Of a DNA stretch of 64,000 nucleotides, positions 1 through 64,000 are shown one piece after another. The notes under the pieces were generated by a model that was not told the DNA's origin, did no database searches, and saw only the letters and a program-made list of their open reading frames with translations. The stretch is from Pandoraea sputorum (GTDB lineage Bacteria > Pseudomonadota > Gammaproteobacteria > Burkholderiales > Burkholderiaceae), in NCBI RefSeq assembly GCF_000814845.2, contig NZ_CP010431.2, forward strand, positions 1,736,001 through 1,800,000, written 5' to 3'. Made by a program: the position numbers and the translations under genes. Numbering within the stretch: the stretch's first letter is position 1; each line of letters starts with the position of its first letter.

Positions 1-37
1 CTACGGCATCCCCATCGACATCTCACGGAGTTTCTTC

Positions 38-1738
38 ATGCTAGATCCCGTCACGCTGGCGGTCCTGAAAGGCCGGCTGGAGCAGATCGCCGACGAAATG
101 GACGCGACGCTCTACCGCAGCGCTTTCAACCCGATCATTGCCGAGGCGCACGACGCCTGCCACGGCATCTACGACGCCACTACCGGCGCAACCCTCGTGC
201 AAGGCAAGTCCGGCCTGCCCGTATTCGTTGGCGCGATGGCGTTCGCGGTGCAGGCGGCCGCACGCGCCGCGTCCGAGCGCGGGGGGATGGTCGAGGGCGA
301 CGTCTGGCTCTTCAACGACCCGTACGAAGGCGGCACGCACGCCAATGACTTCAAACTCGTGCGTCCGGTGTTCCGCAACGGCAAGCTGTACTGCTTCCTT
401 GCCTCGGCAGCGCACTGGCACGACGTGGGCGGCGCGGTGCCTGGCAACTACAATCCGGCGGCGACCGAATGCTGGCAGGAAGCGGTGCAGATCCCGCCTG
501 TGCGCATCTTGCGAAGCGGTGAACTCGATCTCGATGTGCTCGCCATCCTGAAGGCCAACACGCGTCTGCCCGACAGCCTGTGGGGCGATCTGAACGGTCA
601 ACTGGCTGCGCTCGAACTCGGCGGGCGTCGTCTGTCGGATCTGCTCGACGAGTACGGCGACGGCACGGTGCAGGACGCGCTCGTTCAGTTGCGCGAGCGT
701 GCCGTCAAGCTCATGCGCACCCACGTGGCGGCGCTGCCTGATGGCGAGTACGTCTATCAGGACACGCTGGATAACGACGGCGTGCGCGACGAGCCGCTCA
801 CGATTGCGCTGCGCATGCGCGTCGAAGGCGAGCTGCTCACGCTCGATTTCACCGGCACGTCCCCCGCGTGCATGGGGCCTGTCAACATCTCGCGCGCCAC
901 GGCGATTGCGGCTTGCTACGTCGCGCTCAAGCATCTGTTCCCGGATGTCCCGGCCAACGCCGGTGTGCTCGACGCGGTTCGCTTCGAGTTGCCCGAGGGG
1001 TTGCTGATCTCGGCGCAACGTCCGCGTCCGGTCGGGGGCTATACCGAAACCATTCTGCGCATGATCGACGTGATCTTCTGCGCGATGGCGAAGGCCGCGC
1101 CCGAGCGCGCGATGGGGCAGGCGTACGGCACGATCAACGCGTTGTCGATTGCCGGGTATCGCACCGACGAAGCGCGACGCGGTCAGCGCTGGGTGATGTT
1201 CAGCTTCTTCGGCGGCGGTCATGGCGGGCATATCGACGGCGATGGCCTGTCGCACGGCAACGCACCGATCTCGACGGCGACGATTCCGCCCGTGGAGATT
1301 CTCGAGGCTGCGTATCCGGTGCGCTTTACGCAATGGGCGCTGCGCCCCGATTCGGCCGGTGACGGCGCGCATCGCGGCGGTCTGGGTGCCATCTACGAAA
1401 TCGAGTTGCTCGAAGAAAGCGCGGAAGCATTCGTGTTCGGCGAGCGCGGTCGCTCAGCGCCGCAAGGGATTGCGGGCGGCGAGGCATCGGTGCCTAACGT
1501 CTTTCGCTACCAGAACGAAGGGCAATGGCACACGCCGCCGATGGCTTCGAAGATGCTCGGCATCAAGCTGACGAAGGGCGAGCGGGTACGACTGGAGACG
1601 CCGGGCGGCGGGGGATATGGGGCACCGGCGCAGCGCGACGAAGCGGCCCGCGCCCACGACCGTGAGATGGGCTACGTGACGACACAAGCCACCGTGAGCG
1701 GTGAGCGCGGCGCGACCAAGAAGGAGCAACAGGCATGA
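38..1738 (+). CDS. hyuB: Hydantoinase B / N-methylhydantoinase (5-oxoprolinase-type) beta subunit
   Basis: 566 aa, within the usual 520-600 aa range of HyuB proteins, which pair with HyuA for ATP-dependent opening of hydantoins, 5-oxoproline and similar cyclic amides, or as carboxylase subunits. Seen: N-terminal DPVTLAVLKGRLEQIADEM typical of the family, the conserved NDPYEGGTHANDF block near residue 90, and a glycine/histidine-rich GGGHGGHIDGDG block near residue 395. The ATG at 38 follows ACGGAG with about 7 bases of spacing. The frame stays open to the window edge, but family alignment favours this start. The stop overlaps the next start as ATGA (1735-1738), so HyuA is translationally coupled. 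First visible gene of the operon ending at 6728; more genes may lie upstream. The substrate cannot be told from sequence. Confidence 0.9.
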   Translation: MLDPVTLAVLKGRLEQIADEMDATLYRSAFNPIIAEAHDACHGIYDATTGATLVQGKSGLPVFVGAMAFAVQAAARAASERGGMVEGDVWLFNDPYEGGTHANDFKLVRPVFRNGKLYCFLASAAHWHDVGGAVPGNYNPAATECWQEAVQIPPVRILRSGELDLDVLAILKANTRLPDSLWGDLNGQLAALELGGRRLSDLLDEYGDGTVQDALVQLRERAVKLMRTHVAALPDGEYVYQDTLDNDGVRDEPLTIALRMRVEGELLTLDFTGTSPACMGPVNISRATAIAACYVALKHLFPDVPANAGVLDAVRFELPEGLLISAQRPRPVGGYTETILRMIDVIFCAMAKAAPERAMGQAYGTINALSIAGYRTDEARRGQRWVMFSFFGGGHGGHIDGDGLSHGNAPISTATIPPVEILEAAYPVRFTQWALRPDSAGDGAHRGGLGAIYEIELLEESAEAFVFGERGRSAPQGIAGGEASVPNVFRYQNEGQWHTPPMASKMLGIKLTKGERVRLETPGGGGYGAPAQRDEAARAHDREMGYVTTQATVSGERGATKKEQQA

Positions 1739-3786
1739 GCGAAGCAGCAACGATTGTCGGCGTCGACGTTGGCGGCACTTTTACCGACTTGTTTGTCCTC
1801 GACGAAGCGGCCGGTGTGGCCCGCATCGTCAAGGTGCCCTCCACGCGCGGCGAAGAAGCGCGCGGCTTCATGAACGGGATCGAGCGAGTCGATACACAAG
1901 GGCGCGGGGCTGCGGCCATCGCGACCATCGTGCACGGCACGACCGTCGGCACGAATGCGCTGCTCGAGCGCAAGGTGGCGCGCACCGGGATTATTACCAC
2001 GACGGGCTTTCGCGACGTGCTGGAGATGCGCCGCCGCGACCGTCCCGCCACCTGGGGGCTGCGTGGCAACTTCACACCGATCGTGCCGCGAAATCTGCGT
2101 CTTGAAGTCGATGAGCGCGTGCTGGCCGATGGCACCGTGCATACCGACGTCGACATCTCGCAGGTCGAAGCGGCGGCACGCGCTTTGCTCGAAGCGGGCT
2201 GCGACGCCGTGTGTGTCTTCTTCGTCAACGCATATGCCAATCCCGTCAACGAACAACGCGCGGTCGCGGCGGTACGCGCGCTCTGGCCGAACGGCAACGT
2301 GACGGCGGCGACCGAAGTGCTCCCGGAGATTCGTGAGTTCGAGCGGTGCTCGACGGCCACGTTGAACGCTTCGCTGCAACCGGTGGTGGGCAGCTATCTG
2401 ACGCGTCTGGAGAGCGACCTGAAGGCGCGTGGCTTCGGCGGGGAACTGCTCGTCGTGCAAAGCAATGGCGGCATCATGTCGCGCCAGACGGCCTGCGACG
2501 TGCCGGTGCGTACGGCGCTCTCAGGCCCGGCCGCCGGTGTGATCGCGTGCGCGGCCATTGCGCGTTCGGCGGGCTTCGCCAACGTGGTCACGGGCGACAT
2601 GGGCGGCACGTCGTTCGACGTCTCGCTGGTCGCGAACGGTGAGGCCTCGCTCGCAGCGCAGACGTCCATCGAATTCGGGATGGTGGTGCGCTCGCCGATG
2701 ATCCAGATCGAAACCATCGGCGCGGGCGGCGGCTCGATTGCCTCCGTCGACGCGGGCGGGCTGTTGCAAGTCGGCCCGGAGTCGGCGGGCAGTGTGCCGG
2801 GACCGGCGTGCTACGGACGCGGCAACACGCGCCCGACCGTGACCGATGCCAACGTGCTGCTCGGTCGGATTGCGGCGGATCGTCCGCTGGGCGGCGGGTT
2901 GCTCGCCAAACTCGACGGCAATCTCGCCTTGCAGGCCATTGATACACACGTGGCCAAGCCGCTGGGCCTCGATGCTTATGCCGCAGCAGAAGCGATTCTG
3001 ACCGTGGCCAACGCCAAGATGGCGGGCGCGATCCGTCTGGTGTCCATTGAGCGCGGGCACGATCCGCGACAGTTCGCTTACATGCCGTTCGGTGGCGGCG
3101 GCGCGCTGCACGTCTGCGCGATGATGCGCGAAGTCGGTACGACCACGGGCATCGTGCCGCGTTACCCAGGGGTGACGTCGGCGCTCGGTTGCGTGATCGC
3201 GGACATGCGTCACGACAGCGTGCAGACGCTCAATCAGCCGCTCGCTGCGCTCGATACGGACGACCTCGCCGAGCGTGTGGATGGGTTGGCGCAGGCGTGT
3301 CAGGCGCGTCTGGATTCGGCCGGGGTGCGCTTCGAATCGGTGCGTGAAATCATCGAACTCGACATGCTCTATGTGGGGCAGAGCCACACGGTGCGTGTGC
3401 CGGTGGCGCGCGAACGTCTGGATCGGGACGGCATTGCCGTCGCCTTCGAGACCGCCTATCGCGACGCGTTCGGCCGCGCGCTCGACGGCATTCCGGTGCG
3501 CATCATGAACCTGCGATACGCACGCATCGGTGTGCGTCCGAAGTTCGACCTCGCGGTGCTCGCACCGCAGGCCAACGCGATGCCCGAGCCGCTTGGCAGC
3601 CAGCGCGTGTATCACGCCGGACAGTGGTGGGATGCCGTGCGGTATGCGCGTCTCGATCTGCCGGTGGATGCGAGCGTCGCCGGTCCCGCAATCCTCGAAC
3701 AGTCGGACACGACGATCTGGCTCGAACCGGGATTCTCGGGGCGCGTCGATGCGCTGGGCAACCTGCTCATCACGCGCGACGCCTGA
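1735..3786 (+). CDS. hyuA: Hydantoinase A / N-methylhydantoinase alpha subunit (ATP-binding)
   Basis: 683 aa, the normal length for HyuA. The N-terminus carries the sugar-kinase/actin-type phosphate loop VGVDVGGTFTDLFVLDE. Further on are VHGTTVGTNALLERK near residue 70, GDMGGTSFDVSLV near 290 and the FGGGGALHVCAM block near 455, all family hallmarks. Members use ATP to activate the ring amide and work as a complex with HyuB. The start overlaps the hyuB stop (ATGA) and an AAGGAGC ribosome site lies about 8 bases upstream. The next gene begins 22 bases after the stop. With the adjacent hydrolase this resembles N-methylhydantoinase/N-carbamoyl-amino-acid amidase pairs, but that is inference; 5-oxoprolinase- or acetophenone-carboxylase-like activities remain possible. 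Confidence 0.9.
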   Translation: MSEAATIVGVDVGGTFTDLFVLDEAAGVARIVKVPSTRGEEARGFMNGIERVDTQGRGAAAIATIVHGTTVGTNALLERKVARTGIITTTGFRDVLEMRRRDRPATWGLRGNFTPIVPRNLRLEVDERVLADGTVHTDVDISQVEAAARALLEAGCDAVCVFFVNAYANPVNEQRAVAAVRALWPNGNVTAATEVLPEIREFERCSTATLNASLQPVVGSYLTRLESDLKARGFGGELLVVQSNGGIMSRQTACDVPVRTALSGPAAGVIACAAIARSAGFANVVTGDMGGTSFDVSLVANGEASLAAQTSIEFGMVVRSPMIQIETIGAGGGSIASVDAGGLLQVGPESAGSVPGPACYGRGNTRPTVTDANVLLGRIAADRPLGGGLLAKLDGNLALQAIDTHVAKPLGLDAYAAAEAILTVANAKMAGAIRLVSIERGHDPRQFAYMPFGGGGALHVCAMMREVGTTTGIVPRYPGVTSALGCVIADMRHDSVQTLNQPLAALDTDDLAERVDGLAQACQARLDSAGVRFESVREIIELDMLYVGQSHTVRVPVARERLDRDGIAVAFETAYRDAFGRALDGIPVRIMNLRYARIGVRPKFDLAVLAPQANAMPEPLGSQRVYHAGQWWDAVRYARLDLPVDASVAGPAILEQSDTTIWLEPGFSGRVDALGNLLITRDA

Positions 3787-3808
3787 TGCCCGCGACAGGA
3801 GCCATGAA

Positions 3809-4426
3809 ATGAGTCAAACCTCTTTGCTCGACCCGGCGCGCACTGCACTCGTCATCGTCGATCTGCAAAACGACTTCATCACGCCCGGTGGTGCGTACGA
3901 CCGGGGTGGTGCCGCAACGCCCGAAGCACAGGCGTTGCCCGCGCGTGTCGCACCCATCGCGCAATCGCTCAAGGCCGCAGGTGGTTTTGTCGCGGCAAGC
4001 CAGTTCACGTTATGGCCGGACGCGAGCGGCGAGCCGATGATTTCGCCGCATCTGAAGCAATTGCGGCCGTTCCTGCGCCGTGGCGATTTCGTCGCGGGAA
4101 CGGACGGTCATGCCACCGTGGCGGCGCTGGCGAAGCACGTCGACGTGTCGGTCTGGAAGGTGGCTTACTCCGCCTTCTTCAACACGCAACTGGACTGGGT
4201 GCTGCGACGTGCGGGTATCGAGACGGTGGCGGTGTGCGGCATCGTGACCAACGGCGGCGTGGCGAGTACTGCGCGCGATGCGCACATGCGCGACTACCGT
4301 GTGCTGGTGCTCTCCGACGGATGTGCCGCGCCCACCGTCGCCGCGCACGACGCCGCGTTGACCGACCTGCGCACCGTTGGCGAGGTCGTGACCTGCGAGG
4401 CCTTTGCGGCCCGCATCGCCTCATGA
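3809..4426 (+). CDS. Isochorismatase-superfamily hydrolase with Gly in place of the catalytic Cys
   Basis: 205 aa single-domain protein of the cysteine hydrolase/isochorismatase fold. The family aspartate is visible as D18 in VIVDLQNDF and the lysine as K117 in SVWKVAYS. The usual TNVCV nucleophile motif reads TNGGV here, with G150 where amidases (nicotinamidase, N-carbamoylsarcosine amidase, RutB) carry cysteine. True isochorismatases such as EntB and PhzD also lack this cysteine, so the protein probably does not work through a thioester intermediate. Start at 3809 chosen because the N-terminus MSQTSLLDPARTALVIVD aligns with the family; upstream sequence in this frame is antisense-like overlap with hyuA. 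The stop overlaps the next start (ATGA at 4423). By context it acts on the product of the hydantoinase pair or on a side-chain ester/enol ether. Confidence 0.85.
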   Translation: MSQTSLLDPARTALVIVDLQNDFITPGGAYDRGGAATPEAQALPARVAPIAQSLKAAGGFVAASQFTLWPDASGEPMISPHLKQLRPFLRRGDFVAGTDGHATVAALAKHVDVSVWKVAYSAFFNTQLDWVLRRAGIETVAVCGIVTNGGVASTARDAHMRDYRVLVLSDGCAAPTVAAHDAALTDLRTVGEVVTCEAFAARIAS

Positions 4427-5856
4427 GCGGTCCTACGACACCGGTCGTCCGTCAGGGCATGCCGCCGGTTGACGATCTGCCGCAAATCAGCGTGGTGATC
4501 GTGGGGGCGGGTGCGTGCGGCCTGACCGCTGCACTGGTGCTGCAAGATGCGGGCATCGACTGCGTCCTGCTGGAGCGCGACGCCATTCCCAGCGGCTCGA
4601 CCGCCCTGTCGTCGGGGTTCATTCCGGCGGCGGGTAGCGCGGTTCAGCGTGCGGTTGGCATCGACGACAGCGCGAAGCAGTTCGCCGCCGACATCATGGC
4701 GAAGACGCAAGGCACGGCGGCGGCGCATCTGGTGCAGGCGTATTCGGAAGCGTCCGGCCCGGCGATGGATGCGCTCGCGCGCCACGGGCTGACGTTCGAC
4801 ATTCTCGACGGCTTCCTGTACCCCGGACACAGCGTTCGGCGCATGCACAGCCTGCCGGAGCGGACCGGTGCGGCTTTGATGGCGGCGCTGGAGCGAGCCG
4901 TTCAGGCGACCGACGCGCACGTCATGACAAAGACGCTGGTGCGCGAGCTGTGGGTGGATGCGTCGGGCAACGTGCAGGCGGTGGGGTGCGTGCGCCCGGA
5001 CGGCGCGATGGAATACCTCGGCTGCGACATGCTGCTGCTCGCCTGCAACGGGTTCGGCGGTAATGCCGGGTTGCGCACCGAACTGCTGCCCGAGATGGCA
5101 CACGCCGTGTACGGCGGGCATGAAGGCAACGACGGCAGCGCCTTGCTCTTGGGCCGTGCGCTCGGCGCGGCGACAGCCGATCTGGGCGGCTATCAGGGAC
5201 ACGGCTCGTGGGCGAGTCCACACGGCGTGCTGATCTCGTGGGCCGTCATCATGGACGGCGGGGTGCAAATCAACCGGGAAGGTCAACGTTTTCATGACGA
5301 GACGCACGGCTACTCGGAAGCGGCGGTGCACGTGCTCGCACAAACGGATGGCATCGCCTGGAATGTGTTCGACGCGCAGACACTCGCGCTGGCGCGCACG
5401 TTTCCCGACTTTCAGGAAGCCGAAGCCGCGGGTGCGCTCAGGGCCTGCGCCGACATCGACGCGCTCGCCAGTGTCATCGGCTGCGACGTGACGGCGCTGC
5501 GCGAAACGTTGAACGGCGTCGCGCCGGGCGTGAATGCCACCGATGGCCGCCGGTTCACGCGCTCGCTCGTCGCGCCGTATTACGCAATCCGGGTCACGGG
5601 CGCGCTGTTTCACACGCAGGGCGGACTCGATATCGACGCCGCCTGCCGGGTGCTGCGTCCCGACGGATCGCCGATGCCCAACCTGCTCGCCGCAGGCGGC
5701 GCGGCGCGTGGCGTGTCGGGCAATGCAGTGTGGGGCTATCTGTCCGGCAACGGGCTGCTCTCGGCCGTCGCGGGCGGCTACATCGCGGCGAATACGGTGA
5801 TTGGCTCACTCGCCGCCATTCCCGCCATTATGAACACTCAGGAGATTTCTTCATGA
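4423..5856 (+). CDS. FAD-dependent oxidoreductase, fumarate reductase/3-ketosteroid dehydrogenase flavoprotein type
   Basis: 477 aa. The N-terminus has the dinucleotide-binding signature VVIVGAGACGLTAALVLQ followed by LLERD, the ribose-binding acid at the end of beta-2. The middle block GGVQINREGQRFHDETHGYSE and the C-terminal GGLDIDAACRVL...NLLAAGGAARGVSG match the FAD_binding_2 group (succinate dehydrogenase/fumarate reductase flavoproteins, KstD). No heme or Fe-S domain and no signal peptide are seen, so it is probably a soluble cytoplasmic dehydrogenase acting on C-C or alpha-keto substrates. Start 4423 overlaps the previous stop and its own stop overlaps the next start (5853), the third ATGA junction of the operon. 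The exact substrate is unknown. It does not look like a sarcosine oxidase of the DAO family, which argues against a simple creatinine pathway. Confidence 0.85.
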   Translation: MSGPTTPVVRQGMPPVDDLPQISVVIVGAGACGLTAALVLQDAGIDCVLLERDAIPSGSTALSSGFIPAAGSAVQRAVGIDDSAKQFAADIMAKTQGTAAAHLVQAYSEASGPAMDALARHGLTFDILDGFLYPGHSVRRMHSLPERTGAALMAALERAVQATDAHVMTKTLVRELWVDASGNVQAVGCVRPDGAMEYLGCDMLLLACNGFGGNAGLRTELLPEMAHAVYGGHEGNDGSALLLGRALGAATADLGGYQGHGSWASPHGVLISWAVIMDGGVQINREGQRFHDETHGYSEAAVHVLAQTDGIAWNVFDAQTLALARTFPDFQEAEAAGALRACADIDALASVIGCDVTALRETLNGVAPGVNATDGRRFTRSLVAPYYAIRVTGALFHTQGGLDIDAACRVLRPDGSPMPNLLAAGGAARGVSGNAVWGYLSGNGLLSAVAGGYIAANTVIGSLAAIPAIMNTQEISS

Positions 5857-6728
5857 CGGCTTCGTCGTCTGCCCAACTGTCGCTCCGGCAGCGCCTCTCG
5901 CAAGGTGTGCTGCTGGCGCCTGGCGTCTACGACGCCTTGTCTGCCCTCATCGCCGCACAGTCCGGTTTCGACGCCTTGTATCTCTCGGGGGCATCGATTG
6001 CCTATACTCGGCTCGGCCGCTCCGACATCGGTCTGACCACGTTCCCGGAAGTCGAAGACACGGTCGCACGGATTGCCGAGCGTGTGTCGGTGCCGGTGAT
6101 CGTCGATGCCGATACCGGTTTCGGTAACGCGCTCAATGTAAAACGCACCGTGCGTGGTTTCGAGCGGGCGGGTGCGGCCATGATTCAGCTTGAAGATCAG
6201 ACGTTTCCGAAACGTTGTGGCCATCTCGATGGCAAGGGCGTGGTGCCAGCTCAGGAAATGGCGGGCAAGGTGCGGGCGGCCGTCGATGCACGGCACGACG
6301 CCGGGACGCTGATCCTCGCGCGCACCGATGCGATTGCCGTCGAAGGACTCGACGCCGCACTGGACCGCGCAGAGTTGTACCTCGAAGCCGGGGCCGACGC
6401 GCTCTTCATCGAAGCGCTGCGCACAACCGAGCAGATGACTGCGGCCTGCGAGCGCTTTGCCCATCGCGTGCCGTTGCTGGCGAACATGGTCGAAGGCGGC
6501 AAGACGCCCGTGCAAAGCGCGCAGGCACTTGCAGATATCGGCTTTCGCATCGTCATCTTCCCCGGTGGCGCGGCGCGCGCGGTGGCGCACACGTTGCAGG
6601 GCTATTACGCAAATCTGCACGCGCAGGGTACGACGGCGGCATGGCGCGAACAGATGCTCGATTTCGACGGTCTGAACGCGGTGATCGGCACGCCTGAACT
6701 GCTGGCCGAGGGCAAGCAGTACGAGTGA
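5853..6728 (+). CDS. Isocitrate lyase/PEP mutase family enzyme (methylisocitrate- or dimethylmalate-lyase-like)
   Basis: 291 aa, standard length for PrpB/PEP-mutase/oxaloacetate-decarboxylase relatives. Mg-binding aspartates lie in VIVDADTGFGN (D85, D87), the EDQ motif is at 114-116 and the lyase signature PKRCGH has C122. The KRCGH form is typical of C-C bond lyases (methylisocitrate lyase, 2,3-dimethylmalate lyase) rather than of phosphonate mutases. The reaction is therefore expected to be a retro-aldol or Claisen cleavage giving pyruvate or glyoxylate plus an acid. The start overlaps the preceding stop (ATGA), with AGGAG in the preceding gene's tail about 10 bases upstream. Last gene of the operon; a strong terminator follows about 120 bases later. 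The substrate is not identifiable; prp genes are absent, so it is not likely the main PrpB. Confidence 0.85.
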   Translation: MTASSSAQLSLRQRLSQGVLLAPGVYDALSALIAAQSGFDALYLSGASIAYTRLGRSDIGLTTFPEVEDTVARIAERVSVPVIVDADTGFGNALNVKRTVRGFERAGAAMIQLEDQTFPKRCGHLDGKGVVPAQEMAGKVRAAVDARHDAGTLILARTDAIAVEGLDAALDRAELYLEAGADALFIEALRTTEQMTAACERFAHRVPLLANMVEGGKTPVQSAQALADIGFRIVIFPGGAARAVAHTLQGYYANLHAQGTTAAWREQMLDFDGLNAVIGTPELLAEGKQYE

Positions 6729-6845
6729 TTCGTGGCGCTGGGGAGAGCGCCAGGGAAAGCGCAGGGGAAAGAATAGGGATGTCAACGATGACTGTGTGAC
6801 GTCCGTCAGGGTCTCGGCGTGGAACGTGGGTAGCGCCGGAACACG

Positions 6846-6882
6846 GGGCCTGTCGCGATGAGAGTCGCGGCAGGCCCTTTTT
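6846..6882 (+). terminator. Intrinsic terminator of the hyu operon
   Basis: A 12-pair stem (6846-6857 with 6866-6877, one G-T pair) with an 8-base loop is followed directly by five T residues. The T-run lies on the plus side only, so it ends the plus-strand operon and not the minus-strand CoA-transferase that converges on it. Confidence 0.85.
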
Positions 6883-6920
6883 GCATCAGGCACACTGCCC
6901 GGACGGTGCTGCAGTCGGTC

Positions 6921-8144
6921 TCACACCACGCCATCGGTACGCAGGCCTGCGATCTTCGCGTCGTCAAAGCCGAGCCGTTCGCGCAGGATCTCGTCGCTAT
7001 GCTGGCCGAGCGTTGGCGGGGCGGTGCGCGCGAGCGGCGGCGTCTCGCTCATCTTCATGGGGCTCGCGACCAGTCGCGACATCCCCCCGGATGCGTGCGG
7101 CAACGCGACTTCCATGCCACGCGCCTTGACCTGCGGGTGCGCGAAGACTTCGGGCAGCGTGTTGATCGGACCACACGGTACGCCGGACGCTTCGAGCTTG
7201 TCGATCCAGACATCCTTTCCGAACTTGCGCACCATCTGCGCGAGCAACGGCACCAGCACCTCACGATGACGTACCCGCGACGGGTTGGTGGCGAAGCGCT
7301 CGTCGTCGGCCAGCGCAGGTTCGCCCCCGGCTTCCACGAACTTGCGGAATTGTCCGTCGTTGCCGACAGCGACGATGATCCAACCGTCGTCGCCTGTCTG
7401 GAACGTCTGATAGGGCACGATGTTCGGATGCGCGTTGCCCCAGCGCACCGGCGCTTTGTCGCTGGCCAGGTAGTTGGTGTTCATGTTCGCGAGCATGGCC
7501 ACCTGCGTGTCGAGCAGCGCCATGTCGATGTACTGGCCCACGCCGGTGCGATCGCGGTGGGTGAGGGCGGCCATGATCGCCAGACTTGCGTACATGCCCG
7601 TCATCAGATCGGCAATCGCTACACCGGCCTTTTGCGGGCCACCGCCGGGCAGCGCGTCGCGCTCGCCGGTGATGCTCATGAAACCGCCGATGCCCTGCAC
7701 GATAAAGTCGTAACCTGCGCGTGAGGCATACGGACCGTCCTGCCCGAAGCCCGTGACCGAGCAGTAGACGAGATCCGGCTTGATCGCTTTGAGTGAGGCG
7801 TAATCGAGACCGTACTTGGCGAGCTGCCCGACTTTGTAGTTCTCGACGACGACGTCGCTCTGTGCCGCCAGCGCCTTCACGATGGCCTGTCCTTCCGGAC
7901 GAGAGATGTCGAGCGTGAGCGAGCGCTTGTTGCGGTTTGCCGCGAGGTAATAGGCGGCTTCGGCTGTGTCGTGGCCGTCCGCGTCGCGCTGGTAGGGCGG
8001 GCCCCAACTGCGGGTGTCGTCGCCCACACCGGGACGCTCCACCTTGATCACGTCTGCGCCCAGATCGGCCAGATTCTGCGTGGCCCACGGACCGGCCAGT
8101 ACACGCGAAAGGTCCAGTACCCGGATATGACTCAGCGCGCCCAT
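6921..8144 (-). CDS. CaiB/BaiF family (family III) CoA-transferase
   Basis: 407 aa, the typical length of formyl-CoA/crotonobetainyl-CoA transferases. Seen: N-terminal IRVLDLSRVLAGPWATQNLA, LGADVIKVERP, the NRNKRSLTLDIS block, and the catalytic aspartate D179 in GVAIADLMTGMYA, which forms the aspartyl-CoA anhydride in this family. The enzyme moves CoA between two carboxylic acids in the cytoplasm. The start is well supported by AAGGAGAT nine bases upstream. It converges on the hyu operon from the other strand and has its own 129-base upstream region, so it is a separate unit. Donor and acceptor acids cannot be told from sequence; substrate classes in this family range from oxalate to succinate, mesaconate and carnitine. 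Confidence 0.9.
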   Translation of the reverse strand: MGALSHIRVLDLSRVLAGPWATQNLADLGADVIKVERPGVGDDTRSWGPPYQRDADGHDTAEAAYYLAANRNKRSLTLDISRPEGQAIVKALAAQSDVVVENYKVGQLAKYGLDYASLKAIKPDLVYCSVTGFGQDGPYASRAGYDFIVQGIGGFMSITGERDALPGGGPQKAGVAIADLMTGMYASLAIMAALTHRDRTGVGQYIDMALLDTQVAMLANMNTNYLASDKAPVRWGNAHPNIVPYQTFQTGDDGWIIVAVGNDGQFRKFVEAGGEPALADDERFATNPSRVRHREVLVPLLAQMVRKFGKDVWIDKLEASGVPCGPINTLPEVFAHPQVKARGMEVALPHASGGMSRLVASPMKMSETPPLARTAPPTLGQHSDEILRERLGFDDAKIAGLRTDGVV

Positions 8145-8363
8145 CGTTCGCTATCTCCTTGTGTTTCGATTTGTCTTCGTTCGTCCGATGCCTTGTTCGA
8201 GCGACGTCGATTCGTCAACGATCGTTGGCTCTGGCATGTTGCGGAACGTTGTTTTGCAATGCGGAACTTGTGAGTGAGAGTCTACGGTGCGTGCGCGGTG
8301 GCTGACCAGCGCAGTTTCGCACTGCGGTTAGCGGCGGGACGCTGTGGAGAGGTCGATTTCCCG

Positions 8364-8369
8364 TATAAT
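8364..8369 (+). promoter_or_regulatory. Candidate -10 element of the alaS promoter
   Basis: A perfect TATAAT sits 64 bases upstream of the alaS start. The sequence 16-18 bases upstream of it has no good match to TTGACA, so the call rests on the -10 box and its position. Confidence 0.5.
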
Positions 8370-8432
8370 CAAAAGTTTGCAAAATACCCCGCCAGGCTTA
8401 GCCTGCCCGGTCCCCACGCTCCCACGCAGCCT

Positions 8433-11057
8433 ATGAAAGTCGCAGACATTCGGGAAAAATTCCTAAACTTCTTCGAGTCGAAGGGGCACACCATCGTGCG
8501 CTCGTCGAGCCTCGTGCCGTCCAATGACCCCACGCTGCTGTTCACGAACTCCGGCATGGTGCAGTTCAAGGACGTCTTCCTCGGACTCGAATCGCGCCCG
8601 TACACGCGCGCGACCACGGCCCAGCGCAGCGTGCGCGCCGGCGGTAAGCACAACGACCTCGAAAACGTGGGCTACACCGCCCGTCACCATACGTTCTTCG
8701 AAATGCTGGGCAACTTCTCGTTCGGCGATTATTTCAAGCGCGAAGCGATTCAGTACGCGTGGGAATTGCTGACGACCGTCTACAAGCTCCCGAAGGAAAA
8801 GCTCTGGGTCACCGTCTACAAGGAAGACGACGAGGCCTACGACATCTGGGCGAAGGAAGTGGGCGTGCCGGCCGAGCGCATCATCCGCATCGGTGACAAC
8901 AAGGGTGCGCGTTACGCCTCGGACAACTTCTGGCAGATGGCCGATACCGGTCCGTGCGGCCCGTGCTCGGAAATCTTCTTCGACCACGGTGAAGACGTGT
9001 GGGGCGGCCCGCCGGGATCGCCGGAAGAAGACGGCGACCGCTATATCGAAATCTGGAATCTCGTGTTCATGCAGTTCAACCGCGACGAGCAGGGCAATAT
9101 GACGCCGCTGCCCAAGCCGTGCGTTGACACCGGCATGGGGCTGGAGCGTATTGCGGCCGTGCTGCAACACGTTCACAGCAACTACGAAATCGACCTGTTC
9201 CAGCACCTGATCAAGGCCGCCGGTCGTGAGACGGGCGTGACCGATCTGAGCGCGAACTCGCTCAAGGTGATCGCAGATCACATTCGCGCGTGCTCGTTCC
9301 TGATCGTCGACGGCGTGATTCCGGGTAACGAAGGCCGCGGTTACGTGCTGCGCCGTATCATCCGCCGCGCAATCCGTCACGGTTACAAGCTCGGCTGCAA
9401 GAAGCCGTTCTTCTATAAGCTCGTACCGGATCTGGTCGCCGAGATGGGCGTTGCCTATCCGGAACTGGCGCAGGCGCAGCAGCGCGTGACCGACGTGCTC
9501 AAGCAGGAAGAAGAGCGCTTCGGCGAGACCATCGAGAACGGCATGGAGATTCTCGAAGGTGCGCTGGCCGATCTGGCCAAGAAGGGCGTGACCACGCTCG
9601 ATGGCGAACTGGCATTCAAGCTGCACGACACCTACGGCTTCCCGCTCGATCTGACGGCGGACGTTTGCCGCGAGCGCAGCATCACGGTGGACGAAGCAGG
9701 CTTCGACGCCGCGATGGCACGTCAACGTGAGCAGGCGCGCGCCGCAGGCAAGTTCAAGATGGCGACGGCCCTCGAATACACGGGCGACAAGACGCGCTTC
9801 GAAGGCTACGACAAGCTCGCGCTCGAAGGCGCGAAGGTCACGGCTTTGTACGTCGATGGCACCAGCGTGGCCAAGATGACCGCCGGTCAGCAAGGCATCG
9901 TTGTGCTCGACACGACGCCGTTCTACGCCGAGTCGGGCGGTCAGGTGGGCGATCAGGGGCTGATCGTCGCCGGGGCTGCGCGTTTCGGCGTGTCGGACAC
10001 GCAGAAGATTCAGGCCGACGTGTTCGGTCACTACGGTTCGCTGGAATCGGGTGAACTGAAGGTCGGCGAAGTGGTGACGGCGCAGGTTGATGCCGTGCGT
10101 CGCGCGCGCACCGTGCGCAACCACTCGGCGACTCACCTGATGCACAAGGCCTTGCGCGAAGTGCTGGGTGCTCACGTGCAGCAGAAGGGCTCGCTCGTCG
10201 ACGCCGACAAGACCCGCTTCGACTTCGCGCATAACGCCGCGATGACGGCCGACGAAATTCGTCGCGTGGAAGATATCGTGAACGCCGAAGTGCTGGCGAA
10301 CGCGCCCACGCAAGCCGCGCTGATGTCGTTCGACGACGCGGTCAAGGGTGGCGCAATGGCGCTGTTCGGCGAGAAGTACGGCGACGAAGTGCGCGTGCTC
10401 GACATCGGGACGTCGCGCGAACTGTGCGGCGGCACGCACGTCTCGCGTACGGGCGATATCGGCCTGTTCAAGATCGTGATGGAGGGTGGCGTGGCCGCCG
10501 GTATCCGTCGCGTGGAAGCGATCACCGGCGATAACTCGGTACGCTTCGTCCAGAAACTCGACGACCAGATCAACGAAGCGGCTGCCGCGCTCAAGACGCA
10601 ACCCGCAGAACTGAGCCCGCGTATCGCGCAGGTGCAGGAGCAGGTCAAGTCGCTGGAGAAGGAACTGGCGGCGCTCAAGTCGAAGCTGGCATCGAGCCAG
10701 GGCGACGAACTGGTCGAGAAGGCCGTCGACGTGAACGGTCTGAAGGTGCTGGCCGCGCAACTCGAAGGCGCCGACGCCAAGACGCTGCGTGAGACGATGG
10801 ACAAGCTCAAGGACAAGCTGGGGAGCGCAGCCATCGTGCTGGCTGCCGTCGACGGCAGCAAGGTCACGCTGATCGCCGGTGTGACGGCGGATGCGACGGC
10901 CAAGGTCAAGGCGGGCGAACTCGTCAACTTCGTCGCACAGCAGGTCGGCGGCAAGGGCGGCGGTCGTCCGGATATGGCGCAGGCGGGTGGTACCGACCCG
11001 TCGGCACTGCCGCAGGCGCTTGCTGGCGTTCAGACATGGGTGACCGGCAAGCTGTAA
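8433..11057 (+). CDS. alaS: Alanine--tRNA ligase
   Basis: 874 aa, matching the E. coli enzyme (about 876 aa). Charges tRNA-Ala in the cytoplasm and edits mis-charged Ser/Gly. The class II catalytic core is N-terminal ([35 protein letters not shown]). The editing-site zinc motifs are present as HSATHLMH and CGGTH, and the C-Ala coiled segment and the conserved [15 protein letters not shown] tail are intact. Start 8433 is chosen from family alignment; the frame continues upstream but those residues do not belong to the family. A TATAAT lies 64 bases upstream and a TTCG-loop terminator follows at 11109. It appears monocistronic. Confidence 0.97.
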
Positions 11058-11108
11058 TGGGACGATGACGGGGGCAGCCCCGTTTTCGGCCGGGCTTGAT
11101 CTGACAAG

Positions 11109-11131
11109 ACGCGCACTTCGGTGCGCGTTTT
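11109..11131 (+). terminator. alaS terminator
   Basis: An 8-pair perfect stem, ACGCGCAC with GTGCGCGT, closed by a stable TTCG tetraloop and followed by T-rich sequence, 51 bases after the alaS stop. Confidence 0.85.
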
Positions 11132-11228
11132 GCATTTCTGAGCGGACGGCGTGCGCTATCGCCCTGCCGGGGGCAGGGGCACCGTCACCTTCGGGAATGG
11201 TTTGCATGTAAAGTATTTGCCACGATTC

Positions 11229-12518
11229 ATGTCAACTTCTTTTGCCTGCGGGCCAGCCATCGCCATGCCAGCTACTCTCGCCGATTCCGACAACGTCACG
11301 AAGCTGCGCCAACCGTCGCCGGAGCGTGCGGCATGGCGCATCGCGTTATCGTGCATGCTCGCCTTGTCGATTGCGATGGGGATCGGCCGCTTCGCTTTCA
11401 CGCCGATGCTGCCGCTCATGCTGCATGAGCAGCTCACCGATATTCAGCACGGTAGCTGGCTAGCGTCGCTGAACTACGCGGGGTACTTCATCGGGGCGTT
11501 GTCGTGCATGTGGCTGCATTTCACACCGACGCTCATCATTCGCTTTGCACTTGCCTCCACGGTCGCACTGACGTTGGCGATGGGGCTGATGGAGTCGTTC
11601 GCGGTGTGGGCGATCGTGCGCACACTCGCGGGCGTGATGAGTGCGTGGGCGATGGTGTTCTCGGCCGGGTGGGGCTTTCGCAAGCTGGCCGAGCTGCGCA
11701 TGCCGAGTCTGGGTGGTGTGATCTTTGCCGGGCCTGGCGCAGGCATTGTGGTGACGGGCTTGCTCGCGAGCCTGAACGACACGCTCGGCTGGCCTGCGCG
11801 CGGCGGCTGGTTGCTGTGCGGCGTGCTCGCGCTGGCGTTGCTCGCCGTCATCTGGCGGACGTTTGTGGCTGATGTGCCCGTCGCCGTCGATGCGACCAAG
11901 TCAGCCGACGCTGCCAAATCTACGACCGCCACCGTCGCGCCCTCGACCAATCATGGCAGCGGCGAGAGCGTGATCCCGGTCACGATCCTGTACAGCTTCG
12001 CCGGCTTCGGCTACATCATCACGGCGACGTTCCTGCCGGTGATCGCACGTCAGGCGTTGCCCGGCTCCCCGTGGCCCGACCTGTTCTTCCCGCTGCTCGG
12101 TCTGATGGTGATTCCGGGGGCCATCATCGGCGCACGCGCACCGCTTTCGTGGGATAACCGACTGCTGCTAGCGGTGTGCTACGTCATGCAAGGGCTGGGG
12201 GTGGGCATTGGCATCGTGCTGCCGAACGTCGTGGGCTTCGCGCTGGGGAGCGTGCTCGTGGGGCTGCCGTTCACGGCGATTACGGTCTACGCGGTGCGCG
12301 AATGCCGACGTTTGCGTGGGGACAATGCCAATGGCCTGATCGGGCTGGTGACGGCATCCTATGGCATCGGGCAGATCGTCGGGCCGCTGGTGGCCGCGCC
12401 GCTCGTCGCCGCGACCGGCGGGTTCACGACGGCACTGCTGTGTGCCAGCGGTGTGCTGGCGCTCGGCGCCATCGGTTTCGTGTGGGACTGGCGTCGTTCG
12501 CTCGAGCGCGCGCCCTGA
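11229..12518 (+). CDS. MFS transporter of the YbfB/YjiJ type
   Basis: About 429 aa from the chosen start, with some 12 hydrophobic segments and a hydrophilic Ala/Thr-rich loop in the middle (around residues 215-235 from this start), the usual split between two six-helix halves. The first half has MGIGRFAFTPMLPLM, the hallmark of the YbfB/YjiJ group, and GWGFRKLAE in the loop after TM4. Inner-membrane secondary transporter; the substrate of this group is generally unassigned. Start uncertain: ATG 11229 and ATG 11265 are both possible and neither has a clear ribosome site; the upstream in-frame start at 11151 adds residues that look non-coding. The class II aldolase gene begins 56 bases after its stop, so the two are likely co-transcribed. 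Confidence 0.85.
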   Translation: MSTSFACGPAIAMPATLADSDNVTKLRQPSPERAAWRIALSCMLALSIAMGIGRFAFTPMLPLMLHEQLTDIQHGSWLASLNYAGYFIGALSCMWLHFTPTLIIRFALASTVALTLAMGLMESFAVWAIVRTLAGVMSAWAMVFSAGWGFRKLAELRMPSLGGVIFAGPGAGIVVTGLLASLNDTLGWPARGGWLLCGVLALALLAVIWRTFVADVPVAVDATKSADAAKSTTATVAPSTNHGSGESVIPVTILYSFAGFGYIITATFLPVIARQALPGSPWPDLFFPLLGLMVIPGAIIGARAPLSWDNRLLLAVCYVMQGLGVGIGIVLPNVVGFALGSVLVGLPFTAITVYAVRECRRLRGDNANGLIGLVTASYGIGQIVGPLVAAPLVAATGGFTTALLCASGVLALGAIGFVWDWRRSLERAP

Positions 12519-12574
12519 GGCGACACCTCCAGTAGGTCTTCGCCCGATTCTTCAGACTTTCCTCAGAGAAGCGT

Positions 12575-13345
12575 ATGTCTTTTACCTTGAAGGCGGGCCG
12601 CAAGGCTGCCACTGTCATGAGCGACGAAGAGCGTCAGGTGCGTGTCGATCTCGCCGCCTGCTATCGCCTCGTGGCACTGAACGGCTGGGACGATCTCATC
12701 TACACGCACATCTCCGCAATGGTGCCTGGCGAGCCGGGGCACTTCCTCATCAATCCGTTCGGGCTGGCGTTCGACGAAGTGACGGCGTCGAATCTCGTGA
12801 AGATCACGATGGACGGCGAGATCGTGGGCGAGAGCGCGCATCCCGTCAACGTGACCGGGTTTGCGCTGCACGGTGCGGTGCACGCCGCGCGCGCGGATGC
12901 CGTTTGCGTCATGCATTTGCATAACACGGCGGGTATCGCCGTGTCGATCCAGCCGCACGGCCTGCTGCCCATTTCACAGCACGCGCTGCGCTTTCACGAA
13001 CGCATCGGATATCACGATTACGAAGGGCTGGCGTTTTCGCCGTCGGAAGGCGAGCGGCTGGTGACGTCGCTTGGCGCACATCCTGCGATGTTGCTCCGCA
13101 ATCACGGCACGCTCACCGTCGGCCGTACGGTGGCCGAAGCCTTCGTGCTGATGGCAACGCTCATCAAAGCCTGCGAGATTCAGTTGCAGGCGCTGGCGGG
13201 CGGCGCTGCGCCGAATTTGCCGAGCCCGGCGGTGCAGGACAAGACAGCGATTCAGCTCGAAGACGGTGGCGCGATCGAGGGCGTGCTGGAATGGCCTGCA
13301 CTACTGCGCAAACTCGATAGAATAGACGCCTCGTTTCGCGATTGA
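12575..13345 (+). CDS. Class II aldolase/adducin domain protein
   Basis: 256 aa, single aldolase_II domain. Seen: GWDDLIYTHISAMVPG near the start, substrate-binding FLINPFGLAFDEV, the zinc-binding VMHLHNTAGIA motif and the RNHGTLTVG motif, all in the expected order. Relatives include L-fuculose-phosphate aldolase, but short bacterial proteins ending like this one (C-terminal ALLRKLDRID) are often of unknown substrate and resemble the adducin head domain. Start 12575 has a weak GAGAAG upstream; an alternative ATG at 12617 would remove 14 residues. It lies between the MFS transporter and a tautomerase gene on the same strand. Confidence 0.85.
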   Translation: MSFTLKAGRKAATVMSDEERQVRVDLAACYRLVALNGWDDLIYTHISAMVPGEPGHFLINPFGLAFDEVTASNLVKITMDGEIVGESAHPVNVTGFALHGAVHAARADAVCVMHLHNTAGIAVSIQPHGLLPISQHALRFHERIGYHDYEGLAFSPSEGERLVTSLGAHPAMLLRNHGTLTVGRTVAEAFVLMATLIKACEIQLQALAGGAAPNLPSPAVQDKTAIQLEDGGAIEGVLEWPALLRKLDRIDASFRD

Positions 13346-13460
13346 CCGCTCGATGGAGCGGCGCACCGACTTGTTGTCTGCGGCGCTCGGGCAGGGCATC
13401 GAAGACGTCCGGCAGCGTCACGCTGCCGGTTCCAATAACGACATCAGGAGATAGATCGCA

Positions 13461-13655
13461 ATGCCAACGTTTCACGTCGAGATGTTCGAAGGGCGCACCA
13501 TCGAGCAAAAGCGCGCGTTCGTCAAAGCTGTTACGCAAGCCGCAGTGGATACGATCGGTTGCACGCCGGGGTCCGTCGATATCATCATCACCGACATCAA
13601 GCCCGAAAACTGGTCGACGGCAGGCACGCTCTGGTCGGATCCTCGCCCAGAGTGA
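13461..13655 (+). CDS. 4-oxalocrotonate tautomerase family protein
   Basis: 64 aa, the classic size of the small tautomerase subunit. The protein begins MPTFHVEMFEGRT, so removal of Met exposes the catalytic N-terminal proline. The EQKRAFVKAVTQA helix and the DIIITDIKPENW segment match the family. Such proteins ketonise dienols in meta-cleavage pathways but also serve other reactions. An AGGAG box lies about 10 bases upstream. It follows the class II aldolase by 115 bases, which contain a perfect 9-pair hairpin (13409-13429) without a strong T-run. The role here is unknown; no aromatic meta-cleavage genes are adjacent. Confidence 0.85.
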   Translation: MPTFHVEMFEGRTIEQKRAFVKAVTQAAVDTIGCTPGSVDIIITDIKPENWSTAGTLWSDPRPE

Positions 13656-13690
13656 GCGGGTGAATCTGAAGTCAGCGCAAATCATGTAAG

Positions 13691-13707
13691 CCGGTGACCG
13701 TCACCGG
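13691..13707. promoter_or_regulatory. 17-base palindrome upstream of the threonine aldolase
   Basis: CCGGTGAC-C-GTCACCGG is a perfect dyad around one central base, 54 bases before the ltaE start. With a one-base centre it cannot form a good RNA hairpin, so a dimeric DNA-binding regulator is the more natural reading. Confidence 0.45.
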
Positions 13708-13761
13708 ACTGTCTGAAGCGGGAGCGTCGTGTGGCGTTCCCGCCGTCTTGAAGAGGTCGTC

Positions 13762-14862
13762 ATGTCGCAAGCCCCGTCTGTTTCGAATCCAGAGATCACG
13801 TCCACCGACACTGCGCAAACGCCGCAGCACTTCGCGTCCGACAACTACGCCGGGATTTGCCCCGAGGCCATGCGCTATCTGGTCGAGGCAAATGCCAGTG
13901 GTCATGAAGTGTCCTATGGCGACGATACATGGACGCAACGCGTGTGCGACGGCATCCGGCAACTCTTCGACACGGATTGCGAAGTCTTCTTCGTTTTCAA
14001 CGGCACGGCGGCCAACTCGCTTGCGCTGGCATCGCTGTCGCAGTCGTATCACTCCGTCATTTGTCACGAACTGGCGCATGTCGAGACGGACGAGTGCGGT
14101 GGTCCGGAGTTCTTCTCCAACGGCGCGAAGCTGCTCACCGCGCGCGGTCGCGAGAATAACGGCAAACTCACGCCGGACGCTGTCGAGGCCGTGATCAACC
14201 GCCGCTCGGACATCCACTTTCCGAAGCCCAAGGTCGTCACGCTCACGCAGGCGACGGAGGTCGGTACCGTCTACTCGGTCGATGAGGTCAAAGCGATCTC
14301 GGCGGTCGCCAAGCGCCGTAACCTGCGCGTGCACATGGACGGCGCACGCTTCGCCAACGCGGTCGCGACGCTCGGCTGCCATCCGGGCGACGTGACCTGG
14401 CGTGCGGGCGTGGACGTGCTGTGTTTCGGCGGCACGAAGAACGGTCTGCCGGTCGGCGAGGCCGTCGTGTTCTTCAATCGCTCACTCGCAGAGGATTTTG
14501 CTTATCGCGTGAAGCAGGCGGGGCAGTTGGCCTCGAAGATGCGTTTCATCTCCGCTCCGTGGCTCGGCATGCTGGAGAACGACACGTGGCTGCGCCATGC
14601 ACGGCATGCGAACGAGATGGCGCAGTTGCTCGCGAGCCGCATCCGCGACATTCCCGGCGTATCGATCATGTTCGAGACGCAGGCCAACGGCGTGTTCGCA
14701 GAATTGCCACCGCATGTGATCGAAGCGCTACGCGCGAAGGGCTGGCGCTTTTATACGTTTATCGGCGCAGGTGGCTGCCGCTTCATGTGCGCGTGGGATA
14801 CCCGTGTGGAGACGGTAGAACGTCTGGCCGCAGATATCCGTGCGCTGAGTGCGAAGGCGTAG
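13762..14862 (+). CDS. ltaE: Low-specificity L-threonine aldolase
   Basis: 366 aa PLP enzyme of the beta-eliminating lyase/threonine aldolase fold, slightly longer than E. coli LtaE (333 aa). It cleaves L-threonine or L-allo-threonine to glycine and acetaldehyde. Seen: FASDNYAGICPEAMRYL at the N-terminus, HMDGARFANA (aspartate to the PLP ring nitrogen) and the PLP lysine K226 in CFGGTKNGLPVGEA. Start 13762 is preferred over an in-frame upstream ATG at 13729 because AAGAGG lies just before it and family proteins do not carry the extra residues. The gene ends 9 bases before the convergent chloride channel gene. Confidence 0.9.
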   Translation: MSQAPSVSNPEITSTDTAQTPQHFASDNYAGICPEAMRYLVEANASGHEVSYGDDTWTQRVCDGIRQLFDTDCEVFFVFNGTAANSLALASLSQSYHSVICHELAHVETDECGGPEFFSNGAKLLTARGRENNGKLTPDAVEAVINRRSDIHFPKPKVVTLTQATEVGTVYSVDEVKAISAVAKRRNLRVHMDGARFANAVATLGCHPGDVTWRAGVDVLCFGGTKNGLPVGEAVVFFNRSLAEDFAYRVKQAGQLASKMRFISAPWLGMLENDTWLRHARHANEMAQLLASRIRDIPGVSIMFETQANGVFAELPPHVIEALRAKGWRFYTFIGAGGCRFMCAWDTRVETVERLAADIRALSAKA

Positions 14863-14871
14863 CCGTTTCGA

Positions 14872-16305
14872 TCAGGCTTGACGCGGCGCAGGCACGGTAG
14901 GCGTCAGGAAGCGGTGTGCGAGCGTGTGATAGAACGACGGCGCGATGGTCTTCGAGACCTGCGTCGACAGCAGTGCGACGGCCATGAGCGGAATCACCAT
15001 CTGATGGCCGTCGATCATCTCCATGACGATCACAAACGACGTAATCGGTGATTGCGTCACCGCCGCCAGATAGCCGACCATACACAGCGCGGCCATGGCA
15101 GGCAGCGGTATTACGGACGTCACGTGCGCCATCACATTCCCCAACCCGGCACCAATCGCCAGTGACGGCGCGAAGATGCCACCGGGAATGCCCGACAGAT
15201 ACGACACGCACAAGGCGGCAAACTTCAGCACGGCGTAGAACGGCGAGAGCGCCGCGTGCGATTCCAGCAAACCCCGCGCTTCGGCGTATCCGCTGCCGAA
15301 CGTGGTGCCGCCCGAGACAATGCCGATCACCGCAATCGCCAGACCACACAGGAAGGCGAAGTGGACCGGGCGTGCGCGACGCAAATTGACCAGTTGCGCG
15401 GGCATCCATCTCGGCACGTTAAGCATCAACCAGCCGAACAGCCCCCCGGCCACGCCCGTCAGCACACTGGCGACGATAAGCACGGGAATGAGCGCCCAGT
15501 TGAAATCGCTGATGGCTTTGATCTGGCCGAAATAGAGATAGTTGCCCTGCAGGCCGAGCGCCACGACGCCGGAGAAGATGATGGCGGTAATAAGGGTGCC
15601 GCTGCTGCGTGCGACAAAGCTGCGGCTCAGCTCTTCGATGGCGAACACGACGCCCGCGAGCGGCGTGTTGAACGCTGCCGCCAGACCTGCCGCCGCCCCG
15701 GCCAGCGTCAGTTGGCGCTCGATGTGCACGCTGCTGCGGCGATACCCGCGTCGCATGGCGTACATCAGCGATGCGCCGATCTGCACGGTCGGGCCTTCTC
15801 GGCCGATCGTGAAGCCGCAAAGAATGCCGAGAAACGAGATCGCGATCTTGCCGAACATGATGCGAAGCGTCAGCAGCGATTTCGACAGACGCGAGTCCTG
15901 AAGCGTTGCGATCACCTGGGGAATACCGCTGCCCTCGGCGCCCCGGAAGAACTTCTGCGTCAGCCATATCGCCAGCGCGGCACCCAACGGTGTGACGATC
16001 AGCGGCAGCCAGAAGCCGTGCGTGAGCATGCGCTGGAACAACTCGAATCCAAAGTCCACCAGCTTTGCGTAGGCCACCGACACCAGACCGACGAGGACTG
16101 CGCCGAGCCAGAACACACCATAGTTGTGCCACAGACGCCTTGAGCGGCGCATGCCGCGTTGGGTCAGCCGGGTGGATAGCGACGTAGCCGACGCGGGCGA
16201 TGTGTCAGCAGCAGAGGGCGAGGACGAAGCAGACGGCGAAGGCGACGAAGGCGACTGAGGCGGGGTGTCGGACGCGGGCGGTACGTTCGGTGGAATGTCA
16301 GTCAC
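14872..16305 (-). CDS. ClC family chloride channel/transporter (ClcB-like)
   Basis: 477 aa from the chosen start. All three selectivity-filter motifs are present: GSGIPQVIA, GREGPTVQIGA with the gating glutamate, and GIFAPSLAIGAG. The internal FAIEE keeps the second glutamate that in E. coli ClcA carries protons, so exchange of chloride for protons is plausible. About ten hydrophobic helices follow a Ser/Pro/Ala-rich cytoplasmic N-terminus of roughly 45 residues. The start is uncertain: GTG 16305 begins this tail without a clear ribosome site; ATG 16152 would remove it, and ATG 16410 would extend it. The frame runs on upstream through the NUDIX region but that extension is antisense to a real gene. 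No CBS domains. Confidence 0.85.
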   Translation of the reverse strand: MTDIPPNVPPASDTPPQSPSSPSPSASSSPSAADTSPASATSLSTRLTQRGMRRSRRLWHNYGVFWLGAVLVGLVSVAYAKLVDFGFELFQRMLTHGFWLPLIVTPLGAALAIWLTQKFFRGAEGSGIPQVIATLQDSRLSKSLLTLRIMFGKIAISFLGILCGFTIGREGPTVQIGASLMYAMRRGYRRSSVHIERQLTLAGAAAGLAAAFNTPLAGVVFAIEELSRSFVARSSGTLITAIIFSGVVALGLQGNYLYFGQIKAISDFNWALIPVLIVASVLTGVAGGLFGWLMLNVPRWMPAQLVNLRRARPVHFAFLCGLAIAVIGIVSGGTTFGSGYAEARGLLESHAALSPFYAVLKFAALCVSYLSGIPGGIFAPSLAIGAGLGNVMAHVTSVIPLPAMAALCMVGYLAAVTQSPITSFVIVMEMIDGHQMVIPLMAVALLSTQVSKTIAPSFYHTLAHRFLTPTVPAPRQA

Positions 16306-16449
16306 GGGGCCGTGATCGAAAATTGAAAGACGTTCGACGATTATACGCCCCGGCCTGTCTGGGCCTGGTCCGGGCGCGTCTCGGAATTTGCCGAATATGC
16401 AGCGCGTCATGAGTTCATTTAATATGTTCGGATTCGCCGAAGAACGATC

Positions 16450-16980
16450 ATGAACGAACTTATTTTTTGTCCCCGCTGTGCCTCTGCACTCGATTCTCGC
16501 GAGGTCGCCGGGCGTATTCGCCGTGCCTGCCCGGACACGGCTTGTGGTTTCGTCCACTGGGACAACCCGCTCCCGGTCGTGGCCGGGCTGGTGGAATACC
16601 GGGGCCAGATTCTGCTGGCACGCAATGCGGCGTGGACCGAAGGCATGTTCGCGCTCATCACCGGTTTTCTTGAGCGCGACGAGACACCCGAAGACGGTAT
16701 TCGCCGCGAAATCAAGGAGGAGACGAATCTGGAAACCGACGCGATTTCGCTGCTCGGTGTCTACGAATTCATGCGCAAGAACGAGTTGATCATCGCGTAT
16801 CACGCGGTCTGTGACGGCGATATTCAGCTCTCGGAGGAACTGGCCGAGTTCCGGCTCGTCGCGCCGCATCAGGTGCGTCCGTGGCGCGCAGGGACGGGGC
16901 ACGCGGTCGCCGAATGGCTAAGACGGCGCAATCTGCCGGTCGAGTACGTCGAATCGGCGCGGATGTCGATTGCTGGATGA
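16450..16980 (+). CDS. NUDIX hydrolase with N-terminal zinc ribbon
   Basis: 176 aa. Two CxxC-like pairs at the N-terminus (FCPRC, then CPDTACGFVHWDN) form the zinc ribbon seen in NudC-like enzymes. The Nudix box is GFLERDETPEDGIRREIKEE followed by TNL; it fits GX5EX7REUXEE, but the late glycine of the box is replaced by asparagine, a change common in this subgroup. Expected to hydrolyse a nucleoside diphosphate linked to another moiety, with Mg. A weak GAAGAA precedes the ATG. It is divergent from the chloride channel gene, the starts lying about 145 bases apart. Substrate unknown; the protein is shorter than full NudC. Confidence 0.88.
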   Translation: MNELIFCPRCASALDSREVAGRIRRACPDTACGFVHWDNPLPVVAGLVEYRGQILLARNAAWTEGMFALITGFLERDETPEDGIRREIKEETNLETDAISLLGVYEFMRKNELIIAYHAVCDGDIQLSEELAEFRLVAPHQVRPWRAGTGHAVAEWLRRRNLPVEYVESARMSIAG

Positions 16981-17111
16981 CGTACGGATGCGCCGATGTG
17001 CCGACACGCTGAAACGGGGCGTCTCCGGGAGCGTTCGGCAACGACTACGGTAGAATCGCGGTTTGCGGGGCCAACCCCGCAGCAGATTCGAACAAGACCG
17101 AAGAGAGGGAC

Positions 17112-17345
17112 ATGAGCATGGAATTCCAGAAAGAAGTCGACGCGAGCGGCCTGAACTGCCCGCTGCCGATCCTGCGTGCCAAGAAGGCGCTGGCGGAAAT
17201 GCAAAGCGGCGAAGTGCTGCACATCATCGCCACCGATCCAGGCTCGGGGCGCGATTTCAGCGCTTTCGCCAAGCAAACCGGCAACGAACTGCTCGATACG
17301 CGCGAAGACGGCAAAACTTTCCACTTCTGGATGCGCCGTCGCTGA
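17112..17345 (+). CDS. tusA: Sulfur carrier protein TusA/SirA family
   Basis: 77 aa. The family signature is exact: a cysteine in GLNCPLPILRAKKAL (C16) takes up sulfur as a persulfide and hands it on in tRNA thiolation or molybdenum cofactor pathways. The tail KTFHFWMRRR is typical of betaproteobacterial members. ATG 17112 lies only 3 bases after GAGG; ATG 17118 (two residues shorter) has the better spacing of 9 bases and may be the true start. A TAGAAT at 17051-17056 is a possible -10 box. The gene ends in a strong terminator shared with galU. Confidence 0.92.
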   Translation: MSMEFQKEVDASGLNCPLPILRAKKALAEMQSGEVLHIIATDPGSGRDFSAFAKQTGNELLDTREDGKTFHFWMRRR

Positions 17346-17410
17346 TTGCCGGTGAGTGGCGTCAGCGTCGATTTCCATCGATGCGAATGCCTTGGCGGTA
17401 CAACAGATAC

Positions 17411-17443
17411 AAAAAAACCGACGGACATGCCGTCGGTTTTTTT
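17411..17443. terminator. Bidirectional terminator between tusA and galU
   Basis: A perfect 7-pair stem CCGACGG/CCGTCGG with a 5-base loop is flanked by seven A on the left and seven T on the right, so it can stop the plus-strand tusA and the minus-strand galU transcripts. Confidence 0.9.
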
Positions 17444-17464
17444 ATGGGTGCCTGTGACAGACGC

Positions 17465-18352
17465 TCAGGTCAGATCGCCTTGCACGTCTTCCTGCAGGTA
17501 CTTGCGGAACGCGTCCTTTAGCTCCGGGTGGCGCAGAGCGAACTCCACCGTCGCCTTGAGATAGCCGAGCTTGCTGCCGCAATCGAAGCGCTTGCCATCG
17601 TAGCGGTAGGCGAGCACGACTTCGTCCTGCATGAGTTTCTGGATGGCGTCCGTCAACTGGATTTCGCCGCCTGAACCCGGATCGATCTCGCGGATGCAAT
17701 CGAAAATACGCGGACGCAGCACATAACGACCGACCACGCCCAGATTCGACGGTGCGTTTTCGGGCGCAGGCTTCTCGACGATGTCCGTCAGTTTGACGAT
17801 CGCCTTCTCACCCCAGTCCGTGCCCTTGACGATACCGTATGAGCGGCTCTGCTCAATGGGGATCTCTTCTACGCCGATGATCGAGTTGTGATACTGGTTG
17901 TACAGATCGACCATCTGCTTGAGCACCGGCGGCTGGCCGTCGAGCAAGTCGTCGGCGAGGATGACGGCGAACGGCTCGTCGCCCACCAGCTTCTCGGCGC
18001 ACAGCACGGCGTGGCCCAGACCCAGCGCTTTCGGCTGACGCACATAGAAGCAATCGATGTGCGGCGGCTTGATCGAATGCACGACGTCGAGCAGCGCCTG
18101 CTTGTTCTTCGCTTCGAGTTCGGCTTCCAGTTCGAATGCCGTATCGAAGTGATCTTCGATGGCGCGCTTGTTACGGCCTGTTACGAAAATCATCTCGGTG
18201 ATGCCAGCCGCTGCCGCCTCTTCCACAGCGTACTGAATCAGCGGCTTGTCCACGACCGGCAGCATTTCCTTGGGGCTCGCCTTAGTCGCCGGCAGAAACC
18301 GGGTGCCGAGCCCCGCAACGGGGAAGACGGCTTTGGTCACAATCGCTTTCAT
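17465..18352 (-). CDS. galU: UTP--glucose-1-phosphate uridylyltransferase
   Basis: 295 aa, typical for bacterial GalU. It makes UDP-glucose from UTP and glucose 1-phosphate for envelope polysaccharides. The nucleotide-binding signature is [20 protein letters not shown] at the N-terminus. [13 protein letters not shown], the catalytic DD in [11 protein letters not shown] and the [18 protein letters not shown] block are also present. A GGGAG ribosome site precedes the ATG. It begins 29 bases after the valS stop on the same strand, so it is probably co-transcribed with valS. Confidence 0.95.
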
Positions 18353-18381
18353 TAGTATCTCCCTGATGAATATTGCGCGTC

Positions 18382-21243
18382 TCAGGCGGGCAGGCGGGCG
18401 AGTTGTGCCTGCAATTTGCCGAGTACCGCTTCAAAGTCGACTAATCGTTGCTTCTCAAGTTCCACGACATTGGCTGGGGCGCGCGCCACGAAGCTCTCGT
18501 TGGAGAGCTTGCCGTGGCATTTCGCGATCTCGCCTTCGAGACGCTTCACTTCCTTGCCGAGGCGCTCGCGCTCGGCCGCAACGTCGATTTCGACCTTCAG
18601 AGCCAACTTGTTTGCACCCACCACGGCGAGCGGCGCACCGGCGGCCTGCGCGTCGAGTGTGGCTTCGTCGGCCAGCACTTGCACTTCCGAGAGCTTCGCC
18701 AGCGTTTGCAGATACGGGGCAATCGACGTCAGGAACGGCACATCGCCCGCGACCAGCAGCGGCACGCGCTGCGCGGGCGACAGGTTCATCTCACCACGCA
18801 GGTTACGGCAGGCGTCCACGGCGGCCTTCAATTGCTGCATCCAGGCTTCGTCGCTTTCGTCGATCTTGCTGGTATCGGCGACCGGATACGGCTGCACCAT
18901 GATACTGGCTTCGCCCGGCGCCTTGTCGGCCGGATAACGGCCAGCCAGCGGGGCCACTTTCTGCCACAGGGCTTCGGTGATGAACGGAATGATCGGGTGG
19001 GCAAGACGCAGCACCGTTTCGAGCACGCGCAGCAGCGTGCGGCGCGTGGCGCGCTGTTGCGCCGGGGTGCCGTTCTGAATCTGCCACTTGGCCAGTTCGA
19101 CGTACCAGTCGCAGTACTCGTCCCACACGAACTTGTAGATTGCGCTGGCGATGTTGTCGAAGCGGTAATCGGCAAAGCCCTTCGCGACGTCGGCTTCCAC
19201 GCGCTGGAGCAACGAGACGATCCAGCGGTCGGCGCGCGAGAAGTCGAGCTGACCTTCCGGGCCGCAATCGCCCACGCACGGCGCGAGACCGCAGTCCTGA
19301 CCTTCGCAGTTCATCAGCACGAAGCGCGTGGCGTTCCACAGCTTGTTGCAGAAGTTGCGATAGCCTTCGCAGCGTGCCAGATCGAAGTTGATGTTGCGGC
19401 CAAGCGTGGCCATCGATGCGAACGTGAAGCGCAGCGCGTCGGTGCCGAACGGCGCGATGCCGTCCGGGAATTCCTTGCGGGTCTTCTTCTCGATGGTCGC
19501 AGCCTGCTTCGGGTTCATCAGACCCGTGGTGCGCTTGGCGAGCAGGGCGTCGAGCGACACGCCGTCGACGATGTCGATCGGATCGAGCGTGTTGCCCTTC
19601 GACTTGGACATCTTCTGACCTTCGGCGTCGCGCACAAGGCCGTGCACGTACACGGTCTTGAACGGCACCTTGCCGGTGAAGTGCGTGGTCATCATGACCA
19701 TGCGCGCCACCCAGAAGAAGATGATGTCGAAGCCGGTCACGAGCACCGACGACGGCAGGAAGTGCTTCAGTTCCGGGGTTTCCTGCGGCCAGCCCAGCGA
19801 CGAGAACGGCACCAGCGCCGACGAGAACCACGTGTCGAGCACGTCTTCGTCGCGCTTGAGCGCACCGGTGGAGCCGGCGGCACGCGCTTTCTCGATGGCT
19901 TCGGCTTCGGTGCGCGCGACGAACACGTTACCAGCGTCGTCGTACCAGGCCGGAATCTGATGGCCCCACCAGAGCTGACGGGAAATACACCAGTCCTGAA
20001 TGTTTTCGAGCCACTGGTTGTAGGTCGTCGTCCAATTCTCCGGCACGAACTTGATCTCACCGCTGCGCACGACGTCGAGCGCGGTTTCGGTGATCGACTT
20101 GCCGGGGTGGAACGTGCCTTCGGGGGCCGGCTTGCTCATCGCGACGAACCACTGGTCCGTGAGCATCGGTTCGATGACCGTGCCCGTGCGGTCGCTGCGC
20201 GGCACCATCAGCTTGTGCGGCTTGACCGATTCGAGCAGGCCCAGCGCGTCGAGGTCGGCCACGATCTGCTTGCGCGCGTCGAAACGATCCAGACCCTGGT
20301 ACTTTTCCGGGGCGTTTTCGTTGATCTTCGCGTCGAGCGTGAGGATGTTGATCTGCGGCAGGTTATGGCGCTGACCGACGGCGTAGTCGTTGAAATCGTG
20401 TGCCGGGGTAACTTTCACCACGCCCGTACCGAATTCGAGGTCGACGTAGTCGTCGGCAATGATCGGGATTTCACGGTCCGTGAGCGGCAGCTTGGCCGAC
20501 TTGCCGATCAGGTGCTTGTAGCGCTCGTCTTCCGGGTGCACCATCAGGGCGGTGTCGCCCAGCATCGTTTCCGGGCGCGTGGTCGCGACCGTGAGCGTGC
20601 CGGAACCGTCAGCGAGCGGGTAGCGGATGTGCCACAGCGAGCCTTCTTCTTCCTCGCTGACTACTTCCAGATCGGACACGGCCGTGAGCAGCGTCGATTC
20701 CCAGTTCACGAGACGCTTGCCGCGATAGATCAGGCCCTGCTCGTACAGCGCGACGAACACATCGCGCACGGCGCTGGACATCTTCTCGTCCATCGTGAAG
20801 TACTCGCGGCTCCAATCGATGGAAGCCCCGAGGCGGCGCACCTGACGTGTGATCGTGCTGCCCGACTGCTCCTTCCACTCCCAGACGCGTTCCGTGAACT
20901 TCTCGCGGCCGAGGTCATGGCGCGAGACCTTCTGGGCGTCGAGCTGACGCTCGACGACGATCTGCGTGGCAATGCCCGCGTGGTCGGTGCCCGGCACCCA
21001 CAGGGTGTTCGCGCCCTTCATGCGGTGGTAGCGCGTCAGACCATCCATGATCGTCTGGTTGAACGCGTGCCCCATGTGCAGCGTGCCGGTCACATTCGGC
21101 GGCGGCAACTGGATGCTGAAATCTTCGCGGGCGTCGTCGAGGGTCGGGCGGGCATAGCCGCGGCGTTCCCATTCGGGGCCCCAGTGGGCTTCGACGTCCT
21201 GCGGCTCGAAGCTCTTGGCAAGCGTATTGTCGCTGTCGCTCAT
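18382..21243 (-). CDS. valS: Valine--tRNA ligase
   Basis: 953 aa, as in E. coli (951 aa). Class I synthetase: HMGH (the HIGH motif) at residues 56-59 in [26 protein letters not shown] near residue 543, the editing (CP1) domain between them with [14 protein letters not shown], and a C-terminal coiled-coil arm ([19 protein letters not shown]). Charges tRNA-Val in the cytoplasm. Divergent from the helicase gene with 110 bases between starts; a minus-strand TATAAT lies at 21278-21283. galU follows 29 bases downstream. Confidence 0.97.
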
Positions 21244-21277
21244 GGATTGATGGACCGTGTAATGCGTGAAACCTTGA

Positions 21278-21325
21278 ATTATAAAAGATTCGGTGGCGTT
21301 TCCGCGCCGCAGCAGGATTTATAAT
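21278..21325. promoter_or_regulatory. Divergent promoter region of valS and the UvrD-like helicase
   Basis: A perfect TATAAT lies on the minus strand at 21283-21278, 35 bases before valS. A second lies on the plus strand at 21320-21325, 29 bases before the helicase start. Neither has a good -35 match, so the assignment rests on the -10 boxes and their positions. Confidence 0.5.
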
Positions 21326-21353
21326 CGGCCTTCACTCGAAATTCCTCCCCGAC

Positions 21354-23672
21354 ATGCCCGATCTGCTCGCCAATCTGAACCCCGAACAACTGGCCGCCGT
21401 CACGCTTCCCGACGAGCCGGCCCTCATTCTCGCGGGCGCGGGTTCCGGCAAGACGCGCGTGCTCACGACCCGAATCGCCTGGCTGATCCAGCAGGGGCAC
21501 GTCGGCCCGGCGGGCATTCTGGCGGTGACCTTTACTAACAAGGCCGCCAAGGAAATGCAGGCCCGGCTTGGCGCGATGCTGCCGATCAGCACGCGCGCCA
21601 TGTGGATCGGCACCTTTCACGGGCTGTGCAACCGCATGCTGCGCGCGCATTTTCGCGACGCCGGGCTGCCGCAGAGCTTCCAGATCCTCGACCAGTCCGA
21701 TCAGCTCTCCGCCATCAAGCGGATGATGAAGGCGGCGAATGTCGACGATGAGAAATTTCCGCCGAAAAACCTGCAGTATTTCATCAACAACGCGAAGGAA
21801 CAGGGCTTGCGACCGCATGAAGTCGAGGCCAACGACGCGTTCAACCAGAAGTTCGTCGAACTGTACGCGAGCTACCAGGAGCAATGCCAGCGCGAGGGCG
21901 TGGTCGATTTCGCCGAACTGCTGCTGCGCTGCTTCGAACTGCTCAAGCACAACGAGCCGCTGCGCGTGCATTACCAGTCGCGCTTTCGCCATATCCTCGT
22001 CGACGAGTTCCAGGACACCAACAAGCTTCAGTACGCGTGGCTGAAAATGCTCGCCGGGACTCAGGCCGCCGTGTTCGCTGTGGGTGACGACGATCAGAGT
22101 ATCTACGCGTTTCGTGGTGCCAACGTCGGCAATATGGCTGACTTCGAGCGTGAATTTCGCGTTCGTCACCTGATCAAGCTGGAGCAGAACTATCGCTCGC
22201 ACGGCAACATTCTCGACGCCGCCAACGCGCTGATTTCCAACAACGCGCGACGTCTGGGCAAGAATCTGCGCACCGACGCGGGCCATGGTGAGCCGATTCG
22301 CGTGTATGAAGCGGCGACCGACCTGCAAGAGGCCAGTTGGCTCGTCGAAGAAATCAAGGCGCTGGTCGCGCAGGGCCTGTCGCGTCAGGACGTGGCGATT
22401 CTGTATCGCAGCAACGCCCAGTCGCGGGTGATGGAACATGCGCTGGTCGGCGCGGGTATCGCCTACCGTGTGTACGGTGGCCTGCGCTTTTTCGAGCGTC
22501 AGGAAGTCAAGCACGCGCTGGCGTATCTGCGTCTGATCGAAAATCCGAACGACGACACGGCGTTCGTACGTGTCGTCAATTTCCCCACGCGCGGGATCGG
22601 CGCACGTTCGTTGGAGCAACTGGCCGACGCGGCGCGTCTCTATAACTGCTCGATGTACGCGGCTGTGCCTTATATGACGGGCAAGGCGGGGACCAATCTG
22701 CTGGCGTTTGTGCGCATGATCGAACAGATGCGCCACGCCACCGAGCGGCTCACGCTGCCGGAGGTGGTGACGCACGTCATCGACGCGAGCGGGCTGATTA
22801 CGCACTATCAGACCGAGAAGGAAGGACAGGACCGCATCGAGAACTTGCAGGAACTGGTCCATGCCGCCACGGCCTTCATCGCTGAAGAAGGCTACGGGCT
22901 GGACGCACCGGCGCGTCTGATCGCGATGCGCCCCGCACTGCCGGGCGCACCTGACGTGCTGGCGTCTCCCGATGGCGTGGTCGACGCCGATACGCCGGTG
23001 GAGATGACCCCGCTGGCAGGCTTCCTCTCGCACGCATCCCTCGAGGCGGGCGACAACCAGGCCGAAGCCGGGCAGGATGCCGTGCAACTGATGACGGTGC
23101 ACGCGGCCAAGGGACTGGAGTTCACGGCGGTGTTCGTCACCGGTCTCGAAGAGGGGCTGTTCCCGCACGAAAATAGTGCGCTCGAACTCGACGGACTCGA
23201 AGAGGAGCGCCGTCTGATGTACGTGGCGATCACGCGCGCGAAGGAGCGTCTGTACCTGTCGTTCACGCAAAGCCGCATGCTGCATGGTCAGACGCGCTAC
23301 AACGTGCGCTCGCGCTTCTTCGACGAAATCCCCGAGGAAGTGCTGAAGTTCCTTACGCCGCGTGCGCAGCCGGGGGCGCGTCTGAGTCAAAGCGAACCGG
23401 CTTGGGGGCGCGACTGGTTCTCGCGTCCGCAAGTCAGCGCGCCGAAGGACGAATGGGCGGCGACGAAGTCGGAGCAGGCGCTGGCCGACCGCTCTCGCGC
23501 GTCGGAGACGGGTTTCAAGCTGGGGCAGGGCGTGTTCCACACGAAGTTCGGCGAAGGCAAAATCATCGGCCTGGAGGGCACGGGCGACGAAGCGCGTGCG
23601 CATGTGAAGTTCGGCCGTCACGGCGAGAAGTGGCTGGCGTTGGCTGTGGCGAAGCTTCAGCCGATCGAGTGA
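21354..23672 (+). CDS. uvrD: UvrD/Rep-type superfamily 1 DNA helicase
   Basis: 772 aa. SF1A 3'-5' helicase with the motifs in order: ILAGAGSGKTRVLTTR (Walker A, motif I), GTFHGLCNRMLR (Ia), VDEFQDTNKLQ (Walker B, II), GDDDQSIYAFRGAN (III), LEQNYRSHGNILDAAN (IV), QLMTVHAAKGLEF (V) and EEERRLMYVAITRAKERLYLS (VI). The C-terminal VFHTKFGEGKIIGLEG segment is the Tudor-like RNA polymerase-binding domain of UvrD/PcrA. It acts in nucleotide excision and mismatch repair and in removing RecA or stalled polymerase. No clear ribosome site upstream. The symbol uvrD is the best fit; pcrA/rep-like naming is also used. Confidence 0.92.
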   Translation: MPDLLANLNPEQLAAVTLPDEPALILAGAGSGKTRVLTTRIAWLIQQGHVGPAGILAVTFTNKAAKEMQARLGAMLPISTRAMWIGTFHGLCNRMLRAHFRDAGLPQSFQILDQSDQLSAIKRMMKAANVDDEKFPPKNLQYFINNAKEQGLRPHEVEANDAFNQKFVELYASYQEQCQREGVVDFAELLLRCFELLKHNEPLRVHYQSRFRHILVDEFQDTNKLQYAWLKMLAGTQAAVFAVGDDDQSIYAFRGANVGNMADFEREFRVRHLIKLEQNYRSHGNILDAANALISNNARRLGKNLRTDAGHGEPIRVYEAATDLQEASWLVEEIKALVAQGLSRQDVAILYRSNAQSRVMEHALVGAGIAYRVYGGLRFFERQEVKHALAYLRLIENPNDDTAFVRVVNFPTRGIGARSLEQLADAARLYNCSMYAAVPYMTGKAGTNLLAFVRMIEQMRHATERLTLPEVVTHVIDASGLITHYQTEKEGQDRIENLQELVHAATAFIAEEGYGLDAPARLIAMRPALPGAPDVLASPDGVVDADTPVEMTPLAGFLSHASLEAGDNQAEAGQDAVQLMTVHAAKGLEFTAVFVTGLEEGLFPHENSALELDGLEEERRLMYVAITRAKERLYLSFTQSRMLHGQTRYNVRSRFFDEIPEEVLKFLTPRAQPGARLSQSEPAWGRDWFSRPQVSAPKDEWAATKSEQALADRSRASETGFKLGQGVFHTKFGEGKIIGLEGTGDEARAHVKFGRHGEKWLALAVAKLQPIE

Positions 23673-23716
23673 TCGTGCGTGCGGCATTGGCGCACGCGCG
23701 GCAATAAGCTCAAGCA

Positions 23717-23751
23717 ATAAAAAAGGGCACCTTCGGGTGCCCTTTGCTTTT
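23717..23751. terminator. Bidirectional terminator after the helicase gene
   Basis: A 10-pair perfect stem (23722-23731 with 23736-23745) is closed by TTCG, with an A-run before it and T-rich sequence after it. It separates the plus-strand helicase from the convergent minus-strand membrane protein gene. Confidence 0.88.
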
Positions 23752-23775
23752 GTCGACGTCGCGCGACGCCTGCCG

Positions 23776-24588
23776 TCAGGCCTCCGGCGGCGAAACGTTC
23801 GGATCAAGCGCCCCGATCTCCTGCACGCCGAAGCATCCGCGATAGCTGGCGTAGAACGAGCAGTAGATGATGGCGGCGAACAAGAGCGACAGCGGCGAGA
23901 CAAGAAGAATGGCGTATTGGAAGACGCCGAGCGCCGCCATGATGATCGTGAGAATCATCGATGCCGCCGCCGCGAGCAGCATCACACACAGCGCGTAGAC
24001 GACAAACGCGCGGAAGTTGCGCGTGCAGGCCGTCCAACTGAAGAAGATGGCCTTGACGGGCGTGATGTCGTGCCACGCCACGAGCACCGGCGCGAACCAG
24101 AACAACATCGCCACCGGAATGTACGCAATGGCGAAGGCAATGGCGGCGACCAATCCGGCGGTGCCGTTCATGATCTCGTCGCGCTTGACGTTGCCGTCGA
24201 ACAGCAGGTTGTTGATCACTTCGCTGCCATTGAACAGCGATGAAATCAGGTAGGCGGCAACGGTTGCGGCCATGTAATAACCGCCCAGCACCAGCAGACG
24301 GCGGGCGATGTCCTTGCCGTGTCCGCGAAAACCGTCGAGCAGCACCTGAGGCAGCACCTGCTTGTTCTTGATGATGTCGCGGCAGGCGGCCATGAAGCCC
24401 ACCGACAGGCCCGGCACCAGGACGAGCAAAATGGGGCCGCCCACGATCGGCACGAAGGAGATCACCAACGTGCCGAACATATAGGCAAACAGCAGGCTCA
24501 TGATGGCGAGCGGATTCTTGCGGAACAGCCAGATGCCCTGGCGCAGCCACAAATAACCACTCTTCGGCGGGACTTCAAGCAATTGCAT
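23776..24588 (-). CDS. BPSS1780-type multi-pass membrane protein of unknown function
   Basis: 270 aa, with about six hydrophobic segments (for example LLFAYMFGTLVISFVPIVGG, LLVLGGYYMAATVAAYLISS and SMILTIIMAALGVFQYAIL). It opens MQLLEVPPKSGYLWLRQGIW, a start I recognise from the conserved Burkholderiales family named after BPSS1780; no function is established. It is probably an inner-membrane protein. It follows thrB by 30 bases on the same strand and so is likely co-transcribed with it. No enzymatic motif is visible. Confidence 0.8.
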   Translation of the reverse strand: MQLLEVPPKSGYLWLRQGIWLFRKNPLAIMSLLFAYMFGTLVISFVPIVGGPILLVLVPGLSVGFMAACRDIIKNKQVLPQVLLDGFRGHGKDIARRLLVLGGYYMAATVAAYLISSLFNGSEVINNLLFDGNVKRDEIMNGTAGLVAAIAFAIAYIPVAMLFWFAPVLVAWHDITPVKAIFFSWTACTRNFRAFVVYALCVMLLAAAASMILTIIMAALGVFQYAILLVSPLSLLFAAIIYCSFYASYRGCFGVQEIGALDPNVSPPEA

Positions 24589-24618
24589 AGGGTTCGAGAG
24601 ACTCCGGGTGGGGTCGGG

Positions 24619-25590
24619 TTACAGCCAGGGAATGGAAACGGCTTCGATGCGTTTGCGCAGGATTCGTTCGAAATGCCCCGGATCGTGCGGCTTGAGCATC
24701 TCGGCCGCCCGCGGCAAGTGAAAATCATACAGGCGCGAGAGCCAGAATCGCAGCGCGCCCGCTCGCAGCATGTCACGCCAGTGCGACGCCTCGATGTCTG
24801 TCAGCGGGCGTACCGTCTCGTACGCGCGCAGCATTGCGTGCACACGGGCGTCGTCCAGGTCGCCGGTGGCGAGGTCGCAGCACCAGTCGTTGACCGTCAC
24901 GGCCAGATCGAACAGCCACTTGTCGCAGCCAGCAAAGTAAAAGTCGAAGAAGCCGCCCAGACGAGGCGAGCCGTCTTCGGCCTTGTCGAAGAGTACGTTA
25001 TCGCGGAACAGATCGCAGTGGCACGGCCCTGCCTGCATCGTGCGATAGTCGTCGGTGCCGAAAAACGCCTCCTGATGCGCCATCTCGCTTTCCAGCAGCG
25101 TGCGCTCGGCATCGCTCAGGAATGGCAGCACGGCCGGGGCCGCCTCACGCCACCACGGCAGGCTGCGCAGGTTGGCCTGTTCCAGCGTGAAGTCCCGTCC
25201 GGCCAGATGCATGCGGGCAAGCATTGCGCCGACATGGGCGCAGTGCTCGGCGGTTGGCGCCAGTTCCGAGCGGCCCGACAACTTGGTGACGATCGTGGCC
25301 GGCTTGCCGTTCAGCTCGCCAAGAATCTCACCCGTGCAATCCGGAATCGGATCGGGCACCGGCACGCTGTGATGCGCCAGATGGCCCATCAATTGCAGGT
25401 AGAACGGCAACTGCGTGGCCGTGAGCTTTTCGAACAGCGTCAGCACGAACTCGCCGCGCTCGGTCGTCAGGAAGTAGTTGGTGTTCTCGATACCCGAGCT
25501 GATGCCCCGGAAGTCGAGAACATTCCCCAAATCGTAGCGTTGCAGCCACTGCTGGAGCTGCTCGGGCGAGACGGAAGTAAAAACGGCCAT
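24619..25590 (-). CDS. thrB: Homoserine kinase (APH-fold, ThrB type II)
   Basis: 323 aa. It belongs to the aminoglycoside-phosphotransferase-like homoserine kinases found in Pseudomonas and Burkholderiales, not to the GHMP kinases of E. coli. Seen: [20 protein letters not shown], the classic start, then GIENTNYFL (nucleotide loop), the catalytic [11 protein letters not shown] motif and metal-binding GFFDFYFAG. It phosphorylates homoserine on the path to threonine. Start 25590 is chosen because the ten residues available upstream are not conserved. A DUF2782-type gene sits just upstream, as it does beside thrB in Pseudomonas. Confidence 0.93.
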
Positions 25591-25729
25591 GCGTGCGTTG
25601 AGTGGATAAGACTCAGACAAACGGCCCGTGCGCGTGCAGCGGGCCGCTGGTTTGAGACAAACAGGAAGCTCGCGCGCCGTAGTGGAGTACCGGATGCCGG
25701 GGCGCGAAAGAGTCAGATTACCAGAGACG

Positions 25730-26098
25730 TCAGAACTTCAGGCCGACAGACGGCAGACGGTCGTTTTGCGACGTGTTGTCACGTGCGCGCGGCGCGTTGT
25801 CGGGCGGCGTCGTCAACTGGTAGTTGGTGCCGAAACGGGAGTGGACGTCGATCTCCGTAGGCTTGCCGCGATCGCGGTACTCGGTCACGGTCGTACCCTG
25901 GTCGTTGACGTAGTAGCTCGGCTTGCGTTCCTGGTTGACGTCGACGTTCTGGACGCTGGTGGCAGCGGCGCGGGCGTCGGCTTCACGTTTGGCGGCTTGT
26001 GCGGCGGTTTCCTTGCCGTCCTGAGCGTAGACATGACCGGCGAACAGCAGGCCGGCACCGATCAGCAGGGGCAGGGCACGGGAAAAGCGCGTTTTCAT
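25730..26098 (-). CDS. Small exported protein, DUF2782-like
   Basis: 122 aa with a clear Sec signal peptide: [21 protein letters not shown], cleavage expected after HVYAQ. The mature part is polar and has [18 protein letters not shown], resembling the DUF2782 core found next to thrB and polA in Pseudomonas. Function unknown; presumably periplasmic. ATG 26098 has GGAG at 7-base spacing, better than the adjacent ATG 26101 or longer in-frame starts up to 26275 whose residues look non-coding. It is immediately upstream of thrB on the same strand (139-base gap). Confidence 0.72.
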
Positions 26099-26288
26099 CA
26101 TTATTCTCCGAGGGCGGGAACGCATCCGCGACGTAAAAGGCAAGCCGGGCCGGCGCAGCGGGTTCCAATCTGTCCATTCTATCAAACGTACCCCGCTTCG
26201 CATTGTGGAATCTCGTCGGATGCACCGTGGTTGCTTGCCTGCAGCCCTTTTTACCCTCACCAATGAACGTTTCATGACAACGTTTCTG

Positions 26289-26353
26289 TCCGAAATGTGA
26301 GATTTCGGATGATTCGCAGTGCGGCTCTATATTTCATTTGGTTATAACGAAAT
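26289..26353. promoter_or_regulatory. Two CGAAAT-type inverted repeats upstream of the sulfur transporter
   Basis: The stretch between the DUF2782-type gene (start 26098) and the transporter (start 26456) is 357 bases without a gene. It holds a perfect dyad TCCGAAAT-GTGAG-ATTTCGGA at 26289-26309 and a second dyad ATTTCATT-N7-AACGAAAT at 26331-26353 with one mismatch. The four half-sites share the core CGAAAT/ATTTCG. The second dyad overlaps GGTTATAAC, a possible -10. A regulator operator is the likely reading; CysB-type control is possible but unproven. Confidence 0.5.
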
Positions 26354-26409
26354 CACAAAACGGTCGTTCGCATCGACGTCGTGTTCTGGCAATCTTGCAC
26401 GTTGTCTCA

Positions 26410-26432
26410 ATGGGTGGCCAGGTGCCACCCAT
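26410..26432 (+). promoter_or_regulatory. Stem-loop in the leader of the sulfur transporter gene
   Basis: A perfect 9-pair stem ATGGGTGGC/GCCACCCAT with a 5-base CAGGT loop lies 24 bases before the ATG. No T-run follows, so it is not a terminator. It may shield or stabilise the leader or form part of a small RNA switch. Confidence 0.45.
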
Positions 26433-26455
26433 CTGCATTCTGGAGTCAGAAAGTC

Positions 26456-27688
26456 ATGTCGTCTTCCGCTTCGGCTGCCGTCAAAACGGCGTCGCCTTCC
26501 CCCTCTACCTACAATGCTCGCCCGCTAACGATTGCGCTGGTGCTCATCGTCATCGGCATTGCGTATCTGCAAGCAACGGTCGGACCGAAACAGGCTGCGC
26601 TGGCAGGTGTCGGTGCGTTGCTCGGCGTCGCGCTTTACCACGCGGCGTTTGGCTTCACTTCGGCCTGGCGTGTGTTCATTTCGGATCGTCGTGGTGCGGG
26701 GTTGCGCGCGCAGATGGTGATGCTCGCGCTCGGCGTCATGCTGTTCTTCCCGGCGCTGGCCGATGGCACGCTTTTCGGCAACAAGGTCGTGGGCCTCGTA
26801 TCGCCGGTCGGTGTGTCGGTGGCGTTCGGCGCGTTCATCTTCGGTATCGGCATGCAGCTCGGCGGCGGTTGCGCGTCGGGCACGCTGTATACGGCAGGTG
26901 GCGGCAATACGCGCATGCTGGTGACGCTTGCGGCGTTCATCGTCGGCTCGGTCGTGGCGACGGCGCATATGCCGTGGTGGGAGTCCCTGCCGCACATCAA
27001 ACCCGTCTCGCTCGTGAAGACGTGGGGCCTCTGGCCCGCGCTGATCGCGAACCTCGCGCTGTTCGCGGCCATCGGTGCGCTCACGTTGTGGGCGGAGAAG
27101 CGTCGTCATGGCCGTATCGTCGGTGTGCCGATGACGCGCAGCGCCAAGGGCAAGCCCGCGCTGCTGCGCGGTCCGTGGCCGCTGGTGTGGGGTGCACTCG
27201 CGCTCGTGCTGCTCAATTACGCGACGCTCGCTCTGGCGGGTCGCCCGTGGGGTGTGACGTCGGCCTTTGCGTTGTGGGGCGCGAAGGCATTCATGGCCGT
27301 GGGTGTCGACGTCGCCTCGTGGCCGTACTGGGCCAAGCAGGTCAATGTACTCAACGCACCGGTCGCGCAGGACGTGACGACTGTCATGGACCTGGGCATC
27401 ATCCTCGGCGCATTGGTGGCCGCCTCGTTGGCGGGCAAGTTCGCGCCGGTGTGGAAGGTGCCTGTGCGCTCGCTGATCGCAGCTATCGTGGGCGGTCTGC
27501 TGCTCGGCTACGGCGCACGTCTGGCTTACGGCTGCAACATCGGGGCTTATTTCAGCGGCATCATCTCCGGCAGCCTGCACGGCTGGCTGTGGCTCGTCGC
27601 GGCGTTCTTCGGCAACGTGTTCGGCACGCGCCTGCGTCCGTTCTTCGGTCTGGAAGTCGAGACGACCCCGCGCGAAAGCGGCTGCTGA
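26456..27688 (+). CDS. YeeE/YedE family (TsuA-like) sulfur-compound transporter
   Basis: 410 aa inner-membrane protein with two homologous halves. Each half keeps the family's cysteine-bearing motif: GGGCASGTLYTAGGG in the first and AYGCNIGAYFSG in the second; in TsuA such cysteines handle the sulfur of thiosulfate as it passes through the membrane. About ten hydrophobic segments are present. Start 26456 is set by the MSSSASAAVK tail; GGAG lies 12 bases upstream. It is monocistronic, with a terminator 33 bases after the stop. A TusA gene exists at 17.1 kb but is not linked. Thiosulfate is the best guess; related proteins serve selenium or other sulfur donors. Confidence 0.88.
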   Translation: MSSSASAAVKTASPSPSTYNARPLTIALVLIVIGIAYLQATVGPKQAALAGVGALLGVALYHAAFGFTSAWRVFISDRRGAGLRAQMVMLALGVMLFFPALADGTLFGNKVVGLVSPVGVSVAFGAFIFGIGMQLGGGCASGTLYTAGGGNTRMLVTLAAFIVGSVVATAHMPWWESLPHIKPVSLVKTWGLWPALIANLALFAAIGALTLWAEKRRHGRIVGVPMTRSAKGKPALLRGPWPLVWGALALVLLNYATLALAGRPWGVTSAFALWGAKAFMAVGVDVASWPYWAKQVNVLNAPVAQDVTTVMDLGIILGALVAASLAGKFAPVWKVPVRSLIAAIVGGLLLGYGARLAYGCNIGAYFSGIISGSLHGWLWLVAAFFGNVFGTRLRPFFGLEVETTPRESGC

Positions 27689-27720
27689 TTCGTCGCTCAG
27701 GCGGGCCTGTGTCCGCCACA

Positions 27721-27756
27721 AAAACGGCGCTCGCGATGATCTCGCGGCGCCGTTTT
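27721..27756. terminator. Bidirectional terminator between the sulfur transporter and the LOG gene
   Basis: A 10-pair stem AAAACGGCGC/GCGCCGTTTT with an inner CGCG/CGCG extension and A/T ends on both sides, placed between convergent genes. Confidence 0.88.
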
Positions 27757-27784
27757 GCATTGCAGATGACGTTGCGCTCAGCCC

Positions 27785-28519
27785 TTACAGGTAGAACATC
27801 TTTTCGCTGGTTTCCGTCTCGGGTTCGATGTGACCGTCGTAGAACGCGAAGACCGCTTTGAGGATCTCGTCGGGGTCGTCGATCACCTGCACGAGATCGA
27901 GATCCTTTTCGCTGATAAGGCCCATCGGCAGCATCGACGAGCGTACCCAGTCCAGCAGACCTTTCCAGAACTCCGACCCCACGAGAATCACCGGCACGCG
28001 ACGCGACTTCTGCGTCTGGATCAGCGTGAGCACTTCGGACAATTCGTCGAGCGTGCCGAAGCCGCCGGGCATGATCACGAAGGCGTCCGAATTCTTGACG
28101 AAAGTGACCTTACGGGTAAAGAAGTGGCGAAAGCGCAGCGAGATGTCCTGCCACTGATTGCCTTTCTGTTCGTGCGGGAGCTCGATGTTCAGACCGACGG
28201 TCGGCGACGCGCCACCGTGCGCGCCCTTGTTGGCCGCTTCCATGATGCCGGGACCACCGCCGGAGATGACGGCGAAGCCGTTGTCCGAAAATTTGCGGGC
28301 AATCGTCATCGTCAGTTTGTAGAACGGCGATTTCGGCTTGATGCGGGCGCTGCCGTAGATGCTGACGGCCGGTCGGATCTCCGACAGGTACTCGGTCGCC
28401 TCAATGAACTCTGCCATAATCGTGAACATCTGCCACGACGCGCGCGCCTTCTTGGCGGTGGCGCGCTCATGGTCTGCCAGCATGCGCAGACTCGGTATCT
28501 CTTTTCTTCTCTTGGTCAT
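27785..28519 (-). CDS. LOG-family protein (TIGR00730; cytokinin riboside monophosphate hydrolase-like)
   Basis: 244 aa. Both LOG signatures are present: GGGPGIMEAANKGAHGG and PGGFGTLDELSEV, which bind the nucleotide phosphate and carry the catalytic Arg/Glu. Family members cleave the N-glycosidic bond of nucleoside monophosphates; in bacteria without cytokinins the role is nucleotide salvage or hydrolysis. The N-terminal extension EIPSLRMLADHERATAKKAR is typical of Burkholderiales members. ATG 28519 is directly adjacent to the polA ATG on the other strand; an in-frame TTG at 28534 would overlap it. No ribosome site is visible for either. Confidence 0.88.
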   Translation of the reverse strand: MTKRRKEIPSLRMLADHERATAKKARASWQMFTIMAEFIEATEYLSEIRPAVSIYGSARIKPKSPFYKLTMTIARKFSDNGFAVISGGGPGIMEAANKGAHGGASPTVGLNIELPHEQKGNQWQDISLRFRHFFTRKVTFVKNSDAFVIMPGGFGTLDELSEVLTLIQTQKSRRVPVILVGSEFWKGLLDWVRSSMLPMGLISEKDLDLVQVIDDPDEILKAVFAFYDGHIEPETETSEKMFYL

Positions 28520-31258
28520 ATGTCGGAACAGCAAAGTCTGGAAGGTAAGACGCTCTTATTGGTCGATGGTTCGAGTTATCTGTATCGAGCCTATCACGCC
28601 CTGCCGGATTTGCGCGGCCCAGGCGGCGAACCTACGGGCGCGCTGCACGGCATCGTCAATATGCTGCGCCGCATGCGTAAAGACGTTCATGCAGAGTACA
28701 GCGCTTGCGTTTTCGATGCAAAGGGCAAGACCTTCCGCGACGACTGGTACCCCGAGTACAAGGCGAATCGCCCGTCGATGCCCGAAGATCTGCGCGCGCA
28801 GATCGAACCGATTCACGAAGCCGTGCGCGCGATGGGTTGGCCGCTGTTGATGATCGACGGCGTGGAAGCCGACGACGTCATCGGCACGCTCGCAAAGCGG
28901 GCGGCCGAACGGGGTATGCGCGTGGTCGTCTCGACCGGCGACAAGGATCTGGCGCAGCTCGTGAACGACCGCGTCACGCTCGTCAACACGATGACGAACG
29001 AAACGCTCGACGCGGCTGCCGTCGAAGCCAAATTCGGCGTGCCGCCTGCGCGCATCGTCGACTATCTCACGCTGGTGGGCGACACGGTCGATAACGTGCC
29101 GGGCGTGGAGAAGTGCGGGCCGAAGACGGCCGTCAAATGGCTCACGCAATACGGCGATCTCGACAACCTCGTCGCCAACGCCTCCGAGGTGAAGGGCGCC
29201 GTCGGCGAGAATCTGCGACGTGCGCTCGACTGGCTGCCGATGGGGCGCAAGCTCGTGACGGTGGCGCTCGATTGCGATCTCGCGCCGCAGGTCACCTCCA
29301 TCGAAGCGAGTCTGCAGACGCAACCCGAAGACGCCGAAGTGCTGCGCGATTTCTTCTTGCGCCACGGCTTCAAGACGCTGCTGCGCGAAGCGGAGGCGAC
29401 GGTGGCTTCGCAAGCCGGTGAAGACGCACCGGCACCGGTGGCCGACACCATCGAGCGCCAGTACGAAGCGGTGCTCACGTGGGAACAGTTCGATGCGTGG
29501 CTGAAGATTATCGAAGCCGCCGAGTTGACGGCGTTCGATACCGAGACGACCTCGCTCGACGCGATGCAGGCGCAACTCGTCGGTCTGTCGTTCTCCTGCG
29601 AACCGGGCCGCGCGGCCTACATTCCAGTGGCGCACCGTGCGCCGGGGGAAGTCGAGCAATTGCCGCGCGACGAAGTGATCGCCCGTCTGAAGCACTGGCT
29701 CGAGAGTCCCGATCACAAGAAGGTCGGGCAGAACCTCAAGTACGACGCGCATGTGCTCGAAAACTACGGCGTGATTCTGGGCGGTATCGCGCACGACACC
29801 TTGCTCGAATCGTATGTGCTCGAATCGCATCGCAGTCACGACATGGATAGTCTCGCGTCGCGCCATCTGGGCGTGACGACGGTCAAGTACGAAGACGTGT
29901 GCGGCAAGGGGGCCAAGCAGATCGGTTTTGACGACGTGAGCGTCGAACGTGCGACGGAGTACGCCGCTGAGGACGCCGACATTACCCAGCGTCTGCACCG
30001 CGCGCTGTACCCCGATGTCGCCCGCGAAGCCACGCTCGAATTCGTCTATCGCGATATCGAAATGCCCACGGCGCGCGTGCTTCAACGCATGGAGCGCAAC
30101 GGAGTGCTGGTCGACACAGCGCGTCTGGCGGCGCAGAGCGACGAGATCGGGCGCAAGCTGGTCACGCTCGAAACGGAGGCGTACGCGCTGGCCGGGCAGC
30201 AATTCAATCTGAATTCCCCCAAGCAGATCGGCGACATCTTCTTCACGCAACTGCAGTTGCCGGTCGTCAAGAAGACGGCCAGCGGTGCGCCATCGACCGA
30301 TGAAGAAGTACTGCAGAAGCTCGCAGAGGACTATCCGCTGCCGAAGGTCCTGCTGGAGTATCGCGGTCTGGCGAAGCTCAAGTCGACGTACACCGACAAG
30401 CTGCCGAAGATGGTCAATCCCTCGACGGGACGTGTGCATACGAACTACGCACAGGCCGTGGCGATCACCGGCCGGCTGGCGTCGAACGATCCGAACTTGC
30501 AGAACATTCCGGTGCGTACGGCCGAGGGGCGCCGCATCCGAGAGGCCTTCATCGCGCCGCCGGGCAGCCAGCTGGTCTCGGCAGACTACTCGCAGATCGA
30601 GCTGCGCATCATGGCGCATATCTCGGGCGACGAAAGCCTGCTGCGCGCGTTTGCGAACGGCGAGGACATTCACCGCGCGACCGCTGCTGAAATCTTCGCC
30701 GTCACGCCGCTGGAGGTGTCTTCCGAGCAACGTCGCTATGCCAAGGTCATCAACTTCGGTCTGATCTATGGGATGAGCGCGTTCGGGCTGGCCGCGAACC
30801 TCGGCATCGAGCGCGACGCGGCCAAGCAATACATCGATCGCTACTTCATGCGCTATCCGGGCGTGGCGCGTTATATGGACGAGACGCGCAAGAGCGCCAA
30901 GGCGAAGGGTTACGTCGAGACCGTGTTCGGCCGTCGTCTGTGGTTGCCGGACATCAATGGCGGCAACGGCCCACGTCGTCAAGCTGCCGAGCGCGCTGCT
31001 ATCAATGCGCCGATGCAAGGCACTGCCGCCGACCTCATCAAGCTGTCGATGATTGCCGTGCAGCGCTGGCTGGACGATAGCGGTTTGCAGACACGTCAGA
31101 TCATGCAGGTGCACGACGAACTCGTGCTCGAAGTGCCGGACCATGAGTTGGCGGAGGTTCGCAAGCGTCTGCCGGAACTGATGTGCGGCGTGGCCAAGCT
31201 GCACGTGCCGTTGGTGGCCGAAGTCGGCGTTGGCGAAAACTGGGAACAAGCACACTGA
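28520..31258 (+). CDS. polA: DNA polymerase I
   Basis: 912 aa, close to E. coli Pol I (928 aa). Three domains in order: the 5'-3' exonuclease (LLLVDGSSYLYRAYHALP, EADDVIGTLAKRA, TGDKDLAQLV), a 3'-5' proofreading domain with its acidic motif intact (AFDTETTSLDAMQ), and the polymerase with motif A SADYSQIELRIMAHISGDE, motif B RRYAKVINFGLIYGMSAFG and motif C QVHDELVLEVP. It processes Okazaki fragments and fills repair gaps. The start is fixed by family alignment; no ribosome site is seen, and the leader would lie inside the divergent LOG gene. Confidence 0.97.
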   Translation: MSEQQSLEGKTLLLVDGSSYLYRAYHALPDLRGPGGEPTGALHGIVNMLRRMRKDVHAEYSACVFDAKGKTFRDDWYPEYKANRPSMPEDLRAQIEPIHEAVRAMGWPLLMIDGVEADDVIGTLAKRAAERGMRVVVSTGDKDLAQLVNDRVTLVNTMTNETLDAAAVEAKFGVPPARIVDYLTLVGDTVDNVPGVEKCGPKTAVKWLTQYGDLDNLVANASEVKGAVGENLRRALDWLPMGRKLVTVALDCDLAPQVTSIEASLQTQPEDAEVLRDFFLRHGFKTLLREAEATVASQAGEDAPAPVADTIERQYEAVLTWEQFDAWLKIIEAAELTAFDTETTSLDAMQAQLVGLSFSCEPGRAAYIPVAHRAPGEVEQLPRDEVIARLKHWLESPDHKKVGQNLKYDAHVLENYGVILGGIAHDTLLESYVLESHRSHDMDSLASRHLGVTTVKYEDVCGKGAKQIGFDDVSVERATEYAAEDADITQRLHRALYPDVAREATLEFVYRDIEMPTARVLQRMERNGVLVDTARLAAQSDEIGRKLVTLETEAYALAGQQFNLNSPKQIGDIFFTQLQLPVVKKTASGAPSTDEEVLQKLAEDYPLPKVLLEYRGLAKLKSTYTDKLPKMVNPSTGRVHTNYAQAVAITGRLASNDPNLQNIPVRTAEGRRIREAFIAPPGSQLVSADYSQIELRIMAHISGDESLLRAFANGEDIHRATAAEIFAVTPLEVSSEQRRYAKVINFGLIYGMSAFGLAANLGIERDAAKQYIDRYFMRYPGVARYMDETRKSAKAKGYVETVFGRRLWLPDINGGNGPRRQAAERAAINAPMQGTAADLIKLSMIAVQRWLDDSGLQTRQIMQVHDELVLEVPDHELAEVRKRLPELMCGVAKLHVPLVAEVGVGENWEQAH

Positions 31259-31359
31259 TCGTGCCGGGCGAACGCCCAAAGTGTGTGAGGCGGCCGACGT
31301 TGCAGCATGCTTTGGCCACCACTACGATCAAGGTCACGCAATAGCGGAAATAGGGTGAC

Positions 31360-31369
31360 GGGTATACCC
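31360..31369. promoter_or_regulatory. GGGTATACCC palindrome upstream of NDH-2
   Basis: A perfect 10-base palindrome lies 90 bases before the NADH dehydrogenase start in the 200-base gap after polA. It might be half of an operator, but a palindrome of this length can arise by chance. Confidence 0.25.
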
Positions 31370-31458
31370 TAAGTCCGCACTCTGCGGTATGGTAATCGCT
31401 ATCGCCGGTCTGGCAAATGCTGACCGGCCGGACGGTTTTCCAAGCACGGGGAGTTATC

Positions 31459-32829
31459 GTGAGTGTGCATCGTATCGTTGTGGTCGGCGGAGGCGCCGGC
31501 GGTCTCGAACTCGTCACCCGATTGGGTGACAAGTACGGGCGTGGCAAGGACGTTCAAATAACGCTGGTCGACCGTTCCCTGTCGCACATCTGGAAGCCGT
31601 TGCTGCATGAGGTCGCGGCGGGTGTCATGGATACGGCGACGCATCAACTCTCTTACGTGGCTCAGGCGAACTGGCATCACTTCGAGTTTGCGACGGGGGA
31701 GATGATCGGGCTGGATCGTGCGGCCAAGACCATCCGTCTGGCAGCCGTCCCGGCAGCGGACGACGAAGGCGAGGGCGATCTGCTGCCCGAGCGCACGTTG
31801 CCGTACGACACGCTGGTGCTCGCCATCGGCAGCACGACCAATTTCTTCGGTGTGCCGGGTGCCAGGGAACACACCATTGCCCTCGATACGGTCGAACAGG
31901 CCGAGCGTTTCCGTCGCCGGTTGATGGCGGCATGCGTGCGTGCGCAGAGCGCTGCCGAGGCGTCGGCACCGGCTGCTGCGACCGGTACGCAGAGCGGTGG
32001 CGCGTTGCTGTCGCCGTCGGCCACGCAGCGTCCCAAGGTCAATCTCGTGATCGTCGGTGCCGGTGCGACGGGCGTGGAGCTGTCGGCCGAGTTGCGCAAT
32101 ACCGCTGAAGTGTTGCGCTCCTATGGTCTGAAGCTCGACCCGCGCAAGGACGTGCGCATCACCATCATCGAGTCGAGCCCGCGCATTCTGAAAGCGCTGC
32201 CGGAACGTGTGTCGGGCGCGGTAGCCGGATTGCTCGCCAAGCTGGACGTCGACATTCTGTGCGGCGATTCGGTGGCCGAAGTCCGCGCCAACGAAGTGAC
32301 GCTGACCAGCGGCAAGGTTCTGCCTGCGGACATCACGGTCTGGTCTGCGGGAATTACCGCGCCGCCGGTACTCGGCACGCTGGGGCTGGACGTCAATCGT
32401 CTGAATCAGATCGAAGTGCTGCCGACGCTGCAAAGCAAGACCGATCCGGACATCTTTGCATTCGGCGATTGCGCGAGCTGCGAGTGGCCGGAGCACGGCT
32501 TCGTGCCGCCGCGCGCGCAGGCGGCGCACCAGCAGGCGAGTTTTCTTGTGAAGGCCATCGAGGCACGCCTTAAGGGGCAGAGCTTGCCGACGTTCACGTA
32601 CCGCGACTTCGGCTCACTCGTCTCGCTGGGCAAGTTCAGCGCGGTGGGTAATCTGATGGGCGGACTGATCGGTGGCAGCATGTTCATCGAGGGGCTGTTC
32701 GCTCGCGTGATGTACACGTCGCTCTACCGGATGCATGTGGCGGCGCTGCATGGCGTCTGGCGAATGATGCTCGATACCGTGGCTAACCGTCTGCGTCGCT
32801 CGACCGTGCCGCGCGTGAAGCTGCACTGA
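31459..32829 (+). CDS. ndh: Type II NADH dehydrogenase (NDH-2)
   Basis: 456 aa from GTG 31459, chosen because GGGGAG lies 5 bases upstream and the FAD motif follows at once. Two dinucleotide folds: IVVVGGGAGGLELVTRLG for FAD and VIVGAGATGVELSAEL for NADH. FAFGDCASCEW is the FAD-binding aspartate block, and the C-terminus (LYRMHVAALHGVWRMML) is the amphipathic segment that anchors NDH-2 to the inner membrane. It passes electrons from NADH to quinone without pumping protons. A low-complexity Ala/Ser-rich insert near residues 178-203 is unusual but plausibly a surface loop. A terminator follows at 32860. Confidence 0.92.
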   Translation: MSVHRIVVVGGGAGGLELVTRLGDKYGRGKDVQITLVDRSLSHIWKPLLHEVAAGVMDTATHQLSYVAQANWHHFEFATGEMIGLDRAAKTIRLAAVPAADDEGEGDLLPERTLPYDTLVLAIGSTTNFFGVPGAREHTIALDTVEQAERFRRRLMAACVRAQSAAEASAPAAATGTQSGGALLSPSATQRPKVNLVIVGAGATGVELSAELRNTAEVLRSYGLKLDPRKDVRITIIESSPRILKALPERVSGAVAGLLAKLDVDILCGDSVAEVRANEVTLTSGKVLPADITVWSAGITAPPVLGTLGLDVNRLNQIEVLPTLQSKTDPDIFAFGDCASCEWPEHGFVPPRAQAAHQQASFLVKAIEARLKGQSLPTFTYRDFGSLVSLGKFSAVGNLMGGLIGGSMFIEGLFARVMYTSLYRMHVAALHGVWRMMLDTVANRLRRSTVPRVKLH

Positions 32830-32859
32830 CGTTCTGACAACATTTCGCTGACGTCCCGG

Positions 32860-32891
32860 CCGCGCAGGCACGTTGCTTGTGCGGCTTTTTT
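32860..32891 (+). terminator. Terminator after NDH-2
   Basis: A 7-pair stem CCGCGCA/TGTGCGG (one G-T pair) with a GC-rich loop is followed by C and six T. Confidence 0.75.
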
Positions 32892-33006
32892 CATGCTTCG
32901 TGCTGAGTGCAAGCGAATTCCCTCTCTAGTAATATCCGAACGTCCGGCCTCCGGTCGGCAGTCTTCCCGATCATTTTCTTTTTGACGCTTTCTCCTGGAG
33001 TGCGAC

Positions 33007-33882
33007 ATGTCGCAAGCAGATCTGGATAGTCTCGTGCCCGAAGTTGCGCCGCGTAACCGACGCGACTTTCTGAAGACCGCCGTCGGTTCGGCGTTTGCAT
33101 TGGCGGTGCTCCCGGTGGCGGCCGAAACGATCACCACCGACACGCAAGGGCTGGACGCAGGCGAGCACATGCTTGAGGTGTCCGGTACCAAGATGCCGGT
33201 GTACTACGCAAAGCCCGCGGGTAAGACACATCTGCCGACGATCGTTGTCGTCTCGGAGATTTTCGGCGTGCATCAGCACATCGCCGATATCTGCCGCCGC
33301 TTCGCGAAGCTCGGTTATCTGGCAGTCGCGCCGGAGTTGTTCGCGCGTGCGGGTGACCCGCAATCGTTGGGCACGATTGCCGAGATTCAATCGCAAATCG
33401 TAGCGAAGACGCCGGACAAGCAAGTCATGAGCGACATCGACGCGACCGTGAAGTGGGCGGTGGCCAACGGCGGCGACGAAAAGCGTCTGGGCATTACCGG
33501 CTTCTGCTGGGGCGGACGTGTCGCGTGGCTGTACGACGCGCATAACCCCAACGTGAAGGCGGCGGTGGCTTGGTACGGGCGCATCGTCGGCGACAAGAGC
33601 GAGAGCTTCCCGCAGAACCCGATCGACATCGCTGGCAAGCTGCACGGCCCGCTGCTGGGGTTGTACGGCGGCAAGGACACGGGGATTCCGGTCGCGAGCG
33701 TCGAACAGGCGCGCGAGGCGCTGGCCAAGGGCGATGCTGCGTCGAAGCGCTCGGAGCTCAAGGTGTTCCCGAACTCAGGCCACGCGTTCTTCGCGGATTA
33801 TCGGGCGAGCTATGTCGAGGCCGATGCGAAAGAGGGCTGGAAGCTGGCGCAGGACTGGTTCCGCAAGCATGGCGTCGCTTGA
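33007..33882 (+). CDS. Dienelactone hydrolase family protein with Tat signal
   Basis: 291 aa alpha/beta hydrolase. The catalytic triad is visible as C167 in ITGFCWGGR, D224 in YGGKDTG and H259 in NSGHAFF, with the helper glutamate in SEIFGVH (E84). Family enzymes hydrolyse dienelactone in chloroaromatic degradation, but many are general esterases. Unusually, the N-terminus carries a twin-arginine signal: NRRDFLK (R18, R19) followed by a hydrophobic AVGSAFALAVLPVAA stretch, so the protein is probably exported folded to the periplasm. GGAG precedes the ATG. No chlorocatechol genes are nearby, so a role in aromatic degradation is not supported by context. Confidence 0.9.
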   Translation: MSQADLDSLVPEVAPRNRRDFLKTAVGSAFALAVLPVAAETITTDTQGLDAGEHMLEVSGTKMPVYYAKPAGKTHLPTIVVVSEIFGVHQHIADICRRFAKLGYLAVAPELFARAGDPQSLGTIAEIQSQIVAKTPDKQVMSDIDATVKWAVANGGDEKRLGITGFCWGGRVAWLYDAHNPNVKAAVAWYGRIVGDKSESFPQNPIDIAGKLHGPLLGLYGGKDTGIPVASVEQAREALAKGDAASKRSELKVFPNSGHAFFADYRASYVEADAKEGWKLAQDWFRKHGVA

Positions 33883-34009
33883 TGGCAGGGAGGTTTGGGG
33901 GGGAGCCGTCGGCATGCTGACGGCGTGTGGCCTTTCGGGGTGAGGGAACAACGGAGCGATCGTCGACAGGTTCCGCCTCGATACCGCTGCGTATGTCCTG
34001 CACGCCTCG

Positions 34010-34936
34010 ATGTGCCAACGGTTTGCCTGTAACGGTAAAAGCTGGTTAAATCGCCGGCTTGCCCGCGGGAGAATCACCATCGACGCCATCTTTCTTTTCA
34101 TCGTTATCGCCACGCTGGCTTCCGGCGTGCTGAGTCTTTTCGGGGCGGCGTCGCTGTCGCTGGGTCTGCTCTCGAAGCTCATCGACAAGATGGTGAGCTT
34201 CTCGGCAGGCGTGCTGCTCGGCACGGCGTTGTTGCATTTACTGCCGGAAAGTCTGGAGTCGCACGTCGACGCCCGCGTCATCACGCGCTGGTTGCTTGGC
34301 GGACTGCTGGGGTTCTTCCTGCTGGAAAAGCTGGCGTTGCTGCGCCATAGCCACCACCACGAAGGCGACGGACATCATCACGAGCATGGCCACGACGCAC
34401 ACGAAGCGGGCAAGGGCGGCTGGATGATTCTGGTGGGCAGCGCGATCCACAATTTCGCCGACGGCGTGGTGATTGCGGCTGCTTTCCTGACCGATCCGCG
34501 TCTGGGTGTGGCAGCCACGGTGTCGATCACGGTGCACGAAGTCGCGCACAAGCTGGGCGACTTCATGGTGTTGCTGAACGCGGGTTTCAAGCGCCGCAAG
34601 GCGCTGGTGCTGACGTTGGCGTCGAGCCTGACGGCCTTGCTGGGCGGCGTGCTCGGATACTTCATGCTGGATCGTCTGCAAAGCCTGATCCCGTACCTGC
34701 TGGCGCTTGCGGCGAGCAGCTTCATCTACATCGCTGTTTCGGATCTCATGCCGCAGATGCAGCGGCGCACGTCGCCGCGCGACGCCCTGCCGCAGATCCT
34801 GCTGATCGGCGTCGGTCTGGCGCTGGTCGTGTGGCTCAATGGTCATGACCACGATCATGATCACGGGCACGGCCATGACGAAGGCGGCAGCGCGCTGGCG
34901 ATGTCGGCAAGCGTCGTTAAGCCGAGTCGCGAGTAA
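34010..34936 (+). CDS. ZIP family metal transporter
   Basis: Up to 308 aa, with about eight hydrophobic segments. The metal-binding helices read HNFADGVVIAAAF and HEVAHKLGDFMVLL, the ZIP signature. A His-rich loop (HSHHHEGDGHHHEHGHDAH) and a His-rich C-terminus (GHDHDHDHGHGHDEGG) probably sense or buffer zinc. Imports zinc or a similar divalent metal across the inner membrane. The start is doubtful: ATG 34010 is the only standard start in frame before TM1, but a promoter-like pair at 34023-34051 and a strong GGGAGA at 34067 point to initiation at the ATC codon 34079. A terminator follows at 34957. Confidence 0.88.
   Translation: MCQRFACNGKSWLNRRLARGRITIDAIFLFIVIATLASGVLSLFGAASLSLGLLSKLIDKMVSFSAGVLLGTALLHLLPESLESHVDARVITRWLLGGLLGFFLLEKLALLRHSHHHEGDGHHHEHGHDAHEAGKGGWMILVGSAIHNFADGVVIAAAFLTDPRLGVAATVSITVHEVAHKLGDFMVLLNAGFKRRKALVLTLASSLTALLGGVLGYFMLDRLQSLIPYLLALAASSFIYIAVSDLMPQMQRRTSPRDALPQILLIGVGLALVVWLNGHDHDHDHGHGHDEGGSALAMSASVVKPSRE
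34023..34051 (+). promoter_or_regulatory. Candidate sigma-70 promoter of the ZIP gene, inside the apparent reading frame
   Basis: TTGCCT at 34023-34028 and TTAAAT at 34046-34051 are spaced by exactly 17 bases. Transcription would begin near 34058, downstream of the only standard in-frame start codon. Confidence 0.4.
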
Positions 34937-34956
34937 CACGCGACATCGACCGGTAC

Positions 34957-34987
34957 AAAAAAAGGGCACCCCTCGGGGTGCCCTTTT
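34957..34987. terminator. Bidirectional terminator between ZIP and the sulfurtransferase
   Basis: A near-perfect stem GGGCACCCC/GGGGTGCCC with a tight CTCG turn, seven A before it and TTTT after it, between convergent genes. Confidence 0.9.
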
Positions 34988-35007
34988 GCGTCACTGGTCT
35001 ACTGAAC

Positions 35008-35892
35008 TCAGGGTTGAGCCCCCGTCGATACCGGACGACGCTTGTCCGCACACCACTCGCTCCACGAGCCGGGGTAGAGGCTAGCGCCGTGCAGCCCGGC
35101 CACTTCCATCGCCAGCAGATTGTGGCAAGCGGTCACGCCCGAGCCGCACTGCGAGATGACGCGTTCCGGCAGGCGGTCGTGGCCGATGACCTGTGTGAAC
35201 TCCTCGCGAAGAGTCGCCGCAGGTTTGAAGCGGCCGTCCGCGCCGAGGTTGTCTTTGAAGAAACGATTCTTTGCGCCTGGAATATGGCCGCCAATCGGGT
35301 CGAGGGTTTCGTTTTCGCCGCGATAGCGGTCCGGTGCACGGGCGTCGATAACAAGACGCTCGTGCGACGTGAGGTTGCGCTCGATGGCGGCGGCGTCTGC
35401 CGTCGTCGCCAGCGGTTCACCCGGCGCGAAATCGCCGGGAGGCGGCGCTTCGGGCGGTGCGGCGTCGAGCTTGAACCCGGCGGCTTCCCACGCTTGCAGG
35501 CCGCCGTCGAGTACCGCGACCGACTCGTGTCCGAGCCAGCGCAGCAACCACCACAGGCGTGCGGCGTACATGCCGCCCTGCGCGTCATATGCGACAACCT
35601 GCTGGCCCTTCGACAGGCCGCATGCGGCGAGGTGTCGGACGAGGGCGTCGCGATCAGGCAGCGGGTGACGACCGTTCTTTCCGTTCGTTTTGCCGGAGAG
35701 ATCGCGTTCGAGATGCGCATAGAACGCACCGAAGATATGGCCCTGAACGTAGGCTTCCTCGCCGGCCTTCGGATTGGCGAGATCGAAACGGCAATCGAAG
35801 ATGACCACCGGGGCGCCGCCACCGGCGGCGGTTTGCATCAGCGCATCGAGATTTTGCGGACTGATGAGCGTGGTGAAATGCGTATGAATCAT
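35008..35892 (-). CDS. sseA: 3-mercaptopyruvate sulfurtransferase-type rhodanese
   Basis: 294 aa with two rhodanese domains, the second active. The active-site loop CGSGVTA (C249) is the mercaptopyruvate sulfurtransferase form, as in E. coli SseA, rather than the thiosulfate form. Other hallmarks are FDCRFDLANPKAGEEAY, HIFGAFYAHLERDLSG and GGHIPGAKNRFF. It transfers sulfane sulfur to cyanide or thiol acceptors in the cytoplasm. CGGAG precedes the ATG. The gene lies 42 bases downstream of the EamA permease gene on the same strand and may share its transcript. Confidence 0.88.
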   Translation of the reverse strand: MIHTHFTTLISPQNLDALMQTAAGGGAPVVIFDCRFDLANPKAGEEAYVQGHIFGAFYAHLERDLSGKTNGKNGRHPLPDRDALVRHLAACGLSKGQQVVAYDAQGGMYAARLWWLLRWLGHESVAVLDGGLQAWEAAGFKLDAAPPEAPPPGDFAPGEPLATTADAAAIERNLTSHERLVIDARAPDRYRGENETLDPIGGHIPGAKNRFFKDNLGADGRFKPAATLREEFTQVIGHDRLPERVISQCGSGVTACHNLLAMEVAGLHGASLYPGSWSEWCADKRRPVSTGAQP

Positions 35893-35934
35893 GGCGTCTC
35901 CGCAGACGGGCGTGGGGGATTCGTTCGGCGGCGA

Positions 35935-36885
35935 TCAGGCGGAGGGGGATGGCCGGCGCAGTGCGGTCATGCCGCTCGCTACGATGAGCAGCATGCCGAT
36001 CCAGCCGGCCAGTGCAGGCCAGTCGCCCCAGACAAGCATGCTGATCAGTGTAGCGAAGATTACGCCCGAATATTGGAGATTCGCAGTGACGAGCGTATTG
36101 CCCAGACTGAATGCCCGGGTGAGTGCCGTCTGCGCAATCAATGCGGCGACCCCGACGCCCAGCATCAGGCCCGCGCCGCGCCAGGTCATCGGGTGCAAGC
36201 CTTCAATGGCGACCCAGGCCAGGCCGAGCAGCACGCCGCCCGCCGAGAAGTAGAAAACGATGCGCCAGTCGGGTTCGCCTGCTGCGCCTAGCTCCTTGAC
36301 CTGCATATAGGCGACGGCCGAGAACACGCCCGAGACAACGCCTGCAACACCCGCAACCCACGCCTGACTGTCGATGGTCGGCTGCAACAGGAGTGCTACG
36401 CCCACGAAACCGGCGAAGATCGCCGCCACCAGCCTGAAATCGGTGCGCAGGCTACCGCGCATTGCCGCCGTTCCCATCACGATCAGCGAAATCCAGATCG
36501 GCGACATGTAGTTGAGTGTCATTGCCGTGGAGAGCGGCAATTGCGTGAGCGAAAAGAACCAGAGCCCGAGGGAAATGACACCGGCTGTGCTGCGTTTGAC
36601 GTGCGATCCCAGATGACGGGTACGAATGGACTGGCCCCGCAATCGCGCCATCCCAAGAAGGACGATTACGCCGATCAGGCTGCGGTAGAGAACAATTTCG
36701 CCGGTGTTGTATTCGTTTGCCGCCAGTTTGATGAAGAGCCCCATCAACGTGAACATGAAGGCGGAGACCAACATCCAGAGCGATTGCATGGCGAATTGTG
36801 GCCGATAACGGCGGGAAGACGAACGAGCGCGTTTTGTGCTGAACGCAGGTGACTCGTGCAGCACAAAGGATCCATGCACGGTCAT
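35935..36885 (-). CDS. DMT-superfamily permease with EamA domains
   Basis: 316 aa with about ten hydrophobic helices in two EamA repeats. The first helix is MLVSAFMFTLMGLFIKLA and the repeat ends with YMSPIWISLIVMG and NLQYSGVIFATLISMLVWGD, typical of the RhaT/EamA group of metabolite exporters. About 30 residues precede TM1; ATG 36789 would remove them, and neither start has a clear ribosome site. Substrate unknown. Confidence 0.85.
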   Translation of the reverse strand: MTVHGSFVLHESPAFSTKRARSSSRRYRPQFAMQSLWMLVSAFMFTLMGLFIKLAANEYNTGEIVLYRSLIGVIVLLGMARLRGQSIRTRHLGSHVKRSTAGVISLGLWFFSLTQLPLSTAMTLNYMSPIWISLIVMGTAAMRGSLRTDFRLVAAIFAGFVGVALLLQPTIDSQAWVAGVAGVVSGVFSAVAYMQVKELGAAGEPDWRIVFYFSAGGVLLGLAWVAIEGLHPMTWRGAGLMLGVGVAALIAQTALTRAFSLGNTLVTANLQYSGVIFATLISMLVWGDWPALAGWIGMLLIVASGMTALRRPSPSA

Positions 36886-36912
36886 ATCGAAAGCATGGCG
36901 TCGATTCTAACG

Positions 36913-36937
36913 AAAACGGCGGGCACATGGCCCGCCG
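36913..36937 (-). terminator. Terminator of the Rieske oxygenase gene
   Basis: A perfect 8-pair stem CGGCGGGC/GCCCGCCG with a 5-base loop. On the minus strand it is followed at once by TTTT, so it serves the gene ending at 37070. Confidence 0.8.
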
Positions 36938-37069
36938 CTCGGCGATTTTTCGGCAAATATTTAATTCGGTCTCGCCGACACCACAGTGCGTGCGCGAGGC
37001 GAATCTGACAAGACTTCCGCCAGATGGCTTTGCGTTCTCATTCGATGAGACTTCCTGAGCCGGTGAGGC

Positions 37070-38185
37070 TTAGAAATCCCCCATCTGGCGACGCAGGAAC
37101 TCGTGGAAGTGTTGCATGCCGTCTTCCATCGGGCTCTGATATGGACCCGTTTCCGAGACGCCACGCTGGAACAGGGCGCGACGTCCGGCGTCCATGCGTT
37201 CGGCAATCTCGTCGTCTTCGCGTGCCGTTTCCATATAGGCGGCACGCTCGGCCTCGATGAATTCGCGTTCGAAGAGCGCGATTTCCTCGGGGTAATAGAA
37301 TTCGACGATGTTCGTCGTCTTCTGCGGTCCGTGCGGAATCAGCCACGACACCACGAGCACGTGCGGGTACCACTCGATCATGAGATGCGGGTAGTACACC
37401 ATCCAGATCGCACCGAAGTCCGGCGGCACGCCTTCCCGGTAGCGCAGCAGCACGTCGTGCCACTGGCGGTAGATGGGGCTGCCGGGTTTTGCGAGACCTT
37501 CATGCACGCCAACCGTCTGGACGCTGTACCAGTCGCCGAACTCCCAGCTCAGGTCTTCGCACGAAACGAAGCTGCCCAGACCTGGGTGGAACGGCACGAC
37601 GTGATAGTCCTCGAGGTAAACCTCGATGAACGTCTTCCAGTTGTAGTTACATTCGTGAACTTCGACGTGATCGAACATGAAGTTCGAGAAGTCGAGATGG
37701 TGCTTCACGCCCAGTCGTGCGAGATCGGCCTGCACATCGCGGCCTTCTGCTTCGAACAGCAGCCCGTTCCAGCGTTGCAGCGGGAACTTGCCGAGGTTCA
37801 GGCAGGGCTTCTCCGGGAAATGCGGCGCGCCGAGCAGTTCGCCCTTTGTGTCGTAAGTCCAACGGTGAAGCGGGCAAACGATATTGGGCGTGTTCCCACG
37901 CCCATTGAGCATGACCGCCTGACGATGACGGCAGACGTTCGAGAGCAATTCGATGCCGTTATGCTCGCCCGCACCGTTGCGGACCAGCATGCGACCTTCC
38001 TGCTCTGCCGGAAGCGCGAAATAATCGCCGACTTCCGGGACCATCAGTTCGTGGCCCACGTAACGGGGGCCGTGCTTAAACAGGACTTCACGCTCGCGGG
38101 CGAGGAGCGCCTCGTCGAAATACGTGTAGACCGGCAGTTGGCTTGAGGCCGGTTTTAGTTGCAAAGCGCTGCTTAGATTGGACAT
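37070..38185 (-). CDS. Rieske-type aromatic ring-hydroxylating oxygenase, alpha-subunit-like
   Basis: 371 aa. The Rieske [2Fe-2S] ligands are visible as C85-x-H87 (CRHRQAV) and C104-xx-H107 (CPLHRWT). The mononuclear iron histidines lie in EDYHVVPFHPG (H195, H200). Such proteins hydroxylate or demethylate aromatic or quaternary amine substrates using electrons from a reductase. No reductase or ferredoxin gene and no beta subunit is nearby, so the electron donor must come from elsewhere. ATG 38185 has GGGAG upstream; the preceding in-frame GTG (38191) is less likely. Divergent from xseB. Substrate unknown. Confidence 0.88.
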   Translation of the reverse strand: MSNLSSALQLKPASSQLPVYTYFDEALLAREREVLFKHGPRYVGHELMVPEVGDYFALPAEQEGRMLVRNGAGEHNGIELLSNVCRHRQAVMLNGRGNTPNIVCPLHRWTYDTKGELLGAPHFPEKPCLNLGKFPLQRWNGLLFEAEGRDVQADLARLGVKHHLDFSNFMFDHVEVHECNYNWKTFIEVYLEDYHVVPFHPGLGSFVSCEDLSWEFGDWYSVQTVGVHEGLAKPGSPIYRQWHDVLLRYREGVPPDFGAIWMVYYPHLMIEWYPHVLVVSWLIPHGPQKTTNIVEFYYPEEIALFEREFIEAERAAYMETAREDDEIAERMDAGRRALFQRGVSETGPYQSPMEDGMQHFHEFLRRQMGDF

Positions 38186-38255
38186 TCCCACTCCCGTCTA
38201 GCTTGAAAGCAGTGAACAACCCAACCATCGAAAAATCGATTTAGGGGAACCGACG

Positions 38256-38261
38256 ATTATA
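38256..38261 (-). promoter_or_regulatory. Candidate -10 element of the Rieske gene
   Basis: A perfect TATAAT on the minus strand, 71 bases before the Rieske start, in the 228-base divergent region shared with xseB. No good -35 is seen. On the plus strand TAAAAT at 38381-38386 is a weaker candidate for xseB. Confidence 0.4.
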
Positions 38262-38413
38262 CCCGGTCTAAGCATCTGGGGGCCGCTAAGTCCATGATTT
38301 GCGTTAAATAATGTCCGAAAAAAGTCATCTGGACCCGATTTCAGGCAATTTACGCTCTGCGAGCTAATGCGCTTTTGCCGTAAAATGGAACATTCGACCC
38401 GAATTTTGCGTTT

Positions 38414-38686
38414 ATGGCCAAGACTGCAAAGTCGCAAGACGCGGCGCCCGAGGCGCCGCAAGACCTGCCCGAGACCTATGAGGCTGCGCTGGCTGAGCTC
38501 GAGCAGCTCGTCGGACGCATGGAGGGCGGTGAGCTGGGACTGGAAGAATCGTTAGGCGCGTATCGGCGCGGCGCCGTCCTGGTGAAGTACTGCCAGGGTC
38601 TGCTCGAGAAGGTCGAGCAGCAGGTGAAGGTGCTCGAAGGCGAGACGCTAAAGCCGCTCGAAGCGTCGTCGCGCGACGAGTTCTAA
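38414..38686 (+). CDS. xseB: Exodeoxyribonuclease VII small subunit
   Basis: 90 aa. The core TYEAALAELEQLVGRMEGGELGLEESLGAY RRG is the XseB signature (a helical hairpin that binds XseA), followed by ALVKYC-like and LEKVEQQVKVLEG segments. With XseA it degrades single-stranded DNA to short acid-soluble oligonucleotides. The N-terminal 18 residues are Ala/Pro-rich and not conserved. It lies upstream of ispA and dxs, the usual neighbourhood in proteobacteria, with a 121-base gap to ispA. Confidence 0.93.
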   Translation: MAKTAKSQDAAPEAPQDLPETYEAALAELEQLVGRMEGGELGLEESLGAYRRGAVLVKYCQGLLEKVEQQVKVLEGETLKPLEASSRDEF

Positions 38687-38807
38687 GTCGCCTGAGCGGC
38701 CAACTGAAATACGGCAAGACGACCCACGACCCAAGGCGTCCCCCAGCAAGACAGCGGGGCGCTTCAATAACAAGCACGGCCCGACGGGCACGTGCAGGAC
38801 GAAGACG

Positions 38808-39704
38808 ATGGCGGATCAGAATATCAAGGCCTGGATGCAGGCAGTACAGGCCCGTGTGGAACAGGCGCTCGACGCTGCGCTGCCCAAGGCGGCCGATGGC
38901 GGCTCGGCGCGACTCAACGAATCGATGCGTTACGCCGTGCTCGGCGGCGGCAAGCGGGTGCGCCCGCTGCTGTGCTTCGCTGCGGGCGAAGTCACGCAGG
39001 CCAGCGAGACGGCACTCGATCGCGCAGCGTGCGCCGTCGAAATGATTCATGCGTATTCGCTGGTGCACGACGATCTGCCGTGCATGGACGATGACGACCT
39101 GCGCCGTGGCAAGCCGACGGTGCACGTGCAGTACGACGAGGCGACCGGTCTGCTCGCGGGCGACGGTCTGCAGACGCAGGCCTTCGCGCTGCTGGGTGAG
39201 GCGACGGGCGATCTGAGCGCTGCGCAGTCGCTCGCGCTGGTGCGCGAACTGGCGCTGGCCTCGGGCGCGCTCGGCATGGCTGGCGGTCAGGCCATCGATC
39301 TGGAAAGCGTGGGCATCAAGCTCACGCAGTCGCAACTGGAAAACATGCATCGCCTGAAGACGGGCGCATTGCTGCGTGCTTCGCTGCGTATGGGCGCCAT
39401 CTGCGGCCGCGCGCTGTCGGACGACGAAACGATCGCGCTCGACGCCTACGCGGCAGCCGTCGGACTGGCTTTCCAGGTGGTGGACGACATTCTCGACACG
39501 ACGGCCGACTCGGCCACGCTGGGCAAGACCGCAGGCAAGGACGCCGCCAACGACAAGCCGACCTACGTGTCGCTGATGGGTCTCGACGGCGCACGCGCTT
39601 ACGCGGAAAAGCTGCGTGCCGATGCGCATGCAGCGAGTGCGTCGCTGGGTAACGCAGATCGTCTGCGTGCACTGGCCGATTACGTTGTCGATCGCATTAA
39701 TTGA
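38808..39704 (+). CDS. ispA: Farnesyl diphosphate synthase (polyprenyl synthetase)
   Basis: 298 aa, normal for IspA. Both aspartate-rich motifs are intact: the first, DDLPCMDDDDLRRG, with the chain-length region before it (EMIHAYSLVH), and the second, DDILDTTADSATLGKTAGKD. Condenses isopentenyl diphosphate with DMAPP/GPP to make farnesyl diphosphate for ubiquinone, undecaprenyl carrier and other isoprenoids. The gene sits between xseB and dxs, which supplies the upstream precursor. Confidence 0.95.
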   Translation: MADQNIKAWMQAVQARVEQALDAALPKAADGGSARLNESMRYAVLGGGKRVRPLLCFAAGEVTQASETALDRAACAVEMIHAYSLVHDDLPCMDDDDLRRGKPTVHVQYDEATGLLAGDGLQTQAFALLGEATGDLSAAQSLALVRELALASGALGMAGGQAIDLESVGIKLTQSQLENMHRLKTGALLRASLRMGAICGRALSDDETIALDAYAAAVGLAFQVVDDILDTTADSATLGKTAGKDAANDKPTYVSLMGLDGARAYAEKLRADAHAASASLGNADRLRALADYVVDRIN

Positions 39705-39946
39705 CCGACGTAGACTAGACGTAAGCCGACGATTCGTGGTGTAAGTCGCGACGCGTCATCGGCAAATGAGTTTTCTGAGTGGTTCCTGGGGCGCGGGTCA
39801 ATGCGTATCGGGGACCGCTGGCAGTAGCGATAAGCAAGGGGCAAGGAGGGTCGACGCGTTTCTCCCCACAGAACGCATCGGCAGGAGATCGGGAACAACT
39901 CACAGGGGGAGTTGCCCGGTAAAGAACGCCTATATATGGAACGACG

Positions 39947-41863
39947 ATGTACGAACTTCTAAATACTATCGATGACCCGGCCGATTTGCGGCGTCTGGAG
40001 CGTCGCCAACTCGCGCCGCTGGCCGAAGAGCTACGGGCTTTCGTGCTTGAGAGCGTGTCGCGTACCGGCGGCCACCTGTCGTCCAACCTCGGCACGGTCG
40101 AGCTGACGATTGCGCTGCACTACGTCTTCAACACGCCGGAAGATCGCATTGTCTGGGACGTGGGCCACCAGAGCTATCCGCACAAGATCCTGACGGGTCG
40201 TCGCGAACAGATGGGTTCGCTGCGCCAGCTTGGCGGTATCTCGGGTTTCCCGAAGCGCGACGAATCGCCGTACGACACGTTCGGCACGGCGCACTCGAGC
40301 ACGTCGATTTCGGCGGCGCTCGGCATGGCGCTCGGCGCACGCACGAAGGGTGAGAACCGTTTCGGCATCGCGGTGATCGGCGACGGTTCGATGACGGCCG
40401 GTATGGCGTTCGAGGCGATGAACAACGCCGGCGTGCATGAAGACGTGCCGCTGCTGGTCATCCTCAACGACAACGACATGTCGATCTCGCCGCCGGTCGG
40501 CGCGCTCAACCGCTATCTGGCCCGCCTGATGTCGGGCCGTTTCTACGCCGCTGCGAAGAAGGGCGTGGAGAAGGTGCTGAGCGTTGCACCCCCGGTGCTT
40601 GAGCTGGCGCGCAAGTTCGAAGAGCATGCCAAGGGCATGGTCGTTCCCGCCACGATGTTCGAAGAGTTCGGCTTCAACTACATCGGCCCGATCGACGGTC
40701 ACGACCTCGACTCGCTGATTCCGACGCTCGAGAACATCAAGAATCTGAAGGGCCCGCAGTTCCTGCACGTCGTCACGCGCAAGGGCTATGGCTACAAGCT
40801 CGCGGAAGCCGACCCGGTGCTGTATCACGGTCCGGGCAAGTTCAACCCGGCCGAAGGTATCAAGCCGAGCACGAGCAGCAAGAAGACGTACACGCAAGTG
40901 TTCGGTGACTGGCTGTGCGATATCGCGGCAGTGGACAAGCGCATTGTGGGCATTACCCCGGCCATGCGCGAAGGCTCCGGCCTCGTGGAGTTCGAGAAGC
41001 GTTTCCCGGATCGTTACTACGACGTGGGCATCGCCGAGCAGCATGCGGTGACGTTTGCTGGTGGTATGGCGACCGAAGGTCTGAAGCCGATCGTCGCGAT
41101 CTACTCGACGTTCCTGCAACGCGGTTACGATCAACTGATTCACGACGTCGCGCTGCAAAACCTGCCGGTCGTGTTCGCGCTGGACCGCTCGGGCCTCGTG
41201 GGTGCCGATGGTGCGACCCACGCTGGCGCGTACGACATTCCGTTCATGCGCTGCATTCCGAATATGGTCGTGATGGCGCCGTCGGACGAGAACGAATGCC
41301 GCCAGATGCTTTACACCGGCGTGCAGATCGATGGTCCGTCTGCGGTGCGCTATCCGCGTGGTGCAGGCACGGGTGCCGTGATCGAACAGACGATGACGGC
41401 ACTGCCGATCGGCAAGGGCGTGGTGCGCCGCGAGAGCCAGGCGGAAGCCGGACGTCGCGTCGCCATCCTCGCTTTCGGTAGCATGGTGGCGCCGTCGCTT
41501 GCAGCGGCAGCGCAACTCGACGCGACTGTGGCCGACATGCGCTTCGTCAAGCCGATCGATGACGAACTGATCGCACGACTGGCGCAAACGCACGACTACC
41601 TCGTGACGGTGGAAGAGGGCAGCATCATGGGCGGCGCGGGCTCGGCCGTGGCCGAATCCCTGTTGGCCAGTGGGGGTAATCGACCCGTACTACAATTGGG
41701 CCTGCCCGATCGCTTCATCGATCATGGCGACCCGGCATTGTTGCTGTCCGGTGTGGGTCTTGACGCCGCAGGTATCGCCAAGTCGATCTGCGAGCGCTTC
41801 GATCTTCCGTCGGCAGAGGCCACTCAGACAACCGGCAAGACCGCGGCGAAGCTCGTCGCCTGA
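39947..41863 (+). CDS. dxs: 1-deoxy-D-xylulose-5-phosphate synthase
   Basis: 638 aa. Thiamine diphosphate enzyme at the entry of the MEP isoprenoid pathway, joining pyruvate and glyceraldehyde 3-phosphate. Seen: [20 protein letters not shown], the ThDP motif [18 protein letters not shown], the substrate-binding [16 protein letters not shown], and the transketolase C-domain. The 242-base gap after ispA holds no gene and no clear promoter. A strong terminator lies 27 bases past the stop. Confidence 0.96.
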
Positions 41864-41889
41864 CCTGTCCGGCAGTCTCGAGTCTGCGA

Positions 41890-41923
41890 ACGATCCGGCC
41901 CAAGCGCCGGATCGTTTCGTTTT
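41890..41923 (+). terminator. dxs terminator
   Basis: A perfect 10-pair stem ACGATCCGGC/GCCGGATCGT with a 6-base loop, followed by a T-rich tract. Confidence 0.85.
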
Positions 41924-41943
41924 GAAAGACGCATTCCCCATCC

Positions 41944-42007
41944 CGTGCCGGGGTTCTCCGGCACGTTCCCGACGCCACTCGGCAGAGGCTCGCGAGCCGT
42001 GTGTCGG
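41944..42007 (+). promoter_or_regulatory. Structured leader upstream of folE2
   Basis: Two adjacent stem-loops can form. One is a perfect 8-pair stem CGTGCCGG/CCGGCACG (41944-41965). The other is a longer imperfect stem (41969-41983 with 41996-42007) enclosing a GGCTCGCGAGCC palindrome. No T-run follows. I do not recognise a known riboswitch; it may be a cis-regulatory RNA or a translation-control element. Confidence 0.35.
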
Positions 42008-42062
42008 ATACGTTTGCCCATTGCCTCCCCCCAGTCGGCTTGCCGGCAAAGAAGGAAATTAG

Positions 42063-42872
42063 ATGAACCAGATGAACCCCGCTTTCGTCATGCCGGATGT
42101 GCAGAGCACCGTCGACACCCGGCAGATCCCGATTCAGCGCGTTGGTGTGCGTGGCGTGCGTCATCCGTTGTCGGTGCGTCTGGCCGACGGCGACGTGCAG
42201 GCCACCATCGGCCTGTTCAATCTCGATGTGCATTTGCGTGCCGACCAGAAGGGCACGCACATGTCGCGCTTCGTCGCCTTGCTCGAAGCGAACCGCGAGC
42301 CGATGAACGTGGCGGGCTTCCGCGCGATGCTCGCCAGCATGCTCGATAAGCTCGAAGCCGAGGCCGGTCGCATCGAAGTGACGTTCCCGTACTTCATCAA
42401 CAAGACGGCGCCGGTCTCGGGCGTGCAGAGCATGATGGATTACGAGGTCACGCTGACCGGCGACGTTCGCCACGGCGAGACGCGCGTGTGGCTCAAGGTG
42501 CTCGTGCCGGTCACGAGCCTGTGCCCGTGCTCGAAGAAGATCTCGCAATATGGTGCGCACAACCAGCGCTCGCATATCACCATCGACGCGGAGATCGCAG
42601 GCGATATCGCGGTCGAAGAACTGGTGCGGATGGCGGAAGAGGAGGCGTCGTGCGAATTGTGGGGGCTGCTCAAGCGCCCCGACGAGAAGTACGTGACCGA
42701 GCGCGCCTATGAGAATCCCAAGTTTGTAGAGGATCTGGTGCGTGACGTGGCGACGCGTCTGAACAGCGAGCCGCGCGTCGCGGCGTACGTGCTTCAGGCC
42801 GAGAACTTCGAATCGATCCACAATCACAGTGCCTATGCCGTGATCGAGCGCGATAAGCGTGTGGCGGCGTGA
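42063..42872 (+). CDS. folE2: GTP cyclohydrolase FolE2 (type IB)
   Basis: 269 aa. The family signature [24 protein letters not shown] includes the catalytic/metal cysteine (C154). It also has the [22 protein letters not shown] block and C-terminal [17 protein letters not shown]. It converts GTP to dihydroneopterin triphosphate for folate. FolE2 works without zinc, and in other bacteria it is induced under zinc limitation. GAAGGAAA precedes the ATG. A bidirectional terminator follows. Confidence 0.95.
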
Positions 42873-42896
42873 TCGTCCGTGATCTTCGTCGGACGT

Positions 42897-42925
42897 AAAA
42901 AAACCGCTCCTCGGAGCGGTTTTTT
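42897..42925. terminator. Bidirectional terminator between folE2 and tsaD
   Basis: A perfect 8-pair stem ACCGCTCC/GGAGCGGT with an A-run before it and a T-run after it, between convergent genes. Confidence 0.9.
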
Positions 42926-42976
42926 CTTGGGCAGTCGTCGAAGGATGTGCGGATCGTCAAACCATCGACGTCGCCG

Positions 42977-44008
42977 TCACACACTTCGCACGATATCCGC
43001 CAGATCCCAGCGCGGGCGCACCGTGTAGGCGTATTCGCTATCCGCTTCGTCCGGCCAGTGCTTGAGGCGCATCGCGCCCGCAAAGGCGATCATCGCGCCG
43101 TTATCGGTGCAGAACGCGAGGTCGGGGTAATGCACGCGATATCCCCGGCGGCGTGCCGCTTCGTTCAGTCCGGCCCGCAATTGGGCGTTGGCACCCACGC
43201 CACCCGCGACGACCAGCGTCTTCATCCCGGTTTGCTTCAGGGCGGCCATCGACTTGGCGACAAGGACGTCGACAATCGCGTCGACGAAGCCGCGTGCGAG
43301 GTCGGCCTTTTCCTGTTCGCACACATTGCCGCCGAGATTGCGGACCTGGGTGAGCACCGCCGTCTTCAGGCCACTGAAGCTGAAATCCAGATTGCCCGAG
43401 TGCTTCATCGGACGCGGCAGGTCGTAGCGTCCCGGCGTGCCGAAGTCGGCCAGGCGCGAGACGGCGGGGCCCCCCGGGTAGCCGAGGCCGAGCAGTTTGG
43501 CCGTCTTGTCGAAGGCTTCACCGGCGGCATCGTCGAGCGTTTCGCCGAGCATGGCGTACTGTCCGAACGCGCGGACTTCCATCAGTTGCGTGTGGCCGCC
43601 GGAGACCAGCAAGGCGACGAAGGGGAAGTCGGGTGCGTCCGGGGCGAGCAGCGGCGACAGCAAATGGCCTTCTAGGTGGTGCACGCCGACGACCGGACGG
43701 TCGAGCGCGAACGCGAGGGCGTTGGCGACGCTTGCGCCCACCAGCAGCGCGCCTGCGAGACCGGGGCCCTGCGTGTAGGCGATGGCGTCGACGGCGCTCA
43801 GCGGCTTGCCAGCTTGCGCGAGGACCTCTTCGGCTAATGGCAAGGCGCGACGAATGTGGTCGCGCGAGGCTAGTTCGGGCACCACGCCGCCGTACTCGCG
43901 ATGCATCGCAATCTGCGAATGCAGCGCGTGCGAGAGCAGCCCGGCCTCGGTGTCGTAGAGGGCGAGCCCGGTTTCGTCGCAGGAGCTTTCAATGCCTAGA
44001 ACCAGCAT
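42977..44008 (-). CDS. tsaD: tRNA N6-adenosine threonylcarbamoyltransferase
   Basis: 343 aa. ASKHA-fold enzyme that, with TsaB/TsaE, moves the threonylcarbamoyl group to A37 of ANN-decoding tRNAs. Seen: [19 protein letters not shown], the metal histidines H111 and H115 in [20 protein letters not shown], and [12 protein letters not shown]. Start 44008 is fixed by the family; the frame is open far upstream but that part is antisense to the next gene. Divergent from the BaiN-type gene with 81 bases between starts. Confidence 0.95.
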
Positions 44009-44089
44009 GGCGGATAGGGATACGCGCAGCGTCAACTTTAATGGGGAGCCCGGAAGTATACCAGTCGGCCTCATCGGCTGCCGGTTACA

Positions 44090-45346
44090 ATGCCCGCCAT
44101 GGAAAAGTTTGATGTAGCGGTTGTGGGTGCTGGCGCAGCTGGCCTGATGTGCGCGGCAGTGGCCGGGCAGTTGGGCCTGCGCGTGGTGCTCATCGACCAT
44201 GCGACGCGTCTCGCTGAGAAGATTCGAATCTCGGGCGGCGGTCGCTGCAATTTCACCAATATCAATGCGGGCCCGGCGAACTATCTGTCGGAGAATCCGC
44301 GTTTCTGCCGTTCGGCGCTCGCGCGTTACACCCCGCGCGACTTCCTCGACCTGCTCAAGCGCCATCGCATTGCGTGGCACGAAAAGCATCGCGGTCAACT
44401 CTTCTGCGACGAAAGTGCCGAAGACGTCATCGAAATGCTGCGAAACGAGTGCGCTGCGGGGCATGTGCACTGGCGCATGCCATGCGCGGTCCATACGGTC
44501 GCGTACACCGAGGCCGGTGGGGCGCACCGCTATCATTTGACGACAGATGCCGGACATATCGCCGCAAAACGTCTCGTGATTGCAACCGGTGGGCTGTCGA
44601 TTCCGAAAATCGGGGCGACGTACTGGGGGTATCGGATTGCCCGTCAGTTCGGTCTGGATATCGTGGAGCCAAGACCGGCACTCGTCCCGCTGATGTTCGA
44701 CGCGTCGACCTGGGCACCCTTCGCCGGACTGTCCGGTTTGTCGCTGGAAGTCGATGTCAGCACGGGCAAAGGTAAGGATGCGGGCAGCTTTCTTGAGGAT
44801 CTGTTGTTCACGCACCGCGGTCTGTCCGGTCCGGCGATTCTTCAGATTTCCAGTTTCTGGACGCCGGGACAGCCGATTACACTGAATCTCGCACCGACGT
44901 CCGACATCGAGGCGGCACTGTTCGAAGCCAAGGCGTCGTCCAAACGTCAATTGAGCAACTTGCTGGCGCAGTGGGTTCCGGCGCGATTGGCGGATGCTTG
45001 GGTTGCCAATAGTGGCCTCTCGCCGCAAGCGCGCGTGCAGGAGTTGCCGGACAAGGCGTTGCGCTCGCTCGCACAGGCGTTTTCCGGCTGGACGCTCAAG
45101 CCTTGCGGGTCGGAAGGGTGGCGCAAGGCGGAAGTGACGCGCGGCGGCGTCGACACCCGTGCGTTGTCCTCGGCCACGCTGGAGGCGCGCACGCAACCGG
45201 GGCTGCATTTCGTGGGGGAAGTGGTCGACGTGACGGGCTGGCTCGGCGGCTACAACTTCCAGTGGGCGTGGGCGTCCGCGGTAGCCTGCGCGCGGGCAAT
45301 GTCCGAAAGCATCCAGGCGGGCAAGGCCGCCGGGGACGGCACCTGA
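44090..45346 (+). CDS. NAD(P)/FAD-dependent oxidoreductase of the HI0933/YhiN/BaiN family
   Basis: 418 aa (ATG 44099 is an alternative, three residues shorter). FAD motif [18 protein letters not shown] at the N-terminus, then the family signature [28 protein letters not shown] and the C-terminal [19 protein letters not shown]. The physiological reaction is unknown for most members; BaiN was proposed to reduce bile-acid intermediates. Soluble flavoprotein. Divergent from tsaD. The 220 bases after its stop hold no gene before a terminator at 45569. Confidence 0.9.
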
Positions 45347-45751
45347 CGGCCCCAAGGCGACGCGCTGTCGTAGACGGCTACTAGACCGTTGTGCTACGCT
45401 CTCTCCTTCGTGGAGACGGCGCTGTATCTGTCGTAACAGTCGTTTCGGAAGGCGTTTTCGTCGGTTTCAGACGCCTCCGGCGCATTACCTGAAGATTAGC
45501 GTCCGATACGCCAGCGACACGGGGCATTGAATCATGCCTGTGTCCGGGCGGTCTAAGTTTCCGGCGAGCCCGCTTGTGATCGCACGTGTGATCGTTTCCG
45601 CAAGCGGGTTTTTGTGCTTTGTGCCCCCGTTGAACGCTGCGCCAGTGCACCGGCAGCGGCGCAGGGCGGTGCGTGTCACACCGTCGCCGTCCTTTTCTTT
45701 GGGGCGGCATGCACTACACTGAAACGTAATCGAATTCCGGAATCCCTGCTC
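45347..45751. other. 405-base gene-free gap where rpsU would be expected
   Basis: I checked both strands for a small basic protein of the ribosomal S21 type, which usually opens the operon with yqeY, dnaG and rpoD, and found none. The only 60-residue frames lack the S21 sequence. The gap holds a terminator (45569-45614) and weak promoter-like sequence (TACACT at 45715) before the YqeY gene. Confidence 0.6.
45569..45614 (+). terminator. Terminator with nested hairpin
   Basis: An outer stem CCCGCTTG/CAAGCGGG encloses a second 7-pair stem GATCGCA/TGTGATC and is followed by five T. It ends whatever transcript comes from the BaiN-type gene or from the gap. Confidence 0.75.
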
Positions 45752-46198
45752 ATGAGTCTGAAAGAACGCATTAACGAAGACATGAAGACGGCCATGCGTG
45801 CCAAGGCCGCCGACAAACTGGGGACCATCCGCCTGCTGCTTGCGGCAATCAAACAAAAGGAAGTCGACGAGCGCATCACCCTCGATGACGCGGCCACCGT
45901 TGCCATCGTCGACAAACTGATCAAACAACGCAAAGATTCCATCAGTCAGTTCCAGGCCGCTGGCCGCGCCGATCTGGCCGATAAGGAAGCCGCCGAAGTC
46001 GAAGTACTCATGGTCTACATGCCGCAGCAACTCTCGGCAGACGAAGTTGCTCAGGCGGTGAAAGCGGCCGTGGCGCAAACGGGCGCAGTCGGCCCGCAGG
46101 ACATGGGTAAGGTGATGGGCGTGCTCAAGGGTCTGTTGGCGGGCCGTGCCGACATGACCGCCGTGTCCGCGCAAGTGAAGGCGGCGTTGGCTGCGTAA
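45752..46198 (+). CDS. GatB/YqeY domain protein
   Basis: 148 aa. MSLKERINEDMKTAMRAKAADKLGTIRLL at the start and the C-terminal GPQDMGKVMGVLKG are the YqeY family hallmarks; the fold equals the C-terminal tRNA-binding part of GatB. Function unsettled, possibly tRNA handling. It lies directly upstream of dnaG and rpoD, the conserved position. The longer in-frame start at 45614 is rejected because those residues fall in the terminator and promoter region. Confidence 0.9.
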   Translation: MSLKERINEDMKTAMRAKAADKLGTIRLLLAAIKQKEVDERITLDDAATVAIVDKLIKQRKDSISQFQAAGRADLADKEAAEVEVLMVYMPQQLSADEVAQAVKAAVAQTGAVGPQDMGKVMGVLKGLLAGRADMTAVSAQVKAALAA

Positions 46199-46266
46199 TC
46201 CGGTAGTGCGGTGAGGCGCTGTCGCTTTGTGACGGTGTGGCACCGCGTTGCGATGGCACCGATCCA

Positions 46267-48150
46267 GTGATTCCCCAGTCGTTTTTGCAGGACTTGCTCA
46301 ACCGCGTCGATATTGTCGAGGTGGTGGGTCGTTACGTGCAGTTGAAGAAGGGCGGGGCGAACTTCATGGGGCTGTGCCCCTTTCATAACGAGAAGTCGCC
46401 CTCATTTACGGTAAGTCCCACCAAGCAGTTCTATCACTGCTTCGGGTGTGGCGCGCACGGCAGCGCGATCAGCTTCCTCATGGAGCATGCCGGGCTCGGA
46501 TTTGTCGAAGCCGTGGAAGAGTTGGCCCGCAACGTCGGGCTGGACGTGCCGCGAGAAGCGCCGCTGCCGGGCGCACCGGCACCGGCTGCGCAACGCGCGC
46601 AGACTCTCGGCCTCGTCGACGTCATGACGCGCGCTTGCGACTACTACCGCAAGCAGCTGCGCGGCGCGCCGGTGGCCATCGAATATTTGAAGCGACGCGG
46701 ATTGACGGGTGAAATTGCAGCGCATTTCGGGCTCGGTTACGCCCCGGAAGCCTGGCAGAACCTGGAAGCTGCGTTCGAGAATTATCGCGACGACCAGTTG
46801 CTTGACGCCGGTCTTGTCATCGAAAGCGAGAAGGGTGAGCCGGGCAGCACGAAGCGACGCTACGACCGTTTTCGCGACCGGATCATGTTTCCGATCCGCA
46901 ATACGAAAGGGCAGGTCATCGCCTTCGGCGGACGCGTGCTGGACAAGGGCGAGCCCAAGTATCTGAACTCTCCCGAGACACCGCTCTTTAGCAAGGGCAG
47001 CGAGCTATACGGGTTGTTCGAGGCGCGCATCGGCATTCGCGACGCGGGTTACGTGCTGGTGGTCGAAGGCTATATGGATGTCGTGGCGCTGGCTCAGTTG
47101 GGCTTTCCGCAGGCGGTCGCGACGCTCGGTACGGCTTGCACGCCGATGCATGTGCAGAAGCTGCTGCGCCAGACCGAAACGGTGGTGTTCAGCTTCGATG
47201 GCGATGCGGCGGGGCGCCGGGCGGCGCGTCGTGCGCTTGAAGCTTGCCTGCCACACGCCGACGACAACCGGAGTTTCAAGTTTCTGTTTTTGCCGAGCGA
47301 GCACGATCCGGACAGCTATGTGCGCGAGCACGGCACGCAAGCGTTTGCCGACGAAGTCTCGCGCGCCATGCCGATGTCGCAGTTCCTGATCGGTGAAGTG
47401 ACGGCAGGCAAGGAAATGCACCAGCCAGAAGGGCGGGCGCGTGCGTTGTTCGAGGCAAAACCGCTGTTGCAGCAGATGCCCGCTAACGCGCTGCGTGGCC
47501 AGATCATTCATGCGCTCGCCGAGCGCGTGGGCAGTTCGGTCGAGGAAGTCGCGGAGCTTTGCGAGTTGCACATCGGCGCTGCGCGCCGTCAGAACACGTG
47601 GGACAAAGCGCCGGCCAAGCGCGAGAAGCGTCGCGTGGTCGGCACCGAGCATCGGGCGTTACAGAACTTGCTGATGTTCCCGGCGCTGGGAAACGAATTA
47701 ACCGAAGAAGAGACCAAGATTTTGCGGGAGATGGGGCAGCACGGCGAGATTTTCTCGGAAGTGCTGACGCTGTGCCGCGAAATGGGTGCGCAGGCCGATT
47801 TCCGCTATATGTCGGATCGGCTGCGGATTTCGCCGAACTGGGCCAGTTTCGACGACATCATCCGCGAAATTCTGGCATTTGAAGAAAATGCGCGGGATCT
47901 GATGTTGTTTGATCCGGCCGATGAGGCGCAGGTCGAGCGTCGCGAAGAGCAAATCGCCTTGCGCCTCACCGAGTTGCGTAGTGCCATCCGGCGTTTGCAG
48001 TACGACCGGCTGTGCGAAGAATTGGAGACGATTTTCAAGCGGGCGTCGTTGACGCCCGATGAATTGCGCCACGCTCAGGCGCTGTCACGGGAACGTGACG
48101 AATTGAAGCGGTGGCTGGCTACGGCCAGCACAGGAGGCGCGCGAAGTTGA
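46267..48150 (+). CDS. dnaG: DNA primase
   Basis: 627 aa from GTG 46267, chosen because the family begins (M)IPQSFLQDLLNRVDIVEVV. Zinc-binding domain C37-H40-C58-C61 in GLCPFHNEKSP...YHCFGCG. Toprim catalytic motifs are LVVEGYMDVVALAQLG and FDGDAAGRRAARRAL. The C-terminal helicase-binding domain follows. It lays RNA primers for replication. No clear ribosome site; 68 bases separate it from the YqeY stop. The rpoD start is 64 bases after its stop. Confidence 0.95.
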   Translation: MIPQSFLQDLLNRVDIVEVVGRYVQLKKGGANFMGLCPFHNEKSPSFTVSPTKQFYHCFGCGAHGSAISFLMEHAGLGFVEAVEELARNVGLDVPREAPLPGAPAPAAQRAQTLGLVDVMTRACDYYRKQLRGAPVAIEYLKRRGLTGEIAAHFGLGYAPEAWQNLEAAFENYRDDQLLDAGLVIESEKGEPGSTKRRYDRFRDRIMFPIRNTKGQVIAFGGRVLDKGEPKYLNSPETPLFSKGSELYGLFEARIGIRDAGYVLVVEGYMDVVALAQLGFPQAVATLGTACTPMHVQKLLRQTETVVFSFDGDAAGRRAARRALEACLPHADDNRSFKFLFLPSEHDPDSYVREHGTQAFADEVSRAMPMSQFLIGEVTAGKEMHQPEGRARALFEAKPLLQQMPANALRGQIIHALAERVGSSVEEVAELCELHIGAARRQNTWDKAPAKREKRRVVGTEHRALQNLLMFPALGNELTEEETKILREMGQHGEIFSEVLTLCREMGAQADFRYMSDRLRISPNWASFDDIIREILAFEENARDLMLFDPADEAQVERREEQIALRLTELRSAIRRLQYDRLCEELETIFKRASLTPDELRHAQALSRERDELKRWLATASTGGARS

Positions 48151-48165
48151 GGTATGCCCGCGTGC

Positions 48166-48171
48166 TATAAT
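48166..48171 (+). promoter_or_regulatory. Candidate -10 element of an rpoD promoter
   Basis: A perfect TATAAT lies 15 bases after the dnaG stop and 42 bases before the rpoD start, so rpoD may be transcribed on its own. No well-spaced -35 is visible. Confidence 0.45.
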
Positions 48172-48213
48172 TAAAGGTTTTCAGTGGGCTGTTTTCTGGC
48201 AAGCGAGATCGCT

Positions 48214-50868
48214 ATGGCAAAGATGACAACGACCAGCGGAAAAAAGACGGTTATCCCTTCACCGACGGCTAAACGCGCGACCAGTGCGGCGGCGGCATCA
48301 GGTGGGAAGGGGGCGTCTCGTTCTGCGAAAGCTGGCGTTGCAGCAAAAGCCGGTGCGGCGTCGCAAGCCACGAAGAAAACAGCCAGCCAGGCAAGTTCGG
48401 CGAAACGTACTACGCAAACTAAGGCAGCTGCCGGTGCCACGAAGGCAACCGGCAATACAGCTGCGAAGGTGACCGATGTCACCAAGCGCAAGAGTGCGAC
48501 CGCCGCGACGGTGGGGGCTGCCAAGGCAGCCAGGCCGACGGTGAAGTCCGAGCCGCCCGCCAAGACCGCGAAGGCGGTCAAGGCGACCAAGCCGGCAACG
48601 GCCGCGAAGGCGACGGCAGGCGGGAAACCGCAGGCCCGACAACCCGCTGAAAAAAGCGCGAAGAGCGCAACTACCGCCAAGGCTTCGAGCCCGGCGGGCC
48701 GCAGTACACCTGCGACGAAAGCCCCACGCAAGACCGGGGCTTCCAGCAAACCGGAGGCAGTGGTGGAGGTTACGCCGGCAGCAGTCGAGCCGGTCGTCCC
48801 GACCAAAGCACGCGGCAGAGCCGCGAAGACCGCCGCCCCGGGGGAGCAGAACGTCGCAGCGAATACTAATGATCAACCCGTGAACGAAGATCAGACCAAA
48901 GTGGAAAAGCAGAAGGCGCGTGATCGCCGGGCAAAAGAGAAAGCACTGCTCAAGGACGCATTTTCCTCGCACCAGCCCGGTACGGCCGAGGAACTTGAGG
49001 AACGTCGTGGCAAGCTGCGGACACTGATCAAGCTGGGCAAGGAACGAGGCTTCCTGACCTTTGCAGAGATCAATGACCACCTCCCCGACGATGTGGTCGA
49101 AGGCGACGCGCTGGAAGGCGTGATCGCAACGTTTAACGACATGGGCGTGGCTGTCTATGAGCAGGCACCCGATGCCGAGACGCTACTGCTCAACGACAAT
49201 GCCCCGAACGCTGCGACGGACGACGAAGTTGAGGAGCAAGCGGAAGCGGCCCTCTCGACGGTCGATTCGGAGTTCGGCCGCACGACCGACCCGGTGCGTA
49301 TGTACATGCGCGAAATGGGTACGGTCGAGCTGCTGACGCGTGAAGGGGAAATCGAGATCGCCAAGCGCATCGAAGAAGGCCTGAAGCACATGGTGCAGGC
49401 CATCTCCGCATGCCCGACGACGATTGCCGAGATCCTGGCGATGGCCGAGAAGGTCGAGCGCGAAGAAATGCGTATCGACGAAGTGGTCGACGGCCTGATC
49501 GATCCGAATGCGGAAGCCAATGCGGCCGCCGCAGCCTCTGACGACGAAGACTTCGACGCTGATGCGGAAGAAGAAGAGGAAGAAGAGGAAGAGGAAGAAG
49601 GCGACGAGGAAGAGGATAGCAGCAACGGCGGCGCAGCTTCGGCAGCGCAGGTCGAGCAGCTCAAGCGTGACTCGCTCGCCAAGTTCGCCGTGATCGCCGA
49701 CTGGTTCGGCAAAATGCGACGTGCGTTCGAGAAGGAAGGCTACCAGTCGAAGCCGTACGTGAAGGCTGGCGAGTCGATCCAGGCTGAACTGATGACGATC
49801 CGCTTCACGGCGCGTACGGTCGAGCGTCTGTGCGACACGCTGCGTTCGCAGGTGGACGAAGTGCGCAACATCGAGCGTGCGATCCTGAACATCGTGGTCG
49901 ACAAGTGCGGCATGCCGCGTGCGGATTTCGTGTCGCGTTTCCCGGGCAACGAAACCAATCTCGACTGGATCTACACGGTCGTGGCCGACAACAAGGCGTA
50001 CAGCTCGGTGGTTGAGCGTAACGTGCCGGCCGTTCAGGAATTGCAGCAGAAGCTGATCGACCTGCAAGCGCGCGTGGTGTTGCCGCTGACCGAGTTGAAG
50101 GACGTCAATCGCAAGATGTCGGAAGGCGAGCGCCGTGCCCGTAAGGCAAAGCGCGAGATGACCGAAGCGAACTTGCGTCTGGTGATTTCGATTGCGAAGA
50201 AGTACACGAACCGTGGTCTGCAGTTCCTGGATCTGATTCAGGAAGGCAACATCGGCCTGATGAAGGCGGTGGACAAGTTCGAATACCGTCGTGGTTACAA
50301 GTTCTCGACGTACGCGACGTGGTGGATCCGTCAGGCCATCACGCGTTCGATCGCGGACCAGGCACGTACCATCCGTATTCCGGTGCACATGATCGAAACG
50401 ATCAACAAGATGAACCGGATTTCGCGTCAGATTCTGCAGGAAACCGGTGTCGAGCCGGATCCGGCGACGCTGGCCGAAAAGATGGAAATGCCGGAGGACA
50501 AGATCCGCAAAATCATGAAGATCGCGAAGGAACCGATCTCCATGGAAACGCCGATCGGTGACGACGACGATTCGCATTTGGGCGATTTCATTGAAGATAC
50601 CGGCACGGTCGCACCTGCCGACGCCGCATTGCATGGTAGTATGCGCGACGTCGTGAAGGACGTGCTCGATTCGCTGACGCCGCGTGAAGCCAAGGTGCTG
50701 CGTATGCGATTCGGTATCGAGATGAGCACGGACCATACGCTCGAGGAAGTGGGCAAGCAGTTCGACGTGACGCGTGAGCGTATTCGTCAGATCGAAGCCA
50801 AGGCGCTGCGCAAGCTGCGTCACCCGAGCCGTTCCGACAAGCTCAAGTCGTTCCTCGAAGGCAATTGA
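48214..50868 (+). CDS. rpoD: RNA polymerase primary sigma factor (sigma-70)
   Basis: 884 aa, far longer than the 613 aa of E. coli RpoD. Residues 1 to about 245 are a low-complexity Ala/Lys/Thr-rich tail resembling histone H1. Region 1.1 follows ([11 protein letters not shown] onward), then region 1.2 ([20 protein letters not shown]). The non-conserved region contains a run of about 20 almost all acidic residues (49555-49618). Regions 2-4 are complete: [20 protein letters not shown] (2.3-2.4), the 3.0 segment [13 protein letters not shown] and the helix-turn-helix [20 protein letters not shown] (4.2). ATG 48214 and ATG 48223 are both possible; the frame also reaches 48184. Confidence 0.96.
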
Positions 50869-50896
50869 TTGCTGCTGAGCGAGCGCCGGTAGTTTA

Positions 50897-50972
<76 letters not shown>

Positions 50973-50978
50973 GGAATA

Positions 50979-51012
50979 GGGCCAGCAGATGAAAGTCTGC
51001 TGGCCCTTTTTT
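50979..51012 (+). terminator. Terminator after the tRNA
   Basis: A perfect 11-pair stem GGGCCAGCAGA/TCTGCTGGCCC with a 6-base loop and six T. Confidence 0.9.
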
Positions 51013-51054
51013 GTTGTCAGAACGATTGGTGTCCGAATAAATACGGCCTGACGC

Positions 51055-52167
51055 TCAAGCCGGTTGCTGTTGCGTCGTGCAGTGAATGCCGCCACCGCCA
51101 CCGGCAATGCCATCGATATCGAGTTGCACGATCTCCCGTTTCGGGAAGAGATCGCGTAGCTTGTCCCGCGTGCTGTTGTCCGTCTGACGATCGCCGAACT
51201 GCGGGGCGATGACAGCGCCGTTGCACACGTAAAAGTTGACGTAACCGGCCGCAAATTCATCGGCCTCATAAGTGCCGCGAACGCTGTTCGGGCCGGGAAG
51301 CACAACCACTTGTAGTTTGCGCCCCGAGGCGTCCGTCGTCTGACGCAGAATATCGAGATGGCGCATCGTCACCGCGTGATCGTAAGACGACGTATCGTTA
51401 TCCAGGTGCGCAATCACAACACCGGGCCGTGCGAAGCGCGCGTAGAAATCGGTGTGCCCGTCGGTAATGTCCTTGCCCGCGATCCCCGGCAACCAGACGA
51501 TCCTGCGCAGCCCCAGAAGTCTCATCAGCTCAGCCTCGCACGCCGCCTTGCCGACCCCCGGATTGCGGTTCCGGTTGAGCACACAACTCTCCGTCATGAT
51601 GGCCGTACCGTCGCCGTCGACCTCGATGCCACCGCCCTCCAGCACCAGACGTGTGGCGAGCACTCGCGCCCCCGTTTTTTCGGCGACGAAAGCGGCAACT
51701 TCTGCATCGTCGTCGCAAGACTGCTTGCCACCCCAGCCATTGAAGTTGAAGTCGACGGCCGCCTTTGCACCGCTGCGGGAACGGACGAAAACGGGGCCGG
51801 TATCACGCATCCACAGATCGTCGATGGGCTGCACGATCAGGTTCACCTTGCTGCCGCACATGCGCTCGGCCACGTCGTAATCTTCTCCGCGAACCAGCAT
51901 ATTGACGCGCTCGAAGCTCCCGATGGCCTGCGCAATGCGTGCAAGCCCCTCACGCGCTCCGCGTTGCAGACGACGACCCCAAACGTCCTCGCTTGGCCCG
52001 AACGCCATCCATGTGGCGGCGTGACGCTCACCCTCGTCCGGCATGACCCACTCGGCACCGCTGGCGGCACTCGCGTGGCGCATCAGACCGACGCCAAACG
52101 CCCCGGCCAGCATCGCGGCGCCGGACGTCAGTAATCCCTGCTTCATGAAACCTCGCCGTGTCGGCAT
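51055..52167 (-). CDS. Agmatine deiminase/peptidyl-arginine deiminase family, Tat-exported
   Basis: 370 aa. Guanidino-group hydrolase (PAD_porph): WMRDTGPVFV (D122), DGHTDFYARF (H238) and the nucleophile C363 in GGGGGIHCTTQQQPA. It converts agmatine to N-carbamoylputrescine, or acts on related guanidines. The N-terminus is a twin-arginine signal: TRRGFMKQ (R4, R5), then LLTSGAAMLAGAFGVGLM, so the enzyme should act in the periplasm, unlike the cytoplasmic AguA. Divergent from a LysR gene, with 163 bases between starts. No partner N-carbamoylputrescine amidase is nearby. Confidence 0.9.
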   Translation of the reverse strand: MPTRRGFMKQGLLTSGAAMLAGAFGVGLMRHASAASGAEWVMPDEGERHAATWMAFGPSEDVWGRRLQRGAREGLARIAQAIGSFERVNMLVRGEDYDVAERMCGSKVNLIVQPIDDLWMRDTGPVFVRSRSGAKAAVDFNFNGWGGKQSCDDDAEVAAFVAEKTGARVLATRLVLEGGGIEVDGDGTAIMTESCVLNRNRNPGVGKAACEAELMRLLGLRRIVWLPGIAGKDITDGHTDFYARFARPGVVIAHLDNDTSSYDHAVTMRHLDILRQTTDASGRKLQVVVLPGPNSVRGTYEADEFAAGYVNFYVCNGAVIAPQFGDRQTDNSTRDKLRDLFPKREIVQLDIDGIAGGGGGIHCTTQQQPA

Positions 52168-52274
52168 TTCCCAATTCTCTTGATGATGATTCGCACGATT
52201 TCGCCATCGGGTGACCGCGGGTGCGTCGGCGTGTCAGGCAGTGCACGCAGTTTGAGGTGCATTACCGATAAAGA

Positions 52275-52289
52275 AAAACGAGATGTTTT
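52275..52289. promoter_or_regulatory. LysR-box-like dyad between the agmatine deiminase and LysR genes
   Basis: AAAAC-GAGAT-GTTTT is a perfect 15-base dyad in an AT-rich stretch (roughly 52265-52325) of the divergent region. Its arm length and A/T ends fit the loose LysR-type T-N11-A pattern. Confidence 0.4.
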
Positions 52290-52330
52290 GCTACTATTAA
52301 TCAACTTTTCTCATATCTTGCGAGGATTCG

Positions 52331-53275
52331 ATGAATCGCCAGCGAATTCCGTCACTCAAGTTGCTCATGGGTTTCGAGGCGGCGGCGCGTCACGGAAATT
52401 TCTCGCGTGCGGCAGACGAACTGCATGTCAGCCAGTCTGCGATCAGCCATCAGGTGCAGCAGTTGGAGGAGGAGGTGGGGCAGCCGCTGTTCCGGCGGGT
52501 CGGACGCGGCGTCGAATTGACCGTTGCTGGCGAGGTATTGCAGCGCACCGTGCAACGCTCGATCGACACGCTGCGCAGCGGATTGGGCCGCATCTCGACC
52601 TATCTCGATCCCGGGCTGGTCGTGATTGCCGCCCCGGCAGAAGTGCTGCACGGCTGGCTGAGCCCGCGCGTCGACGACCTGCTCGCGCAAGTTCCATCGT
52701 TATGCCCGATGTTGTCGACGGATGAATCCGCGCGTTTCATCGACGAGACCGACATCGATATCGTGATCGGTGACCGGCCGCTGCAGCAGGCGGGACTGCT
52801 GGAGATGCCGCTGTTGCGAGACGAGTGGGTGATTGTCGCCAGCGAGGCATTGGCAGAGCAGTTGTCCGGCAGCCCGCCTGAGAAGCACGCAGAGATGACA
52901 TCGCTGATCTGTCTTGAGGAGAGCTTCACGCGCGACGCCACGGCTTCGCTGTTCCGCAATCAGCTGGCCGCCTTTCATAAGCACGCGATTTACGACGACG
53001 AGCGCCTGCTGCTCGACGCCGCACTGCGTGGTCGTGGCGTCGCCTGCGTATCGCGTCTGGTCGCGGACGAATGTCTGCGGCAGGGGCGCTTGCGCATACT
53101 TGCCGGTTATCCGAAGATCGCGGGGCATACGTGGTGGATTTCGCGTGTCGCCGGGGCGACGCGCTCGCCGGTCGTGACGCAAGTGTTCGACTGGCTTGTT
53201 GCGACGGCTGAACGGATGAGCAATATGAACGATGTGAACGACACGAGCGACGCGCACGGATCGCACTCGCCGTGA
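52331..53275 (+). CDS. LysR-family transcriptional regulator (GcvA-like)
   Basis: 314 aa. The N-terminal winged helix-turn-helix reads LLMGFEAAARHGNFSRAADELHVSQSAISHQ; the PSLK start and SAISHQVQQLEEE are typical of the GcvA/AmpR branch. A substrate-binding domain follows. GAGG lies upstream of the ATG. Its divergent position makes the Tat-exported agmatine deiminase its likely target, a standard LysR arrangement. The effector is unknown. The Asn/Asp-rich C-terminal tail is not conserved. Confidence 0.9.
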   Translation: MNRQRIPSLKLLMGFEAAARHGNFSRAADELHVSQSAISHQVQQLEEEVGQPLFRRVGRGVELTVAGEVLQRTVQRSIDTLRSGLGRISTYLDPGLVVIAAPAEVLHGWLSPRVDDLLAQVPSLCPMLSTDESARFIDETDIDIVIGDRPLQQAGLLEMPLLRDEWVIVASEALAEQLSGSPPEKHAEMTSLICLEESFTRDATASLFRNQLAAFHKHAIYDDERLLLDAALRGRGVACVSRLVADECLRQGRLRILAGYPKIAGHTWWISRVAGATRSPVVTQVFDWLVATAERMSNMNDVNDTSDAHGSHSP

Positions 53276-53422
53276 GACATTGTTGTCATCGAGGCAACAC
53301 AATAGTCCCCGCCTGGGGGCTTCTGACGTTACTCGCATGGACCTACGATGGAGATGTTGTTCACGTATGCGTAAATCCCGTCAACGGATGACGGGGCGCG
53401 CCAACCCAATGAGGAAGTCACC

Positions 53423-53902
53423 ATGAGCCAACGTCTGAACGCCTTTGCCCAATCCCCGGAACTCTTCAAGAAGTTCGTCGAATTCGGCATGCTGCTCAAG
53501 TCGAGCGCCATCGAGTCGTCGATCCTGAGCCTTGTTGAAATCCGTGCCTCGCAAATCAACGGGTGCGGCTTCTGCCTCGACATGCACGTCAAGGAAGCGA
53601 AGATCCGCGGCGAGGGCGAACTGCGTCTGCATCACGTCGCGATCTGGCGCGAATCGACCTTGTTCTCGGCACGCGAGCGTGCCTGTCTCGCCTGGACCGA
53701 AGCGCTCACCACGCTCGGCGCGCACGGTGTGTCCGACGAAATCTACGAACGAGTGCGCGGCGAACTGTCGGAGAAGGAAATCTCGGACCTCAGTTTCGCC
53801 ATCATGGCCATCAACGGCTGGAATCGCCTCAACGTGGGCTTCCGCACCGTTCCCGGCTCGGCCGACAAGGCTTACGGGCTGGACAAGGCCAACTTCAGCT
53901 GA
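53423..53902 (+). CDS. Carboxymuconolactone decarboxylase/AhpD-like protein
   Basis: 159 aa. The AhpD redox motif is complete: E39, C48 and C51 in NGCGFCLDMH, and H55, so a disulfide-type peroxidase or alkylhydroperoxidase activity is more likely than lactone decarboxylation. GAGGAA precedes the ATG. Genes of this class are the usual genomic partners of ECF41 sigma factors, and one lies 1.9 kb away (55752-56660). A CCCCCTC/GAGGGGG stem (53931-53950) without a T-run follows. Confidence 0.9.
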   Translation: MSQRLNAFAQSPELFKKFVEFGMLLKSSAIESSILSLVEIRASQINGCGFCLDMHVKEAKIRGEGELRLHHVAIWRESTLFSARERACLAWTEALTTLGAHGVSDEIYERVRGELSEKEISDLSFAIMAINGWNRLNVGFRTVPGSADKAYGLDKANFS

Positions 53903-53989
53903 GCGGTCATTTGTGGTCGTCCCCCTCAAAGTCCAATGCACGAGAGGGGGCGGCCGTCGTGCGTACGCCCGTCGAATATCCGCACCTGC

Positions 53990-55006
53990 CTATGCGGCGT
54001 GCGCCTGATTCACCTGCAGGTCCTCGTGCAAGACATGCAGGTCCATCGCGCGGATCTGCTCCGTCATGTAGTCGATAAATACGCGAATGCGCGCTGGCAA
54101 ATGTTGTCGGCTCAGAAAACACACGAAGTGACCCCGGTCCTCCGGCGCATATTGCGGCAAGCAGGCAACGAGACGGCCGTTGCGCAGGTGATCGCCCACC
54201 TGGTAGGCGGCCATTTGCGCGATGCCCTGAGCGTCGAGCACCGATTGCAGCACGAGGTCTTCGTCGTTGAAGGTCAGCATGGCATTCGGCAAAACCTTGC
54301 GCGACCGCCCGTCGACCCTGAACTCCCATTCCGACACCCGACCCGACGCCAGGCGGAAATTCACCCCCCGGTGATCGGCGATCTCGTCGACGTTCTGCGG
54401 AAGCCCGTGTTTCGCCGCATAGTCGGCAGACGCACACAGCACCATCTGCATCGGGATGACCTTCCTCGCGATGACCCGGCTGTCTTCCATCCGGCCGTTA
54501 CGAAACGACACGTCGATACCATCGGTGGTGAAGTCGGTCGGGCTGTCATCGAGTACCAGTTCGATGGAGATGTTCGGATTGGCTTCGCGAAATCCGCCCA
54601 GCAGCGGCGCCAGAATCTTGCGTCCGAAGTCCACGGTCGAGCACACGCGCAGTTGTCCCGAAGGCGGACCTTCTCGCAACTCGCGCATGTCGTCCATCGC
54701 CTGCACGATCCGCTGTACACCCGGATGACACTGCTCGTAGAAGCGCTTGCCTTCGGCGCTGAGCGACGTGTTGCGCGTCGTGCGGACAAAGAGGCGCGTG
54801 CCGAGCTGGTCCTCGAGCTTCTGCACACTGCGACTGACCGCCGAGCGGCCGATGCCCAGCCGGTCGCCCGCCTTGGCAAAGTTGCCTTCGGCCACCACGG
54901 CGATGAACGCCACGACGCCCGCATAACTTGTCGCGAAACTGTCGGCCAGCGAGTCTGCCCGCTTGGGACTCTGGGAGATCGAGAGTGCTGATGAATGTGT
55001 CGACAT
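53990..55006 (-). CDS. LysR-family transcriptional regulator
   Basis: 338 aa. DNA-binding domain FIAVVAEGNFAKAGDRLGIGRSAVSRSVQKLE, then RTTRNTSLSAEGKRFYEQC, the pattern of the CrgA/AaeR-like branch, and an effector domain. ATG 55006 is preferred to the upstream GTG 55012. Immediately upstream (55043-55069, minus) is an exact match to the ECF41 promoter as I recall it, so the ECF41 sigma factor nearby may drive this regulator. Convergent with the AhpD-like gene. Confidence 0.9.
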   Translation of the reverse strand: MSTHSSALSISQSPKRADSLADSFATSYAGVVAFIAVVAEGNFAKAGDRLGIGRSAVSRSVQKLEDQLGTRLFVRTTRNTSLSAEGKRFYEQCHPGVQRIVQAMDDMRELREGPPSGQLRVCSTVDFGRKILAPLLGGFREANPNISIELVLDDSPTDFTTDGIDVSFRNGRMEDSRVIARKVIPMQMVLCASADYAAKHGLPQNVDEIADHRGVNFRLASGRVSEWEFRVDGRSRKVLPNAMLTFNDEDLVLQSVLDAQGIAQMAAYQVGDHLRNGRLVACLPQYAPEDRGHFVCFLSRQHLPARIRVFIDYMTEQIRAMDLHVLHEDLQVNQAHAA

Positions 55007-55042
55007 GGTCACTGGGCCGCCGTTGGTTGTGCCTGCTGATAA

Positions 55043-55069
55043 GACGGCCCGGCGATACGTTCTGTGACA
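55043..55069 (-). promoter_or_regulatory. Exact ECF41-type promoter upstream of the LysR gene
   Basis: On the minus strand TGTCACA (55069-55063), then exactly 16 bases, then CGTC (55046-55043). This is the -35/-10 pair I recall as the published ECF41 promoter. The -10 ends 36 bases before the LysR start codon. An ECF41-type sigma gene lies 0.7 kb away. Confidence 0.6.
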
Positions 55070-55076
55070 TCGAATG

Positions 55077-55113
55077 CAAAAAAAGCTGACCTTCCAGGGG
55101 AAAGGCCAACTTT
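55077..55113 (-). terminator. Terminator of the cupin gene
   Basis: An 11-pair stem with two G-T pairs (55083-55093 with 55102-55112). On the minus strand it runs into seven T. It separates the cupin transcript from the LysR promoter just downstream. Confidence 0.75.
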
Positions 55114-55186
55114 GAAGCGCACCGGGCAGGGCGCACGGTGAAGCGTGGGCGGTTTGGGCAGCGTGCCGCGGTTCAGCGCACCGGGG

Positions 55187-55621
55187 TCATTTGACCGGAA
55201 TCAACGCCGGGGCGCCTTGTTGCTTGATGAGCGTGACCAGAAATCTGGCGGGTTTCGTCTTGCTGGCGTTGCGCCCGACCGTGTGAACGTCTTCGGGGCC
55301 TTCATAGAACGTCTGACCGGCCGTGAGCGTGACTTCCTTACCGCCTCTGACTTGCATGACGATACTGCCTTCGAGTACATACACGAAGCCATAGGCGTTG
55401 TGGCGATGCACCGGGTCCTGCGCACCGGGCGGGTAGTCGACGATCAGCATCAGCGCGTCTTTGCCGGGAATGTCCGGCAAGGCTTTTTCCATCAGTTCCG
55501 ACACGACGGGCTGCGGCGGCGCTGCGTTCGCGACCGGTCCAAGGAAGGCACCGGTGACGGCAAGCGTTAAGGCGCTTGTCGCCAGTTGGGTGCGCGTGGC
55601 GCGTTTCGTGATCTTCAACAT
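55187..55621 (-). CDS. Exported cupin-domain protein
   Basis: 144 aa with a Sec signal peptide (MLKITKRATRTQLATSALTL, cleavage expected near AANA-type VANAA). The cupin motif 1 is GAQDPVHRHNAYGFVYVLEG with the two metal histidines, and motif 2 is GPEDVHTVGRNAS. Periplasmic metal-binding beta-barrel; the enzymatic or sensing role is unknown. CGAGGACA precedes the ATG. It lies between the ECF41 sigma gene and the LysR gene on the same strand and may belong to the same functional group. Confidence 0.88.
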   Translation of the reverse strand: MLKITKRATRTQLATSALTLAVTGAFLGPVANAAPPQPVVSELMEKALPDIPGKDALMLIVDYPPGAQDPVHRHNAYGFVYVLEGSIVMQVRGGKEVTLTAGQTFYEGPEDVHTVGRNASKTKPARFLVTLIKQQGAPALIPVK

Positions 55622-55751
55622 GGCTTGTCCTCGGCAAGGGGGAATCCTTATCGTATGAGGGCATGCCGTGCGCCGGTAGCACCGCGCAGGGGATCGCCAT
55701 GTTGCCTGTTGCGCACCAAAGCCGGTGCGCTTGTTTCAGTGCATCAGTGCA

Positions 55752-56660
55752 CTACCGCTTCCCGATGGCGGCGGCGATGCGTTCGAGCTTGTCGGGATTG
55801 CGTTGCACCAAGATGCGCGTGAGACGTTCACCGTCGGTCTCAAACGACTGCGCGGACTCCAGCTCGCCGTCGATGAAGCGTAGCAGCGCCCATTGCCCGT
55901 TGATCTGGACCACGTCGGTACGCATCGAGTCACGAAACCGGAGCGTGCCCGCGTAGAAAAGTTGCGCCAGACGTTTGCCACCGACCAGACTGCGAAAGGC
56001 GTTGACCTTGCCGCCGCCGTCGCCCACGAGCTCGGCATCGTCGCTGAGCAGCGCGTGCAAGCCGTGGAAGTCGCTGCGTTGCATGGCGTCGGAAAATGCG
56101 AGCAGCAGACGGTGCAGGGTGGCGCGTGGCACTGCCTCGCGGGGCGTGCCGTCGCGCAGTTGCTGCCTTGCACGACGCACGAGTTGACGCACTGCCGCCG
56201 GTGTCTTGCCGAGTGTCTGCGCGATGTCCTCATAGTCGGCGTCGAACACGTCACGCATCAGGAAGGCTGCGCGGGCATCGGGCGAGAGGCGTTCGAGCAT
56301 GTACAGGAAAGCCACCGAGACATCGTCGGCCAACTCGTGTGCTTGCTCAGGCGTCGCCGGGGCGGACATCAGCATCGGCTCTGGCAGCCAGACGCCGGTG
56401 TAATGCTCACGCTCCGCCTTCGCGGCGCGTAGGCGGTCAATCGACAGACGCGTCGTGATGGTCACGAGCCACGCTTCCGGCGTCTCGATGGTCGCGCGCT
56501 CGGTGCCGTTCCAGCGTAGCCATGCTTCCTGCACCACGTCTTCGGCCTCGGCTACAGCGCCCAGCATGCGGTAGGCGATCGCGTACAGGCGGGGGCGATG
56601 GTGTTCGAAAACCAACAGCGGGTTGTGGTCGGAGCCAGCGTCGGAAGCAAGGGCGGTCAT
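55752..56660 (-). CDS. ECF41-type (SigJ-like) RNA polymerase sigma factor with fused SnoaL-like domain
   Basis: 302 aa. Sigma region 2 (RPRLYAIAYRMLGAVAEAED) and region 4 (DVFDADYEDIAQTLGKTPAAVRQLVRRA) are followed by a C-terminal SnoaL-like domain. The three marks of ECF41 are present: WLPEP (91-95) in the linker, DGGGK (214-218) and NPDKL (288-292). In this group the fused domain replaces an anti-sigma factor, and none is encoded nearby. ATG 56660 is chosen by family start; the frame is open to 56840. Partners of the class are COE genes such as the AhpD-like gene at 53423. Confidence 0.9.
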   Translation of the reverse strand: MTALASDAGSDHNPLLVFEHHRPRLYAIAYRMLGAVAEAEDVVQEAWLRWNGTERATIETPEAWLVTITTRLSIDRLRAAKAEREHYTGVWLPEPMLMSAPATPEQAHELADDVSVAFLYMLERLSPDARAAFLMRDVFDADYEDIAQTLGKTPAAVRQLVRRARQQLRDGTPREAVPRATLHRLLLAFSDAMQRSDFHGLHALLSDDAELVGDGGGKVNAFRSLVGGKRLAQLFYAGTLRFRDSMRTDVVQINGQWALLRFIDGELESAQSFETDGERLTRILVQRNPDKLERIAAAIGKR

Positions 56661-56970
56661 GAGGGAGAGGGAAAGTGCCAGTGGCAAGGCTTCGGGCGGT
56701 TCATTTTGCCCCACCGCATGTCCCTCGACAAGGACGCACGGTGTTGCCTGCGCGGCAACAATTCGGCTCGCGTCGGGAGCGACGTCGACATCTGCGCCGT
56801 GCCGTGTATCGCGTGTGCATTGGTGCATGAAGCACAACAACGCGCTTCCTCCCGGCTATCTACCGCCATCGTGGGACGGCACCTACGATGCAGTCGCTTC
56901 ACGGCATTTCATCCCCGCACATACCCCCCAGAATCCGGCCGACAACCGGCCGCGCTTGAGGAGATTCACG
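56661..56970. other. 310-base divergent intergenic region
   Basis: Lies between the ECF41 sigma gene (minus) and the broken metallo-hydrolase (plus). I see no gene, no hairpin terminator and no copy of the ECF41 promoter. A short direct repeat GTGCATTG/GTGCAT occurs around 56817-56829. Confidence 0.4.
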
Positions 56971-57887
56971 ATGACCGCGACAGACAACACTTTGTTCGCC
57001 AGCGAAGACAGACCCGTCGACCTGGTGCCCTCCCGTTACGCGCTGCGCATCGGCGACATCGAAGCGATGGTGATCAGCGACGGCGTGCTGCCGTTGCCGA
57101 CTGCGACGATGGCCACCAACGTTGCGCCGTCCGATCTGGCTGCGTGGCTCGACGACATGTGCATGCCGCCGGACGCCTTCGACTGGCCGCTCAATGTGAT
57201 GGCGGTTCGTAGTGGCAGCCAGACCATTCTCATCGACGCCGGGTTGGGTGGTCAGTTTCCAGGCTTCCCGCGTGCAGGCCTGTTCCCGCAGCGACTCCAG
57301 GCCGCTGGCATCTCGCTGGAATCGATCACGGACATTATCGTGACCCACATGCACATGGATCACGTGGGCGGCCTGCTGGTCCCCGAGGTCAGGTCGCGTC
57401 TGCGTCCGGACGTTCGTATCCACGTGTCGGAGACGGAAGTCGCTTTCTGGACGTCGCCCGATTTCTCGCACACCGTCATGCCTGCGCCGGTCCCGCCCGT
57501 ACTCCGTACGACGGCGACCGCTTTCTACAACGCGTATCGCGAGCAGTTGCAGACGTTCGAGCATTCGCGCGAGGTCGCGCCGGGTGTGACCGTTCGCATC
57601 ACGGGCGGCCATACGCCGGGGCACAGCGTGGTCGATCTCGTCTCGGGGATGAGCGGCTGACGTTCGCAGGGGACGCCATGTTCCCGGTCGGCTTCGATCA
57701 TCCCGAGTGGCAAAACGGCTTCGAACACGATCCCGAAGAGTCCACGCGTGTTCGCATTGGCCTCTTCGAAGAACTCGCGCAGAACCGTGGCCTGCTGGTG
57801 GCGGCCCACCTGCCGTTCCCTTCGCTCGGCCGCATTGCGCGCAATGGGGATGCCTACCGTTGGGTGCCTGTGATCTGGGATTTTTGA
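56971..57887 (+). pseudogene. Metallo-beta-lactamase-fold hydrolase, frameshifted
   Basis: The gene starts at ATG 56971 (GAGGA 8 bases upstream) and carries the zinc motif THMHMDHVGG (H126, H128, D130, H131) and GGHTPGHSVVDLVSG. It then stops at 57660. The rest of the family sequence, with FAGDAMFPVGFDHPEW and AAHLPFPSLGRIA, continues in another frame to 57887. Adding one G to the GGGG run at 57645-57648 restores a single 305-residue protein with the missing ligand aspartate and histidine. So it is a recent pseudogene, a phase-variable tract or a sequencing error. Related proteins include lactonases and other hydrolases. Confidence 0.85.
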
Positions 57888-58030
57888 GCGCCTGAATCTG
57901 GGGGGAGGGCGCCATTCATTGCCCGCCGCCCTCCCCGGACAGGTGGCTTCCTCGATGTCGATTCGTATCCCTGACGTTTCGCTATCCGTAACGATTGGCG
58001 AATCAGGAACCAGATATTCGGGTAAATACC

Positions 58031-58057
58031 TAAAGTTTTCGCTGTGACTGCCGTAAT
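58031..58057 (+). promoter_or_regulatory. Sigma-28 (FliA) type promoter of the first chemotaxis receptor
   Basis: TAAAGTTT, exactly 11 bases, then GCCGTAAT. The first half and the GCCG are perfect matches to the TAAAGTTT-N11-GCCGATAA flagellar consensus. It lies about 95 bases before the receptor start; a CGAGGTGG/CCACCTCG hairpin (58061-58082) follows near the predicted 5' end. Confidence 0.6.
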
Positions 58058-58152
58058 TTCCGAGGTGGAACCTCCCACCTCGTGGAGCCGGTAGCCTGGG
58101 TGCCGGTCTCTTGTCTTTCGACCCCCCCTAGCCGCAGGCCTGCCTCGACAGC

Positions 58153-60033
58153 ATGACAGTATCTTCCCTTAGAACACGCATCATTCTGATCGCGTGTGCC
58201 ACCGTCATTGGTGCACTGATCCTTTCCGGCATTACCACTTACATCATCGTGCGCGACAGCATGATGTCCACCATCTCCAACACGCTCGACGCGGTCGCAC
58301 GGGGCAACACGCTCGCGGTGGAACGCTGGGCGGCCGCCAAGGGCCAGTCGGTCGTTGGCACCGCCGCGGCCGTCGAAAAGGGCGAGCAGGGCGTGGCGCT
58401 CACAAAGCTGCTCGGCGCGACCAATGGTTTCCCGATTTCCAGCATCGGCTGGAGCGACAAGTCGTACTTCTCCAGCGGCCCCACGCCGCCCGACTACGAT
58501 CCGACCGCACGCCCCTGGTACAAGGGCGCGACTGCGGCGGGCAAGCTGACCGTCGTCAAGCCGTATGCCGACATCGCCTCGGGCAAGCTGTATGTGTCGT
58601 TCGCCGCCCCGATTCTGCGGGACGGACAGACGCTCGGTGCCGTGAGCGGGGCCGTGCCGCTTGACGCCGTGCAGGACGTCGTCAAAGCCGTGCATCCCAC
58701 GCCGTCGAGCCTGGCGTTCGTGGTCTCGCGTGACGGTCTTGTCATCGCACACCCCGATGAGAAGTTCATGCTCAAGCAGTCGAGCGAGCTCGCCTCGGCG
58801 CTCACGCCCGACGCGCTCGTCAAGATGGAGCACGGCACCGAGCCGACGGAAGTCGAACTCGGCGGTGCACCGAAGCTCGTCAAGACGCAACCGGTGCCGG
58901 GCACCGACTGGCTCTTCGTCGTAGCGCTCGACAAGGCGGAGGCCACCGCCGGTCTTTCGCGCGTGTTGAGCGGCACAGTCATCTCGCTGATCGTGCTGAC
59001 GTTGTGCGCCATCGGTATCGCGAGCTTCTTCACGTCGCAAGCGTTCCGTCGTCTGTCGCAGGTGCGTGACGCCATGGATACCATCGGCTCCGGCGGCGGC
59101 GATCTGACGCGTCGTCTGGATGTCGTCGGTCACGACGAAGTCGCGCAGATCTCGACCTCGTTCAACGCGTTCGTCGACAAGATCAGCACCGTGATGCTCG
59201 ATGTGCGCTCCGGCGTTCACGGCATGACCTCGGCCACCAGCGAAATCGAAATGGGCAACCGTGATCTGTCACAACGTACGGAGTCTTCCGCCGGTACGTT
59301 GCAGGAGACGTCGGCGGCGCTCACCGAGCTGACGGCCAGCGTCAGGCAGACGGCCGAGGCCGCCGAACACGCCACGCGTCTGGCAGGCGACGCCAGCGAT
59401 GCAGCCGCGCGCGGCGGTGAAGTCGTGACCGGTGCTGTCACCACGATGAGCGAAATCGCCAAGTCGTCGGAGCGCATTACCGAGATCATCGGTGTGATCG
59501 ACGGCATTGCCTTCCAGACCAACATCCTGGCGCTCAACGCTGCGGTGGAAGCGGCGCGTGCGGGGGAGCAGGGACGTGGCTTCGCGGTCGTGGCCGGTGA
59601 AGTGCGCACACTGGCGCAACGCAGCGCCGCTGCCGCGCAGGAAATCAAGACGCTTATCGAAGCCTCGGTGCAGAACGTCAAGAGCGGCACGCAACGCGTG
59701 CAGGCGGCGGGCGACACGATGGGCGAGATCGTCGACGGTATTGCCCGCGTGCGCCGCCTGATCGGCGAGATTCACTCGGCGGTGACGGAGCAGAGCACCG
59801 GGATCAGCCAGATCGACCGTAGCGTGGCCGAAATGGATCAGTCGACGCAACAGAACGCGGCGCTGGTGGAAGAGTCGGCTGCGGCGTCCGCAATGCTCAG
59901 CGAGCAGGCGCGCAACCTCGCCGAGACCGTGGCGCTGTTCCAGCTTCGCGAGCACAGCCGTCACGGTGTCACCGTGATGCACACGCCCCAAGGCGGACGC
60001 GGTTCGCGTGACGAACCGGCACTCGCGGCGTAA
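58153..60033 (+). CDS. Methyl-accepting chemotaxis protein with periplasmic Cache domain
   Basis: 626 aa. TM1 at residues 10-33 ([20 protein letters not shown]), a double-Cache ligand domain ([27 protein letters not shown]), TM2 near 275-300, HAMP, and a cytoplasmic signalling hairpin with the conserved tip [20 protein letters not shown]. No CheR-docking NWETF tail; it ends DEPALAA. Senses small molecules in the periplasm and signals to CheA. A flagellar-type promoter precedes it. The ligand is unknown; dCache receptors often bind amino acids. Confidence 0.92.
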
Positions 60034-60246
60034 ATGTATCAGTGAGCGCATCAGCGAGCGCTTCGGCGCGTTCGCTGACGCCGCTCCACCGCGTCACCTT
60101 TGGCACGCCGGCGCACCGCCGCCGGACGCTGCCCGCCCGCTGGAATTTGTCGCACAATGGGGCGCATTCCGGCGGGCACTTCCCGAAGTTCCTCCCATCC
60201 AGAATCGCCGCCGGTAGCGTTTCCCTTAACTCGAAGGAGACACGTC

Positions 60247-60603
60247 ATGGCGAATCAGCAATACTCAGGCGGCTGTCATTGCGGCGATCTTCGCTTTGCC
60301 GCGAATATTGATTTGTCCAAAACAATTACGTGCAATTGTTCTATCTGCAAAAAGCGCGGGTTGATTCTTGCTTTCACCCCGATTGCAGAGTTCTCACAAA
60401 CGGCTGGCGAAGGAAAGGCGCGGGAATATCTTTTCAATAAGCACGTCATTCGTCACCAGTTCTGTCCGAATTGCGGCGTCGAAGCTTTCGCGTTTGGTCA
60501 AATGCCGGATGGGGCCAAAATGGCCGCAGTAAATGTGCGCTGCATCGACGACATCGATCTCGATGCCGTCAACCCAACACCCTTCGATGGTGCCAGTCGA
60601 TGA
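60247..60603 (+). CDS. GFA-family (CENP-V/GFA domain) zinc protein
   Basis: 118 aa. The zinc-binding cysteines are all present: GGCHCGDLRF, CNCSICKKRG and FCPNCG, as in glutathione-dependent formaldehyde-activating enzyme. Many members have other or unknown roles. AAGGAGA precedes the ATG. It lies alone between two chemotaxis receptor genes. Its codon use is slightly more AT-rich than that of the flanking genes, and a very AT-rich stretch follows it, which may hint at a later insertion. Confidence 0.88.
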   Translation: MANQQYSGGCHCGDLRFAANIDLSKTITCNCSICKKRGLILAFTPIAEFSQTAGEGKAREYLFNKHVIRHQFCPNCGVEAFAFGQMPDGAKMAAVNVRCIDDIDLDAVNPTPFDGASR

Positions 60604-60611
60604 TTCGATAG

Positions 60612-60650
60612 ATCATTAAATATATGACGTTGCGTATTTAATGATATTTT
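60612..60650. repeat. AT-rich perfect inverted repeat after the GFA gene
   Basis: ATCATTAAATA (60612-60622) and TATTTAATGAT (60635-60645) are exact reverse complements separated by 12 bases, followed by ATTTT. It could be a weak terminator of the GFA gene or an operator for the receptor gene downstream. The surrounding 230 bases are much richer in AT than the rest of the window. Confidence 0.55.
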
Positions 60651-60834
60651 CCCGATCGTTGGTTTAATCATCAAAGCCGGTGAAATAAAACTCTGAAAAA
60701 ACGTTTCGGTTTCAGGTATTCGGAATATTTCGAAAACCATTGCGTGAGAATCAGGGGTTTATTGGCTCAAGTTTTCTGAATGGTCACCCGTTATCGCATG
60801 CGATTGTTATCGTTTTTTCGCATATGGAGTGGGC

Positions 60835-62430
60835 ATGAAGTTCTTGGGTAGTCTCAAAATCGGCACACGGCTGACCGTCGGGTTCGCCATCACGCTGATT
60901 CTCTTGTGTATCGTGGGCGGCATGGCTGTCTATCAGGCGTCGCGCATTTACGGGGGAACACGCGATCTGGCCGACAACTGGCTGCCCAGCGTGCAGACGC
61001 TCGGTACCGCGCAAGTGGCCGCCAACGCGGCGCGGCGCGCAACGCTCGCCACGCTGCTGACGACCGTCGAAAGCACGCGCAAGGACGAAGAGGCCAAACG
61101 TCTGGCGTCTATCGACCTGATGAACAAGACGCTCGACAGCTACAGCAGCATGGTGGCATCGAGCGAAGATCGTCGAGCCTACGACGCAGTGAAGGCGGCC
61201 TGGGCCGACTATCTGGCCCTCGACAATCGTGTCGCCGCGCTGGAGCAGGGCGACGACGAGGCAAAGACGCAAGCCCGCACTATCGTCATGACGGAGGCCG
61301 TCAAGCGCTTCGCGATGCTCAGCGACCGGCTGGCCGAGCACGTTGCCGTGAACCGCGCGGGTGCCGTCGGCGCGACGGACGCCGCGGCAGCCAACTATCA
61401 CGCCGCTTTCATCGCCACCGTTGTGTTGATTCTTCTTGCGCTGGCCGTGGCGACATTCACGGCATGGCTGATCACGCGCTCCATCACGGGGCCGATCGGC
61501 CGTTGTGTGGAGATCGCTCAGACGGTCGCGCGCGGGGATCTCAGTTCGCGTATCGACGTGCAAGGCCAGGACGAACTGGCGCTGCTGCTCGGTTCGCTCA
61601 AGGATATGAATACCAAGCTCGCGCAGGTCGTGGGTCAGGTGCGCAACACGAGTGAGAGCATTGCCACCGGCTCGGCGCAGATTGCCGCTGGCAACACCGA
61701 CCTGTCCTCACGTACGGAGCAGCAAGCGGCGTCGCTGGAGGAAACGGCGGCGAGCATGGAAGAGCTCACGACGACCGTCAAGCAGAACGCCGACAACGCG
61801 GAGCAAGGCAATGTGCTGGCGTCGAACGCTTCGCACATTGCACAACGCGGCGGAGAAGTCGTGCGTCAGGTCGTCGAGACGATGCGCGAAATTTCGGACG
61901 GTTCGGCACGCGTGGCGGACATCACGAGCGTGATAGAGGGGATCGCGTTCCAGACCAACATCCTCGCGCTCAACGCGGCCGTCGAAGCGGCACGTGCGGG
62001 TGAACAGGGACGTGGATTCGCGGTGGTTGCAGGCGAAGTGCGTACGTTGGCACAGCGCAGTGCGAACGCTGCGAAGGAAATCAAGGAGCTGATCGATGCG
62101 TCGACGCGTCAGGTGAGCGACGGTGCGAAGCTCGTCGCCGAAGCGGGCAACACGATGGACGAAGTGGTGCATGCCGTTAAACGAGTGACCGATCTGATGG
62201 CGGAAATCGCCGCCGCGTCGACCGAGCAACGCACGGGCATCGAGCAGGTCAATCAGGCCGTCATGCAGATGGATACCGTCACGCAGCAGAACGCGGCGCT
62301 GGTGGAAGAAGCCTCGGCGGCCGCCCAGTCGATGGCGGCACAGTCGAGCGGCCTGCGCGAACTGGTGTCGATCTTCCGGATCGACGGCGCGGCCAATCAG
62401 GGACAGGCGGTCCAGCGGATTTCCGCCTGA
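60835..62430 (+). CDS. Methyl-accepting chemotaxis protein, Tar/Tsr-like four-helix-bundle type
   Basis: 531 aa. TM1 [13 protein letters not shown] follows [17 protein letters not shown]; a 4HB periplasmic ligand domain of about 145 residues, TM2 near 195, HAMP ([15 protein letters not shown]) and the signalling tip [17 protein letters not shown] follow. A methylation-helix segment [19 protein letters not shown] is typical. ATG 60835 has GGAG 5 bases upstream; the GTG at 60829 is the alternative. The tail GQAVQRISA lacks NWETF. Ligand unknown. The upstream region holds only a weak flagellar-like promoter. Confidence 0.93.
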
Positions 62431-62460
62431 GCCTCGTTTAGCTGTGTCCGGCTGTGTCCC

Positions 62461-62484
62461 GGTGCGTCTCAGTGCAGACGCACC
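62461..62484. repeat. Inverted repeat after the second receptor gene
   Basis: GGTGCGTCT (62461-62469) and AGACGCACC (62476-62484) form a perfect 9-pair stem with a 6-base loop. No T-run follows, so termination on the plus strand would have to be weak or factor-dependent. Confidence 0.4.
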
Positions 62485-62495
62485 CCTCACCTTGT

Positions 62496-62529
62496 AAAAA
62501 ACGGCTCGCCCGCGCACGCCGGCGAGCCG
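62496..62529 (-). terminator. Terminator of the CoA-transferase gene
   Basis: A perfect 9-pair stem CGGCTCGCC/GGCGAGCCG. On the minus strand it is followed by six T, so it ends the gene at 62682, 152 bases away. Confidence 0.75.
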
Positions 62530-62681
62530 TGAATGCCGGAACGCTCTCACCAGCGTCCGGCCCATGAGACCGCATGCGTCTCACGTTCTTCTCGGCACCG
62601 ACACTTAGGGTCGATGCCGGCCAATCGGCGTCCGTTCGCCCGCCCCCAGGCGATGGCGTCCGGCACCGATGTCCAATGACG

Positions 62682-64000
62682 TTATTTCCCCGCCAGCATC
62701 GAGCCGCGCTCGCGCAAGTTGACGTGCAGATCGAACGCTCGCTCAAGTGCGTGCGGCGTCTGCCCGCCAAAGCGTTGGGCGTCGCGATAGTAGTCGCGCA
62801 GCACTTCGCGGTAGCTCGGGTGCGCGCAGTTGTCGATGACGAGATTCACGCGCTCGCGCGGGGCGAGGGTGCGCAGATCGGCTAGTCCCTGCTCCGTCAC
62901 GATGATGTCGACATCGTGTTCGTTGTGATCGACGTGTGGCACCATCGGGACGATGCTCGAAATCTTGCCGTCCTTGGCAATCGACTTCGTCGCGAAGATG
63001 GCCATGCGCGCGTTGCGGGCAAAATCGCCTGAGCCGCCGATGCCGTTCATCATGTGCGTGCCGCCGACGTGCGTCGAATTGACGTTGCCGTAGATGTCCA
63101 CTTCCAGCGCAGTATTGAGCGCGATCAGTCCGAGTCGACGAATCACTTCCGGATGGTTGCTGACCTCTTGCGGACGCAGCACCAGCTTGTCGCGATAACG
63201 CGCCAGCTGCTTGAATACGCGGTCCTGCACCGCCTGCGAGACCGTGATCGATGAGCCTGAAGCGAACACCATCTTGCCCGCGTCCATCAGATCGAACGTG
63301 GAGTCCTGAAGCACTTCCGAGTACATCGTCAGGTCTTCGAACGGCGATTCGATGAAGCCGCTAAGCACGGCGTTCGCAATGGTGCCGATGCCCGACTGAA
63401 TCGCGGGCAGGGTGTGCGGCAGGCGTCCGCGCGAGACTTCGTGCTGGAAGAATTCGATGAGATGCCCGGCGATACGTTGCGTGTCGGCGTCCGGCGGCAG
63501 CGCGTTCGAGGCGCTGTCGGGCGTGTCGGTAATGACGATGGCCGCGATCTTCTCCGGCGCGATCCTGACGACGTTCGTCCCCACGCGGTCGCGCACATCG
63601 ACGATCGGCAGCGGCGCGCGATGCGGACGCTGGCCGGGAATCCAGATGTCGTGCATGCCTTCGAAAGCGAGCGGCTGCGCGAGGTTAATCTCCACGATGA
63701 CCTTTTCCGCGAGGATCGCGAAGCTCGCCGAATTGCCGACCGACGAACTCGGCACGAGGCCGCCGTCTTCGGTGATCGCGACCGCTTCGATCACCGCGAC
63801 GTCCAGCTTGCCGAACTGACCGGTGCGCAGGAATTCGACTGTCTCGGAGAGGTGCTGGTCGACGAACATCACTTCGCCGCGATTGATCGCGCTGCGCAAC
63901 GTCGTGTCGACCTGAAACGGCAGCCGCTTGGCGAGCACGCCAGCTTCCGTGAGCGTCTTGTCGGAGTCATGCCCCAGCGACGCCCCGGTAATCAGCGTGA
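62682..64000 (-). CDS. Acetyl-CoA hydrolase / acetyl-CoA:succinate CoA-transferase, 5' end outside the window
   Basis: At least 438 residues are visible; the frame is open to the edge (the residues before position 63938 read ITGASLGHDSDKTLTEAG) so the N-terminus is missing. The family core is clear: GFIESPFEDLTMYSEVLQD, the catalytic glutamate in ALNTALEVDIYGNVNSTHV and the GGTHMMNGIGGSGDFARNA loop. DIIVTEQGLADLRTLAP follows. It moves CoA from acetyl-CoA or succinyl-CoA to acetate, succinate or propionate, or hydrolyses acetyl-CoA. It is a class I CoA-transferase, distinct from the family III enzyme at 6921. Confidence 0.9.
   Translation of the reverse strand, partial: TLITGASLGHDSDKTLTEAGVLAKRLPFQVDTTLRSAINRGEVMFVDQHLSETVEFLRTGQFGKLDVAVIEAVAITEDGGLVPSSSVGNSASFAILAEKVIVEINLAQPLAFEGMHDIWIPGQRPHRAPLPIVDVRDRVGTNVVRIAPEKIAAIVITDTPDSASNALPPDADTQRIAGHLIEFFQHEVSRGRLPHTLPAIQSGIGTIANAVLSGFIESPFEDLTMYSEVLQDSTFDLMDAGKMVFASGSSITVSQAVQDRVFKQLARYRDKLVLRPQEVSNHPEVIRRLGLIALNTALEVDIYGNVNSTHVGGTHMMNGIGGSGDFARNARMAIFATKSIAKDGKISSIVPMVPHVDHNEHDVDIIVTEQGLADLRTLAPRERVNLVIDNCAHPSYREVLRDYYRDAQRFGGQTPHALERAFDLHVNLRERGSMLAGK

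Follow-up and report, generated by a model that had tools for sequence, protein, structure and literature searches.

ECF41 is a large group of sigma factors, and its published targets are mainly neighbouring COE genes. An ECF sigma factor stands above a LysR-type regulator in Pseudomonas, where PvdS controls the LysR gene ptxR. PvdS, however, governs about 80 genes and is paired with an anti-sigma factor, according to the available text of PMC10418997, whereas in the system described here a LysR gene seems to be the principal, if not the sole, direct target. For the ECF41 factors of B. licheniformis and R. sphaeroides, the accessible portion of Wecke et al. 2012 (PMC3426412) gives COE or sigma genes as the only targets detected; it mentions cupin neighbours four times, and LysR does not occur in its main text. 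The locus analysed here, in a window of 64,000 nucleotides of Pandoraea sputorum (the whole stretch studied), shares with these systems the sigma architecture, WLPEP, the C-terminal extension, the promoter motif TGTCACA-N16-CGTC and nearby CMD (carboxymuconolactone-decarboxylase/AhpD-like) and epimerase genes. In those systems, as far as that portion of the paper goes, the promoter precedes COE or sigma genes, whereas here it lies upstream of a LysR gene, and it is a LysR-type operator that stands before the COE genes. Promoter and operator positions, conservation, the shift with gene order and the co-occurrence of sigma and LysR support, at the level of sequence, a two-tier transcription relay from sigma to LysR to CMD, cupin, epimerase and OsmC, which we consider very probable. 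Literature searches for ECF sigma with LysR, CMD and cupin, and for a LysR-type ECF cascade, found nothing; in the partial texts covered by a search for ECF41 with LysR, the sole LysR mention was OxyR.

The sigma factor (55752..56660, minus strand) was identified by translation, domain and family-model matches and a PDB match. It combines sigma2 and sigma4 domains with a fused C-terminal extension, and at the family level it matches NCBIfam TIGR02957 (343 bits, cut-off 323) and PRK09636 (SigJ; 285, cut-off 271), which assigns it to ECF41. The reading frame is open up to 56840, and the ATG at 56660 is probably the start codon. Its top PDB match, and the nearest solved structure by sequence, is M. 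tuberculosis SigJ (5xe7, E 8.7e-43), an actinobacterial protein for which we know of no LysR relay. The ECF41 marks that had been claimed for it, WLPEP, DGGGK and NPDKL, are all found in the window protein. Within the accessible portions of the respective papers, WLPEP is given as such a mark in PMC3426412 and WLPEP with NPDKL in PMC7730460, and PMC8999054 counts SigJ, with its SnoaL-like extension, among the ECF41 factors. No ECF41-type promoter lies upstream of the window sigma gene, where the best match has 8 of 11 bases, so the term "self-regulated" in the original prediction can refer to the fused C-terminal domain alone. In the proposed relay, this domain would keep the sigma factor inactive until a signal arrives. 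A sigma70-like TTGTCG-N17-CAAAAT can be read by eye before the gene (56703..56731, minus strand), and comparable elements lie upstream of sigma in most aligned relatives, with scores below the consensus-scan threshold.

Motif scanning and comparison of loci confirmed the exact TGTCACA-N16-CGTC at 55069-55043 (55043..55069, minus strand), near the sigma gene and in promoter position for LysR, 36 bases upstream of the LysR ATG. It is the sole exact match within the window at spacers 14-18, with both halves exact; the consensus was taken from the available text of PMC3426412. The motif alone is weak evidence, because shuffled windows give 0.29 expected matches with spacings 14-18 pooled and a scan of the genome (5.7 Mb) gives four exact copies, against 0 for the reversed pattern. 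For the same reason, the chance estimate of about 0.03 per 64 kb put forward originally does not serve as proof; the genome-wide scan suggested with it does bring up exact sites, yet the case rests on the comparison of loci. A site at 1570763, about 170 bases upstream of an mltD-like gene (by translation), was dropped as a further sigma target because the identical site occurs in 2 of 11 module genomes and in one non-module genome (G001), and the remaining two exact sites both lie within long open frames. Between the cupin gene and the ECF41 promoter lies a terminator-like hairpin of 14 pairs with a T-run (55082..55113, minus strand), from a terminator scan over 3.75 kb that gave 5 such sites versus 2.9 expected from shuffles.

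The comparison set comprised 55 loci from Pandoraea, Achromobacter, Bordetella and other Burkholderiaceae, selected for this LysR beside sigma, with a promoter counted as present at 10 of 11 matching bases. The ECF41 promoter precedes LysR in 54 of the 55, and 42 of these 54 match exactly. The spacer is 16 in every one of the 54, with 51 distinct spacer sequences, and in the aligned promoters conservation is 98% in motif columns versus 56% in spacer columns. Upstream of six other module genes the promoter occurs in only 1 of 229 regions, and 0.5% of 2200 base-shuffled control windows were positive. Under classical ECF41 wiring, sigma would act directly on CMD, and the promoter upstream of LysR would be incidental. 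This would agree with Wecke et al. 2012 (PMC3426412), in whose available text no targets other than the COE genes could be detected, and in the examined ECF41 loci that lack this LysR the motif does often lie before sigma and/or CMD. In the module loci, however, the motif (10 of 11) lies upstream of CMD in 0/47, of the epimerase in 0/39 and of sigma in 1/55, against 54/55 for LysR, and we regard the classical wiring as barely credible here. Two ECF41 loci without the LysR have the classical wiring; the first motif scan covered 16 of the 80 ECF41 loci collected.

Several loci depart from the common pattern. The paralogous locus L165 has the LysR and no ECF41 promoter, L155 carries the promoter before the sigma gene as well, and L106 has two additional motif-like sites. 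In four Burkholderiaceae loci (L132, L143, L144 and L145) the promoter precedes a bestrophin-like gene, apparently a second sigma target there, and we therefore dropped the view that LysR is the sole direct sigma target everywhere. Omitted from the module counts were L007, whose contig ends behind sigma, five loci with no LysR2 beside sigma (L141, L150, L161, L162 and L163), and two copies (L003 of the window, L097 of L005); the tree holds the rows passing the length filter, L144 being the one of the 55 missing from it. Because the 55 loci were selected for LysR beside sigma, co-occurrence was tested only by a survey of 32 Pandoraea genomes, in which LysR and this sigma occupy the identical set of 11. 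Exact promoters number 32 in these 11 genomes, 11 of them at LysR, versus 42 in the 21 other Pandoraea genomes. In Pandoraea, the apparent direct sigma regulon is about one promoter.

The LysR-type regulator itself (LysR2, the putative relay; 338 aa, 53990..55006, minus strand) has HTH_1 and LysR_substrate domains by translation and domain search, together with four nearly invariant cysteines; its best NCBIfam model is YafC, at 186 bits versus a cut-off of 470. The COE partner, CMD (53423..53902, plus strand; domain search), is convergent to LysR, as had been stated, and carries the PF02627 domain and a CxxC motif, which in 47 of 47 module CMDs is followed by a His 2 or 3 residues on. A small cupin with a signal-peptide-like N-terminus, read by eye (55187..55621, minus strand; translation, domains), does lie between sigma and LysR. 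It is not the mere go-between of the original prediction, as it has its own operator and the terminator-like hairpin behind it, and it looks like a second-tier target. The MBL-fold (lactonase-like) gene (56971..57887, plus strand; translation, domains) is frameshifted in the window, and position 57887, given as the end of the module, is actually the end of this gene.

In the aligned boxes, the predicted operator is an inverted repeat, TTGNTGCC-N5-GGCAACA, with T-N11-A inside; it was called at at least 11 of 14 arm bases, with 1.2% in the shuffled control. It lies upstream of CMD in 38/47 loci (weaker in other Burkholderiaceae, 19/27), of the cupin in 15/42, of the epimerase in 25/39, of MBL in 9/14 and of OsmC in 2/32, and before LysR itself in 0/55. 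Also under differing gene order, the predicted operator sits at whichever gene opens the unit. Where the cupin directly follows sigma (Pandoraea, Achromobacter and Bordetella), 13 of 14 loci have a cupin operator; the other group has it in two of its 28 loci, both without CMD in front. The epimerase has one in 25 of 26 loci where it opens the unit behind LysR and in none of the 13 where it follows CMD. A TANNAT -10 box and a CTWCYG element, both derived from the aligned boxes, stand at one exact offset each from the operator in 81/87 and 75/87 boxes, and no other offset scanned rose above 2 among the 87. In the window, the CMD operator is TGTTGTCATCGAGGCAACA (53281..53299, plus strand; 13 of 14 arm bases), with CTTCTG at 53320-53325 and the TACGAT -10 box at 53344-53349 at the fixed distances (promoter 53320..53349). 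The cupin operator is TGGTGCGCAACAGGCAACA (55700..55718, minus strand; 12 of 14), with CTACCG at 55679-55674 and a TACGAT -10 box at 55650..55655, again at the fixed distance. A T-N11-A dyad near -65 is the rule for LysR-type operators, and the operator centre here lies about 66 bases before the start expected from the -10 box. The module LysR shares its domains and the layout of its putative operator with LysR-type regulators in general and differs in not being divergent to its targets, in having no operator before its own gene and in its sigma-specific promoter.

With the promoter upstream of LysR in all but one of the 55 loci, and with the operator and fixed -10 box at the enzyme units, the predicted sigma-to-LysR-to-target wiring is supported. 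We infer from the published ECF41 consensus that the sigma factor recognises the LysR promoter; once active, it would bring RNA polymerase to this promoter of the adjacent gene. The LysR protein would then bind the inverted repeat, about 66 bases ahead of sigma70-type promoter starts, and activate rather than repress CMD(-epimerase-OsmC) and the cupin, in some species together with the MBL-fold hydrolase. Repression is possible for LysR regulators, and sigma activity could instead shut the enzyme units down until an effector frees LysR. An operator near -66 without a consensus -35 box is, however, the layout of LysR-activated promoters, and this is what we see, a sigma70 consensus scan having found no consensus promoter; a stress sigma turning on a repressor would also be less economical, and we consider repression unlikely.

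The operator-like box could also belong to another regulator, with the ECF41 promoter driving a LysR-led operon and sigma reaching the enzymes by read-through or not at all. In this genome the same palindrome also lies next to a further LysR gene and a gene resembling M20 peptidases, and so is not proof of LysR2 binding. LysR and the epimerase lie on one strand in other Burkholderiaceae, and different LysR genes occur near CMD, namely LysR1 in the window and L099 and a 29%-identical LysR in L104. Against this, the box is common to the loci and those other LysR genes are not (probed with LysR1 and LysR2 only), and LysR1 was rejected as owner of the operator because the window and L099 are the only module loci in which it adjoins CMD. 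In Pandoraea, Achromobacter and Bordetella the enzyme operon is convergent to LysR, which puts it out of reach of read-through from that gene. Furthermore, 11 of the 13 TGTTGYC-N5-GRCAACA boxes in the 11 Pandoraea module genomes fall inside the module, whereas the 21 other genomes hold 4 in total, one at a CMD remnant. We regard this alternative as very unlikely. The operator scan also gave a palindromic box matching 14 of 14 between sigma and the divergent MBL-fold gene (56742..56760), without CTWCYG or TANNAT partners.

In Pandoraea and many of its relatives, a switch known to work in one step appears to have turned into a relay of two steps. If true, a conserved relay through LysR would give the ECF41 group another kind of control logic and provide a case of regulatory rewiring in which the enzymes remain grouped but their control has moved from a sigma-specific promoter to an operator at the first gene of the units. 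Tentatively, a Burkholderiales ECF41 lineage may have exchanged direct enzyme control for LysR control, forming a two-input relay with about one sigma promoter per genome in Pandoraea and with genes elsewhere moved between tiers, of which the bestrophin-like gene would be an example outside Pandoraea. A first signal, sensed by the sigma C-terminal domain, would lead to LysR being made, and LysR would sense a second, perhaps redox through its four cysteines, before oxidative-stress-type enzymes are made. The LysR ligand would offer a practical route to the signal of this ECF41 system. Three additional records examined later have the same arrangement as the module loci, and the plasmid locus L223 of the symbiont Paraburkholderia phymatum STM815 agrees with it. 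In some loci LysR and the epimerase share a strand, and transcription that starts at the LysR promoter could run on and express the epimerase as well.

The ECF41 sigma factor gene of the window (55752..56660, minus strand; Pandoraea genome G000, 5.74 Mb) encodes a protein that scores over the cut-offs of both the TIGR02957 and SigJ models and carries, as the note says, the WLPEP, DGGGK and NPDKL motifs. Its best solved-structure relative is M. tuberculosis SigJ; P. commovens, with a 97% identical sigma factor, is the nearest named relative among the matches listed. The exact TGTCACA-N16-CGTC motif given in the note is present at 55069-55043, bounded by a terminator-like hairpin behind the cupin gene (55113-55082) and by the ATG (55006) of a LysR-type gene, LysR2 (53990..55006, minus strand). 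The AhpD-like carboxymuconolactone decarboxylase (CMD) gene, with a PF02627 domain (53423..53902, plus strand), is indeed convergent to LysR2. According to Wecke et al. 2012 (PMC3426412), TGTCACA-N16-CGTC with a spacer of 16+/-1 is the ECF41 consensus, and the COE genes are the sole detectable targets besides co-transcribed sigma genes, whereas here the motif precedes a LysR gene. The parts are of known kinds, and the proposed wiring departs from the published ECF41 picture. We found no report of an ECF41 factor with a LysR target in the literature searched, outside which lie the main ECF classification papers, and we cannot be certain that this wiring is previously unreported.

The proposed genome-wide scan recovered exact copies of the motif but, at four per genome, a single-genome occurrence is weak evidence alone, and we therefore compared loci. 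From relatives on genome contigs, 80 loci were kept among the matches listed, 16 of which were motif-scanned. Twelve of 32 Pandoraea genomes searched matched the sigma factor, one of them (G030) with a distant, classically wired copy, and 91 of 398 genomes sampled from the family did so, including 11 Pandoraea. The comparison used the 11 Pandoraea loci and, out of 81 further matching places, 40 that were mostly top-ranked. Requiring LysR2 on the same strand as the sigma gene and at most 4 kb away gave 55 module loci: 11 from Pandoraea (window included), 9 from Achromobacter/Bordetella and 35 others, counting L138, where LysR2 matched only in part. At least 10 of the 11 motif bases were found before LysR2 in 54 of the 55 (exact in 42), and in only one of 229 regions upstream of six other module genes (sigma 1/55, cupin 0/42, CMD 0/47, NmrA-like epimerase 0/39, OsmC 0/32, MBL-fold lactonase-like gene 0/14). 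All 54 LysR-upstream motifs have a spacer of 16, with 51 distinct spacers, and mean column conservation is 98% in the motif versus 56% in the spacer.

Alignment of CMD upstream regions from 19 loci yielded a LysR-type dyad, ATTGTTGCC-N5-GGCAACA. Scored over the 55 module loci at 11 or more of 14 arm bases, this putative operator precedes CMD in 38/47 cases, cupin in 15/42, epimerase in 25/39, MBL in 9/14, OsmC in 2/32, sigma in 7/55 and LysR2 in 0/55, against a background of 1.2% of 2200 base-shuffled windows. Operator placement tracks the transcription unit rather than the gene. Where the cupin gene follows sigma and the epimerase follows CMD (Pandoraea, Achromobacter and Bordetella), the operator precedes 13/14 cupin and 0/13 epimerase genes; where the cupin usually follows CMD and the epimerase starts a unit behind LysR2, the counts are 2/28 and 25/26, and both operator-positive cupin genes (L128, L138) have no CMD in front. 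At a Bordetella locus (L013), MBL heads the CMD unit, and the box lies before MBL, with none before CMD.

The 87 boxes before CMD, cupin, epimerase and MBL, selected by the dyad alone, also share a fixed geometry: TANNAT occurs at one exact offset in 81 and CTWCYG at one exact offset in 75, with no other scanned offset exceeding two. Counted from the start that the TANNAT -10 box predicts, the boxes are centred some 66 bases upstream, a distance at which LysR-type activators usually bind. The six boxes without TANNAT are two epimerase boxes and four Pandoraea MBL boxes, the latter being the opposite reading of a palindrome between sigma and MBL (56742-56760 in the window). The window's MBL gene itself (56971-57887) is frameshifted; relatives such as L008 and L133 have an intact copy, and L098 only fragments.

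Among the 32 Pandoraea genomes, the 11 with LysR2 (E<=1e-75) are precisely the 11 with the sigma factor. Across these 11, 13 boxes match the stricter TGTTGYC-N5-GRCAACA, 11 of them inside the module; three (G013, G017, G021) have no box this strict, and the sole one of G012 lies outside the module. The 21 other Pandoraea genomes have four, one beside a CMD remnant left by deletion of the module. At this scar (L207 in G001, 1501-1802), the operator and CMD remnant are followed by a chemotaxis-receptor gene, and no sigma, cupin or LysR gene was detected. Counting against uniqueness of the operator to the module is a palindrome at G000:C1:125360-125378 (L217), between genes read from translation as LysR-like and M20-peptidase-like, where a different LysR regulator probably binds.

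A plasmid-collection search returned 18 records, five of which were scored by rules fixed beforehand (a box of at least 10/14 and a correctly positioned -10 box). Paraburkholderia phymatum, P. largidicola and Caballeronia insecticola carry the module, with 10, 11 and 11 of 11 motif bases before LysR and the operator with -10 box before CMD, and additionally before the epimerase in P. largidicola and OsmC in C. insecticola; these three are probably close kin of counted genomes, which limits the independence of the test. In Ideonella and Variovorax, no LysR lies beside sigma; the motif precedes sigma in the former and CMD in the latter, and neither locus has an operator with a -10 box.

Of the 32 exact motifs in the 11 module-bearing Pandoraea genomes, 11 lie at LysR2. 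The remaining 1.9 per genome compare with 2.0 in the 21 other Pandoraea genomes (42 motifs), so that the excess, counting exact matches only, amounts to roughly one site in each genome, namely the LysR promoter. Two of the 21 (G026, G030) have a distant, classical ECF41, each with its single exact motif before its own CMD. Outside Pandoraea, the LysR promoter does not appear to be the whole direct regulon: a gene read from translation as a bestrophin-like membrane protein has an ECF41 promoter (10-11/11) in L132, L143, L144 and L145, four of the seven module loci with a near-full-length copy. The other three, from Achromobacter (L006, L008, L010), instead have an operator-like box (12-13/14) and no ECF41 promoter, although the divergent neighbour may just as well be what this box controls. 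L101, L106 and L146 have additional motif-like sites with no clear associated gene. In all but one of the 55 module loci no ECF41-type promoter precedes sigma, so the proposed relay would be mostly linear and lack the positive feedback often found in ECF systems.

On a tree built from 129 ECF41 proteins, the LysR-wired rows (54 of the 55) all fall within a 60-row Burkholderiales clade (support 100); one of its six exceptions, L007, is merely a contig end. The clade's early branches (L141, L161, L150) and neighbours (L016, L018, L019) carry the motif upstream of sigma and, in several cases, of CMD. LysR wiring changes three times on the tree, and the starred branches force at least two changes. 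A single gain followed by losses fits this tree, in which several forks are weakly supported. Genome G090 has a second sigma copy (L165) with a LysR2 relative in front of it that lacks the ECF41 promoter; no enzyme partners were detected there.

All 47 module CMDs have a CxxC with a nearby His, and the presence of epimerase, OsmC, cupin and MBL genes alongside suggests a role in detoxifying peroxides, electrophiles or lactones. LysR2 cysteines 93, 191, 282 and 296 are 96-100% conserved in 54 module sequences, which would suit redox sensing, the comparison being within module LysR2 only. Partner genes vary: the 11 Pandoraea loci retain the epimerase in four, OsmC in two and cupin in five, and in the window no epimerase was detected at 53903-53989, the position between CMD and LysR2 that it occupies in P. 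commovens, among others. In Achromobacter L006 (-2246 to -123 from sigma), an alpha/beta hydrolase gene (by translation), preceded by an operator-like box, lies between the bestrophin-like and MBL genes. A peptidyl-arginine/agmatine-deiminase-like gene and a divergent second LysR gene (LysR1) flank CMD in the window (51055-53275), a pair found among module loci only here and in L099.
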